From assembly GCA_945875915.1 (NCBI GenBank), contig CAMCMT010000022.1, positions 1 through 42,037 on the forward strand: a stretch of 42,037 bases of DNA. Direction: 5' to 3'. The notes beneath the pieces were generated by a model. The model saw only the letters and a list, made by a program, of their open reading frames with translations, had not been told where the DNA came from and ran no database searches. This DNA comes from Synechococcus sp. UW140 (GTDB lineage: Bacteria > Cyanobacteriota > Cyanobacteriia > PCC-6307 > Cyanobiaceae). This document shows, in pieces, positions 1-42,037 of this stretch; the stretch's first letter is position 1, and each line of letters opens with the position of its first letter. The translations under genes were made by a program, and so were the position numbers.

Positions 1-3
1 CCC

Positions 4-456
4 TTGGGCGGCGATGGACAGGCCCCTGCCGCCCAAGGCACCCCCCCGCCCGTGGTGGGTCCCTCCCTTGGCGATCAAGACTCCTTGCGTCAATCGATCG
101 GCCTGCCCCCCCCGCCCTCCGATGGATTGATCGGCATTGACGACGTGCAGCGCACCTTGAATCGCTCCAGGGCGTCGGTGTATCGCTACACCAACACCGA
201 TCCCCGCAACCTCAACCCCCCCTTCAATCCCAAACGGCTCAATCCCGAATACCGCTCTGATCAAAAGGACGCCCTGCTGTTCCACCCCAATGAGGTGGCC
301 CGCTTTGCCCGCGATGTGCTGCGGATCAAGGGGGTGACCGTGGAAGTGCTCCATTCCCCCGCTACCGCCAGCCAGCAGCTGCTGCTGGCGATCTTGACCG
401 AACTCAAGGAGATTCGCGCCTTGCTCCAGCAGCCGGACCAGCCTCCTAGTCCCTAG
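4..456 (+). CDS. Conserved hypothetical protein with HTH-like segment, possibly 5'-truncated
   Basis: The reading frame is open to the window edge, so the TTG at position 4 may not be the true start. The first 40 residues are proline-rich and low in complexity. From about residue 42 (LIGIDDVQRTLNRSRASVYRY) the sequence looks like a helix-turn-helix of the MerR/excisionase type: a helix, a turn with SRASVYR, then basic residues and a second ordered block with NEVARFARDVLRIKG. The last 25 residues form an amphipathic helix ending in a proline tail. This suggests a small DNA-binding protein, but I cannot assign a regulon or a named family. The coding call rests on ordered composition in the middle of the frame and its contrast with the disordered sequence that follows. 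Confidence 0.6.
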   Translation: MGGDGQAPAAQGTPPPVVGPSLGDQDSLRQSIGLPPPPSDGLIGIDDVQRTLNRSRASVYRYTNTDPRNLNPPFNPKRLNPEYRSDQKDALLFHPNEVARFARDVLRIKGVTVEVLHSPATASQQLLLAILTELKEIRALLQQPDQPPSP

Positions 457-917
457 TCCGCGGGGGAGCCAAGGGAGCAGGCCAGGTTGCCGGCTTCAGG
501 GGGGCGGTCCAGCCGGCCTGCGTCCTGCGAAGGGGACCCGTCTTTGAGCTCCTCGTCCGCCGAGTCAGGGTCACCGGGCCGTCCTGGCCGGGCCCCCCGT
601 TGCGGCCTCGACAGCGGTGCCAGAATCCATCCATCCTGTTGAAGCCGCTAGCTGACTTGTTCAGCCAGCTTTGGGAGCCTGTCCTTCGGGACCGTCCCAG
701 GTTTTCACCGGGCTGTTCCGCTTCGTCCCTCCCCGGCCTGCACTGCGGCCGGGAGCGTCGCTGAACCTGTTCCTTCCCCCTTTCCATGGACTCCGACCCC
801 CCTCCCCGAGCCCCGCAGTTGTCCCAAAGGCGGGGCTCGGTTGGAGTGTTTAGTACCCGGCCCCAGCCCGATTCCGACGATCGCTGGGCTGGCCAACGGC
901 CGACGGAACAAAACCCC
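457..917. other. Gene-free stretch rich in hairpins
   Basis: I see no convincing protein in any frame; the open frames here have Arg/Pro/Gly/Ser shadow composition. The stretch does contain compact inverted repeats. One is a GTCC-TTCG-GGAC tetraloop hairpin at 681-692. Another is a 7-bp stem at 732-738 / 747-753, and a third is an 11-bp stem at 806-840. The density of stable stems suggests a structured RNA or leader region, but it does not match the conserved cores of RNase P RNA, tmRNA, SRP RNA or 6S RNA that I know. Its function is unknown. Confidence 0.4.
806..840. terminator. Strong stem-loop, terminator-like
   Basis: Perfect 11-bp inverted repeat (CCGAGCCCCGC at 806-816, complement at 830-840) with a 13-nt loop. 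No true T-run follows on either strand; the plus strand continues TTGGAGTGTTT. It could end a transcript crossing 457-800, or be a leader structure of the small membrane protein downstream. The structure is certain from the sequence, but its role is not. Confidence 0.4.
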
Positions 918-1211
918 ATGCCGCAACAAGGTCCTGGCGAAGCCCCAGCAAGCCCAGAGACCCCAGGCGGCCAATCGACTGATCCCCAGGACTTTCTCCC
1001 AAGGGGTGGCGGGGAGCAGCCAGCTGGCCCTCCGGGCCCGGGCCCGGAGGGCGCTGGACTAGGCCTGGCTGCCCCGCTGATCGGCGCCCTGATTGGCCTG
1101 CTTACCCTGGTAGTGCCCATGGTTGTCGTGTTGGACGATCGGCCGGGTCATCCCCTGTCCAAGCCCCTTTCGCTCCATACCCCTGCCCAGGCTTCCCAAG
1201 GGCCTCCCTAG
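918..1211 (+). CDS. Small proline-rich membrane protein
   Basis: From the ATG at 918 the product has 97 residues: a Pro/Gly/Gln-rich N-terminal half, one hydrophobic segment of about 22 residues (GLAAPLIGALIGLLTLVVPM), and a short polar tail. In frame, an upstream ATG at 786 would add 44 low-complexity residues. I prefer 918 because the 806-840 hairpin would otherwise lie inside the coding region. A single clean transmembrane helix in a GC-rich frame is more than expected by chance, but I do not recognise the family. Its 3' end faces the methyltransferase gene convergently, with a gap of 17 bp. Confidence 0.45.
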   Translation: MPQQGPGEAPASPETPGGQSTDPQDFLPRGGGEQPAGPPGPGPEGAGLGLAAPLIGALIGLLTLVVPMVVVLDDRPGHPLSKPLSLHTPAQASQGPP

Positions 1212-1228
1212 CTGGATCCAGCCTTCCC

Positions 1229-1993
1229 CTAACCGGGCTTCTGCAGCAGAAATCCCTCAAAGGCCAGGGCTTGGAAAATGCGGGCCGGATCGCTGAAGCC
1301 GGCCGCGTTCACCAGGCTGGTCAGGCGGGCCATGCCGACGGGATGGAGCCCCTGGGTGAGGGGCACGAGCTGTTCGGCCGGGGCCTGTAGGCCACCGGCC
1401 CGTTGGAAGCCGACCCAGGCGCTGGCCAGTTGGCCCTCCAAAGAGGGCAGGGAGGTGGACATCAGGTCCACTAGAACCAGTTGGCCGCCGGGGCGCAGGC
1501 TGCGGGCCAGGCCCGAGAGGAAGGCCAGCTTGCTGCCGTCATCGGCGAGGGACTGGAGCACTAGCACCGAAAGGACTCCGGCGAAACGCCCCTGGTAGGT
1601 GGGTGCCTCGGTGAGTTGTTCGACGGTGGTCTGCTGCCATTCGATGGCCGGGGCTCCGGCCAGACGGCTGTGGGCTCCGGCCAGACGGCTGTGGGCCCCG
1701 GCCAGACGGCTGCGGGCCTCGGCCAGCATCGCCGCCGAGGGATCGATGGCGCCCAATCGCCAGTCGGGGCGTTGGGCCACCGCTTCCTGCAGTTCGGCGC
1801 CGGTGCCACAGCCGGCCACCAGCACCTCGGCCCCCGGCTCGGATGCCAGGGGCGACGCGGCGAGCAGGGCCACGGCCAGGCGGGCCAGGCTGCCGTATCC
1901 GGGGATTAGCTGCTGTTGGATCAGGTCGTAGCGGTCTGCCGCCAGCCCAAACGTGGGATCATCCATGGGGTGGGAATCGGTCGCCGGGGCCAT
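1229..1993 (-). CDS. Class I SAM-dependent methyltransferase
   Basis: A Rossmann-fold methyltransferase of 254 residues. Motif I is VLVAGCGTGAELQEA at about residues 57-71, followed by an acidic strand end (LGAIDPSAAMLAEAR). Motif IV/post-IV lies around GVLSVLVLQSL, and LRPGGQLVLVDL is typical of the family. Substrate is unknown. Immediately after motif II the protein carries three copies of a seven-residue unit (SRLAGAH), encoded by a 21-bp tandem repeat, which lengthens a helix next to the SAM pocket. The ATG at 1993 is used; a second in-frame ATG nine codons later is also possible. The gene is divergent from the ferredoxin gene, with 153 bp between their starts. Confidence 0.8.
   Translation of the reverse strand: MAPATDSHPMDDPTFGLAADRYDLIQQQLIPGYGSLARLAVALLAASPLASEPGAEVLVAGCGTGAELQEAVAQRPDWRLGAIDPSAAMLAEARSRLAGAHSRLAGAHSRLAGAPAIEWQQTTVEQLTEAPTYQGRFAGVLSVLVLQSLADDGSKLAFLSGLARSLRPGGQLVLVDLMSTSLPSLEGQLASAWVGFQRAGGLQAPAEQLVPLTQGLHPVGMARLTSLVNAAGFSDPARIFQALAFEGFLLQKPG
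1653..1715. repeat. 21-bp tandem repeat x3 inside methyltransferase gene
   Basis: Three head-to-tail 21-bp units beginning GCTCCGGCCAGACGGCTGTG. The first two are identical and the third differs at two positions. The unit is a multiple of three, so the reading frame is kept and SRLAGAH is repeated in the protein. It looks like recent slippage or unequal exchange. Confidence 0.9.
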
Positions 1994-2146
1994 GGATCAG
2001 GAGCGGGCCAGGACCGCCTAGGGACATCAATGGTAGGGACGGGTAGCCGCGGCAACCCTGCGTGATCTATTGCAACCCACCGGTGCTGGCGCCGAAAGGC
2101 CGCCATTGCCAGGTAGGTTGGTCGGCGCCATGATCCCCAGCCGTCC

Positions 2147-2506
2147 GTGCCCACCATCCGTTTTGAAAAGGAAGGCCAGCAGGTCGGTTGCATCGAGGGG
2201 GCCAACCTGCGCCGAGCGGCCCTAGACGCGGGCATCAACCCCTATGTCGGCCTGAACAATCTCAACAACTGTGGCGGCGTGGGCCAGTGCGGCACCTGCG
2301 TTGTTGAGGTGGTTGAAGGAGCCCGTAATCTTTCGCCCCGCAGTGATGTCGAGCAGGTGTACTTGGCTGATCGCCCCGCCAGCTACCGGCTCAGCTGCCG
2401 CACCACCGTCAACGGTGATGTGACGATCCGCACCCGCCCCCAGGGGGGCGTCGGTTCGGGCTCCAACAGCCTGCTGGGCGCCCTCAAAAATTTGTTTGGT
2501 CGCTGA
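2147..2506 (+). CDS. 2Fe-2S ferredoxin (adrenodoxin-like cysteine spacing)
   Basis: Electron carrier of 119 residues with a single beta-grasp ferredoxin domain. The cluster ligands are C42, C48, C51 and C84, spaced Cx5Cx2Cx32C (core NCGGVGQCGTC). This differs from the plant-type photosynthetic ferredoxin spacing Cx4Cx2C, so it is probably not the main PetF that accepts electrons from photosystem I. The last 20 residues are a Gly/Ser linker plus a short helix (LLGALKNLFGR), a possible docking tail. The GTG start gives MPTIRFEKEG, the expected first strand; an ATG at 2131 is out of frame. The ArsC/Spx-like gene follows after 8 bp in the same orientation, so the two are likely co-transcribed. 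Confidence 0.9.
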   Translation: MPTIRFEKEGQQVGCIEGANLRRAALDAGINPYVGLNNLNNCGGVGQCGTCVVEVVEGARNLSPRSDVEQVYLADRPASYRLSCRTTVNGDVTIRTRPQGGVGSGSNSLLGALKNLFGR

Positions 2507-2514
2507 GCTAGCCC

Positions 2515-2904
2515 ATGGCTATTGCAGGGGATCAACTGCCGCTCAAGGTTTACGCCTACGGCCGCTGCTCCACCTGCCGCAAGGCCCTGGCCTGGCTAGC
2601 CCAGCAGGGCCTTTCTGCTGGGCCGGGCCTGGAGCTCATCGAGATCACCACGAGCCCCCCGTCTCTGGGGACCTTGGCCCAGGCCCTGGTGGCCCTTGGC
2701 GCCATTAAGCGCCTCTTCAACACCAGCGGCCAGAGCTACCGGGCCCTCGGCGCCGCCGCCGTTGCCTCCATGGGCCAAGACGAAGCGCTCCAAGCCTTGG
2801 CTGCCGATGGCAAGTTGATCAAACGCCCCCTGGTCTTTACGGCCCAGGGCAAGGTGCTGGTGGGCTTTAAGCCGGATGAATGGAGTGCGGTGCTGCTCGG
2901 GTAA
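2515..2904 (+). CDS. ArsC/Spx-family thioredoxin-fold protein
   Basis: 129 residues of the arsenate reductase C / Spx / MgsR superfamily. The N-terminal strand-loop KVYAYGRCSTCRKALAWL carries a CxxC pair (C18, C21), which is typical of Spx-like redox proteins; classical ArsC has a single catalytic cysteine. Later family features are AIKRLFNTSGQSYRALG (residues 63-79) and the cis-Pro region IKRPLVF (about 101-107), followed by VLVGFKPDEW. Known family roles are thiol reduction or redox sensing at RNA polymerase; which applies here cannot be told from sequence. The gene lies 8 bp after the ferredoxin gene, which hints at a shared redox role (inference). Confidence 0.85.
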   Translation: MAIAGDQLPLKVYAYGRCSTCRKALAWLAQQGLSAGPGLELIEITTSPPSLGTLAQALVALGAIKRLFNTSGQSYRALGAAAVASMGQDEALQALAADGKLIKRPLVFTAQGKVLVGFKPDEWSAVLLG

Positions 2905-2946
2905 TCCTTGGCGTCCCTGGTTAGGGGGTCGGCAAATGGGGCCAGT

Positions 2947-4425
2947 TCAGGCCGTTTTTGCTTTCGGGGGTACTGAGCCCGGTGACGCCGCAACCGGGCT
3001 CGTCAGTTCATCGAGTTCATCCATCAAGGCATCGATGCCGGCCCGGTTCACCTGGGCCAAGTAGGTGAGCTTGAGGTCCTGCAGCAGGCTGCACAGCAGT
3101 TGCTGACTGCGCTCCAGGGTGCTGCCCGCCTCCAGGGCACCGCCCAGTTCATCGAGGAACCGGTCAGCGAAACGTAAGAGCAGCTCCACCTGGCGGTTGT
3201 CCGGCTGGGAGAGCCGTTTGCCGGTGCTGCGCGAGAGATCGAGCAGGCTCTCGACCACGGCAGCGGAGAGCTGGCTGCTCAATTGGGCGCCCATGGCGCC
3301 ACCCCGGAAGCTCTGCTGCAGGGCATGGCTGAGCACCGCCTGCAGTTCCGGCGACAGCCTGGGGGCCACCTGGCCCAGCACCAGCGGCCCCCAAAGCCGC
3401 AGCAATTCAACGAGGTCTCCCCCCTCCGCCAGGCTGGCCCGCTGGTGGCTGCGCAGGTTGCGAATCCAGCGGGGCCATTGGGGTGAGCGGATCAGGGACT
3501 GGGTGCCATCGACCAGCTGCAGGGCCAGCACCTCAAACAGTTCCAGGGCTAACAGGGACACCACGGCGCGGCTGATCACTGCCCGCAGCGGTTCGATATT
3601 GATCAGGCCGGCGCCGCTGAGGCGCATCACCACTGGCGGAAGCCGCGACCAGCGCCAGATCGGCAGCAGCAGTGGCAGGTCGATCCAGCGGCGTAGCAGG
3701 GCATCGCGCCAGCTCAAGCCCGGCAGGCGCCGCCGCAGGCGCAGCATCCGCAGGCCAATGTCCAGTACGAACACTCCCTGGAACAGCACCAGGTCGTACC
3801 ACCAGAAGTGGTCGCTGGGATGGCCGGTTTCATCGATCGAGCGCCAGTAGCAGGTTTCGATCAGGGGCAGCACCTGCTGCTGCCAGAAGCGGCGTTCCCC
3901 TTGCCAGGGATGGCGCTGCAGCCAGTCGACGCTGAGCAGGCGTGCGTTCGAAAGCTTGGCTGAATCGAGGCCGGCCCGCTGGCGCAGCCTGTTTTTCACC
4001 GTTTCCAGGCTGCCGGACTGGCCCGAGACCAGGAACGGGTTGTCATCGATGATCTGGTCGGTGAGGGCCAGCTGCCGGCGGCGTAGGGCCTGGGCGGCCG
4101 GGGCGGCTGGGTCCTTCAGCAATTGCTGATCCAGTTGGCGGAAGGCGGCCAGGTAGGCCTGGGTCTGGCGGTGGGGCTCGATGCCCTTAATCGGGTCGTA
4201 ATAGGGGGTGATTGACGGCAGCAGCGTCAGCGGTAGCGCCAGGGGCAGGGACGGGAACGGATAGAGGGTGCGCTGCAACCAGAAGGTGCGCAGCGGCACA
4301 TAGGTGAGATCAAACCCCACCCACAGCAGGTTGACGCTGGCCCAGAGGGCCACAAACCGGTCCCAATGGCGCCAGCCCTGGCCCGGGGGGACCCGTTGGG
4401 GTGAGAGCCAGCGGGGACGAACCAT
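2947..4425 (-). CDS. Conserved membrane protein of unknown function
   Basis: 492 residues. A hydrophobic segment near residues 25-45 (FVALWASVNLLWVGFDLTYV) is followed by a soluble stretch (about 80-195) with many Gln, Arg and Trp. A second membrane block spans about 205-310: YDLVLFQGVFVLDIGLRMLR, an Arg-containing helix near LPIWRWSRLPPVVMRL, and RAVVSLLALELFEVLALQLV. The C-terminal 170 residues are helical and soluble (GGDLVELLRLWGPLVLG onward), ending in a disordered SPV-rich tail. The helix series with regularly placed arginines loosely recalls a voltage-sensor-like arrangement, but this is a weak resemblance and no pore motif is seen. The ATG start lies about 100 bp from the divergent lepB gene. 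Family not recognised; coding status is secure from length and composition. Confidence 0.75.
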   Translation of the reverse strand: MVRPRWLSPQRVPPGQGWRHWDRFVALWASVNLLWVGFDLTYVPLRTFWLQRTLYPFPSLPLALPLTLLPSITPYYDPIKGIEPHRQTQAYLAAFRQLDQQLLKDPAAPAAQALRRRQLALTDQIIDDNPFLVSGQSGSLETVKNRLRQRAGLDSAKLSNARLLSVDWLQRHPWQGERRFWQQQVLPLIETCYWRSIDETGHPSDHFWWYDLVLFQGVFVLDIGLRMLRLRRRLPGLSWRDALLRRWIDLPLLLPIWRWSRLPPVVMRLSGAGLINIEPLRAVISRAVVSLLALELFEVLALQLVDGTQSLIRSPQWPRWIRNLRSHQRASLAEGGDLVELLRLWGPLVLGQVAPRLSPELQAVLSHALQQSFRGGAMGAQLSSQLSAAVVESLLDLSRSTGKRLSQPDNRQVELLLRFADRFLDELGGALEAGSTLERSQQLLCSLLQDLKLTYLAQVNRAGIDALMDELDELTSPVAASPGSVPPKAKTA

Positions 4426-4522
4426 GGGGATCGATCAGGGGCGAGCTAGGGCCTGCGACTGCCTAATCTGCCTTACCTGCCCAGCAGGCCCGCCTAGGCG
4501 GTTTTAGAGCCCCGATCCCCAG

Positions 4523-5296
4523 TTGTCTGAGCCGCACCCCTCTGTGCCCCTGGATCCCCCCAGTCCCCAGCCCTCCCCTGCCGTGGCCCCCGACTCCCCC
4601 GCCGCGCATCCGCCCGAGGAGAGTCCCTGGCTGTTCTGGCGGGGCGTGCTGATCACCCTGGCGGTGGCCCTGGGCATCCGCCATTACCTGCTGGAGGCCC
4701 GTTACATCCCCTCGGGATCGATGTTGCCAGGCCTGCAGATCCAGGACCGCCTGCTGGTAGAAAAACTCAGCTACCGCAACCGGGCTCCCCGGCGGGGCGA
4801 GATTGTGGTGTTCCACGCACCCCACCACTTCGATCCAGTCTTGCTGGCTAACCACCGGTCCTCGGCCCTGGGCTGCCTGCTGGTGAACTTGCCCCTGGTG
4901 GGCTCAATCCCGGGCCTGCAAAATCCCGCCTGCGACGCCTACATCAAGCGGGTGGTGGCTGTTGAGGGGGATCACGTTGTGGTGGATCCCCGCGGCCAGC
5001 TCACCCTCAACGGCTACCGCCAGCCTGAGCCCTACGTCAAGAAATGGTGTCCGGTTGATAGCCAGGGCATGGGCCCTTGCCGCACCCTGAACGCCGTGGT
5101 TCCTGCTGACCACGTGCTCACCCTGGGGGATAACCGCGCCAATAGCTGGGATGGCCGCTTCTGGCCCGGCGGTGCCTTCCTGCCCCGCAGCGAAATCATC
5201 GGCCGGGCCTTCTGGCGCTTTTATCCGTTCAATACCGTCGGTTCCCTTGGCCCGGCCGAATCAGGGAGTGGCGTGGCCCCTAAGAACGGCCCTTAA
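4523..5296 (+). CDS. lepB: Signal peptidase I
   Basis: Membrane-bound serine protease that removes signal peptides from exported and thylakoid-lumenal proteins. After a proline-rich cytoplasmic N-terminus there is one transmembrane helix at about residues 37-57. Catalytic box B is IPSGSMLPGL with Ser66, and box D is YIKRVVAVEGDHV with the general-base Lys142. Box E is GDNRANSWDGRFW. The 257-residue length fits a short type I peptidase. The TTG start gives MSEPHPS; no better in-frame start lies nearby. The 3' end overlaps the convergent dihydroorotase-like gene by 17 bp. No regulatory signal is obvious. Confidence 0.95.
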   Translation: MSEPHPSVPLDPPSPQPSPAVAPDSPAAHPPEESPWLFWRGVLITLAVALGIRHYLLEARYIPSGSMLPGLQIQDRLLVEKLSYRNRAPRRGEIVVFHAPHHFDPVLLANHRSSALGCLLVNLPLVGSIPGLQNPACDAYIKRVVAVEGDHVVVDPRGQLTLNGYRQPEPYVKKWCPVDSQGMGPCRTLNAVVPADHVLTLGDNRANSWDGRFWPGGAFLPRSEIIGRAFWRFYPFNTVGSLGPAESGSGVAPKNGP

Positions 5297-6560
5297 TCCC
5301 ACTCGCCAGCACCCGGCCCGTGAGCTCCTGCCTGCGTAAGGGTTGGTTGGCCGCCAGGGAGGCGTCGGGTTCCTGCCAGGGCTGCCACTGCTGCTGCGGA
5401 TCGAACAGGATCCAGTCGCGGCTGCCGGTGCAGAGCAAGGCTGGGGCCAGGCCTAGCACCTGGGCCGGGCCCCAGCAGAGCACCCGCCAGAGATCGGCAG
5501 CCTGCCAGCCCCGGCGCACCACTAGCTCCTGCCAGAGCGCCGGCAGCACGTAGCGGTGACCGGCCACGCCGGGTTTGCGTTGATCCAGGGGCAGCAGCTG
5601 CTCTTCGCCATCGAGGGGCTGGTGCTGCACGGCAACAGCCGTGAGCACCCCGCTGGCCAGGCCAGCGATGAGGGCCTCACGATCGGCGCGGCAGCCAAGG
5701 GAGGGCTGCACTCGCCAGCCTTCCGCCCCCGGATCGAGGCCCCCGGAGTCGGCCAGCAAATGCCACCAGCTGACCGTGGCCAGGGGCCTTTGCTGGCAGG
5801 GCCGCTCCGTCAGTAGGGCCACCCCGGCGGCGGTGGAGAGGTTCATCAGGCGCAGGTTGGCCTGGGGCAGGTCCTGGGCCAGGGCCAGCAGGCTGCCGAG
5901 GGGCATGGTCTCGCTCAGCACCGGATCGGGGGGCCAGCCCAGCCGCAGGGCCTCAACCCCCTCGCGCACGAACCCCGCCTGGCTGAACTCCTCGCTGTGG
6001 GGGGCGATCAACACGGGCCGATCCCCCATTTCGGCTAGGCGCAAACCCCGTTCGAGCAGGGCTAGGGGCGGCATGGTGGCGGCTTCGGCCAGGCCAATGG
6101 CGCCGCAATCCAGCTGCTCGCGATGGGGGGCCAGTTCCAGGCCGGCGCCGCCGCTGCTGAAGCTGCCCCAGGGCAGGATTCGCGCTTCAGCCTGGTCACT
6201 GCTCAGGCGGGGCAGCTGCATCGCCTCGGCCCGGTCCCGCCAGGGATGGGCCTGGGGCAAGAGGGCCACGGTGCCGTAGCCAGCGGCGGCGGCCGAACGG
6301 GCCATGCTCTGCAACGTTTCGGCCCGGCCGCCCAGGGGCTGCTCCAGCACCGAATGGGGGTCCACCAAGGCGGGACCTAGCCACCAGTCCTTGGCATCGA
6401 GGGCTGGCAAACCCAGCAGCTCCGCCCGCTTACGGGCTTCATGCCCGGTAGCGGCTAGGGCGCCGGATTCAATCAGGGCATCACAGCGACGCGGCGGCTG
6501 GCCTGGCGCTTCGAGCAGGTGAACCTGCGCCAGAAAGTGGCTCGAGCCGCTTAACACCAT
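5280..6560 (-). CDS. Dihydroorotase-like protein, probably non-catalytic
   Basis: 426 residues with the amidohydrolase layout of class I dihydroorotase (PyrC/AllB family), the third step of pyrimidine synthesis. Several metal and catalytic positions are changed. The metal-binding HxH in the usual D-x-H-x-H stretch is H69-S-V71 (LVDPHSVLEQP). The segment normally ending in a bridging Asp reads CGAIGLAEAATMP. The HxST position is N240 (LMNLSTAAGV), and the catalytic Asp of the usual DHAPH motif is Gln312 (AVAVQHQPLDGEE). H188 in LIAPHSEE is kept. This pattern matches inactive PyrC' paralogues, known in other bacteria as structural partners of aspartate transcarbamoylase. Which partner it would have here is inference. 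Frame and composition are intact, so it is not a pseudogene. Confidence 0.8.
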   Translation of the reverse strand: MVLSGSSHFLAQVHLLEAPGQPPRRCDALIESGALAATGHEARKRAELLGLPALDAKDWWLGPALVDPHSVLEQPLGGRAETLQSMARSAAAAGYGTVALLPQAHPWRDRAEAMQLPRLSSDQAEARILPWGSFSSGGAGLELAPHREQLDCGAIGLAEAATMPPLALLERGLRLAEMGDRPVLIAPHSEEFSQAGFVREGVEALRLGWPPDPVLSETMPLGSLLALAQDLPQANLRLMNLSTAAGVALLTERPCQQRPLATVSWWHLLADSGGLDPGAEGWRVQPSLGCRADREALIAGLASGVLTAVAVQHQPLDGEEQLLPLDQRKPGVAGHRYVLPALWQELVVRRGWQAADLWRVLCWGPAQVLGLAPALLCTGSRDWILFDPQQQWQPWQEPDASLAANQPLRRQELTGRVLASGIKGRS

Positions 6561-6607
6561 GACAGCCAGTGCCCAGGCACTCGACTTCGGAGGGTAAGCC
6601 CCCCCAT

Positions 6608-7960
6608 CTAGAGGGCTCCCGCTGCGGTGCGATCAAGCACCCCGCCCAGGTGGGCGGTCTGGTTAAGGCAGGCCACCAGGGGCGTCCCCTCCGGTCCGTG
6701 GGGGTAGTCGATCACCGTGACCCCGCCGTTGCCCTGTTTCACGGCCCAGATGTCGGCGGGGTCCAGGCCCAGCAGGGCGCAGAGGATTGTTTTATTGACC
6801 GCATCGTGGGCTACCACCAGGGCCGTTTCCTGCGGGTCCAAGCTGGCGGCAATGGTCTGCCAGCCCGTAAGGGACCGGTCCCAGACGTCCTGGATCGTTT
6901 CGCCGCTTGGCATCTGCACCGTGTCGGGCGCCAGCTTCCAGGCGGCCAGCAGCTCGGGCCAACCCTCGGCGATCTCCTGTTCCAGCCGTCCCTCCCATTC
7001 GCCATGGCCGATCTCCACCAGGGCACTGACGCTGGTGAGTGGCACCCCGGGATGGGAGCGCAGGATTGCTTCCGCCGTCTGGCGCGGGCGGGCCATGGAA
7101 CTGGTGTAGGCCCGCTGCAGGCTCACATCGGCGAGGAAGCGACCGGCGGCCGCGGCCTGGCCATGGCCGGTCTCATTTAAGGGAATGTCGATCTGGCCCT
7201 GGAAGCGGCCCTGGCGATTCCAGTCCGTTTCGCCGTGGCGCACCAGCAAAAGTCTGGCTCCCGCACCTTTGGGTGGTAACGACGAGGCGAGGGGGTCGTC
7301 CTGGAGATGGCTGGTGCCATTAAGGGATTCGATCTGCACAGCTAGCCCGCCATCGGTGCTGGAGCTCAGGTTCAACACCGACAGGGAGGCGTTGTCGATG
7401 CGCAAGCGCCTAAAGCCAGTGCCATCGAGCCCCAGCAGGCTCAGGATCAGGCAGCGCAGGATGGCGTTGTGGGCAACCACCAGCACGGTTTGGGAGCCCG
7501 CGGCCCCGGGCGGGTGCTTGAGCAGGAGGCTGTCTTTGAACCGACTGGCCTGCTCCATCAACTCGCCGATCGGGGCATAACTGCTGCCGTCTGGGCGTTG
7601 CAAGAGCAGGCTTTCTGGCTGGGTGGCCCAGAGCTGGTACTCGGCGGGGAACTGGTCTTTTAAGTCCGGTATTCGCAGGCCACACCAGGGGGCCAGGTCC
7701 ACCTCCAACAGGTCCCCATCGAGTTGGGGGGTTAGGCCAGCGCCATGGGCGGCGAGCAGCTGCAGGGCCGTGTCCTTGGCCCGGCGTAGCGGCGAGGCAT
7801 AGACCTGGTCAATCGCCAGCCCCCGCAGGGCTTCTCCCGCGGCGCGGGCCTGGCGGTGGCCCTCCTCGCTCAGGTTGGAAAGGTCGTCGCGGCCCTGGAT
7901 GCGCTGCTCCAGATTGAAGCTGCTCAGGCCATGGCGGACGAGCAGAAGCCTCAGGGTCAC
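6608..7960 (-). CDS. Tandem histidine phosphatase (phosphoglycerate mutase-like), two domains
   Basis: 450 residues made of two histidine-phosphatase domains. The first begins LLLVRHGLSSFN (RHG at 9-11, nucleophile His10), with its second histidine in VVAHNAILR (His164). The second begins LLLVRHGETDWN (RHG 241-243, His242), with partner His385 in VVAHDAVNK. A 30-residue linker joins them. Both domains keep both catalytic histidines, so both could be active. Such proteins are annotated variously as phosphoglycerate mutase, alpha-ribazole phosphatase or metal-independent phosphoserine phosphatase; substrate cannot be read from sequence. GTG start. The start is 76 bp from the divergent CPBP protease gene, and the 3' end is 47 bp from the start of the dihydroorotase-like gene, which has the same orientation. 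Confidence 0.88.
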   Translation of the reverse strand: MTLRLLLVRHGLSSFNLEQRIQGRDDLSNLSEEGHRQARAAGEALRGLAIDQVYASPLRRAKDTALQLLAAHGAGLTPQLDGDLLEVDLAPWCGLRIPDLKDQFPAEYQLWATQPESLLLQRPDGSSYAPIGELMEQASRFKDSLLLKHPPGAAGSQTVLVVAHNAILRCLILSLLGLDGTGFRRLRIDNASLSVLNLSSSTDGGLAVQIESLNGTSHLQDDPLASSLPPKGAGARLLLVRHGETDWNRQGRFQGQIDIPLNETGHGQAAAAGRFLADVSLQRAYTSSMARPRQTAEAILRSHPGVPLTSVSALVEIGHGEWEGRLEQEIAEGWPELLAAWKLAPDTVQMPSGETIQDVWDRSLTGWQTIAASLDPQETALVVAHDAVNKTILCALLGLDPADIWAVKQGNGGVTVIDYPHGPEGTPLVACLNQTAHLGGVLDRTAAGAL

Positions 7961-8036
7961 AGGGGATTAGCCACAGCAGACCACCATCGTATGGGAAGGC
8001 CACGGGTGAGAATCGGGCCATCATTGGGGCAAGCGG

Positions 8037-9422
8037 GTGAACACGGGGGAGCGGCCTGGCCCGGCGCGCTGGAAGGTGCTGCTGGCCCTGATCTGTGTGG
8101 CGATCAGCCTGTTGCTCTGGTCCAACGGCCTGGTCGCCAGCCTTAACCGGCCCTCGGTGGCCAATGACCTGGAACGGCGCCAGCTGGAATTGGCCGTTCT
8201 CGCCAGTCCCCACTTGCCTCCAGCCCTGGGCCAGGCTTTTGCCGGTCAGGACCCCCTCGGCCGGTTGCAGCAGCACCTCGATGGCCTGGGCATGGGACAG
8301 GCCGAGGCTGGCCAGCCCGCCTCCACCGACCTGCTGTTGGAGCAGGCCCTCGTAGCGATTTACCAGGGCCAACGGCAGCGGGCCCTGCCCCTGCTTGAGC
8401 AGGCCCGTGCCCGCGACTCCGCCGTGGCAACTGCCCTGCTCTTGAACCAGCCCCTGGCGCCGGCCGAGGCCCAACGACTCAGCTCCAGCTTGGCGCCGGT
8501 GCCCCTGCTGCGCCAATGGGGCTGTGAGGCCCTGTCGGCCAATCCCCAGGCCTGTGGCCAACCCCAAGTTGGCCAGCACGCAGCCCGGAGGCTTCTGTTG
8601 GTCAATCTCCTGCCAGGCCTGAGCCTGCTGGCGGGCCTGGGCCTGCTGGTCCGCGAGCTCTGGCTGCGGTGGCGCGGTAGGGCCCTGCCCCTGCCGCCCC
8701 TAGTGGGCCCTGCTTTGAGCGAAATCGATACGGTCCTGTTGGTGGGCGGTGGCTTTGTGGTGGTGGGGGAGCTGCTGACCCCCAGCCTGTTGGGACCTTT
8801 GGTGGAGAGCCTGCTCTCCCTGGTCGAGCTGCCGGCGGCCCTCCATAGCGCCCTTTCGGTGTTGCTGCTCTACCTGGGCCTAATGGCGGGCCCCCTAGGA
8901 ATTCTCTGGTGGATGCTGCGTGGCCTGGGGCCGGCGCCCCAGGGGGGCTGGTTGCAGCTGGGCTGGCTGCCCCCCTGGTTGCCGGCGGGTCGGGCCTTGA
9001 AGGGATTTCTGATCGTGCTGCCGCTGGTGAGCCTGGTGAGCTGGCTGCAGCAGCAGCTCTGGAGTGATCCAGGCGGTAGTAACCCCTTGCTGGAGCTGGT
9101 GTTGCAGGGCGGGGCCCTGGCCCCCCTCAGTTGCTATGGCTTCACGGCGATCGTGCTGGCGCCGCTGTTTGAGGAAACGATTTTTCGGGGGGTGCTGCTG
9201 CCGGTGGTGGCGCGCCAGCGGGGCCCCTGGTTGGGGGTGCTGGTAAGTGGCCTGGTCTTTGCGATCGCCCACCTCAGCCTGGGGGAATTGCCGGCCCTGC
9301 TGATGCTTGGTCTGGGCCTGGGCTGGCTGCGCCTCAGCAGCGGCCGGCTGGGGGCCTCGGTGTTGATGCACAGCCTCTGGAATGCCATGACCTTCGCCAA
9401 CCTGGTGTTGCTTGGCAGCTAA
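8037..9422 (+). CDS. CPBP-family intramembrane metalloprotease
   Basis: 461-residue polytopic membrane protein of the CPBP (CAAX protease / bacteriocin-processing, Rce1-like) family. The N-terminus has one transmembrane helix (about 14-34) and a soluble, probably periplasmic or lumenal, helical region of about 145 residues. A cluster of hydrophobic helices follows from residue 186. The catalytic motif LAPLFEETIFRGVLL gives E379-E380-x3-R384. The second motif is FAIAHLSLG with His412, and the third MHSLWNAMTF with His445 and Asn449. All family catalytic positions are therefore present. Substrate is unknown. GTG start, MNTGERPGPARWK. Confidence 0.9.
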   Translation: MNTGERPGPARWKVLLALICVAISLLLWSNGLVASLNRPSVANDLERRQLELAVLASPHLPPALGQAFAGQDPLGRLQQHLDGLGMGQAEAGQPASTDLLLEQALVAIYQGQRQRALPLLEQARARDSAVATALLLNQPLAPAEAQRLSSSLAPVPLLRQWGCEALSANPQACGQPQVGQHAARRLLLVNLLPGLSLLAGLGLLVRELWLRWRGRALPLPPLVGPALSEIDTVLLVGGGFVVVGELLTPSLLGPLVESLLSLVELPAALHSALSVLLLYLGLMAGPLGILWWMLRGLGPAPQGGWLQLGWLPPWLPAGRALKGFLIVLPLVSLVSWLQQQLWSDPGGSNPLLELVLQGGALAPLSCYGFTAIVLAPLFEETIFRGVLLPVVARQRGPWLGVLVSGLVFAIAHLSLGELPALLMLGLGLGWLRLSSGRLGASVLMHSLWNAMTFANLVLLGS

Positions 9423-9630
9423 TCCCAGCCGGCTAGGCGCCTCAAGTCGATCTCTCCATCGCGTCCTAGGACCGGATTGCTCGGATCGACATCCATCTAG
9501 GCACGTGGGCATATTCAGGCCATGGCGGCGCTGGATTTGAGCCGATTTTTGAACTGTGCGGATTGCCAGACGGTCTGCCTTGCTGGCGCCTTTTACCCGT
9601 GGTTCACTTAAAAAGTTATTGTTTGGACCC

Positions 9631-10077
9631 GTGGTTGCCGCCCCTGCCCCATCCACCTCCCGCAGCGCCAGGGGCCAGCGCCAACGCCCCCTAGCCCTAA
9701 TCCAGGGATCCCTATCAGCACGGCGGGTTGAGCGCACGGCCCCTTGGCTGGCGAGCCTCCATCGGATCGCAGATGGCAGTCTGCTGGGCCTGGGTCTAGC
9801 GGTGGTTGGACTGAGTGCCCTCACCCTGCATTGGCAGAGCCAGTGGACCCGGAGTTACCAGAGTCTGGAAGCCTCGCAGCTGCTTGAGCAACGCCTACAG
9901 AAATCCACCGCCGTTCTCGAACAGCACCATCTCCGCGTGGCCCACAATCCTGGCCAGCTGGTGCCCACGAGCAGCGAAAAGCTGATTTACGTGCCTGCCC
10001 CCAGCGCCCAGCGGCCCGCCTCGATCATCACCTTGCTTGCCGGCGTCAGCCCTCGCCAGATCCTTGCTGGCTATTGA
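9631..10077 (+). CDS. Bitopic membrane protein, FtsL-like by position and architecture
   Basis: 148 residues from the GTG at 9631. A basic, proline-containing cytoplasmic region leads to one transmembrane helix (LGLGLAVVGLSALTLHW), then a short helical, coiled-coil-like segment rich in Gln and Glu (SYQSLEASQLLEQRLQKSTA), and a C-terminal tail. This N-in bitopic layout and the position directly upstream of ftsI match divisome subunit FtsL, whose sequence is poorly conserved; the identity is inferred from architecture and context. An upstream GTG at 9556 would add 25 residues, but the intervening AT-rich stretch (TTAAAAAGTTATTGTTT) looks like leader sequence. ftsI starts 131 bp downstream. Confidence 0.65.
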   Translation: MVAAPAPSTSRSARGQRQRPLALIQGSLSARRVERTAPWLASLHRIADGSLLGLGLAVVGLSALTLHWQSQWTRSYQSLEASQLLEQRLQKSTAVLEQHHLRVAHNPGQLVPTSSEKLIYVPAPSAQRPASIITLLAGVSPRQILAGY

Positions 10078-10208
10078 GCGTTGACCCTGGCTTCCGGCAG
10101 CTCCGGTCCCTGGCTTGAAGGGCTGCGGCCCCAGATCCTTAGTGTTGAACCCACCGATGGTGCTGGTGCCATGGTTCGGCACACTGGCCCCAATGGCTGG
10201 GGGCTGAG

Positions 10209-12128
10209 ATGGTGACAACGAGGCCCCGGCAACGGCCACCCCTGCCCCCGAGGGGATCTCGAGGCAGCAGGGTTCTCGACTTTCGCCCCGTTCCGTCCGT
10301 CAGGCTTTTGGCCGTCTATCTGATCCTTGCCGCCGGCCTGGTGGGTTTGGCGGCTCGTCTGGCCTGGGTGCAGGTGGTTCAGGGCCCCCAACTGCTCAAC
10401 CGGGCCCGGTCCGTGCAGACCCAAACGATTGCGCCGATCGGTAAGCGGCGCACGATCGTCGATCGCAACGGCCGCATGGTGGCCCTCGATGAGGAGCGCT
10501 TCATTGTTTGGGCCCATCCGCGCTATTTCAACTTCCCGGGCGATGCTCCCCTTAGCAAGCGTCCGTCCCTGGATGTGGCCCAGAAGCTGGCCCCGATCTT
10601 GGGTCTGCCCGTGGAGGCCCTAATGGCCACGATCGGCTCCCGCCAATCCGGCGTGAAGTTGGCTACCGAATTGGATCCCGAAACGGCCGATCGCATTCGC
10701 AAGCTGGGCATCAGTGGCCTGGATCTGGAGTCCTACCCCCAGCGGATTTACCCCCTCGGCCCCCTGTTCGCCAATGTGGTGGGATTTCTCAACCTGGAGC
10801 GGGTGCCCCAGGCGGGCCTAGAGCAGAGCCGCGACCAGGACCTGCGCCGCCATGAAACGCCGCGCCAGCTCCGCCGCGGCGCTGATGGCACCCCCCTACC
10901 CGATGGCCTGCGGGCGGGGGTGCTCTATGGCGACGACCTGCGCCTGCAGCTGACGCTGGATTCCCGCCTGCAGCAGGTGGCCCAGTCGGCCCTGGCCAAG
11001 CAGGTGAAGCAATGGAGCGCCAAGCGGGGCGTCGCCCTAGTGATGGACGTGCGCAATGGCGAGATCCTCGCCCTCGCGTCCACGCCTTCGTATGACCCCA
11101 ACAAGTTCTGGAAGTATCCGCCTGGTCTCTTCCGCGAATGGTCCGTGCAGGACCTCTACGAACCCGGCTCCACCTTTAAGCCGATCAACCTGGCCCTCGC
11201 CCTCCAAGAGAATGCGATCAACCCCCGCACCACGGTGAATGACACCGGCTCGGTGACGATTGGCGGTTGGCCGATCTTCAACCACGACCGCCGGGCCAAT
11301 GGGGTGATGGACCTTGCCACCGTGTTGCAGGTCTCCAGCAACGTGGGCATGGTGGATGCCATGCACAACCTCAAGCCATCGTTGTATTGGCGCTGGCTCC
11401 ATAGCATCGGCATCGACACGATCCCAGACACGGACCTGCCTGGGGCCGTGGCTGGAGAACTCAAGAGCCGCAACGATTTCCTGAGCCAGCCGATCGAACC
11501 GGCCACGGCCGCCTTTGGCCAGGGATTTTCGCTGACGCCCCTGAAGTTGCTGCAGCTGCACGCCATGATCGCCAACGGCGGCCGGCTGGTCAGTCCCCAC
11601 ATCACCCGGGGCCTTCGCTCCGGCGACGATCTGGCCGCTCCACCCCGGTCTTCGGGAGTGCAGCTGCTGCGGCCGGAGGTGGCTCGGCAAGTGCTCGAGT
11701 GGATGGAAACCGTGGTGCAAAAGGGCAGTGGCAAGGGGGCCCGTATCCCCGGCTATCGCATCGGTGGCAAGACCGGTACGGCCCAGAAGGCCCTCAATGG
11801 CGTCTATATCCCCGGGGCTCGCATTTGTAGTTTCATCGCCAACCTCACCACCGACAACCCGCGCTATGTGGTGTTGGTGGTGGTGGATGAACCCCAAGGG
11901 GGCAACGCCTACGGCTCCACCGTGGCCCTGCCCGTGGCCAAGCAGATCATCGAAGCCCTGCTGGTGCTTGAAAAGTTGCCGCCCCAAGCTGCGGCTAGGC
12001 AGCTGGGTCTTCAATCCCTCGCGGGCAACCAGCCCCGTACAGCCTTGAAGCCGGTGCTTGCTGGTAAGCCTCGCTCAGGCCCCACCCCGGCTACCGCCGC
12101 CGCCCCTGACCGGACGGGCCGGGATTGA
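10209..12128 (+). CDS. ftsI: Penicillin-binding protein, septal transpeptidase FtsI/PBP3
   Basis: Class B penicillin-binding protein of 639 residues that cross-links septal peptidoglycan. A basic cytoplasmic tail is followed by a transmembrane helix at about 31-56 (VRLLAVYLILAAGLVGLAAR) and the dimerisation region with RTIVDRNGRMVA. The transpeptidase domain carries the active site S321-T-F-K324 (YEPGSTFKP), the SxN motif S376-S-N378 and the KTG motif K521-T-G (IGGKTGTAQ). The C-terminal 50 residues are a low-complexity Pro/Ala tail. The ATG start is preceded by the FtsL-like gene in the same orientation, and the two probably form one division operon. An inverted repeat spans the stop codon. 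Confidence 0.95.
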   Translation: MVTTRPRQRPPLPPRGSRGSRVLDFRPVPSVRLLAVYLILAAGLVGLAARLAWVQVVQGPQLLNRARSVQTQTIAPIGKRRTIVDRNGRMVALDEERFIVWAHPRYFNFPGDAPLSKRPSLDVAQKLAPILGLPVEALMATIGSRQSGVKLATELDPETADRIRKLGISGLDLESYPQRIYPLGPLFANVVGFLNLERVPQAGLEQSRDQDLRRHETPRQLRRGADGTPLPDGLRAGVLYGDDLRLQLTLDSRLQQVAQSALAKQVKQWSAKRGVALVMDVRNGEILALASTPSYDPNKFWKYPPGLFREWSVQDLYEPGSTFKPINLALALQENAINPRTTVNDTGSVTIGGWPIFNHDRRANGVMDLATVLQVSSNVGMVDAMHNLKPSLYWRWLHSIGIDTIPDTDLPGAVAGELKSRNDFLSQPIEPATAAFGQGFSLTPLKLLQLHAMIANGGRLVSPHITRGLRSGDDLAAPPRSSGVQLLRPEVARQVLEWMETVVQKGSGKGARIPGYRIGGKTGTAQKALNGVYIPGARICSFIANLTTDNPRYVVLVVVDEPQGGNAYGSTVALPVAKQIIEALLVLEKLPPQAAARQLGLQSLAGNQPRTALKPVLAGKPRSGPTPATAAAPDRTGRD

Positions 12129-12141
12129 GCCGGCCCGTCCG
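12111..12141 (+). terminator. Inverted repeat across the ftsI stop codon
   Basis: Perfect 12-bp GC-rich stem (CGGACGGGCCGG at 12111-12122, complement at 12130-12141) with a 7-nt loop that contains the ftsI TGA. No T-run follows directly. A stem this strong can still stop or stabilise a transcript end, and it separates ftsI from tal. Confidence 0.5.
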
Positions 12142-12292
12142 GGCAGGGCGGCGGCAGCTTTCTGGCAGGTCAGGTCCAGACCCCATGGGGATTCCCTCAA
12201 ACAGGGTCAGCCATCAGGGTTTCGTCTCCGGTCTTGCTGGCTAGCTTGATGGCATCGTCTAGCCGTCGCCGGCGTTCGCCCAAGCCCACCCC

Positions 12293-13465
12293 ATGGCCAA
12301 CCTGCTCGACCAACTCGCCGCCATGACGGTGGTTGTCGCCGACACCGGCGAACTTGAAGCTATCAAGCAATTCACCCCGCGGGATGCCACCACAAACCCT
12401 TCGTTGATCTTGGCTGCGGCCCAGATTCCCACCTACCAGAACCTGATCGACACGGCCCTGCGCGAGTCGCGGGCCGTGATCGGTGCCGATGCGCCGGCGG
12501 AAGACGTGGTGCTCGAGGCCCTCGATGAAATCTGCGTGATCTTCGGCCGCGAAATCCTCAAGCTCGTGCCCGGTCGGGTTTCCACCGAAGTGGATGCCCG
12601 CCTCAGCTTCGATACCGAGGCGACGATTACCAAGGCCCGCAAGTTGATTGGCCTTTATCAGGCCGCAGGCATTGGCACCGATCGGGTGCTGATCAAGGTG
12701 GCCTCCACTTGGGAAGGGATCAAGGCAGCCGAAGCCCTGGAAAAGGAAGGCATCCACTGCAACCTCACCCTCCTGTTCAGTTTTGCCCAGGCCGTGGCCT
12801 GCGCCGAGGCCGGCGTGACCCTGATTTCTCCTTTTGTGGGCCGCATCCTTGATTGGTATAAGGCCAGCACCGGCCGCGACCACTATCCCGGCGCGGAGGA
12901 TCCGGGCGTGATCTCGGTCACCGAGATCTTCAACTACTACAAGACCTACGGCTACGGCACCGAGGTGATGGGGGCCAGCTTCCGCAACATCGAGGAAATC
13001 ATCGAACTGGCGGGCTGCGACCTGCTGACGATTTCGCCGAAACTGCTTGATCAGTTGCGCAGCAGCGAAGCCGACCTGCCCCGCAAGCTTGATGGGGCAG
13101 CCCCGGCCCCAACCCGGGCCCAGATCAACCTGGATCGCCCCGGCTTCGACACGATGATGGCCGCCGATGCCATGGCCACCGACAAGCTCGATGAGGGGAT
13201 CCGCGGTTTCGTCAAGGCGATTGAAACCCTTGAATTCCAGTTGGCCCATCGCCTGGGCGAGCTGGAGGGGGCCGCGGCCTTCACCCACGCCGCCCAGGAG
13301 ATCTTCCTGCTGAATGATCTCGATGGTGATGGCTGCATCACCCGGGAGGAATGGCTCGGCAGCGATGCGGTCTTCGATGCCCTCGACACCGACCATGACG
13401 GCCGCCTAACGCCAGCGGATGTGCGCGGTGGCCTGGGGGCCCCCCTGGCCATTACCGCCCCTTAA
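12293..13465 (+). CDS. tal: Transaldolase with C-terminal EF-hand pair
   Basis: Pentose-phosphate/Calvin-cycle-linked enzyme that transfers a dihydroxyacetone unit between sugar phosphates. Residues 1-320 are a full TalB-type barrel: TTNPSLIL near 33-40, the Schiff-base lysine in [18 protein letters not shown] (K135), and [11 protein letters not shown]. The last 60 residues are foreign to ordinary transaldolase. They form two EF-hand calcium loops, [13 protein letters not shown] and [13 protein letters not shown], each with the expected acidic and Gly positions. Calcium binding and any effect on activity are inference. The ATG start gives [12 protein letters not shown], a normal transaldolase N-terminus. 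The next gene follows after about 40 bp in the same direction. Confidence 0.95.
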
Positions 13466-13505
13466 CCCCCTAGATCAAACTCCTTCCCCTGCCCTGGCCC
13501 TGCCG

Positions 13506-13886
13506 TTGAACGCCCTCGACACCATGCGCGCCCTGGCCATCCAGGGCGAGGTCCACAGCTTTGAGGCGGGGGAGTTGATTTTTCGCGCTGGTGAGACGGG
13601 CGAGTGCATGTATGGCCTGCTCGAGGGCACGGTGGAGTTGACCTGGAATGGCAACGCCGGCCAGGAGCTGATCCGGGCCGGTGATGTCTTTGGCGCCGGG
13701 GCCCTGGTCACCCAGGAGCACCGCCGCTATGGCGATGCCACGGCGATCACCACCTGCCGGGTCCTGGAGATGAACCGGGAAAAGTTCCTGTTTGCCGTAC
13801 AAGAATCGCCGATGTTTGCGATCGATCTACTCGCCTCGATCGACCAGCGACTTCGCCAACTGAAGGACTGCATCAAGTCGCCCTAA
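13506..13886 (+). CDS. Lone cyclic-nucleotide-binding-type domain protein
   Basis: About 126 residues forming one cNMP-binding beta-roll of the CRP/FNR superfamily. FEAGELIFRAGETGECMYGLLEGTVEL covers the first strands. The phosphate-binding cassette region reads FGAGALVTQEHRRYGDATAIT, in which the usual Glu of the cassette is not evident, so ligand binding is uncertain. The frame ends soon after the long C-helix (LASIDQRLRQLKD). There is no DNA-binding domain, so it cannot act as a normal CRP-type regulator. The start is uncertain: TTG at 13506 or ATG at 13524. A longer frame from 13419 would overlap tal and reads poorly. Position after tal suggests co-transcription. Confidence 0.8.
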   Translation: MNALDTMRALAIQGEVHSFEAGELIFRAGETGECMYGLLEGTVELTWNGNAGQELIRAGDVFGAGALVTQEHRRYGDATAITTCRVLEMNREKFLFAVQESPMFAIDLLASIDQRLRQLKDCIKSP

Positions 13887-13897
13887 CTGGCACCGTT

Positions 13898-13953
13898 TTG
13901 AGGCCAGGGCAATGGGGCTGGGCTGCACAAAGTGGCCCTCTCAACCTTTTTTT
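13898..13953 (+). terminator. Intrinsic terminator after the cNMP-domain gene
   Basis: TTGAGGCCA (13898-13906) pairs with TGGC (13933-13936) and CTCAA (13940-13944) with a small CCT bulge, and is followed by CC and seven Ts (13947-13953). It lies between two convergent genes and would end the tal transcript. Confidence 0.5.
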
Positions 13954-13969
13954 GGCTGTGTCCCTGGGA

Positions 13970-15100
13970 TCACTGGCCCTGAAATAGCAGTCGGCGAATC
14001 ACCCGTTGGGCGATATCGCCATAGCCCAGTTCGCCGGAGAGGATCTGGGCGATCCGTTGGGGGGCCGTGGGGCGTTTGATGCCTAGCTGGTAGCCCACCT
14101 TGGGGACCCGGTAGAACACCTGGGCGATGCGCCGTCCCCAGGCCATCGAATCGCCCCATTGGCGGCGCATGGTGGCGCTGTAGCCCGCAAGGGCCGATCT
14201 GTCACCGCCTAGCCAGTGGTCTAGGGCCTCAGCGGCTCGCACGCCGCTGAGCAGGGCCGGCCGCAGGCCTTCTGCCAGGAAGGGATCACAGAGGGAGGCC
14301 GCATCACCCACCACCACGGCGCCAGGGCAGTGCAGGGGATGGTGACCATCCCACACCCGCAGGGGTGAGCTGAACCGCTCGCCCGTATCGGCCGCCAGGC
14401 CCAGGCTGGGCAGCAGCTGGGCCAGCACGGCGTCACTGTTGGCCGGGTTGCGGCCAATGAAGGTGCCCACGCCGATGCTGTAGCCGCCCTGGCGGGGAAA
14501 GGCCCAGCAAAAGCCGTGCTGCACCAGGCCAAATTCGAAGCGGGCCGTGGCCGGCTCCCGCACCTCGGCCTCCACCTCTACGGCCACGGCGGAGGCATAG
14601 CGGGGCCTGGCCGGTCCCAAGCCCAGGGTCTGGGCAAAGCGGGAGCCGGAGCCATCGGCCACTACCAGGCCCCGACTGGCCAGGTTTTGGCCACTGGCTA
14701 GCACCACCCGCCAGTGGTCGCCATCGCGCTCGATCTGCTCCACAGCCTCACCGGTTAGGACCCGGGCGCCGGCTGCGCTGGCCTGCTCGGCCAGGTAGAC
14801 GTCGAGTTTGGAGCGACGCACGATCCAGAAGGGGGAATCGCCCGGCAGCACGGCCGTCACCGGATCCTGGAGGTCCCAAGTGAAGCGCACCTGCTCGATC
14901 ACCTGGTCCACCACCGGGCTGAGATCGAAGGGAAACCAGCGCTGCACTGAGGCGGCCATGCCCCCGCCACAGGGTTTCGGCCGCGGCAGGTTCTGGCGCT
15001 CCAGCAGGGTGACGCTGCGGCCGCGGGCGGCCAGGTGGAAGGCGGCCGAGGCCCCGGCGGCACCACTGCCCACCACGATCACATCGGCAAGGTCACTCAT
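13970..15100 (-). CDS. FAD-dependent oxidoreductase, geranylgeranyl-reductase (ChlP-like) family
   Basis: 376-residue flavoprotein. The FAD dinucleotide fold is at the N-terminus (VIVVGSGAAGASAAFHLAARG, ending LLERQ). The family segment PRPKPCGGGMAASVQRWF follows, then the second FAD motif VVGDAASLCDPFLAEGLRPAL near residues 269-289. The family reduces prenyl double bonds, as in chlorophyll and tocopherol phytyl chains or archaeal-type lipids. This member is shorter than ChlP itself (about 400-450 residues) and diverges in the C-terminal half, so it may be a paralogue with another substrate. It is last in a minus-strand run after frr, 132 bp downstream of it. ATG start. Confidence 0.85.
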   Translation of the reverse strand: MSDLADVIVVGSGAAGASAAFHLAARGRSVTLLERQNLPRPKPCGGGMAASVQRWFPFDLSPVVDQVIEQVRFTWDLQDPVTAVLPGDSPFWIVRRSKLDVYLAEQASAAGARVLTGEAVEQIERDGDHWRVVLASGQNLASRGLVVADGSGSRFAQTLGLGPARPRYASAVAVEVEAEVREPATARFEFGLVQHGFCWAFPRQGGYSIGVGTFIGRNPANSDAVLAQLLPSLGLAADTGERFSSPLRVWDGHHPLHCPGAVVVGDAASLCDPFLAEGLRPALLSGVRAAEALDHWLGGDRSALAGYSATMRRQWGDSMAWGRRIAQVFYRVPKVGYQLGIKRPTAPQRIAQILSGELGYGDIAQRVIRRLLFQGQ

Positions 15101-15232
15101 GGCAGGGCAGTACGGCCCACTGGCGGTGGCGGGAAGGACTCAGATGGACAGTGACCAGCGGCTGGGTCTTGTGCTGGGACCACCTAAAGGGCAGCTTAAT
15201 AAAACTCAGACCTTGACTGAAGACAATGACGC

Positions 15233-15772
15233 TCACACTTTAAGAATGTCTGCCTCTTTGTCTGCGAGATGCTTTTCGACCTCGGTGATGTAGCGATCGG
15301 TGAGTTTTTGAATCTTGTCCTGTTCGTCGCGGCTCTGGTCTTCCGAGAATTCACCATCCTTCTCAAGTTTTTTCACCTTGTCGATGGCATCGCGCCGCAA
15401 ATTGCGCAGGCCAACTTTGCCTTCTTCAGCATATTTGGAGGCCAGTTTAACAAAATCTTTGCGACGATCGGCCGTCAGTGGCGGGATATTGATGCGAATC
15501 ACCTTGCCATCGTTGTTGGGGGTTAGGCCCAGGTCACTCATGGCGATCGCCTTTTCAATTAGGGCCATCGAACCCCGGTCGAAGGGCTGGATCTGGATCG
15601 TCTGGGAATCGGGGGTGGAAAGGGTTGCGAGTGCTTTGAGGGGAGTGTCGGCTCCGTAATAATCAATGCTCAGTTTGTCGAGCAGGGACGGGTTGGCCCT
15701 GCCGGTGCGAATCGTGTTGAAGGTGCGCTGGGTGGCTTCCACCGATTTGCGCATGCTTGCTTCGAGGTCCAT
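15233..15772 (-). CDS. frr: Ribosome-recycling factor
   Basis: 179 residues from the ATG at 15772. With EF-G it splits post-termination ribosomes. Recognisable segments are [66 protein letters not shown] and the C-terminal helix [21 protein letters not shown]. The frame is open further upstream to 15934, but that extension overlaps pyrH and has no family similarity, so the shorter start is chosen; it gives the normal length. pyrH lies 82 bp upstream in the same orientation, the widespread bacterial pyrH-frr pair. Confidence 0.97.
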
Positions 15773-15854
15773 GGCGAAAAAGTCAGGCAGGGGAAGGGGG
15801 TCGCTAATCAGGTCGCTCGACAGTTGCAAGCTCTGGCGAGGCAGCCAAAGGGGC

Positions 15855-16568
15855 TCAGATCGAGGGGGTGATGCGGGTGCCGATCGCCTCGCCAGCAACG
15901 GCCCGGCCGATATTGCCCGCTCCGAAGAGATCAAACACCACGATCGGAATGGCGTTGTCCTTACAGAGGGCGATGGCGGTGCTGTCCATCACGCCCAGTT
16001 CACCGCTAAGCACGTCCTGAAAGGTCAGGGTCTCGTAGCGGCGGGCATCGCTATGCAGGGTGGGGTCCTTGTCGTAGACGCCATCCACCTTGGTGGCCTT
16101 CATCACCACATCGGCGCCGATCTCGGCGGCCCGCAGGGCGGCGGTGGTGTCGGTGGTGAAGAAGGGGTTGCCGCAGCCGGCACCAAAGATCACCACCCGC
16201 CCTTTCTCCAGGTGGCGGATCGCCTTGCGGCGGATGTAGGGCTCGGCCACCTCCTGCATGCTGATGGCGCTTTGGACTCGGGTGGGTACCCCGGCCCGCT
16301 CCAGGCCGTCCTGGAGGGTGATCGCATTCATCACCGTGGCGAGCATGCCGACGTAGTCGGCCGTGGCCCGGTCCATGCCGGCGGCCGAGCCCTTGAGACC
16401 GCGAAAGATGTTGCCGCCGCCGACCACAATTGCTAGCTCGGTGCCAGTGGCCACCACGGCTGCCACATCGGTGGCGATCGATTGCACGATCGCCGGATCA
16501 ATGCCATACCCCTGATTTCCCATCAGCGCTTCGCCGCTAAGTTTGAGCAGGACACGCCGGTAGCCCAT
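15855..16568 (-). CDS. pyrH: UMP kinase
   Basis: Bacterial UMP kinase of the amino-acid-kinase fold (237 residues) that makes UDP from UMP and ATP. Motifs are LLKLSGEAL near residues 7-15, [10 protein letters not shown] (48-57), the regulatory/UMP region [19 protein letters not shown], and [12 protein letters not shown], which is strongly diagnostic. Length is normal. It sits upstream of frr and downstream of cobO on the minus strand, with a 134-bp gap to cobO that could hold its own promoter. ATG start [12 protein letters not shown]. Confidence 0.97.
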
Positions 16569-16702
16569 CGGGTTCCTGGGGAAACAGTCGGCCGAACAGT
16601 AGCAAGCGTGCGGGGAGTTGGCCGATCTGGACTGGGGCGGGTTGGGTTTGGTGCGAGCGCATGCCTGGGCCAGTTCAGGGGCAACCTCGGTACGCCAGCC
16701 AA

Positions 16703-17422
16703 TCAGTACTCGATCCCGGCCTGGGCCTTGACCCCCTGTTCGCGGAACGGGTGCCGCACCATTTTCATCTCCGTGACCAGGTCGGCCCGCTCGATCAGGC
16801 CTGGGGGCGCACCGCGGCCGGTGAGGGCCACATGGGTGAGTGGTGGCCGCAGGGCCAGGCCCTCCAGCACCTGATCGAGGCCCAGGTAGCCCAGTTTGAG
16901 GGCCACATTCACCTCGTCGAGCACCACCAATTTGCGGCTGCCATCGGCCAGGTACTCGCAGGACCGTTGCCAGGCCTGCTGCACCAGCTGCCGGTCCCGC
17001 TCCCGGTCCTGGGTCTCCCAGGTGAAGCCCTCCCCGAGGGCATGCCAGGCCAGGGCCTCGCCGAACAGCTGCAGGGCCCGGGCTTCGCCCGGTTGCCAGC
17101 CCCCCTTGATGAATTGCACAACCGCCACGTGGTCGCCATGGCCCAGGCTGCGCAGCACCAGGCCCAGGGCAGCGGTGGTTTTGCCCTTGCCATCACCGGT
17201 GAACACCAACACCAATCCCTTTTCCAGGTTGCGCTCACCCACCCGTTGTTGCTGGACCTCCCGGCGCCGGGCCATGCGCCGGCGGTAGCCCTCGGCATCG
17301 GCCTCCGGGGCTAGGTCGCCACCGGGACCGAGCTCGGCGGCAGCCTGGTCCAGGCTTTGCCCGCTGGATGGCTGCTCGGGGCCGGGCTGGCCCGTTAGAT
17401 CGGCGCTAGGGCTCTGGCTCAA
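16703..17422 (-). CDS. cobO: Cob(I)alamin adenosyltransferase, CobO/BtuR type
   Basis: Transfers the adenosyl group of ATP to reduced corrinoids, in cobalamin synthesis and salvage. The P-loop is GDGKGKTT at 77-84 within [20 protein letters not shown], followed by [11 protein letters not shown], the Walker-B-like [14 protein letters not shown], and [22 protein letters not shown] near the C-terminus. Core length fits the family. The first 65 residues are an extra disordered and basic extension (239 residues in total), and the true start could be internal. TTG is the start used. Co-oriented downstream of the integrase with a 97-bp gap that holds a 21-bp tandem duplication. Confidence 0.93.
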
Positions 17423-17453
17423 GGGGGCTCCGCATCAGGCCCGGCACTCTGGC

Positions 17454-17495
17454 GCCCCCGGGCCTACGGCTGTTGCCCCCGGGCCTACGGCTGTT
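17454..17495. repeat. 21-bp direct tandem duplication, intergenic
   Basis: Two perfect adjacent copies of a 21-bp unit starting GCCCCCGGGCCTACGGCTGT, in the 97-bp gap between the integrase stop and the cobO start. Each unit contains the CCCGGG palindrome. It may be simple slippage or a duplicated binding site. Confidence 0.85.
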
Positions 17496-17519
17496 GCCTT
17501 CCATAGGGGGCTGTCGCCT

Positions 17520-19022
17520 TCAGGCGGGCATTTGTCGCCGAGCCAGGGCCGCATCGACGGCCTGTTGTTGGTCCCGGCGGGTGATCCAGTGGTGGTAAGT
17601 GCGGGTGTGGATCGCCACCGAGTGGCCCATCATCCGGGCCGCCACGGTGTCGGGTAGGCCCAAGTGGATCGTGCGCACGGCCCAGGCGTGGCGCAGGTCG
17701 TAGGGGGTCAGGGAGAGGCCATAGCGGCGGAATTGCTCGGCCACCCGCCGGCCCACCTGCTGCAGGGTGGTTTGGCGCAGGTCCGTGCTCACCGGCGGCA
17801 GCTGGCCCTTGAGCTCGGCAAGCCGCGGCAGCTCGAAGGCCTCCACCCACTCCGGCTGGAAGGGCCAGATCTGGTGTTCGCCGGTCTTGCTGGTGGGCAG
17901 CACCCGGATCACCCGATCACCGCGACTGGCCAGGGCCGAGAGATCACTGAAAAAGATCTCGTGGTTGCGCAAGCCGTAGGTGGCCATCAGCCCATAGGCC
18001 AGACGCCAGCCAGGGTTGGGGATGCGCTCGCTCCAACTCAGAATTTCCTGGTCGTTAGGTAATTGGCGGAATTGGGCCACATGCAGGCCATAGCCACCGG
18101 CCCGCTCGCTCCAGTCCCCAGGCAGGGTGATTCCCTGCTGGCCGGCTAGGGCCGCCAGGGTGGTGCCGCATTGTTGGCGGCCGCGGCTGGCGCTGGGATA
18201 GCTCTCCAGCACCTGCTCCAGCAGCCAAAGCGGCGGCGCATGGGTCAGTGGCAGACCCAGCTCGCCGGCGGCTTGCTGCAGCCGGCGTAGGTAGGGCAGG
18301 TAGGCGCTGGTCCAGGTGGTGCGGCTGCCGGCCGGCGTGCGGCGGCGGCGAGGGTCGGCAAAAAACTGGTGCTTAAACGTTGCCAGGATCGGAGCGAACT
18401 CACCATGGGCCCAAGGGAAACGGCCCGGGGGCCCGGATTGGGGACCAGGGGGCCCGGCTGGCTGGGCCGGCCGCTGTTGGCCTGGGCGCCGGGCCTGGCT
18501 TGGAACGCTGGGACGGCGCTGCCGGGGCGTGGCTCTGGGATCACCAAGGTTTTGGCGATGGGGGGCGGGGCTGGTTGGCGGCTGCGCCGAAATCGGGACC
18601 AAGCCCGCTGGCTTGGCTTGAATCTGGCTCCAGTCCTCCCAATGGAAGCGCTGCAGTTGCAGCTGTTGCAGCAGCCGGCGCAGCTGCAGCCGCGCCTGCT
18701 CCAGGCCATCGGCGTCGGCTCTTAGCCCCAGGCTGAGGCGTTGCACTGGATGGGCGCCGGAACCGCGGCGACAGGGCAAGGGCCCCCGGAGGCCCAGGCG
18801 GTTGCCGCGCCGCTCCAAACGCAGGGCAACGCCAGTAGCGGCCAGTAGAGCGTTCTGGCGCTGGATCTCGGCATCTAAGGCAGAGTCCGGGGTGGCCTCC
18901 GGGGGAATGGGTGCTTCGCGATCGTTGGCAGAATTGCTTGGAGGTAGCGGATTGGCCGCCACGGGGGGCTGGGGATCGGTCGCCTGCGGTTGGGGCATCG
19001 GCACGTCTGCTTTTTGTCCCAA
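17520..19022 (-). CDS. Tyrosine recombinase/integrase-family protein, chromosomal orphan
   Basis: 500-residue phage-integrase-superfamily protein. The catalytic domain has Arg352 (YGLRNHEI), Lys379 (PTSKTGEHQIWPF), Arg444 in YDLRHAWAVR, His467 (MMGHSV) and the nucleophile Tyr476 (HTRTYHHWI). The first His of the usual HxxR box is Tyr441. An arm-like N-terminal domain (about 50-135) and a core-binding domain (about 205-320) are separated by a Pro/Arg/Gln-rich linker of about 65 residues. No phage genes, tRNA or obvious att repeats are next to it. It lies between cobO and hemH among core genes, so it looks like a resident protein, not part of a recent element. TTG start; an ATG eight codons in (18998) is an alternative. 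The protein is near-complete in motifs and probably active. Confidence 0.85.
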   Translation of the reverse strand: MGQKADVPMPQPQATDPQPPVAANPLPPSNSANDREAPIPPEATPDSALDAEIQRQNALLAATGVALRLERRGNRLGLRGPLPCRRGSGAHPVQRLSLGLRADADGLEQARLQLRRLLQQLQLQRFHWEDWSQIQAKPAGLVPISAQPPTSPAPHRQNLGDPRATPRQRRPSVPSQARRPGQQRPAQPAGPPGPQSGPPGRFPWAHGEFAPILATFKHQFFADPRRRRTPAGSRTTWTSAYLPYLRRLQQAAGELGLPLTHAPPLWLLEQVLESYPSASRGRQQCGTTLAALAGQQGITLPGDWSERAGGYGLHVAQFRQLPNDQEILSWSERIPNPGWRLAYGLMATYGLRNHEIFFSDLSALASRGDRVIRVLPTSKTGEHQIWPFQPEWVEAFELPRLAELKGQLPPVSTDLRQTTLQQVGRRVAEQFRRYGLSLTPYDLRHAWAVRTIHLGLPDTVAARMMGHSVAIHTRTYHHWITRRDQQQAVDAALARRQMPA

Positions 19023-19120
19023 CGGAGGGCTGACCCTATCGATGGCATGGCGGTCGCGCCAGGCCCAGCTCCGGCGCTGCAGCGTTACGCTCAGGGAATT
19101 CCCGTCGACAAACCTGGGGC

Positions 19121-20296
19121 ATGACCAAGGTCGGCGTACTTTTGCTGAACCTCGGTGGCCCAGAGCGCATCGAGGATGTGGGGCCTTTTCTCTACAACCT
19201 TTTTGCGGACCCGGAAATTATCCGGCTGCCGACCCCGGCTCTTCAAAAGCCCCTGGCCTGGTTGATCAGCACCCTGCGCAGCGGTAAGTCGAAGGCGGCC
19301 TACCGCTCGATCGGGGGGGGCTCACCTCTGCGCCGTATCACCGAGCACCAGGCGCGCGAGCTCCAGAGCGAGCTACGCCATCGCCAGATTGAAGCCACCA
19401 CCTATGTGGCGATGCGCTACTGGCATCCCTTTACCGAATCGGCGGTGGCCGATATCAAGGCCGATGGCATTGAGGAAGTGGTGGTGCTGCCCCTCTATCC
19501 CCATTTCTCGATCAGCACTAGCGGTTCCAGCTTCCGGGAACTGCAGCGCTTGCGCCAGCGGGATCCAGCCTTTGAGCGCCTGCCGATCCGCTGCATTCGC
19601 AGCTACTACGACGATCCGGGCTATATCGGGGCCATGGCCGAGTTGATCGCCAAGGAAATCCAGAGCTGCGGGGTGCCGAGCACGGCCCATATTTTTTTCA
19701 GCGCCCATGGGGTGCCGAAGAGCTACGTGGAGGAGGCGGGCGATCCCTACCAAGCTGAGATTGAGGCCTGCGCTGACTTAATCATCGAGCGCCTCCAGGC
19801 CCAGCTGGGCCACTCCAACCCCTTCACCCTGGCCTACCAAAGCCGGGTCGGTCCGGTCGAATGGCTGCGGCCCTACACCGACGATGCCCTGCACCAGCTG
19901 GGCGCCGATGGGGTCAAGGATTTGGTGGTGGTGCCGATCAGTTTCGTGAGCGAGCACATCGAAACTCTCGAAGAAATCGACATCGAGTACCGGGAAATTG
20001 CCACCGAGGCTGGGGTGACCAACTTCCGTCGGGTGCCCGCCCTCGATATCACACCCAGCTTCATCATGGGGCTCGCCGACCTAGTGCAGCGCGCCCTGGC
20101 GGGCCCGGAGGTGAACCTGGATCAGGCTGCGGAACTATCCCGCACGGTCAAGCTCTACCCCCAGGACAAGTGGGCCTGGGGCTGGAACAACAGTTCCGAA
20201 GTTTGGAATGGGCGCCTGGCCATGCTGGGCTTTTCGGCTTTCCTGTTGGAGTTGATTAGTGGCCAGGGGCCCTTGCATGCCTTGGGGTTGCTTTAG
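19121..20296 (+). CDS. hemH: Ferrochelatase with C-terminal chlorophyll-binding-like helix
   Basis: Inserts iron into protoporphyrin IX, the last step of heme synthesis and the branch point with chlorophyll. Motifs are LLLNLGGPE at the N-terminus, YWHPFTES near 100-107, [15 protein letters not shown], and the catalytic His196 in [19 protein letters not shown]. The last 40 residues (about 351-391) form the CAB-like extension known from cyanobacterial and plastid ferrochelatases: a tryptophan-rich linker (WAWGWNN) then [20 protein letters not shown], with the ExxNGRxAM chlorophyll-binding signature. The extension is thylakoid-associated and thought to tune tetrapyrrole flow. ATG start [10 protein letters not shown]. 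Divergent from the integrase gene with 98 bp between starts. Confidence 0.97.
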
Positions 20297-20342
20297 GGCC
20301 GCCGGCCCTGGGGCCAGTTCGCCTCCGGCGTCCATCCCAGGG

Positions 20343-20903
20343 TTGCAGTCCAACTGGTCTGGCCGACTAGGCGCCTGGAATCGCTTGCTTCCCTGGGACT
20401 TGCTACTGGCCGGGGCCCTGCTTTCAGCGATGGCGGCGCCAGCCCAGGCCGAACCCCGCTGGCGCCGGGGTGTCTTCCCGGTGGTGAGCTTTTTTGGGTA
20501 CACCAGCCATTTCGGGCTGCGGGCCGGCCCCGGCGGCACGGAGCCCCATTACGGCCTCGATATTGCCGCCCCGCTTGGCTCTCCGATTCGCAACTGGTGG
20601 GGGGGCTTTGTCAGCGATGTGCTGGCCGGGGGGGCCTGTGGCAATGGCCTGGTGATCAGCTCCGGACCCTATGAGCACCTCTATTGCCACCTGGCTGGCG
20701 AGGTCACTGGTGGCGTTTACCGCAGTGGCGAGGTCCTGGTGGCCAGCGGCCAACGGCTCCAGGCCGGCGAACTGATCGGCCATGTCGGCATCACCGGCCG
20801 CACCACCGGCCCCCACCTGCACTGGGGCATCCGTTATCGGGGCCAGTGGCTAGATCCGGCCGTGATCCTGCGGGCCATGGCGATGGCCCGCAGGGGGGGC
20901 TAA
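20343..20903 (+). CDS. Secreted M23-family peptidase (LytM-like)
   Basis: 186 residues from a TTG at 20343. A signal peptide with hydrophobic core LLLAGALLSAMAAPAQA ends at a likely AQA-EP cleavage site. The metallopeptidase domain has zinc ligands H69 and D73 in HYGLDIAAP and the H158-x-H160 pair in GPHLHWGIRYRG. The GxG-type loops around LVISSGPYEHLYCHL and VGITGRTTG fit the lysostaphin/LytM fold. All ligands are present, so it could cut peptidoglycan peptide bridges in the periplasm. An open frame runs upstream into hemH from 20259 but reads poorly. It follows hemH in the same direction after 46 bp. Confidence 0.87.
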   Translation: MQSNWSGRLGAWNRLLPWDLLLAGALLSAMAAPAQAEPRWRRGVFPVVSFFGYTSHFGLRAGPGGTEPHYGLDIAAPLGSPIRNWWGGFVSDVLAGGACGNGLVISSGPYEHLYCHLAGEVTGGVYRSGEVLVASGQRLQAGELIGHVGITGRTTGPHLHWGIRYRGQWLDPAVILRAMAMARRGG

Positions 20904-21054
20904 GCCAGGGCCGCAATAGCGATCGGCCGCGGTGCCCGGCCCCCTGGATGGGTTGCCGCGTTTGGGCGCCATACAACAGCTGGTCGCTCCAGCCCCCATC
21001 GCGGAGGCAAGCCCTTAGGGTTGGTTATCGCTGTTGTCGGTGCTGGCTGTCGTC

Positions 21055-22908
21055 GTGACCCTGACCTCCGTATCTGCCGCGGCTGAGACCGCCATCGCTT
21101 CCTACCCGGTTCGGGTGAACGGCGGCTATGCCCTGATGGATGCCTTGCATCGCCATGGTGTTGACCATATTTTCGGCTACCCAGGCGGGGCCATCCTGCC
21201 GATCTACGACGAATTGCACAAGGCCGAGTCCCGGGGCTGGCTAAAGCACATTCTGGTGCGCCATGAGCAGGGCGGTAGCCATGCGGCCGATGCCTATGCC
21301 CGCGCCTCCGGAAAGGTGGGAGTTTGTTTCGGCACTTCCGGCCCGGGTGCCACCAACCTGGTTACCGGCATCGCTACGGCCCAGATGGATTCGGTGCCGA
21401 TGGTGGTGATCACCGGTCAGGTGCCGCGGGCCTCGATCGGCACTGATGCCTTTCAAGAAACCGACATCTTCGGCATCACCCTGCCGATCGTGAAGCATTC
21501 CTGGGTGGTGCGTGATCCCGCCGACATCGGCCGGATCGTGGCGGAAGCTTTCCTGATCGCCTCCACGGGTCGGCCTGGTCCGGTGCTGATCGATGTGCCC
21601 AAGGATGTGGGCCTCGAAGAGTTTGAGTACTCGCCGGTGGAGCCCGGTTCGGCCATGCCCGCCGGCTACCGCCTGCCGGCGCCAGCCCATCCCGAATCGA
21701 TCACCCAGGCCCTAGAGCTGATTCGCCAGGCCCATCGCCCCCTTCTATACGTGGGCGGCGGTGCGATCAGTTCCGGCGCCCATGGGGTGATCCACCAGCT
21801 GGCCGAACGGTTCCGGCTGCCTGTCACCACCACGCTGATGGGCAAGGGAGCCTTCGATGAAACCCATCCCCTGGCTGTGGGCATGCTCGGCATGCATGGC
21901 ACCGCCTACGCCAATTTTGCGGTTACCGAGTGTGATCTGTTGATTGCAGCTGGGGCCCGTTTCGATGATCGGGTTACGGGCCGGCTCGACAGTTTTGCCC
22001 CCCGGGCCCGGGTGATCCACATCGATATCGATGCGGCCGAAGTGGGCAAGAACCGGGTGCCTGAGGTGCCGATCGTGGCCGATGTGCACCAGGCGATCGC
22101 GGCCATGCTTGCCGCCTCCACGGGTGAGGCCCCTTCGGGTCGCACCGAGGTCTGGCTTGAGCGCATCGCCCGTTGGAAACATCATTACCCCCTGGTAGTT
22201 CCGATCCCGGAAGGGGAAATCGCCCCCCAGGAGGTGGTGATCGCCCTGCAGGAACTGGCACCCAAGGCCTATATCACCACTGACGTGGGCCAGCACCAGA
22301 TGTGGGCCGCTCAATTTCTTCATACCGGCCCGCGTCGTTGGATCAGCAGCGCCGGCCTGGGCACCATGGGCTTTGGCATGCCCGCCGCCCTGGGCGTGCA
22401 GACCGCTTTCCCCGAGGAGCAGGTGATTTGTGTGGCTGGCGATGCCAGCATTTTGATGAACATTCAGGAATTGGGCACCCTGTCCCAGTACCAGCTGCCC
22501 GTGAAGGTGGTGATCATCAACAACGGTTGGCAGGGCATGGTGCGCCAATGGCAGGAAAGTTTCTATGGAGAGCGCTATTCCGCCTCGGAAATGACCGGCG
22601 GGATGCCCAATTTCGAGGCCCTGGCCGAGGCCTTTGGGGTTAAGGGGATCACTATCACCAAGCGAGAGGACCTGCACCCTGGCCTGCGCCAAGCCCTGGA
22701 CCATCCAGGTCCGGCTTTCGTCAATGTGGTGGTGCGGCGGGGTGAGAACTGTTATCCGATGGTCCCCCCCGGCGCTAGCAATGCTCAGATGGTGGGCTTG
22801 CCTAGCCATCCGGAATTGGCCATCGACACGAGTCGCCAGTGCAACGCCTGTGGCAGTACCACCGAGAGCGCCCACCACTTCTGCCCCAGCTGTGGGGCAA
22901 AGCTCTGA
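21055..22908 (+). CDS. ilvB: Acetolactate synthase large subunit with C-terminal zinc ribbon
   Basis: Thiamine-diphosphate and FAD enzyme that makes acetolactate for Val, Leu and Ile. Landmarks are [15 protein letters not shown] (about 40-54), catalytic Glu71 in [19 protein letters not shown], the FAD domain with [12 protein letters not shown], and the TPP/Mg motif [15 protein letters not shown], with [16 protein letters not shown] after it. The last 22 residues add a zinc-ribbon-like knuckle with Cys 596, 599, 610 and 613 (CNAC... CPSC), which is not part of the standard enzyme. The GTG at 21055 gives [11 protein letters not shown]; a TTG at 21034 would add seven hydrophobic residues. The regulatory subunit gene is not in the window. 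Confidence 0.96.
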
Positions 22909-23003
22909 CAATCCCTTTCCGGTTCCAATCTGGCTGCTTCGCTAAAGCTGATGGCAGGAGATCGTCCTCCCCTTGGTCGGCGGGACTGGCCCGGCTAGGG
23001 CTT

Positions 23004-23393
23004 GTGATGCTCCTAGGCGCCATGGTCCTGTTCGGCTCCCCCCTAGCCCTCCAGGCCGCGGAGGTACTGCAGGTGCGCAGTGGCACGCTCCTCCAAATCG
23101 GCGATGGCAACCGCAATTACACCGTGCGGCTCGCCTGCCTGGCCGTGACCCCGGAGGCCAATGCCGAGGCCGTGGCCTGGTTGCGCCAGCAGCTGCCGCG
23201 CCGGAGCCGGGTCAACCTGCGGCCTGTGGGCAGCGAGGATGGCATCCTGATTGCCAGGGTTAACCGGCTGGAGGGCGGCGTCGGCTCTCCATCAAGTTCC
23301 GCTAGAGCTACGGGCAACTCACCAGGTCCTGACCTGGCCCTGGGCCTGGTAGATGCCGCCTTGGCCAGCTGGCTGCCAAACTGCAGCTTCTGA
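23004..23393 (+). CDS. Small secreted protein with OB-fold/thermonuclease-like segment
   Basis: About 129 residues. A hydrophobic signal segment (LLGAMVLFGSPLALQAA) is followed by EVLQVRSGTLLQIGDGNRNY and TVRLACLAVTP. This resembles the first strands of a staphylococcal-nuclease OB fold (start of the substrate loop, DGNRNYTVRLA), then EAVAWLRQQLPRRSRVNLRPVG. The catalytic Arg/Glu set of a true nuclease is not complete, so enzyme activity is doubtful. The start is uncertain: GTG 23004 or ATG 23007 are the first candidates in frame after ilvB, but they leave few positive charges before the hydrophobic core; a non-standard upstream start cannot be excluded. The next gene follows after 27 bp. Confidence 0.6.
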   Translation: MMLLGAMVLFGSPLALQAAEVLQVRSGTLLQIGDGNRNYTVRLACLAVTPEANAEAVAWLRQQLPRRSRVNLRPVGSEDGILIARVNRLEGGVGSPSSSARATGNSPGPDLALGLVDAALASWLPNCSF

Positions 23394-23420
23394 CGCCTGT
23401 CGGCGAGGTTTGGCCAGTCC

Positions 23421-23621
23421 ATGGGGATCAATCGCACTGCCAAGGGCATCGTGCTGGTGCCGACCTTGTTGCTCGGAGCAGCCTTCCTGTCTGCCGCCGC
23501 CTGGCTAGATGGCGAGGCGGCGGCCAACAGGCCCCTGGCCCTAGGCCTTGGCTTGATCTTGATCGGCGCCGGGCTGCTCGCCCAGCTCTTGCCCGAGCCG
23601 CCCCAGGAAGGGGCCGATTGA
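23421..23621 (+). CDS. Small two-helix membrane protein
   Basis: 66 residues: MGINRTAKG, a first transmembrane helix (IVLVPTLLLGAAFLSAAAWL), a short polar loop (DGEAAANRP) and a second helix (LALGLGLILIGAGLLAQLL), then an acidic tail. The clean helical hairpin and its position 27 bp after the preceding gene support a real gene. Function unknown; the family is not one I can name. Confidence 0.65.
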   Translation: MGINRTAKGIVLVPTLLLGAAFLSAAAWLDGEAAANRPLALGLGLILIGAGLLAQLLPEPPQEGAD

Positions 23622-23726
23622 GGCGCCAGCCCGGCCCCGGGAGTTTTCAGGTGGAGCTTCTGAAACCACTTCATGGAGAGTCCCTTGCGGTGAGAAGGGC
23701 GCCTGTGCACCCTCGCCGGCGGCGGC

Positions 23727-24593
23727 TTACTGGGCTGGCAGGGCGGCCGCTGGTCCAGGGGGTTGACTGACAGGAGTTTGGCTAGACGAGAGCCGTTGGG
23801 GTTGGGCCTTGGGGTCTGGACGTTGCTGCTTGAATTGAGGCTGCTTCTGAACCAATTGGAAGTAATCAGCTGTCGGGAAGATTACATAGCGATCCTGGGG
23901 TGATTGGATGATCTGGCGTAGAACGGCGGAGAGGTCAGCCACTTGGGTTTCGAGGCTGGCCCGTTTGGCAGGGGGGACTTTGGCGATTGCCGCCTGGAGG
24001 GAGGCGTAGCCCATGAAGAACACCAGCTTGGGCTCGGCTGGCGCCGTGGCTTTGCCAGCCGGATCGGTTCCAGCCAGGCTCAAGAAGGGTTTGGTGAAAA
24101 ACACCGGTATGGCAAGGCCCTCCTGAATCTTTTTGTCGCTAACGCCCTGCTGTTTCAGCATCAAGCCGGCCTGTTGGCGGTCGGCCGGGCTGCTGATCAC
24201 CGGTGCCACCAGGATGCGATTTTTGTCCTTGAGTTGCAACTGCAATTGCTTGACCTTGGTAGTCATGTCATTGAGGGGAATGGCGACCAGCTTGGCCAGT
24301 AGTCTGGGATTGGCCTTCTGCAGAATTGCCAGTTCGGCTTCGGCTTTTGCCCTTTCCAGGTAGAGGGGGAGGACCAGGGTCTTGTCCTTGGCAATGGGCA
24401 GGGGCACCCCCTTGCTGTCGGTGAGAACGAAGACCGGAACGACCGCCAGCTTCTTGAGCGCGTCTGCCTCGGGGATCGCCTGGACTGGGATTACTGCCAA
24501 CTGGAGGCTGGCGGTAACTAGAAGGAGTTTTACGACCGAATTGTGCTGGTATTTTATTAAAAATATGCGCAATGATTGCTGTAATTGCCGCAT
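23727..24593 (-). CDS. Tic22-like periplasmic protein
   Basis: 288 residues from the ATG at 24593 (MRQLQQSLRIFLIKYQ). A long signal peptide ends near VIPVQA. The mature part starts AIPEADALKKLAVVPVFVLTDSKGVPLPI, typical of the Tic22 family. Two similar alpha/beta halves follow, each with a PVF or VFF strand (LAVVPVFVLTD and GLAIPVFFTKP), and a disordered Pro/Gln tail closes the protein. Cyanobacterial Tic22 is a soluble periplasmic/lumenal chaperone-like protein linked to outer-membrane biogenesis. The frame extends to an upstream ATG (24668), but that would put 25 extra residues before the signal peptide. The gene has a lower GC content than its neighbours and an AT-rich 5' end. Confidence 0.8.
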   Translation of the reverse strand: MRQLQQSLRIFLIKYQHNSVVKLLLVTASLQLAVIPVQAIPEADALKKLAVVPVFVLTDSKGVPLPIAKDKTLVLPLYLERAKAEAELAILQKANPRLLAKLVAIPLNDMTTKVKQLQLQLKDKNRILVAPVISSPADRQQAGLMLKQQGVSDKKIQEGLAIPVFFTKPFLSLAGTDPAGKATAPAEPKLVFFMGYASLQAAIAKVPPAKRASLETQVADLSAVLRQIIQSPQDRYVIFPTADYFQLVQKQPQFKQQRPDPKAQPQRLSSSQTPVSQPPGPAAALPAQ

Positions 24594-24772
24594 TGATCTG
24601 GCAGATGTGATCACCGGCTTGGTCACGGGAATACCCCTAATCTGACAGCGGTACGCGGTGGCGGTCATGGCAGGAACCGGCTCCGTTTGACCCCGCCATC
24701 TTGGGCCCTCATCGGGTTGGCCGCCCGGGGCCTTTGGCGTCCCGGCCTCTGCCTATGGGGCTTTTTCTAGAC

Positions 24773-24817
24773 GCCAACCAGCGCAGGCAGCCCTTTGGGG
24801 CGCCTGCGCTGGTTGGC
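24773..24817. repeat. Long perfect inverted repeat (16-bp stem)
   Basis: GCCAACCAGCGCAGGC at 24773-24788 is exactly complementary to 24802-24817. The 13-nt loop can add four more pairs (GCCC/GGGC) after a bulged A. No T-run follows on either strand, though CTTTTT precedes it on the plus strand. It could be a bidirectional transcript end, a protein-binding site or a small RNA hairpin. Confidence 0.85.
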
Positions 24818-24912
24818 CCAGAGGGCAGTGATCTTGCGGCCCTGGCTGCCCAGGGTTGGGCCCACCAGCCCCTTCCTCCAGAGGCGAAACCCGGTCTCGT
24901 TTTAGGAGCCGC

Positions 24913-25047
24913 TCAGGCCACTTGGAGCACCAGCTTGCCGGCAGGGTCCCGTCCCCACAGTTGCCAGAGCACCAGCAGGTGGGCCGAGCTGCGCAGCACA
25001 CACAACACGGCCAGGGCCACGCAGAGCGGGCAATGGGTGATTGACAC
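24913..25047 (-). CDS. Possible small Cys-containing membrane peptide
   Basis: GTG-started frame of 44 residues: SITHCPLCVALAVLCVLR, then SSAHLLVLWQLW and a short basic tail. It has a CxxC pair and enough hydrophobicity for one or two membrane passes. A TTG eight codons upstream (25071) is an alternative start. The only supports are its composition and the empty surroundings; it could be a chance frame. Confidence 0.25.
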   Translation of the reverse strand: MSITHCPLCVALAVLCVLRSSAHLLVLWQLWGRDPAGKLVLQVA

Positions 25048-25193
25048 GGCGCAGCGGCCCCGAAGGCCCAAAGTCTGGCAGCGCTGCCGGCGTCCCGTCC
25101 GCCAGCGCCATGCTTTGACATCGCTACGGCAGCGGCGCTTTGGTGGGTCGGCCAGCCAGGATTATTGGTAAAGGATCTCCCCGGAGCGGGCCC

Positions 25194-26918
25194 GTGTTGC
25201 GGCTGACCGAATTGAAGCTGCCGCTCGATCACAACGAGGCGGATCTGGTGGCTGCGGCCTGCAAACGGCTGGGGCTACCGGCCGATGCCCTCAAGGTCCA
25301 TCACCTGGTTAAACGCAGCATTGATGCGCGCAAATCGGGCCAGATTAAGCTCACCTATGCGTTAGATCTCGAGCTGTCCCCAGGCCTGGAGGCCAAGCTG
25401 CTGCAACGGTTTCGCGGTGATTCCCACCTGGGTCCCAGCCCCGACACCCGGTACGAAGCGCCCTGGCAGGTGCCGCCCCAACTCAGGGATCGTCTCGGCC
25501 AGAACCTGCCCCGCCCAGTCGTCATTGGCGCCGGCCCCTGTGGTTATTTTGCCGCCCTGCTGCTGGCCCAGATGGGCCTCAAGCCCCTGCTGCTGGAGCG
25601 GGGCCAGGCGATCAAGCAGCGCAGCGCCGACACGTTTGGCTTCTGGAAGCGGCGCAGCCCTTTCAATCCTGAATCGAACGCCCAATTTGGCGAAGGCGGT
25701 GCGGGCACCTTCTCCGACGGCAAGCTCTATAGCCAGGTGCGCGATCCTGGCCACCGGGGCCGCAAGGTGTTGGAGGAGCTGGTGGCTGCTGGTGCCAACC
25801 CGGAAATCCTGGTGCTGCACCGGCCCCACATCGGCACCTACAAGCTCGCCACGGTGGTGCGGGGCCTGCGGGCCCAAATCGAGGCCCTGGGGGGTGAGAT
25901 CCGGTTTGGTAGCCGGGTGCAACGTTTGGAGGTGGAAGCGATTGATCGCTCTGGAGCTGCTACAGACGCCTGCCAGCAGCGGGTCACGGGGGTCACCCTG
26001 GCCGATCACAGCTTTATCGCGGCTGACCAAGTGGTGCTCGCCGTGGGTCACAGCGCCCGAGATACCTTCGCGATGCTGCACCAGCAGGCGGTGGCGATGG
26101 AGCTCAAGCCCTTCTCCGTGGGCCTGCGCATCGAGCATCCCCAGGCCCTGATCGATCAGGCCCGCTGGGGAGCCTCCGCTGGCCATCCGCGCTTGGGCTC
26201 GGCCGAATACAAACTGGTGCACCATGCCAGTAATGGTCGCTGCGTCTATTCCTTCTGCATGTGCCCTGGAGGCCTGGTGGTGGGGGCCACTTCAGAGGTG
26301 GGTCGGGTCGTGACCAATGGCATGAGCCAGCATTCGCGTAACGAGCGCAATGCCAATAGCGCCATCGTCGTCTCGATCGAACCGGCCGATGTGGAGCCCT
26401 ATGGCGATGGGCCAGGCGACCCATTAGCGGGGATGGCCTTCCAGCGCCATTGGGAAGAGAAGGCCTTTGCCCTTGGTGGGGCCAGCTATGCGGCGCCCGG
26501 TCAACAGCTAGGGGACTTTCTTGAAAACCGCAGCTCAGCAGCCCTGGGTCTCGTCAGACCTTCCTACGAACCAGGGGTGCGGTTGACCAATCTGGATTCG
26601 GCCTTGCCGTCCTTTGTGATTGACGCCCTGCGTGAGGCGCTACCAGCCTTTAATCGCACCATCCCCGGCTATGCCATGGCTGATGCCATGCTGACGGGGG
26701 TGGAAACGAGAACCTCTTCGCCCTTGCGGCTGCCGCGCAACGGTGACATGGAGAGTGTCAACACTAGGGGGCTATATCCGGCCGGAGAGGGGGCCGGCTA
26801 CGCCGGCGGCATCCTCTCGGCGGCCATTGATGGGATCCGGGTGGCCGAAGCCGTGGCCCTCACTCTTCGTCTTCAGCACCTAGGGGAGCCAGGCGAATTT
26901 GCTTGCGGCCCAGCTTGA
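25194..26918 (+). CDS. NAD(FAD)-utilizing dehydrogenase (COG2509-like)
   Basis: 574 residues from the GTG at 25194 (MLRLTELKLPLDH). An N-terminal domain of about 100 residues (DALKVHHLVKRSIDARKSGQ) is typical of this family. The FAD-binding fold then begins RPVVIGAGPCGYFAALLLAQMG and ends LLERG. FGEGGAGTFSDGKLYSQVRD is a strong family signature, and the C-terminal FAD loop is LYPAGEGAGYAGGILSAAIDGIRVAEA. Family members are uncharacterised flavoproteins present in many bacteria; substrate unknown. TTG at 25197 is an equivalent start. The 3' end overlaps the convergent cyAbrB gene by 59 bp. Confidence 0.9.
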   Translation: MLRLTELKLPLDHNEADLVAAACKRLGLPADALKVHHLVKRSIDARKSGQIKLTYALDLELSPGLEAKLLQRFRGDSHLGPSPDTRYEAPWQVPPQLRDRLGQNLPRPVVIGAGPCGYFAALLLAQMGLKPLLLERGQAIKQRSADTFGFWKRRSPFNPESNAQFGEGGAGTFSDGKLYSQVRDPGHRGRKVLEELVAAGANPEILVLHRPHIGTYKLATVVRGLRAQIEALGGEIRFGSRVQRLEVEAIDRSGAATDACQQRVTGVTLADHSFIAADQVVLAVGHSARDTFAMLHQQAVAMELKPFSVGLRIEHPQALIDQARWGASAGHPRLGSAEYKLVHHASNGRCVYSFCMCPGGLVVGATSEVGRVVTNGMSQHSRNERNANSAIVVSIEPADVEPYGDGPGDPLAGMAFQRHWEEKAFALGGASYAAPGQQLGDFLENRSSAALGLVRPSYEPGVRLTNLDSALPSFVIDALREALPAFNRTIPGYAMADAMLTGVETRTSSPLRLPRNGDMESVNTRGLYPAGEGAGYAGGILSAAIDGIRVAEAVALTLRLQHLGEPGEFACGPA

Positions 26919-27225
26919 TCTCAAACTCGTCGCCGGGCTTGAGGTCGAGCATGGCGGTGTAGGCCTTGCCCACCATCAGGTTGCCGTTGAACTGGACCTT
27001 GGTGGTGAAGCTGAGCTTACGGCCGCCTTTGCCAACCTTGGAATTACTGCCGAAGTCCACGCCCTTGGCGTTGAGTAGGGCTTCGTAGAAGGCCGTGAAG
27101 TTCAGGCGCTCGGTGCCGTCTTTTTTGGTGGTCACATAGCCGCAGGCGCGGACGACATCGGACTTGCTGGCATCACCCAACTCCTTAACCTTGGCAAGCA
27201 AATCAGGACCAGACAGCAGTTTCAT
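26860..27225 (-). CDS. cyAbrB-type transcription regulator
   Basis: 121 residues from the ATG at 27225. The N-terminal part (MKLLSGPDLLAKVKELGD, SKSDVVRACGYVTTKKDG, FTAFYEALLNAKGV) is the cyanobacterial AbrB family signature. The AbrB DNA-binding region lies C-terminal (about 75-115: TTKVQFNGNLMVGKAYTAMLD, FEIKLGRKQIRL), the reverse of the order in Bacillus AbrB. Cyanobacterial members control carbon/nitrogen balance and other global responses. The frame is open upstream for 29 more codons, but these read as leader sequence. A stem-loop lies 33 bp before the start. The last 59 bp are antisense to the end of the FAD dehydrogenase gene. Confidence 0.9.
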   Translation of the reverse strand: MKLLSGPDLLAKVKELGDASKSDVVRACGYVTTKKDGTERLNFTAFYEALLNAKGVDFGSNSKVGKGGRKLSFTTKVQFNGNLMVGKAYTAMLDLKPGDEFEIKLGRKQIRLAPLGAEDEE

Positions 27226-27257
27226 TGGATTGTTTTGTGCAGCATCTGCATTCTTAC

Positions 27258-27286
27258 ATGGGGGTGAGGCCATAAGCAACCCCCAT
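27258..27286 (-). promoter_or_regulatory. Stem-loop upstream of cyAbrB
   Basis: ATGGGGGT (27258-27265) pairs perfectly with ACCCCCAT (27279-27286) across a 13-nt loop. It lies 33 bp upstream of the cyAbrB start in the 104-bp gap after pgeF. It could be an operator for self-regulation or a leader hairpin. A second small hairpin (AACCC/GGGTT, near 27310-27326) directly follows the pgeF stop on the minus strand. Confidence 0.35.
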
Positions 27287-27329
27287 ACACATCTACGGTA
27301 ATTGATTCGCAACCCCTAGTGGGTTGTAG

Positions 27330-28175
27330 TCAGACCTGGGACACAATACCGCTCCATTGCACGGCATGCACCTGGTCGCGGCGCCAGGAATGGAAGAGCA
27401 GTTCTTCGCTTGCCGTGCAGAGTGGGCAAGCACTGATCTGTCGCTCGGACAGGCCGCATAATTCAAGCTGGCGACGGCTCGCAGCGCGCAGGTCTAGCCG
27501 ATCATGGCCGGGCTTGTCATCGTCTAGCAAAGCGCCACAGTGCATTAATTCCTGTCTCAGTTTTATCAGCTCGGATGACTCCAGCTTGGTCCTAGCCCCA
27601 GGGTCATCGGCATGACGATTGACCAGGCCCAGGGCCACCTGGGCTGTGACGTTGTGCTGTACCTGGTAGCGCTCCCCAGAAATCGCCGGTCCAAGGGCAA
27701 TGACAAGGTCCTGCCGGCGGCTGCCGGCCGCTTCCAGTTGGGCGATGGCCTTGGGCAGAATGCGGCCTGCCACGCCGCGCCAGCCGCCATGGCAGGCCGC
27801 CACCCGGCCGCTGCGCCGGTCGGCCAGGAGCACCGGGGTGCAATCGGCGCCGCACACCCAGAGGCTCTGGCCGGGCGCATCGCTCCTCAGTCCGTCGCCC
27901 TCGGGCCAGGGTTCAGCGCTGCAGGTCGACGCTGGCAGCACTGCGGCGCCATGGACCTGGCTCAGGCGATGGACGCTGGTGCCAGCACTGACATAGCCGG
28001 CTAAGCACTGGGGGTCCCGGCCCTGCCATTGGCGCGTGAAAAAGCCATGCTCAAACTCCGCCAGCAGGTCGGATTGCAGGTAGTAGCCGCCGTAGCTGCC
28101 CACCCAGGTCCAGCCCACCAGGTTGTTGAATCCCGCATCGGGCCGATCGAAGGGGACAGCAACGGCTTCAGCCAT
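27330..28175 (-). CDS. pgeF: Multicopper-oxidase-like laccase-domain protein PgeF/YfiH
   Basis: 281-residue protein of the YfiH/PgeF family (once called polyphenol oxidase). Known members are purine-nucleoside-active or peptidoglycan-editing enzymes with a His-Cys-His metal site. Here the site is His75 in LSQVHGAAV, Cys112 in CGADCTPVLLADRR and His129 in ACHGGWRGVAGRIL; PAISGERYQV fits the later conserved loop. The ATG start gives MAEAVAVPFD. It is third in a minus-strand cluster behind an S1-domain gene and tab2, with only 17 bp to tab2, so one transcript is likely. Confidence 0.9.
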   Translation of the reverse strand: MAEAVAVPFDRPDAGFNNLVGWTWVGSYGGYYLQSDLLAEFEHGFFTRQWQGRDPQCLAGYVSAGTSVHRLSQVHGAAVLPASTCSAEPWPEGDGLRSDAPGQSLWVCGADCTPVLLADRRSGRVAACHGGWRGVAGRILPKAIAQLEAAGSRRQDLVIALGPAISGERYQVQHNVTAQVALGLVNRHADDPGARTKLESSELIKLRQELMHCGALLDDDKPGHDRLDLRAASRRQLELCGLSERQISACPLCTASEELLFHSWRRDQVHAVQWSGIVSQV

Positions 28176-28192
28176 GGGGGCGTGATGGTGGC

Positions 28193-29080
28193 TTAGGCGT
28201 CCTGGAGGTCCCGCAGGAGCCAGAAGCCCGTGAAGCCAGGCTGTTCTTCACTGGCTTGCACCGCTAGAAACTGCACACCGCCGGCGGCAAGGCGGGCTTG
28301 CTGCAAGGCCTCGGAAGCGGCAGCAGCTTCCTCTGCCGCCAGGTTGCCCAGCAGCCAACGGTCCTCTAGTCCTGCCTCCAGCACCAGCTGCTGGCCCGCC
28401 ACGCTCAGCCGCACCGGTTCCAATCCAGCCAGCCAGCCGGCAATCGCCAGGGAGCGGTTGCTGCTGAACAGGCGCAGGCCGGTCACCATTAAATCGTCAT
28501 CAAGCTGGGCCGGCAGGGGCACTAGTGCTGGGAAATCAATCGGCCATTGGTCCGCTTCGCGCAGGGATGAAAGGGGTAGGGAAGCCCAGCTCCAGCTCTC
28601 GCCCCGGGCCGCCTCGGGTAGGGGAATTGCTAGGGGCTGGATCGGTGACGGGGGCGGGGCTAGGGGGCCGGCCAGGTAGCCCTCCTCAGCCGGGTACACA
28701 TCCCGCTGGCGCTCGATCAGCCATTCGATCAGCCCGTAGCAGCGGCGACTGGCCACCACCTCCAGGGCCAGGGATTCGGCCGCCCGTTGCACCATGGTGC
28801 GCATCGAAGGCCGCCAGCAGCGAATGCGCCTGGGCGGGGCAAAGCCCTGGTCGGCGGCGGCGGCTAGGGCCTCGCCGAGGGCGTCGCGTAGCCATAAGGA
28901 ATTGACGCTGGCAGCCGGGCAGCGCAGTACCCAGCGGAACAGGCCCTGGCTCGGGTCCAACCCCTGACTGGAGCAAATCAGCAGTTCCCAACGCTTCTTG
29001 CCGTCGGGTTCGAGCACGGGGCGGGAATAATAGTCCAGCTCCCAGTCCGCTTCGATCAAGGCTGCGGCAACCAGGCTCAT
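28193..29080 (-). CDS. Tab2/Atab2-family RNA-binding protein
   Basis: 295 residues. The family hallmarks are WELDYYSRPVLEPDGKKRWE at the N-terminus, RIRCWRPSMRTMVQRAAES in the middle, and SRRCYGLIEWLIERQRDVYP followed by AEEGY. In plants and algae, Tab2/Atab2 binds leader RNA of psaA/psaB and is needed for photosystem I translation; the cyanobacterial role is inferred to be in photosystem biogenesis. The ATG start overlaps the stop of the S1-domain gene by 4 bp (ATGA), a sign of translational coupling between two RNA-binding proteins. Confidence 0.85.
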   Translation of the reverse strand: MSLVAAALIEADWELDYYSRPVLEPDGKKRWELLICSSQGLDPSQGLFRWVLRCPAASVNSLWLRDALGEALAAAADQGFAPPRRIRCWRPSMRTMVQRAAESLALEVVASRRCYGLIEWLIERQRDVYPAEEGYLAGPLAPPPSPIQPLAIPLPEAARGESWSWASLPLSSLREADQWPIDFPALVPLPAQLDDDLMVTGLRLFSSNRSLAIAGWLAGLEPVRLSVAGQQLVLEAGLEDRWLLGNLAAEEAAAASEALQQARLAAGGVQFLAVQASEEQPGFTGFWLLRDLQDA

Positions 29081-30471
29081 CCTGCGGCCTGCTCCTGGTG
29101 GCGCAGCATGTTGCGTGCCCGGTTGGCCCGGTCGGCGGCTTCAGCCATCACCGTGTCCTTGGCGATCAGCAATTCACCCGGTTGGCCCTCCAGTAGGGCC
29201 GTATTGAGGGCAATGCGACCCCTGCCCGGATCGAGTTCAGTGATCAGGGCCTTGAGGCGGTCGCCCTGGTCAAAGATCTCGCGCAGGTCGCGCATGGTGC
29301 CACCGGTAATCGCCGAATGGTGCAGCAGGCCACTCACGCCGCCAAGATCGACAAACAGGCCGTAGGGCTTAACCGCCACCACCTGGCCTTCGACCAGTTG
29401 GCCGACTTCCAGGTTGGTGAACAGGGCGGCAGTGGCCGCTTTCTTCTCCGAGAGCACCAGTTTGAGGGTTTCCGGATTCACCTCCAGGAAGGCCACTCCC
29501 AGGGTCTTGCCCACCAAGGCTTCGTGGTTTTCGCCCTCCTGGAGCTGGGAGCGGGGGATGAAGCCGCGCAGCCCCTCCAGGTCTGCGGTCACACCACCGC
29601 GATTGAAGCCGCTCACCTTGACCTGCACGACCTTGCCGTCCTTCTCCAGTTGGCGCACCTTCTCCCAGCTCTGGCGCAGGGCCAGGGCCCGGGCGCTGAT
29701 CGTCACCATGCCATCGGCGTTCTGCTCGCGGGTGACCAACACCTGCACCGCGGTGCCCTTGGGGAAGCGCTCCTTGAGGTTGGTGATCACGCCCAGCCCG
29801 GCTTCGGCCTTGGGCATGAAGCCAGGGGCCTTGCCGCCCACATCCACGTACACCCCATCGCTTTCGACGCTGAGGACGACGCCACTGACCACCTCGCCTG
29901 TGGTGCCGATCGGCTCGTTTTCAGCGAGGGCGGCAAGAAAGGCCTCCTCATCGAAATCGAAATCGTCGACGGTGCGGGCTGGTGCCGTCGGCCGCTCCTG
30001 ACCCCGATCAGTGCTGGCGACTGCGTTGCCAACCATGCGGGCCGAACCGCTGCTGCCGCCACTGGATCGACGCTGGCGGCTGGAATCGGGTCCGAGCAGG
30101 TCGGCCATGGTGAGCCCCTCCATGCTGCCCATGTCAAAGCGCTCTGCGTCGCTGACGGGGGCTGGAGAATTGGTTGCGCTGGCTGGCGAGGTTGGCCGCT
30201 GGGGGGGTAGGGGGGCTTCGCCGCGGCCGGCCCGGGCGGCGGCCTCCAGGTCGCTAGCCCGTTGCAGGGCCGCTTCGGCGGCCTGTCGGGCCTCATTGGC
30301 CTCTTGCTCAAGCCGCTGTTGTTCGTCCTTTTTGCTGATGTGCAAGACCTGGGGGGGCTTGCGCACCGGAGCTGGGGCCGGATTGCGGTTCGGGCTCTGG
30401 GGCCTAGCGGCCAGCGACTGGGCGGGCCTGGCCGGTGGCTGGGGGGGCTGGGGGGTGCCGGATCCGGCCAT
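29077..30471 (-). CDS. S1 RNA-binding-domain protein (ribosomal protein S1 homologue)
   Basis: 464 residues from the ATG at 30471; a TTG two codons earlier is possible. The first 185 residues are a Pro/Gln/Ala-rich extension with a charged helical stretch (QQRLEQEANEARQAAEAALQ). Three S1 domains follow: about 191-262 (VVSGVVLSVESDGVYVDVGG), 278-343 (VQVKVSGFNRGGVTADLEGL) and 356-426 (VEGQVVAVKPYGLFVDLGGV). Cyanobacteria carry more than one S1 homologue; the long N-terminus marks this as the second type, not the main S1. It may act as a leader-RNA binder with Tab2, its coupled neighbour (inference). Divergent from the creatininase-like gene, with 55 bp between starts. Confidence 0.9.
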   Translation of the reverse strand: MAGSGTPQPPQPPARPAQSLAARPQSPNRNPAPAPVRKPPQVLHISKKDEQQRLEQEANEARQAAEAALQRASDLEAAARAGRGEAPLPPQRPTSPASATNSPAPVSDAERFDMGSMEGLTMADLLGPDSSRQRRSSGGSSGSARMVGNAVASTDRGQERPTAPARTVDDFDFDEEAFLAALAENEPIGTTGEVVSGVVLSVESDGVYVDVGGKAPGFMPKAEAGLGVITNLKERFPKGTAVQVLVTREQNADGMVTISARALALRQSWEKVRQLEKDGKVVQVKVSGFNRGGVTADLEGLRGFIPRSQLQEGENHEALVGKTLGVAFLEVNPETLKLVLSEKKAATAALFTNLEVGQLVEGQVVAVKPYGLFVDLGGVSGLLHHSAITGGTMRDLREIFDQGDRLKALITELDPGRGRIALNTALLEGQPGELLIAKDTVMAEAADRANRARNMLRHQEQAAG

Positions 30472-30526
30472 GACCAAGGGGATGCTCTAAGCCCCACACT
30501 GTAGGGACGCCTGATCGAGCCAAGCC

Positions 30527-31318
30527 ATGCCCGCGCCACGGTGTCTGGATCGGCTGGCCTGGCCCCAGCTGGCGGAGGCCGCCCGCCAGGGCGGCAGCAC
30601 CGTGCTTTGGCCCTTTGGCGCGATCGAGCAACACGGGCCCCAGCTGCCCTTGGGCACGGACGCAATCTTTGCCGAACGGGTGGCCGATGCGGTGTTGGCC
30701 CAACTCGATCCCGAGCTGCCAATCTGGCGCCTGCCCTGCCAGAGCCTGGGTTTCTCCCCCGAACACCTGGGCTTTGCCGGCACCCTCAGCCTGCCGTCTG
30801 AACTGCTGGTTTCCCTGGTGGTTAGCGTGGGCAGTCAGCTAGCGGACGCCGGCTTCCAGCGCCTGGTCTTGTTCAACGCCCATGGCGGCCAGATCGCCCT
30901 TCTGCAGGTGGCGGCCAGGGAACTGCGTACTCGCCATCCCTCCCTGGCGGTGCTGCCCTGTTTCCTCTGGAGCGGTCCGCCGGGCCTATCGGCCCTATTG
31001 CCCCAGCCGGAGCGGCGCCAGGGCTTGCATGCCGGCCAGGCCGAAACCAGCTTGATGTTGCATCTGGCACCAGAGCTTGTGGGACCGGAGCGGCCCCGCG
31101 ATGGCTTGGCAGGAGAGGATCCTCCCCAGGGCTGGAGCTTGGAGGGGGCCGTGCCCCTGGCCTGGCGCACCGCAGACCTTTCTAAATCGGGGGTCATTGG
31201 TGATTCCAGCGGGGCCGATGGCGCCCTGGGCGAGGCCCTATTTGGCCGTCTGGTAGCGGGCTGGGGCGAGCTGCTCACCAATCTGCTGCGCAGTGACTGG
31301 CCGCCGACGGAGCCCTAG
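30527..31318 (+). CDS. Creatininase-family amidohydrolase
   Basis: 263 residues of the creatininase/creatinine amidohydrolase fold. Metal ligands lie in WPFGAIEQHGPQLPLGTDA (Glu34, His36, Asp45), in LFNAHGGQ (His119) and in HAGQAETSLML (Glu173). The substrate-loop motif FSPEHLGFAGTLSL is conserved. Family members hydrolyse cyclic amides, for example in creatinine, formamidopyrimidine or mycofactocin pathways; the natural substrate in cyanobacteria is not known. All metal ligands are present, so it is likely active. ATG start. It lies 153 bp before ado in the same direction, with a GC-rich stem-loop between them. Confidence 0.88.
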   Translation: MPAPRCLDRLAWPQLAEAARQGGSTVLWPFGAIEQHGPQLPLGTDAIFAERVADAVLAQLDPELPIWRLPCQSLGFSPEHLGFAGTLSLPSELLVSLVVSVGSQLADAGFQRLVLFNAHGGQIALLQVAARELRTRHPSLAVLPCFLWSGPPGLSALLPQPERRQGLHAGQAETSLMLHLAPELVGPERPRDGLAGEDPPQGWSLEGAVPLAWRTADLSKSGVIGDSSGADGALGEALFGRLVAGWGELLTNLLRSDWPPTEP

Positions 31319-31372
31319 TCGCTCCTTGTCGATGGCCTGGTCGTTGATTGCTGGGCGTCCATCTCCAACGCT

Positions 31373-31408
31373 GGGGGCCGATCCAGCCGGAACGGAGATC
31401 CGGCCCCC
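31373..31408 (+). terminator. GC-rich stem-loop between the creatininase-like gene and ado
   Basis: GGGGGCCG (31373-31380) pairs with CGGCCCCC (31401-31408), and ATC/GAT adds three pairs after a bulged C. The plus strand continues GGCCAGCCCGTTTCCGC, so it lacks a proper T-run. It could end the upstream transcript or be an ado leader structure; the ado start is 63 bp further on. Confidence 0.4.
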
Positions 31409-31471
31409 GGCCAGCCCGTTTCCGCTTTGGGTGGTTACAGTCAATTTCCCCCCTTCTTGAATCCAGTAGCC

Positions 31472-32209
31472 ATGGCAACCCTTGAAACCGCAGTGGCCAG
31501 CCCCAGCGGCGCCGAAGCGGTTGACTCCCTAGCCCTGGGCCTGCCCGATTTCAGCAGCGACGTCTATAAGGATGCCTACAGCCGCATCAACGCGATCGTG
31601 ATTGAGGGCGAGCAAGAAGCCCACGACAACTACATCTCGATCGGCACCCTGATCCCTGAGCAGGCTGAAGAGCTCTCCCGGTTGGCCCGGATGGAGCTAA
31701 AGCACATGCGTGGTTTCACCGCCTGTGCCAACAACCTGGGGGTGACGGCTGACATGCCCTTTGCTAAGCAGTTTTTCTCGCCCCTGCATCAGAATTTTCA
31801 GACAGCCCTTGGCGAAGGCAAGGTGGTGACCTGCCTGCTGATCCAAGCCATCTTGATTGAGGCCTTTGCGATTTCCGCCTACCATATTTATATCCCTGTG
31901 GCCGACCCCTTCGCCCGCAAGATTACCGAAGGGGTTGTCAAGGACGAATACACCCATCTCAATTACGGCCAGGAATGGCTCAAAGCCAACCTGGACACGG
32001 CCCGCGAAGAGCTTGAGCAGGCCAACCGCCAGAACCTCCCCCTAGTCCGCAAGATGCTTGAGCAGGTTTCTGCCGATGCCTCCGTGCTGCAGATGGAGCA
32101 GGAAGATCTGATGGCTGATTTTCTGTCCTCCTATCAGGAAGCCCTGGTGGAAGTGGGCTTCACCAACCGGGAAATTGCCAAGATGGCCGCCGCCGCCCTG
32201 GTGGGCTGA
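31472..32209 (+). CDS. ado: Aldehyde-deformylating oxygenase (alkane synthase)
   Basis: Ferritin-like di-iron enzyme that converts fatty aldehydes to alkanes plus formate. 245 residues from the ATG at 31472 ([10 protein letters not shown]); a GTG at 31427 would add 15 residues unlike the family. Iron ligands match the known pattern: Glu47 in [15 protein letters not shown], Glu75-x2-His78 in [10 protein letters not shown], Glu130 in [13 protein letters not shown], and Glu159-x2-His162 in [10 protein letters not shown]. Each lies two residues later than in the Prochlorococcus enzyme of known structure. It is the second enzyme after Aar, whose gene lies 117 bp downstream. GC content is somewhat lower than in neighbours. 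Confidence 0.98.
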
Positions 32210-32326
32210 GGCTCCAGCCGCCAGCCCACCAGCGGGTCTCCCCCGGCCGATAGCAGTGGCAAGATGGCCTGACCTGCAGGGATGGTCCCTGATCCCCAGC
32301 CGTTACGCCCCTTTCCTATTGGCTTC

Positions 32327-33382
32327 ATGTTCGGTCTGATCGGTCATTCCACCAGCTTCGAAGAGGCCCGCCATAAGGCCCGAAGCTTGGGCTTCGAGGA
32401 GTACGCCGACGGCGACCTGGACATGTGGTGCAGTGCTCCGCCCCAACTGGTGGAGAGGGTGTCGGTCAGCAGCCCCACGGGCAAGACGATCCAGGGGGCT
32501 TACATCGATTCGGTCTTTGTACCGGAGATGTTGCGGCGGTTCAAGACGGCCAAGCGCAAGGTGATCAAGGCCATGGAATTGGCCCAGAAGAGCGGCATCA
32601 ACATCACGGCCCTGGGCGGTTTTACCTCAATCATTTTTGAGGATTTCAACCTGCTCAAGGAGGAGCGCGTCAGCGCCACAGCCCTCGACTGGCAGCGGTT
32701 TACCACCGGCAACACCCACACCGCCTGGGTGATCTGCCGCCAGGTCGAGGAGAATGCATCCAAGTTGGGTATTAATTTGGCCACCGCCAAGGTGGCCGTG
32801 GTCGGAGCCAGCGGCGACATTGGCAGTGCCTGCTGCCGCTGGCTGCAGCGCTCCGGAGTTGCTGAACTGCTGCTAGTGGCCCGCCGCCCCCAGCCCCTGG
32901 TCGACCTGCAGGCCTCCCTGGGCAGTGGTCGAATCCTGGCCCTTGAAGAAGCCCTGGCCGAGGCCGACGTGGTTGTTTGGGTGGCGAGCCTGCCCCAGGG
33001 CCTAACTATCGAAGCCAGCAGTCTGCGCAAGCCCTGTTTGATGGTGGATGGCGGCTACCCCAAAAATCTTGATAGCAAAGTCGTCAGTGATGACGTGCAT
33101 GTGCTGAAGGGAGGCATTGTGGAGTTTTGGCAGGACATCGGCTGGCAGATGATGGAGGTGGCCGAGATGGCCAAACCCCAGCGCCAGATGTTTGCCTGTT
33201 TTGCCGAGGCGATGATTCTGGATTTCGAAGCGCGCCACACCAATTTCAGCTGGGGCCGCAACAACATCAGCCTGGAGTCCATGGATTGGGTCGGTGAAGC
33301 CTCCCTGCGCCATGGTTTCAGGGCTCTGGGCTTGGAGCAGGCATCTCCCCCCAGCCCTGGGGCGGTACCCGCCGCCGTCTAG
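32327..33382 (+). CDS. aar: Long-chain acyl-ACP reductase
   Basis: Reduces acyl-ACP to fatty aldehyde with NADPH, supplying Ado. 351 residues from the ATG at 32327, which gives the standard start [15 protein letters not shown]; an in-frame ATG at 32282 would add 15 atypical residues. [15 protein letters not shown] is family-specific. The NADPH-binding motif is [16 protein letters not shown] (about 158-173). The acyl-thioester cysteine is Cys291 in [13 protein letters not shown], corresponding to the catalytic Cys294 of the Synechococcus elongatus enzyme. accA follows 64 bp later, so the three genes probably share a transcript or at least a pathway. Confidence 0.98.
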
Positions 33383-33446
33383 GCACCCAAGCCCCGCCTG
33401 GCGGTTCCCCTCCCACTGGCTTGTTCACCCCACTCCCTTCCCGTTT

Positions 33447-34451
33447 ATGGCCCGCCGTCCACTGTTGGAGTTCGAAAAACCCCTGGTGGAACTGGAGGAG
33501 CAGATCGAACAGATCCGCCAGCTGGCCAAGGACTCCGAGGTGGATGTCAGTCAACAGCTGCACCAGTTGGAAACCCTGGCGGCCCGGCGACGGGTCGAAA
33601 TCTTTAGCAGCCTCAGCCCGGCCCAGAAAATCCAGGTGGCCCGCCACCCCCAGCGCCCCAGCACCCTCGATTACATCCAGGTGCTGACCGATGAGTGGTA
33701 CGAGCTCCATGGTGATCGCTGTGGCTCCGATGACCAGGCCCTCGTTTGTGGCATCGGCCGCATCGGCGACCAGTCGGTGGTGCTCCTTGGCCAGCAGAAG
33801 GGCCGCGATACGAAGGAAAACGTCGCCCGCAACTTCGGCATGGCCTCGCCCGGTGGCTACCGCAAGGCGATGCGGCTGATGGACCACGCCGACCGTTTTC
33901 GGTTGCCGATCATCAGCTTTATCGATACTCCTGGTGCCTATGCCGGCGTGCTGGCGGAAGAACTTGGCCAGGGCGAGGCCATTGCCGTCAACCTGCGCGA
34001 GATGTTCCGGCTGCGGGTCCCAATTATTGCCACCGTGATCGGTGAAGGTGGCTCCGGCGGCGCCCTTGGCATTGGCGTGGCCGATCGTTTGCTGATGTTT
34101 GAGCACAGCGTTTACACCGTGGCCAGTCCCGAAGCCTGCGCCTCGATCCTCTGGCGCGATGCCAGCAAGGCGCCTGTGGCTGCCGAGGCCCTCAAGATCA
34201 CCGCCGCGGACCTGCTGGGCCTTGGCCTGATCGATGCGGTGTTACCCGAACCCTCCGGCGGCAACCACTGGGCCCCACTTCAGGCTGCAGAGACCCTGCG
34301 CGTTGCCCTGCTGGGGCAATTAGCGGACCTGCAGCAGCGCAGTGAGGGGGAGTTAATGGACCAGCGCTATGCCAAGTTCCGGCGCATGGGGCAGTTTCTC
34401 GACCAGGGTGTGCTCACGGGCGCCAGTTGCCCGCCTGGTTTGCTCCCCTGA
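33447..34451 (+). CDS. accA: Acetyl-CoA carboxylase carboxyltransferase subunit alpha
   Basis: Alpha half of the carboxyltransferase that makes malonyl-CoA, the committed step of fatty-acid synthesis. 334 residues from the ATG at 33447 ([20 protein letters not shown]). Conserved crotonase-fold segments include [53 protein letters not shown] and [19 protein letters not shown]. The frame is open back to 33294 over the end of aar, but that region has no family similarity. Position after ado-aar places malonyl-CoA supply next to alkane output. Confidence 0.97.
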
Positions 34452-34527
34452 CCCCCAATCCCGAACCTGGGCTCTTAAGATTGTCTTCCAATCCCTGGCG
34501 ACCGCGGTAGCGGCGTCGTAACCGGTC

Positions 34528-35238
34528 TTGCCCGTTGCCCTGATCACCGGAGCGTCGAAAGGCATCGGCGCCGCCAGCGCCCGCCTCTTTGCCCAAGCTG
34601 GTTATGACCTTTTGCTGGTGGCGCGCAACACCGGCGCCCTAGGCGAGTTGGCTGCCGAACTGACTCCCCTCGGGGTCCGGGTCGAAACCGCCGGGATTGA
34701 TCTGGGCTCTGCTGATTCGATTGCTCCGGCCCTAGCCGAGCTGCTCGATCGGGGCATGTTGCCCAATGTGGTGATCAACAATGCCGGTGTTGCTGCTACG
34801 GCTTCCCTTTCCCAAATGCCCCTGGCTGAATGGCAATGGCTGATTCAACTGAACCTCACCAGTGTCTTTCAGGTCTGCCAGGCCGTTCTACCGGCCCTGC
34901 GCCAGGGCCAAGGGGGCTTGATCATCAATGTCAGCAGCCATGCGGCCCGCCAGGCCTTCCCAGACTGGGGGGCTTACTGCGTCAGTAAGGCCGCCCTTGC
35001 ATCCTTCAGTCGCTGCCTGGCGGAAGAGGAACGCTCCCACGGGATAAGGGTCACCACCCTCACCCTGGGTGCGGTGAATACGCCCCTTTGGGACAGTGAA
35101 ACCGTTCACAGTTCCTTCGACCGCCGTGCCATGCTTTGCGTAGACACTGCCGCTGAAGCCCTTCTCTACTTGGCGCAGCAGCCCCCCTCCCAAGTTGTGG
35201 AGGATCTCACCCTTATGCCGTCCGCCGGCGCCCTTTGA
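34528..35238 (+). CDS. Short-chain dehydrogenase/reductase
   Basis: 236-residue classical SDR. Cofactor motif TGASKGIG at about residues 7-14, NNAG near 84-87, and the catalytic triad as Ser in NVSSHAA (136/137), Tyr150 and Lys154 in YCVSK. The absence of an acidic residue after the second strand (LLLVARNTGAL, with Arg) suggests NADPH use. A FabG-like role is possible because of the accA and aar neighbours, but substrate is not determined. TTG start giving MPVALITGAS, the normal SDR N-terminus. folE starts 9 bp after its stop, so the two are likely co-transcribed. Confidence 0.88.
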   Translation: MPVALITGASKGIGAASARLFAQAGYDLLLVARNTGALGELAAELTPLGVRVETAGIDLGSADSIAPALAELLDRGMLPNVVINNAGVAATASLSQMPLAEWQWLIQLNLTSVFQVCQAVLPALRQGQGGLIINVSSHAARQAFPDWGAYCVSKAALASFSRCLAEEERSHGIRVTTLTLGAVNTPLWDSETVHSSFDRRAMLCVDTAAEALLYLAQQPPSQVVEDLTLMPSAGAL

Positions 35239-35247
35239 GTCCCATCC

Positions 35248-35991
35248 ATGACCGCCACCCTGCCTACCAGCATCACGACACGAGCCAGCAGCACGCCTGA
35301 GATGGCGCCCCTGCCGATCAGCCTGCGCATTAGCCAGCGCCTCGATGCGGCAGGGGCAGCCTATCTGGCTAACGACAACATCTCCGAGCATCTCCAAGAC
35401 GGTGAGCTAGACCAGTTGGAAGTTGAGGTTGCCGGCAAGGTGCGGGAGCTGCTGCGCAGCCTTGTGATTGATATTGATAATGACCACAACACTGAGGAGA
35501 CTGCCGAGCGCGTAGCCCGCATGTATCTCCACGAGGTCTTCAAAGGTCGTTATCATCGGCAACCCAAAATTGCTAGTTTCCCCAACGTCAAAAAGCTTGA
35601 TGAGATCTACACAGTCGGACCGATTACCGTGCGTTCCGCCTGCTCCCATCACCTAGTGCCTATTCTTGGCAACTGCTGGATTGGCATCAAGCCTGGAGAT
35701 CGAGTCATCGGTCTGTCTAAGTTTTCACGCGTGGCCGACTGGGTCTTCTCCCGCCCCCACATTCAGGAAGAGGCGGTAATGATTTTGGCCGACGAGATTG
35801 AGCGGCTATGCGAACCAGAAGGCCTGGCGATTCTTGTGAAGGCACAACATTATTGTATGAAATGGCGAGGAGTTAAAGAACCCCAAACCAGCATGGTGAA
35901 TTCGGTAATGAGGGGTGATTTCCGCCATGACCCCAGCCTCAAGCAGGAGTTCTTTGAGCTGGTTAAGCAACAAGAGTCGATGCTCTACTGA
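35248..35991 (+). CDS. folE: GTP cyclohydrolase I
   Basis: First enzyme of folate/tetrahydropterin synthesis; converts GTP to dihydroneopterin triphosphate. 247 residues. Zinc ligands are Cys132 and His135 in VRSACSHHLVPILG, with His134 as the neighbouring catalytic His, and Cys203 in KAQHYCMKWRGV. Other landmarks are ETAERVARMYLHEVFKG and GLSKFSRVADWVFSRPHIQE. The first 30 residues are a variable extension. GC content falls in this gene compared with its neighbours. ATG start. The transcript probably ends at the terminator at 36121-36152. Confidence 0.97.
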   Translation: MTATLPTSITTRASSTPEMAPLPISLRISQRLDAAGAAYLANDNISEHLQDGELDQLEVEVAGKVRELLRSLVIDIDNDHNTEETAERVARMYLHEVFKGRYHRQPKIASFPNVKKLDEIYTVGPITVRSACSHHLVPILGNCWIGIKPGDRVIGLSKFSRVADWVFSRPHIQEEAVMILADEIERLCEPEGLAILVKAQHYCMKWRGVKEPQTSMVNSVMRGDFRHDPSLKQEFFELVKQQESMLY

Positions 35992-36120
35992 GTCCGGAAT
36001 TAACTAAGTCTTCGCAAGTCTACAAGCTGCTCTTCATTGTTATGGAGATCGATGTTAGTAAACTTATTCGTCATTTTACCTGAGATGACCTAAATGACTT
36101 AATGCAGACTCCTAAATCTC

Positions 36121-36152
36121 GCCTAGAGCCATGCATCCGCTCTAGGCTTTTT
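36121..36152 (+). terminator. Rho-independent terminator after folE
   Basis: Stem GCCTAGAG (36121-36128) with CTCTAGGC (36140-36147), an 11-nt loop, then five Ts (36148-36152). It lies in an AT-rich 167-bp gap, downstream of folE and just before the stop of a convergent gene. This is the clearest intrinsic terminator in the window. Confidence 0.85.
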
Positions 36153-36158
36153 GTATGT

Positions 36159-36677
36159 CTACTGGGCAACGGCACGAATTGGGCCGATCGGTGCCGATGT
36201 CAGCCGCTGCACCGTACCGTTCTGATTGACCACGGCCACCACCATCACCTGCTGGCCGATATCAATGGCGGCGGGGACATAGGTGGTGCCCTGGGCCGTT
36301 TCAATCAACACCCAGCTGCGTTGGCCTGGGGCCAGACGGTACCAGTGGTAGTTCGCCTGGGGCACGGCGATGGCGGCATCGAACTGGGCTGTGGCCACTA
36401 GGAGTTGGCCCGCTTCCGCCTTGCCATTAAGCACCAGCTGCTGCAGGCCGTTGATCTGTTGTTGAACCGCCCCTTCTAACTGGATGTCGTTTGAGATCTC
36501 CTGGCGCATGATCTTGATCTGTTGCTGGGGATCGGCGGTGACCCCCGGTACGCACTGGAGGCTGGCCCCCACCAGTTGGCAACCGACCAAGTCCTGGCTC
36601 CAACCGGCCGTGGCGGGCCCGAACAGGCCCGTTCCCACCAGAAACGCCCAAAGGGCTGAAGTACGCAAGCGGGCCAT
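36159..36677 (-). CDS. Secreted conserved protein of unknown function
   Basis: 172 residues from the ATG at 36677 (MARLRTSALWAFLVGTGLF), a clear signal peptide with cleavage near the TAGWSQ segment. The mature protein has a cysteine pair (VGCQLVGASLQCVPG), a helix rich in Gln (PQQQIKIMRQEISNDIQLEG), and a C-terminal beta-rich half (YHWYRLAPGQRSWVLIET, YVPAAIDIGQQVMVVAVV). I do not recognise the family. A longer frame to 36872 has an atypical Arg/Ser-rich N-terminus and overlaps trpF, so the internal start is preferred. Confidence 0.75.
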   Translation of the reverse strand: MARLRTSALWAFLVGTGLFGPATAGWSQDLVGCQLVGASLQCVPGVTADPQQQIKIMRQEISNDIQLEGAVQQQINGLQQLVLNGKAEAGQLLVATAQFDAAIAVPQANYHWYRLAPGQRSWVLIETAQGTTYVPAAIDIGQQVMVVAVVNQNGTVQRLTSAPIGPIRAVAQ

Positions 36678-36828
36678 CGGCGGGGCAAAGCAACTAGTCG
36701 AATCCTGACAGCTCGCTGCGGCGGAACGAGCCTGAGTTTTCCATAGGACTCTGGCTCCCTTCGCCCTTCTCCCCAATCCCTTCCCCTGAAGTATTTCGCT
36801 GAATCGTTCCCCTGATCGATCGGCGCGG

Positions 36829-37563
36829 CTAGTCCTGGCGCCAGGCTTCCACAGCTGCCACCAGCTCGACAACGCGGCCCAGGATCTTGTCGCCGGGAGC
36901 GCGCTCTAGGGCACTGGAGGCATCGAGACCATCCGGCTGGATTTGCTCCAAAATCGGCCCCACCCGTTCCGGTGAGATGCCGCCGGCAAGCCACCAGGGC
37001 AGGGAGGGCCTAAAACCAGCCAAGAGCTCGATTGGGATTGCCTGGCCCGTTCCGCCGAGCTGGTCTGCCACCCAGGCATCCAGCAGCAGGCCATCCACGA
37101 CCCCTCCATAGGCCAGGGCCAGCTCCAGATCGGCGCCTGAGCGAATGCGCAGGGCCTTCCAGAGGGGTAAACCCAGGCGGCGCTTGAGCTCGGCGCAGCG
37201 TTGGGGCGATTCTTGGCCGTGCAGTTGCAGCACCTGATGGCCCTGGCCTGTTTCCAGTCCGTCAAGCTCGCCATCTAGGGGGTCGGCCACCACCAGAACC
37301 CCCAGGCAGGCCGGATTGGCGGCAGCCATGGCGGCAAACAGGGCCGGCCGCAGGGCTGGAGCCAGCCACCGCGGCGAGCTGGCCACGCCGATCACGCCGA
37401 GGGCCTGGATCCCCATGGCCGCCACGGCGGCCGCCTGGTCGTTCTGGCGTAGGCCGCAGATCTTCAGCCAGGGGGCCCGCGCCTGGGGTGGATGGGGAGG
37501 GATTGGGACCAGGTTTGGCGCGGGGCTGGCGGGCTGGTCAGCGGTCGGACGGGCTTCGGGCAC
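36829..37563 (-). CDS. trpF: Phosphoribosylanthranilate isomerase
   Basis: Third step of tryptophan synthesis from chorismate. The beta/alpha barrel begins at about residue 31 with PWLKICGLRQNDQAAAVAA, containing the catalytic Cys of KICG. LQLHGQESPQRC is the HG(x)E motif, LLLDAWV carries the catalytic Asp, and WWLAGGISPERV plus GLDASSALERAPGDKI form the phosphate-binding C-terminal loops. In standard TrpF the last loop reads DVSSGVE; here it is DASSALE. The 30-residue Pro-rich N-terminus is extra. GTG start; divergent from the M50 protease gene, 76 bp between starts. Confidence 0.93.
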   Translation of the reverse strand: MPEARPTADQPASPAPNLVPIPPHPPQARAPWLKICGLRQNDQAAAVAAMGIQALGVIGVASSPRWLAPALRPALFAAMAAANPACLGVLVVADPLDGELDGLETGQGHQVLQLHGQESPQRCAELKRRLGLPLWKALRIRSGADLELALAYGGVVDGLLLDAWVADQLGGTGQAIPIELLAGFRPSLPWWLAGGISPERVGPILEQIQPDGLDASSALERAPGDKILGRVVELVAAVEAWRQD

Positions 37564-37639
37564 GGGGGTGGCTCCACCAGGGCGGGCGGGCTGGTTCGCA
37601 GGGAAGTCTTTCTAGGATTAGGGCAACGGGGTAACAGGT

Positions 37640-38920
37640 GTGGGTGAAGGCTTTCAGCTCTTGCGGATCCGGGGCATTCCCCTGCGCATCCATCCCAGCT
37701 GGTTTGTGATCCTGGGCCTGGCCACCTGGCAATTTCAGGGGCTCTTCTCCCAGGAGCCCCTTCGCTGGCTGCTTGCGTTGGCCACGGCCCTGTTGCTGTT
37801 CCTATCGGTCCTACTGCATGAGCTGGGCCATTCCTTGGCCGCGATTGCCCAGGGCATCAAGGTGCGCAGCATCACCCTGTTCTTTCTGGGGGGGGTGGCC
37901 AGCATCGAGCGGGAATCGACCACTGCCCGGGGAGCCCTAATCGTGGCGGCCGCAGGGCCCCTGGTGAGTTTGCTTTTGGCGGCTGGGTTGATGGGCGCCA
38001 GCCACGGGGCCACCCACCTCTCGCCCCCCTTGGGCGCCATGGTCAGCCAGCTGGGAAAACTCAATCTTGTCTTGGGCCTGTTCAACCTCTTGCCTGGCTT
38101 GCCCCTGGATGGGGGCCTGATCCTCAAGGCCTTGGTTTGGCAGTGGACAGGTAGCCAACGCCGCGGCGTCCAGGTGGCCACGGCCTCAGGCCTGCTGCTC
38201 TCCCTGATGGCCATCGGCCTGGGCACCGTGGTGCTCCTGCGCAGCGGCAGCGACGGCGGCAGAGCCGGCGGCGTTTGGTTGATCATGCTCGGCTGGTTTG
38301 GCGTCGGCGCCGCCCGCAATCAGACCCAGTCCCAGGCCCTCCAGAGCGTTTTGCGGGATCTCAAGGTTCGCGATGGGGCCCGCCGCCGCTACCGGGTACT
38401 GGACCCAAGTACCAGCCTGCGCCAATTGAGTCGCCTCCGGCTCGCCGATCCCGAGGGGTTGGCCGATTGGTTGCTCGTCTGTGAGGCAGGCCGCTGGCGC
38501 GGCCTGATCGATGACGCCCCCCTGCAGAGCCTGCCGGTGCAGCGCTGGGACGATGAACGGATCGGCGACCACCTCCGGCCCCTGGCCGACATCCCTTCCA
38601 TCCGCGACGACGCTCCCCTATGGCAAGCAGTTTTGCAACTCGAAGCGGCCAGTCCGCCCCGCTTGCTGGTGATCAGTGCCGCTGGCCTGCCCTGCGGCAC
38701 GATCGAACGGCCCGAACTGGCTGAGGCCGTGCTGGCCAAATTGGGGGTGCGCCTACCGGAGCCGCTGCTGGAGGCAGCCCGGCGCCAGGGCACCTATCCG
38801 ATGGGCTTGCCCCTGGCTGCCGTGGCTGAGGGCATGGTGGCGAGTGCCAGGCTGGTTGATTCGGGCGCGAAGCCCAAAGGCAATGGCCTAGTCCCTAGGC
38901 ATGGTCAGGGGCTGGATTAA
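37640..38920 (+). CDS. Site-2-protease-family zinc metalloprotease (M50)
   Basis: 426 residues. The N-terminal half holds several transmembrane helices, with the zinc motif H60-E-L-G-H64 (LLHELGHSLAAIAQ) and the third ligand Asp157 in NLLPGLPLDGG. This is the layout of the SpoIVFB-like group, which cut membrane-bound regulators within the bilayer. The C-terminal half (about 235-426) sits where CBS domains are usual. It has CBS-like fragments (LADPEGLADWLLVCEAGRWR, ASPPRLLVISAAGLPCGTIE) but is diverged. GTG start giving MGEGFQLLRIRGIPLRIHPSW, a standard family N-terminus. Substrate is unknown. Confidence 0.92.
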   Translation: MGEGFQLLRIRGIPLRIHPSWFVILGLATWQFQGLFSQEPLRWLLALATALLLFLSVLLHELGHSLAAIAQGIKVRSITLFFLGGVASIERESTTARGALIVAAAGPLVSLLLAAGLMGASHGATHLSPPLGAMVSQLGKLNLVLGLFNLLPGLPLDGGLILKALVWQWTGSQRRGVQVATASGLLLSLMAIGLGTVVLLRSGSDGGRAGGVWLIMLGWFGVGAARNQTQSQALQSVLRDLKVRDGARRRYRVLDPSTSLRQLSRLRLADPEGLADWLLVCEAGRWRGLIDDAPLQSLPVQRWDDERIGDHLRPLADIPSIRDDAPLWQAVLQLEAASPPRLLVISAAGLPCGTIERPELAEAVLAKLGVRLPEPLLEAARRQGTYPMGLPLAAVAEGMVASARLVDSGAKPKGNGLVPRHGQGLD

Positions 38921-38974
38921 GTCCCCGAAGGGGTCTGGACCTGGCTCAGTCCCCTTCCGCCTGGCTAGATCTCG

Positions 38975-39712
38975 TCAGGGAAAGACCTTGAGTTTGCTGG
39001 CGATGCGCCTATGCAATTCTGCCCATTCTTGACGATCCAGCGGTTGTTCTTGCAGCGGGCCGCCGCCTAGATCGACTTCGGCCGCCCGGCGCAGCCGCAC
39101 ACCCAGCTCCGCCACTCCTTCGGGCAGGAGCGGCAGCTCTGGCGGAGGTTCCTGGAATAGCTGCGACCAGAGCTCCCGGGGGGGATCGATCAGCAGGCTG
39201 CCGTGCTGTAACAGCACCCCACGGCGCCAAAGCTGGGCGCTGCCAATTCGTTTGGCGCCGTTGCTATGGACCAGATCGGCGGCGCTGGATCTGGCAAAAC
39301 AACTGCCGCTGTCACCCTCTGCCTGGCCCGTGCCGAAGCTCAGGGGTAGGCCCAGCTCGGCGAAGGTCCGTTGCAGCCAGCGGCAATGGTGGCGGTAGGC
39401 CTGGCGTCGATCACTGGCTGGATTGGGTTGGATCAGGGCGTAGGTGAGGCTGCCGCCATGGAGCACGGCCCGGCCGCCGCTCGGACGCCGCACGAGGCCA
39501 AGCTGGCCCTGCCCGGCGAGGGCTAGCCAGGCGGCGGGCAGATGGCGTTGGTGATAGCCCAGGGACAGCCAGGGCCCGGACCAGCTATACAGCCTCAGGC
39601 AGGCCTGGGGGACCCTCGCGGCCACGGCTTGGTCGAGCAGCAATTCATCGAGGGCCATCTGGAAGGGCCCGCTGCCCGCCAGGGGCGGAATCCAGCGCCA
39701 GGGGGTGGTCAC
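38975..39712 (-). CDS. Lipoate-protein ligase A-family protein
   Basis: 245 residues of the biotin/lipoate A/B ligase superfamily. The acyl-adenylate-binding segment is VRRPSGGRAVLHGGSLTYAL (RRxSGGG-like, 75-85). The lysine loop is Lys154 in NGAKRIGSAQLWRRGVLLQHGSL. Both agree with LplA or an octanoyl/lipoyl transferase. The usual RRxSGGGAVYHD reads RRPSGGRAVLHG, so the Gly-to-Arg change may alter specificity. It attaches lipoate to dehydrogenase or glycine-cleavage proteins if a true LplA. GTG start. Divergent from the TauE/SafE gene, 45 bp between starts. Confidence 0.88.
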   Translation of the reverse strand: MTTPWRWIPPLAGSGPFQMALDELLLDQAVAARVPQACLRLYSWSGPWLSLGYHQRHLPAAWLALAGQGQLGLVRRPSGGRAVLHGGSLTYALIQPNPASDRRQAYRHHCRWLQRTFAELGLPLSFGTGQAEGDSGSCFARSSAADLVHSNGAKRIGSAQLWRRGVLLQHGSLLIDPPRELWSQLFQEPPPELPLLPEGVAELGVRLRRAAEVDLGGGPLQEQPLDRQEWAELHRRIASKLKVFP

Positions 39713-39757
39713 GGCTGGAGGGGCAGGGGCCGCTGGGGCATGGGGGATGCTGGGGTC

Positions 39758-40582
39758 ATGAGTCAGCTGCAGGGAATGGCCGCGGTGCCCTGGGAGCTGC
39801 TCCCGCTGATCCCCATGGGCATCATCGCCGGGCTGCTGGCCGGTCTGCTGGGCATCGGCGGCGGGCTGGTGTTTTCACCCCTGCTACTGGGCTTGGGTCT
39901 GGCCCCGCACCAGGCCCTCGCTACAAGCACCCTGGCGATCCTGCCGACCACCTTTGCCGGCAGCTGGACCCATTGGCGCAATGGCACCTTGCCGCTCCGT
40001 GGCGCGGCCGCGATCGGTTTCGGTGCCTTAGGAGGTGGCCTGCTGTTCAGCCACCTGGGCAGTGGTTTAGGGGGGTGGCTGCTCCTGGGCCTGCAGGCCC
40101 TGATGTATCTGGCCTTAAGCCTGGTGATCGAGCCTCGCAACCCCCTGCCCGGCCAGGACGGCACGGCAGGCTCCCTGCGGCTGGCTCCCCTGGCTCCCCT
40201 GGCTCCCCTGGCTCCCCTGGCCCTGGTGGGCCTGGTGGCTGGCTGCGCCAGTGGCATGCTCGGCGTCGGTGGCGGCCTGGTGATGGTGCCGCTGATGGTG
40301 CGGGGCCTGGCGGTCCGGGTTTACACGGCGATTCGTCTCAGCACCCTGGCCGTATTTGCTTCCGCGGCCGTCTCGTCCGCCACGTTCCTGGCCGATGGCC
40401 GCGGCAACCTGGCCATGGCCCTGGTGCTGGGGCTTAGTGCCGGCCTGGGGGCCCGCTGGTCAGCCCAACGCCTGCAGAGGGTCAGCGAGGCCCGGCTGGT
40501 CTGGCTGCTACGCCTGTTCTGCCTGCTGTTGGCAATCGATTCTGGGCGCCGGGCCCTTGGCTTGTTGCTGGCAAGCCCTTAG
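39758..40582 (+). CDS. TauE/SafE-family membrane transporter
   Basis: 274 residues from the ATG at 39758 (MSQLQGMAAVPW); ATGs at 39740 and 39776 are alternatives. It has two repeats of a helical bundle. Each starts with the family signature around a G-x-GGG loop: GLLAGLLGIGGGLVFSPLLL near the N-terminus and ASGMLGVGGGLVMVPLMV in the second half. This is the family of sulfite/sulfonate/anion exporters; substrate cannot be told. The linker between halves contains APLAPLAPLAPLA, encoded by a 9-bp tandem repeat. The two signatures are intact. Confidence 0.88.
   Translation: MSQLQGMAAVPWELLPLIPMGIIAGLLAGLLGIGGGLVFSPLLLGLGLAPHQALATSTLAILPTTFAGSWTHWRNGTLPLRGAAAIGFGALGGGLLFSHLGSGLGGWLLLGLQALMYLALSLVIEPRNPLPGQDGTAGSLRLAPLAPLAPLAPLALVGLVAGCASGMLGVGGGLVMVPLMVRGLAVRVYTAIRLSTLAVFASAAVSSATFLADGRGNLAMALVLGLSAGLGARWSAQRLQRVSEARLVWLLRLFCLLLAIDSGRRALGLLLASP
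40181..40216. repeat. 9-bp tandem repeat x4 in TauE/SafE gene
   Basis: Four copies of CTGGCTCCC in a row, with a partial fifth (CTGGCCCTG), encoding a Leu-Ala-Pro linker between the two transporter halves. The multiple-of-three unit means copy-number change is silent for frame and only alters linker length. Confidence 0.9.
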
Positions 40583-40659
40583 GCATGGGGGTCTGAAGCA
40601 AGCCTCCCGGTCCAGGCTACAGAAGGCGTTGGGTTGGGTTTCCTGGGCAGGGGTGGGCC

Positions 40660-41163
40660 CTAGTCAAGGGCCGTCCAGAAGTGGGGATCGAGGTCGTAGC
40701 CCAAAACAGTGGCCATGGCGGTGAGCTGGCCGCGGCAGGTGAGCCCCTGGCTGCGGCCCCAGGCCTCCAGGACGAACAGGCGATGGGTGATCCACAGCTC
40801 CAGGCTGGCGGGGGCAAAGCGGATCCCCTCGCTGCGGCTGAAGCTGTGGGGTAGCTGCATGGCCACATGGCGGCAGAGCTGGCCGCTGCTGCGCTCCAGC
40901 AGCAGGGTCAACCAGGGATAGTGGGCGTCGGCCCGCAGGCTCCAGAGCCGCAGTTCGGCAATCTCCGACGGCTCCCGCGGATCTTCCGCGGCCTGGGGCC
41001 AGGAAAAGCTGAGGCTCAGCTGGCCGCTGCGCTCTAGCAGCTCGGCCGGGGCTAGCTCCAGCCAGGGCTTCAAGACGGAAAGATCAAGCTGGCGCACGTG
41101 GTCAGCGCTCACCACAACCGTCTCGGGCTTGCCTAAATCCGGGGGTATGTGAACGGTGGACAC
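40660..41163 (-). CDS. crr6: CRR6-like NDH-1 assembly factor (DUF1817)
   Basis: 167 residues from the GTG at 41163 (MSTVHIPPDLG). Family segments are VSADHVRQLDLSVLKPWLEL, EIAELRLWSLRADAHYPWLT, LLLERSSGQLCRHVAMQLPH, FSRSEGIRFAPASLELWITH and LFVLEAWGRSQ, ending near VLGYDLDPHFW. CRR6 in chloroplasts and its cyanobacterial homologue assist assembly of the NdhI subunit into the photosynthetic NDH-1 complex. A longer frame reaches ATGs at 41319 and 41430, but it is low-complexity and would run up to the divergent psaM start, so the GTG is preferred. Symbol is by family recognition. Confidence 0.75.
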   Translation of the reverse strand: MSTVHIPPDLGKPETVVVSADHVRQLDLSVLKPWLELAPAELLERSGQLSLSFSWPQAAEDPREPSEIAELRLWSLRADAHYPWLTLLLERSSGQLCRHVAMQLPHSFSRSEGIRFAPASLELWITHRLFVLEAWGRSQGLTCRGQLTAMATVLGYDLDPHFWTALD

Positions 41164-41334
41164 GGGATCTGGGGACACTGGGTCTGGGGACAAGGCGAGC
41201 AGGCCAAGGGCGTGGGGCCAGCGTTGCCCGGCGGGTCCCTGGGGGTCAAGAGCTGTGACAGCCGGGGCCAGGGCGGTGGCCGGATTGGCGCCGGGGGCAA
41301 ACAATGGTTGCGAAGACATTGCCGAATGCCCCCC

Positions 41335-41439
41335 ATGGCCCACACCCTCACCCTGGCCGAAGTAGCGATTGCCCTGGTGGTGGCCGCCCATGCCGGTGTT
41401 CTGGCCGTTCGTCTGGCGGTGACCTTGCATGAGTCCTGA
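41335..41439 (+). CDS. psaM: Photosystem I subunit XII (PsaM) candidate
   Basis: 34 residues (MAHTLTLAEVAIALVVAAHA then GVLAVRLAVTLHES), a single transmembrane helix. It follows the PsaM pattern T-x-x-[EQ]-V-x-I-A-L-V-x-A, then [VI]-L-A-x-R-L and a short polar end before L-[YH]. The Pro normally near the middle of the PsaM helix is Ala here, and the C-terminus has His where PsaM has Tyr. PsaM is a small trimer-interface helix in photosystem I. An ATG at 41326 is in frame and would add three residues. Divergent from crr6, another photosynthesis gene. The call is plausible but rests on a short match. Confidence 0.6.
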   Translation: MAHTLTLAEVAIALVVAAHAGVLAVRLAVTLHES

Positions 41440-41498
41440 AGCCCTTGGCAGGATCCGATCGGCCTGCTAAAAGCAGGAGAACTTGGTTCGATTGAGCT

Positions 41499-42037
41499 TT
41501 GAGCACCCGCCGGCCCGCCCGATCAGCCCAGGGGAGATCCACTCCCGATAGCCGTGCGCAGGGCCGTACCCAGGCTGGTGCCCAGGACTCGAGCTCCAGG
41601 CGCTCCCCGGCTTGGCCCCATGACGGCAGCCTGAAGCGAAATGAAGCCGAGGTTGGTAGTTCCAAGTCAGTGAGGTCTTTCACCAAGCTGTTTGGTTTGC
41701 CCAGCTTTGGCGAGGGCCAGCCTCCTCTGGTGCCATCCGGTTATGGGCAGGGAGATGCTGCCAATGGGGTCTTGCCGTTGGTCCATCCCTCCAGCGACCA
41801 GCAGGAAAAGATTTGCAGTGCCATCGGTTTGAGCATCAAGGTGGGCTTGTCATTGGTGGCGGCCGTCAGTTTGGTGCGCCTGGCTGGGGCTTATCAGGAA
41901 CGGCTCGATCGCAATGGCGAAATTACGGCCATCTTGGCGATTGAGCAGGCCAAGCTCAACAAGGCCGAAGATCGTTTTGACCGTCTTTTTGCCACCGGTG
42001 GTGAACAGCGCTTGATCCGGGAGCAGGATCAATGGAT
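41499..42037 (+). CDS. Conserved hypothetical protein, 3' end beyond window
   Basis: Open frame with no stop before the window end. The TTG at 41499 follows an in-frame stop at 41493 and gives MSTRRPARSAQ; a GTG at 41670 (MRSFTKLFGLPSFGEG) is an alternative. A basic, disordered N-terminus leads to RSFTKLFGLPSFG, then a hydrophobic helix (IGLSIKVGLSLVAAVSLVRL) and a charged helical, coiled-coil-like part (YQERLDRNGEITAILAIEQA, KLNKAEDRFDRLFATGGEQR). The composition is that of a real protein. Family not recognised. It follows psaM in the same direction. Confidence 0.65.
   Translation, partial: MSTRRPARSAQGRSTPDSRAQGRTQAGAQDSSSRRSPAWPHDGSLKRNEAEVGSSKSVRSFTKLFGLPSFGEGQPPLVPSGYGQGDAANGVLPLVHPSSDQQEKICSAIGLSIKVGLSLVAAVSLVRLAGAYQERLDRNGEITAILAIEQAKLNKAEDRFDRLFATGGEQRLIREQDQW

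Follow-up and report, generated by a model that had tools for sequence, protein, structure and literature searches.

A tyrosine recombinase gene beside hemH is an ancient cellular gene, inherited vertically in many Xer-less cyanobacteria, and may do the job of XerC/XerD

The window, the whole 42,037-nt stretch of DNA analyzed here, carries on its minus strand (17520..19022) a tyrosine recombinase gene of a type usually labelled phage integrase. Comparison with relatives identifies it as an ancient cellular gene, passed on vertically in many cyanobacteria without Xer, where it may do the job of XerC/XerD. As best explanation we propose, tentatively and at somewhat less than an even chance, a domesticated arm-type tyrosine recombinase resolving multimers in place of the lost XerC/XerD. 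Conservation, fixed synteny, vertical descent, an intact R-K-Y-R-H-Y site, the predicted domain order and the absence, in the window's genome, of canonical Xer and of FtsK above cut-off jointly point in this direction.

The gene comprises 500 codons with a TTG start and is delimited by its open reading frame, the PF00589 match and its orthologues. As the first ~45 residues are unconserved, the start codon is uncertain and the true start may lie downstream. PF00589 is the sole Pfam match of the 500-aa product (32.3 bits, cut-off 27.1) and the frame is open throughout, in agreement with the integrase-family protein that the first-pass annotation had called at this place. Catalytic residues are R352, K379, Y441, which occupies the His position of the HxxR motif, R444, H467, and Y476. 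None of the six (R, K, the Tyr of YxLR, R, H, and Tyr) varies across an alignment of 50 orthologues (50/50). In a second sequence set, Tyr was found at the first HxxR position in 27/27 orthologues and 22/22 distant paralogues, compared with His in all 13 comparison sequences, a set made up of 12 Xer proteins from sister classes plus a Xer-like integrase encoded in the own genome. Because Tyr441 is found without exception throughout the family, and likewise in active XisA-type enzymes, it gives no sign of lost activity, and by its residues the recombinase is probably catalytically competent. The same two points make the earlier description of a nearly intact catalytic set, which had named Tyr441 correctly, an understatement.

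The accessible text of PMC3610870 reports the His-to-Tyr change in XisA, XisC, and XisG, and that of PMC4874684 describes XisA-type enzymes as excising their elements. These cyanobacterial proteins share with the window recombinase the R-Y-R-Y site and, by profile comparison, homology over the full length. Relatives with the same Tyr-for-His site include nif-element recombinases; three of them occupy an 11.4-kb section of one nif cluster (L276:1336-12692), apparently in neighboring nif elements, and their position beside nitrogenase gene pieces, NifU and a NifS-type aminotransferase therefore marks them as XisA-type element recombinases. This kinship raises the idea of a programmed rearrangement, in which the enzyme would excise or invert one specific locus like XisA, XisC, or XisG, unrelated to chromosome multimers. 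We regard this as unlikely. The XisA-type enzymes read here from nif clusters measure about 430–475 aa, occur several per genome and reside inside elements that interrupt nif genes, whereas the hemH-linked recombinase is a single gene with a smaller product in most species and no flanking repeats; in the loci read it lies within no element and beside no interrupted gene. Moreover, the gene is kept by picocyanobacteria, which are not known to differentiate cells.

The recombinase gene is flanked downstream by cobO (16703..17422, minus strand) and pyrH, and upstream by the divergent hemH for ferrochelatase (19121..20296, plus strand); these are the names we assume for the neighbors, based on their protein sequences and adopted from the first-pass annotation. 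By open reading frame and synteny, hemH is a conserved neighbor, and cobO is one within the same cyanobacterial family. The recombinase and hemH share a divergent intergenic region (19023..19120) that holds GTTACGCTCA, is conserved in relatives and is most simply read as promoter sequence. A tRNA scan detected neither tRNA nor tmRNA within the window, and a repeat search of 15500-21500 yielded no att-like repeats, its hits being limited to GC-rich matches of low strength and a single 21-nt tandem repeat. The setting first described, between cobO and hemH with neither tRNA nor att repeats, was thus confirmed. The tandem repeat comprises two 21-nt copies at 17449-17490, between recombinase and cobO; the locus of a congener (L007) seemingly holds further copies, so that it appears to be a small expanding repeat.

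To determine how widely the gene occurs, its catalytic and core part was used as query against 149 relatives, 124 of which gave a match at E<=1e-3. By our reading of individual match rows, the recombinase is found at E<1e-100 in 78/91 genomes of the same family (Cyanobiaceae), in 54/57 of those at least 90% complete, and in 31/58 genomes of other families at 51–67% identity, two of these as pieces. Further genomes of other families lack it (26/58), and one, G118, retains a degraded copy near hemH (L280:3948-4839), in pieces about 2 kb from hemH, the copies in G131 and G144 of the same family being intact. Among the three same-family exceptions, G029 (L281) and G053 (L282) have an intact hemH and a clean absence of the recombinase, with an ORF in its place that we take, from its motif, to be methyltransferase-like; in the third, G090, the contig begins inside hemH. 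The two clean absences imply that the recombinase was lost at least twice within the family. A gene universal in cyanobacteria was considered and rejected: family f32, Nostoc-like to judge from the nif elements it carries, is represented among the matches listed by nothing better than relatives of at most 350 bits.

Gene order around the recombinase is remarkably constant. Both hemH and cobO flank it in 30/30 same-family loci, and a scan of named genomes recovered at least 80 loci, Synechococcus WH7803 included, where among those listed hemH is present in 79/80 and cobO in 78/80 in one gene order. By title all of these are picocyanobacterial except L126, a record titled Bifidobacterium breve (MAG) that carries the picocyanobacterial hemH-recombinase locus in the same order; this record probably bears a wrong name or includes contamination. 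Beyond the family, the fetched locus includes hemH in 11/18 cases, and in L053 hemH is not divergent. Relatives scoring 180–380 bits do not lie at hemH: among 20 loci fetched, hemH is present only in L280, which carries the degraded copy. Hence, the term orphan in the first-pass annotation is wrong, as the recombinase is a conserved neighbor of hemH; the synteny check in picocyanobacteria that it proposed returned a fixed hemH-cobO order.

In the 67 of the 80 listed loci yielding all six genes, protein distances of the recombinase track those of hemH (Mantel r=0.918) and cobO (0.919) as closely as hemH and cobO track each other (0.906), and 0/2000 shuffles reached the observed r. In a tree of 62 sequences, 27 orthologues form a group of their own, set apart by a branch of 0.58 with 99% bootstrap support. 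Within the genus, dN/dS amounts to 0.11–0.15 in the core (four comparisons), 0.25–0.36 in the N-terminal part and 0.34–0.86 in the linker; by this measure the core is under purifying selection. As judged from these sequence comparisons, the recombinase is a vertically inherited core gene in fixed synteny, and this inheritance predates the divergence of many cyanobacterial families.

A recent phage or island integrase, or the remnant of one, is therefore highly improbable given fixed synteny, vertical descent, purifying selection, and the lack of tRNA and att repeats; a collection of 50,697 phage records likewise held no match to the recombinase. What speaks for it is a published listing. The accessible part of PMC10382063 gives hemH of PCC 7942 as Synpcc7942_0137, and that of PMC3025956 lists a phage integrase, Synpcc7942_0136, as a xenolog drawn from an island database and proposes dropping integrases from the minimal genome. 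Since its tag adjoins the hemH tag, Synpcc7942_0136 is very probably the orthologue, a conclusion drawn from tags and not from sequence. A caution follows for such lists, in which the likely S. elongatus orthologue figures among alien genes as a phage integrase. That the gene is domesticated and has a housekeeping role, as first suggested, is well supported by presence in nearly all complete same-family genomes, synteny, descent, constraint, and the absence of a mobile context, and neither of the patterns named as refuting this, flanking att sites or canonical XerC/D, was encountered.

Matches beyond chromosomes are distant. Plasmid matches were confined to three records, all below 40% identity, and viral-contig matches to eight loci with at most 31% identity. 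Two small circular plasmids, from Microcystis (33% identity) and Picosynechococcus (39%), carry distant relatives, a finding that would fit a host recombinase serving islands or plasmids that lack an integrase and retained because it would also reduce the burden they impose, by resolving or excising them. This is quite unlikely in our view: core-gene constraint and synteny across families demand a benefit to the host, and no island adjoins the gene.

The domain layout of the product was derived from alignment and prediction, with approximate boundaries. On the minus strand, an N-terminal arm-binding domain (18555..18900) is followed by a Pro/Arg-rich linker (18405..18560) between arm and core-binding parts and by the core-binding and catalytic domains (17523..18405), which are placed by PF00589 and alignment and hold R352, K379, Y441, R444, H467, and Y476. 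The arm domain was assigned by alignment with the beta-beta-beta-alpha domain of an orthologue model and by weak PF12167 matches. These matches occur in 9/20 orthologues (E<=0.1, best E 0.0012) and stay below the cut-off where seen; L038, for example, scores 14.4 bits against a cut-off of 22 for this arm domain of the IntBPP-1 subgroup. Most orthologues comprise 383–450 aa and lack the Pro/Arg-rich linker; this absence and its dN/dS values therefore characterize the linker as a loosely constrained, genus-level expansion. The long linker noted earlier is thus real, yet a trait of the window's genus.

Structural comparison was based on an AlphaFold prediction for orthologue L108 (384 aa; mean pLDDT 79, pTM 0.46), in which the relative placement of domains is uncertain and the last helices reach a pLDDT of about 50. 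The model displays an N-terminal beta-beta-beta-alpha domain (residues 1-76, pLDDT roughly 90 or higher), followed by a helical core-binding part and the catalytic domain. Fold searches (Foldseek, VIA-align) returned XerA (5hxy) as best match, with Z 10.6, rmsd 11.5, and 245 aligned residues, and full-length lambda integrase (1z1g) aligned over model residues 1-381 with Z 9.3, rmsd 12.3, and 300 aligned residues; most rows of the VIA-align list span residues 99-384 only, and the absence of other families from it carries no meaning. On the strength of this predicted model, the architecture is arm-type and lambda-integrase-like (arm, core-binding, catalytic). Arm-type integrases are tied to mobile elements according to the accessible text of PMC8138268; unlike them, the window recombinase lies in no mobile element, has no att sites and matched no phage record. 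The same text describes a weaker conservation of the HxxR His in IntBPP-1, where the window family has an invariant Tyr instead.

The structures of SroF and MrpR, from SPbeta-like phages, also appear among the fold matches. Together with the divergent orientation toward hemH and a short intergenic region that many families retain, they could suggest a DNA-binding regulator derived from a recombinase and acting, e.g., on the shared hemH promoter region. Such a role is distinctly unlikely, as a pure regulator would have no need of six catalytic residues, nucleophile included, that are invariant in all 50 orthologues, and hemH is absent from the fetched locus in 7/20 loci.

The proposal of multimer resolution draws on the distribution of Xer and FtsK. 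The window recombinase scores 13–18 bits against NCBIfam Xer models with cut-offs of 220–330. A search of its own genome for XerC/XerD, as the first-pass annotation had advised, revealed four PF00589 places, none above the Xer cut-off (best 133 versus 279 bits), and hence no canonical XerC/D; nor does this genome contain an FtsK domain above cut-off. Neither the Xer nor the FtsK search gave a signal in the control genome, Synechococcus elongatus. Across the 149 relatives, one (G147) passes the Xer cut-off and 18 the FtsK cut-off, none of the latter of the same family. Among 291 genomes of the phylum, an XerC/D model scores above cut-off in 141, none of which belongs to the window's class, and two copies are usual; among the matches listed, five genomes from that class attain E 1e-48 without passing the Xer cut-off. 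XerC/XerD are therefore a regular feature of the sister classes and have all but disappeared from the photosynthetic class, and the accessible part of a comparative study (PMC5101192) calls xerC rare in cyanobacteria.

Xer scores above 165 bits, a line drawn after the scores were seen and among relatives that are not independent, occur in 8/149 relatives (G147, G143, G102, G121, G134, G108, G124, and G137, from four families), and all eight lack the hemH-linked gene. Many families lack both Xer and the recombinase, and most of the 26 recombinase-less genomes are without a strong Xer. Two individual loci deserve mention. G147:C275:3209-4084 (327 bits) is the sole canonical Xer of the same class among the 149 relatives; as G147, alone among 23 genomes, gave no hemH match, its class assignment is doubtful and it may be misplaced or mixed. 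In the own genome, G000:C59:535-1437 (L035) encodes the Xer-like integrase of 133 bits; this type is found in several relatives of the family, in some as multiple copies, and is probably mobile.

With Xer proteins (XerC/D, XerH, XerS, and XerA) the recombinase shares the tyrosine recombinase fold and the status of a vertically inherited core gene, though it is absent from whole families. It differs in scoring far below the cut-offs, in Tyr for His, in the lack of FtsK and of a detected dif site, and in an extra arm domain: Xer proteins have core-binding and catalytic domains only, whereas an arm is predicted here by the L108 model and the weak PF12167 matches. By score, HxxR residue, and domain order it is not a Xer, but it may work in a Xer-like manner. 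In PMC8138268, as far as its text was accessible, Oscillatoriophycideae are described as Xer-less but equipped with a 'Cyan' subgroup of simple recombinases, a class that usually has no arm domain; the subgroup is proposed there as a Xer substitute in cyanobacteria without Xer. This description does not fit the window protein, because the latter bears an arm.

In the favored scheme of multimer resolution, a single recombinase would act alone, without FtsK, at one or few chromosomal sites and convert multimers of the chromosome, perhaps also of plasmids, into monomers, replacing the XerC/XerD pair lost by the photosynthetic class. Strands would be cut and exchanged through Tyr476, and the arm and core domains would bind two classes of site. 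It is further conceivable, albeit rather doubtful, that it represents a third multimer-resolution machinery, in which a single, FtsK-independent, arm-bearing R-Y-R-Y integrase replaced XerC/XerD after the split from the sister classes and acts at a composite core and arm site unlike dif. Such a site would account for the failure of dif prediction in cyanobacteria, where the accessible text of PMC3025954 gives a success in 0/5. Against multimer resolution in general stand the failure to detect a dif-like site, the two clean losses within the family, the 26/58 genomes of other families without the gene, and the arm domain, a feature of integrases from mobile elements and not of the dimer resolvases known so far.

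A literature search, with most subscription journals outside its coverage, retrieved no paper that treats the gene as core or tests its function. For multimer separation in cyanobacteria, many of which are polyploid, a single core gene is now named as candidate. If the proposal holds true, an arm-bearing integrase related to the XisA-type excision enzymes has been recruited for chromosome maintenance.

We searched for a DNA site in terminus stretches of eight picocyanobacterial genomes (1.22 Mb in total), located by GC/AT skew; six of the eight were anchored on an ftsH homologue, and several have no clear skew flip within the stretch read. Neither this sequence nor the surroundings of the gene yielded a dif-like site, although a diverged, differently built or outside site would escape such a search. 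The role in chromosome dimer resolution envisaged at first is thus favored by a distribution complementary to Xer, but its expected site did not come to light. In XerS, the recombination site adjoins the gene; the corresponding candidate here, the intergenic region between hemH and recombinase, was discarded, its conserved words being promoter-like. Conserved intergenic palindromes in the eight termini showed no excess over a reversed-sequence control, apart from one tRNA. Pairwise and eight-way searches for conserved intergenic sequence recovered tRNAs, one RNA-like stretch, and one element present in 6/8 genomes. The latter, composed of TTGACG, a G-run, and TTTAAA (L168:1338-1620), was rejected as candidate site because it resembles -35/-10 sequences ahead of a conserved 76-aa ORF. 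Rfam at gathering score gave no match in the G062 stretches (L163/L164) that hold the RNA-like sequence (G062:C1:219904-220761). It spans ~180 nt, is intergenic and recurs at G038:C1:1138665-1138843 (L174), with 76% identity between these distant picocyanobacteria.
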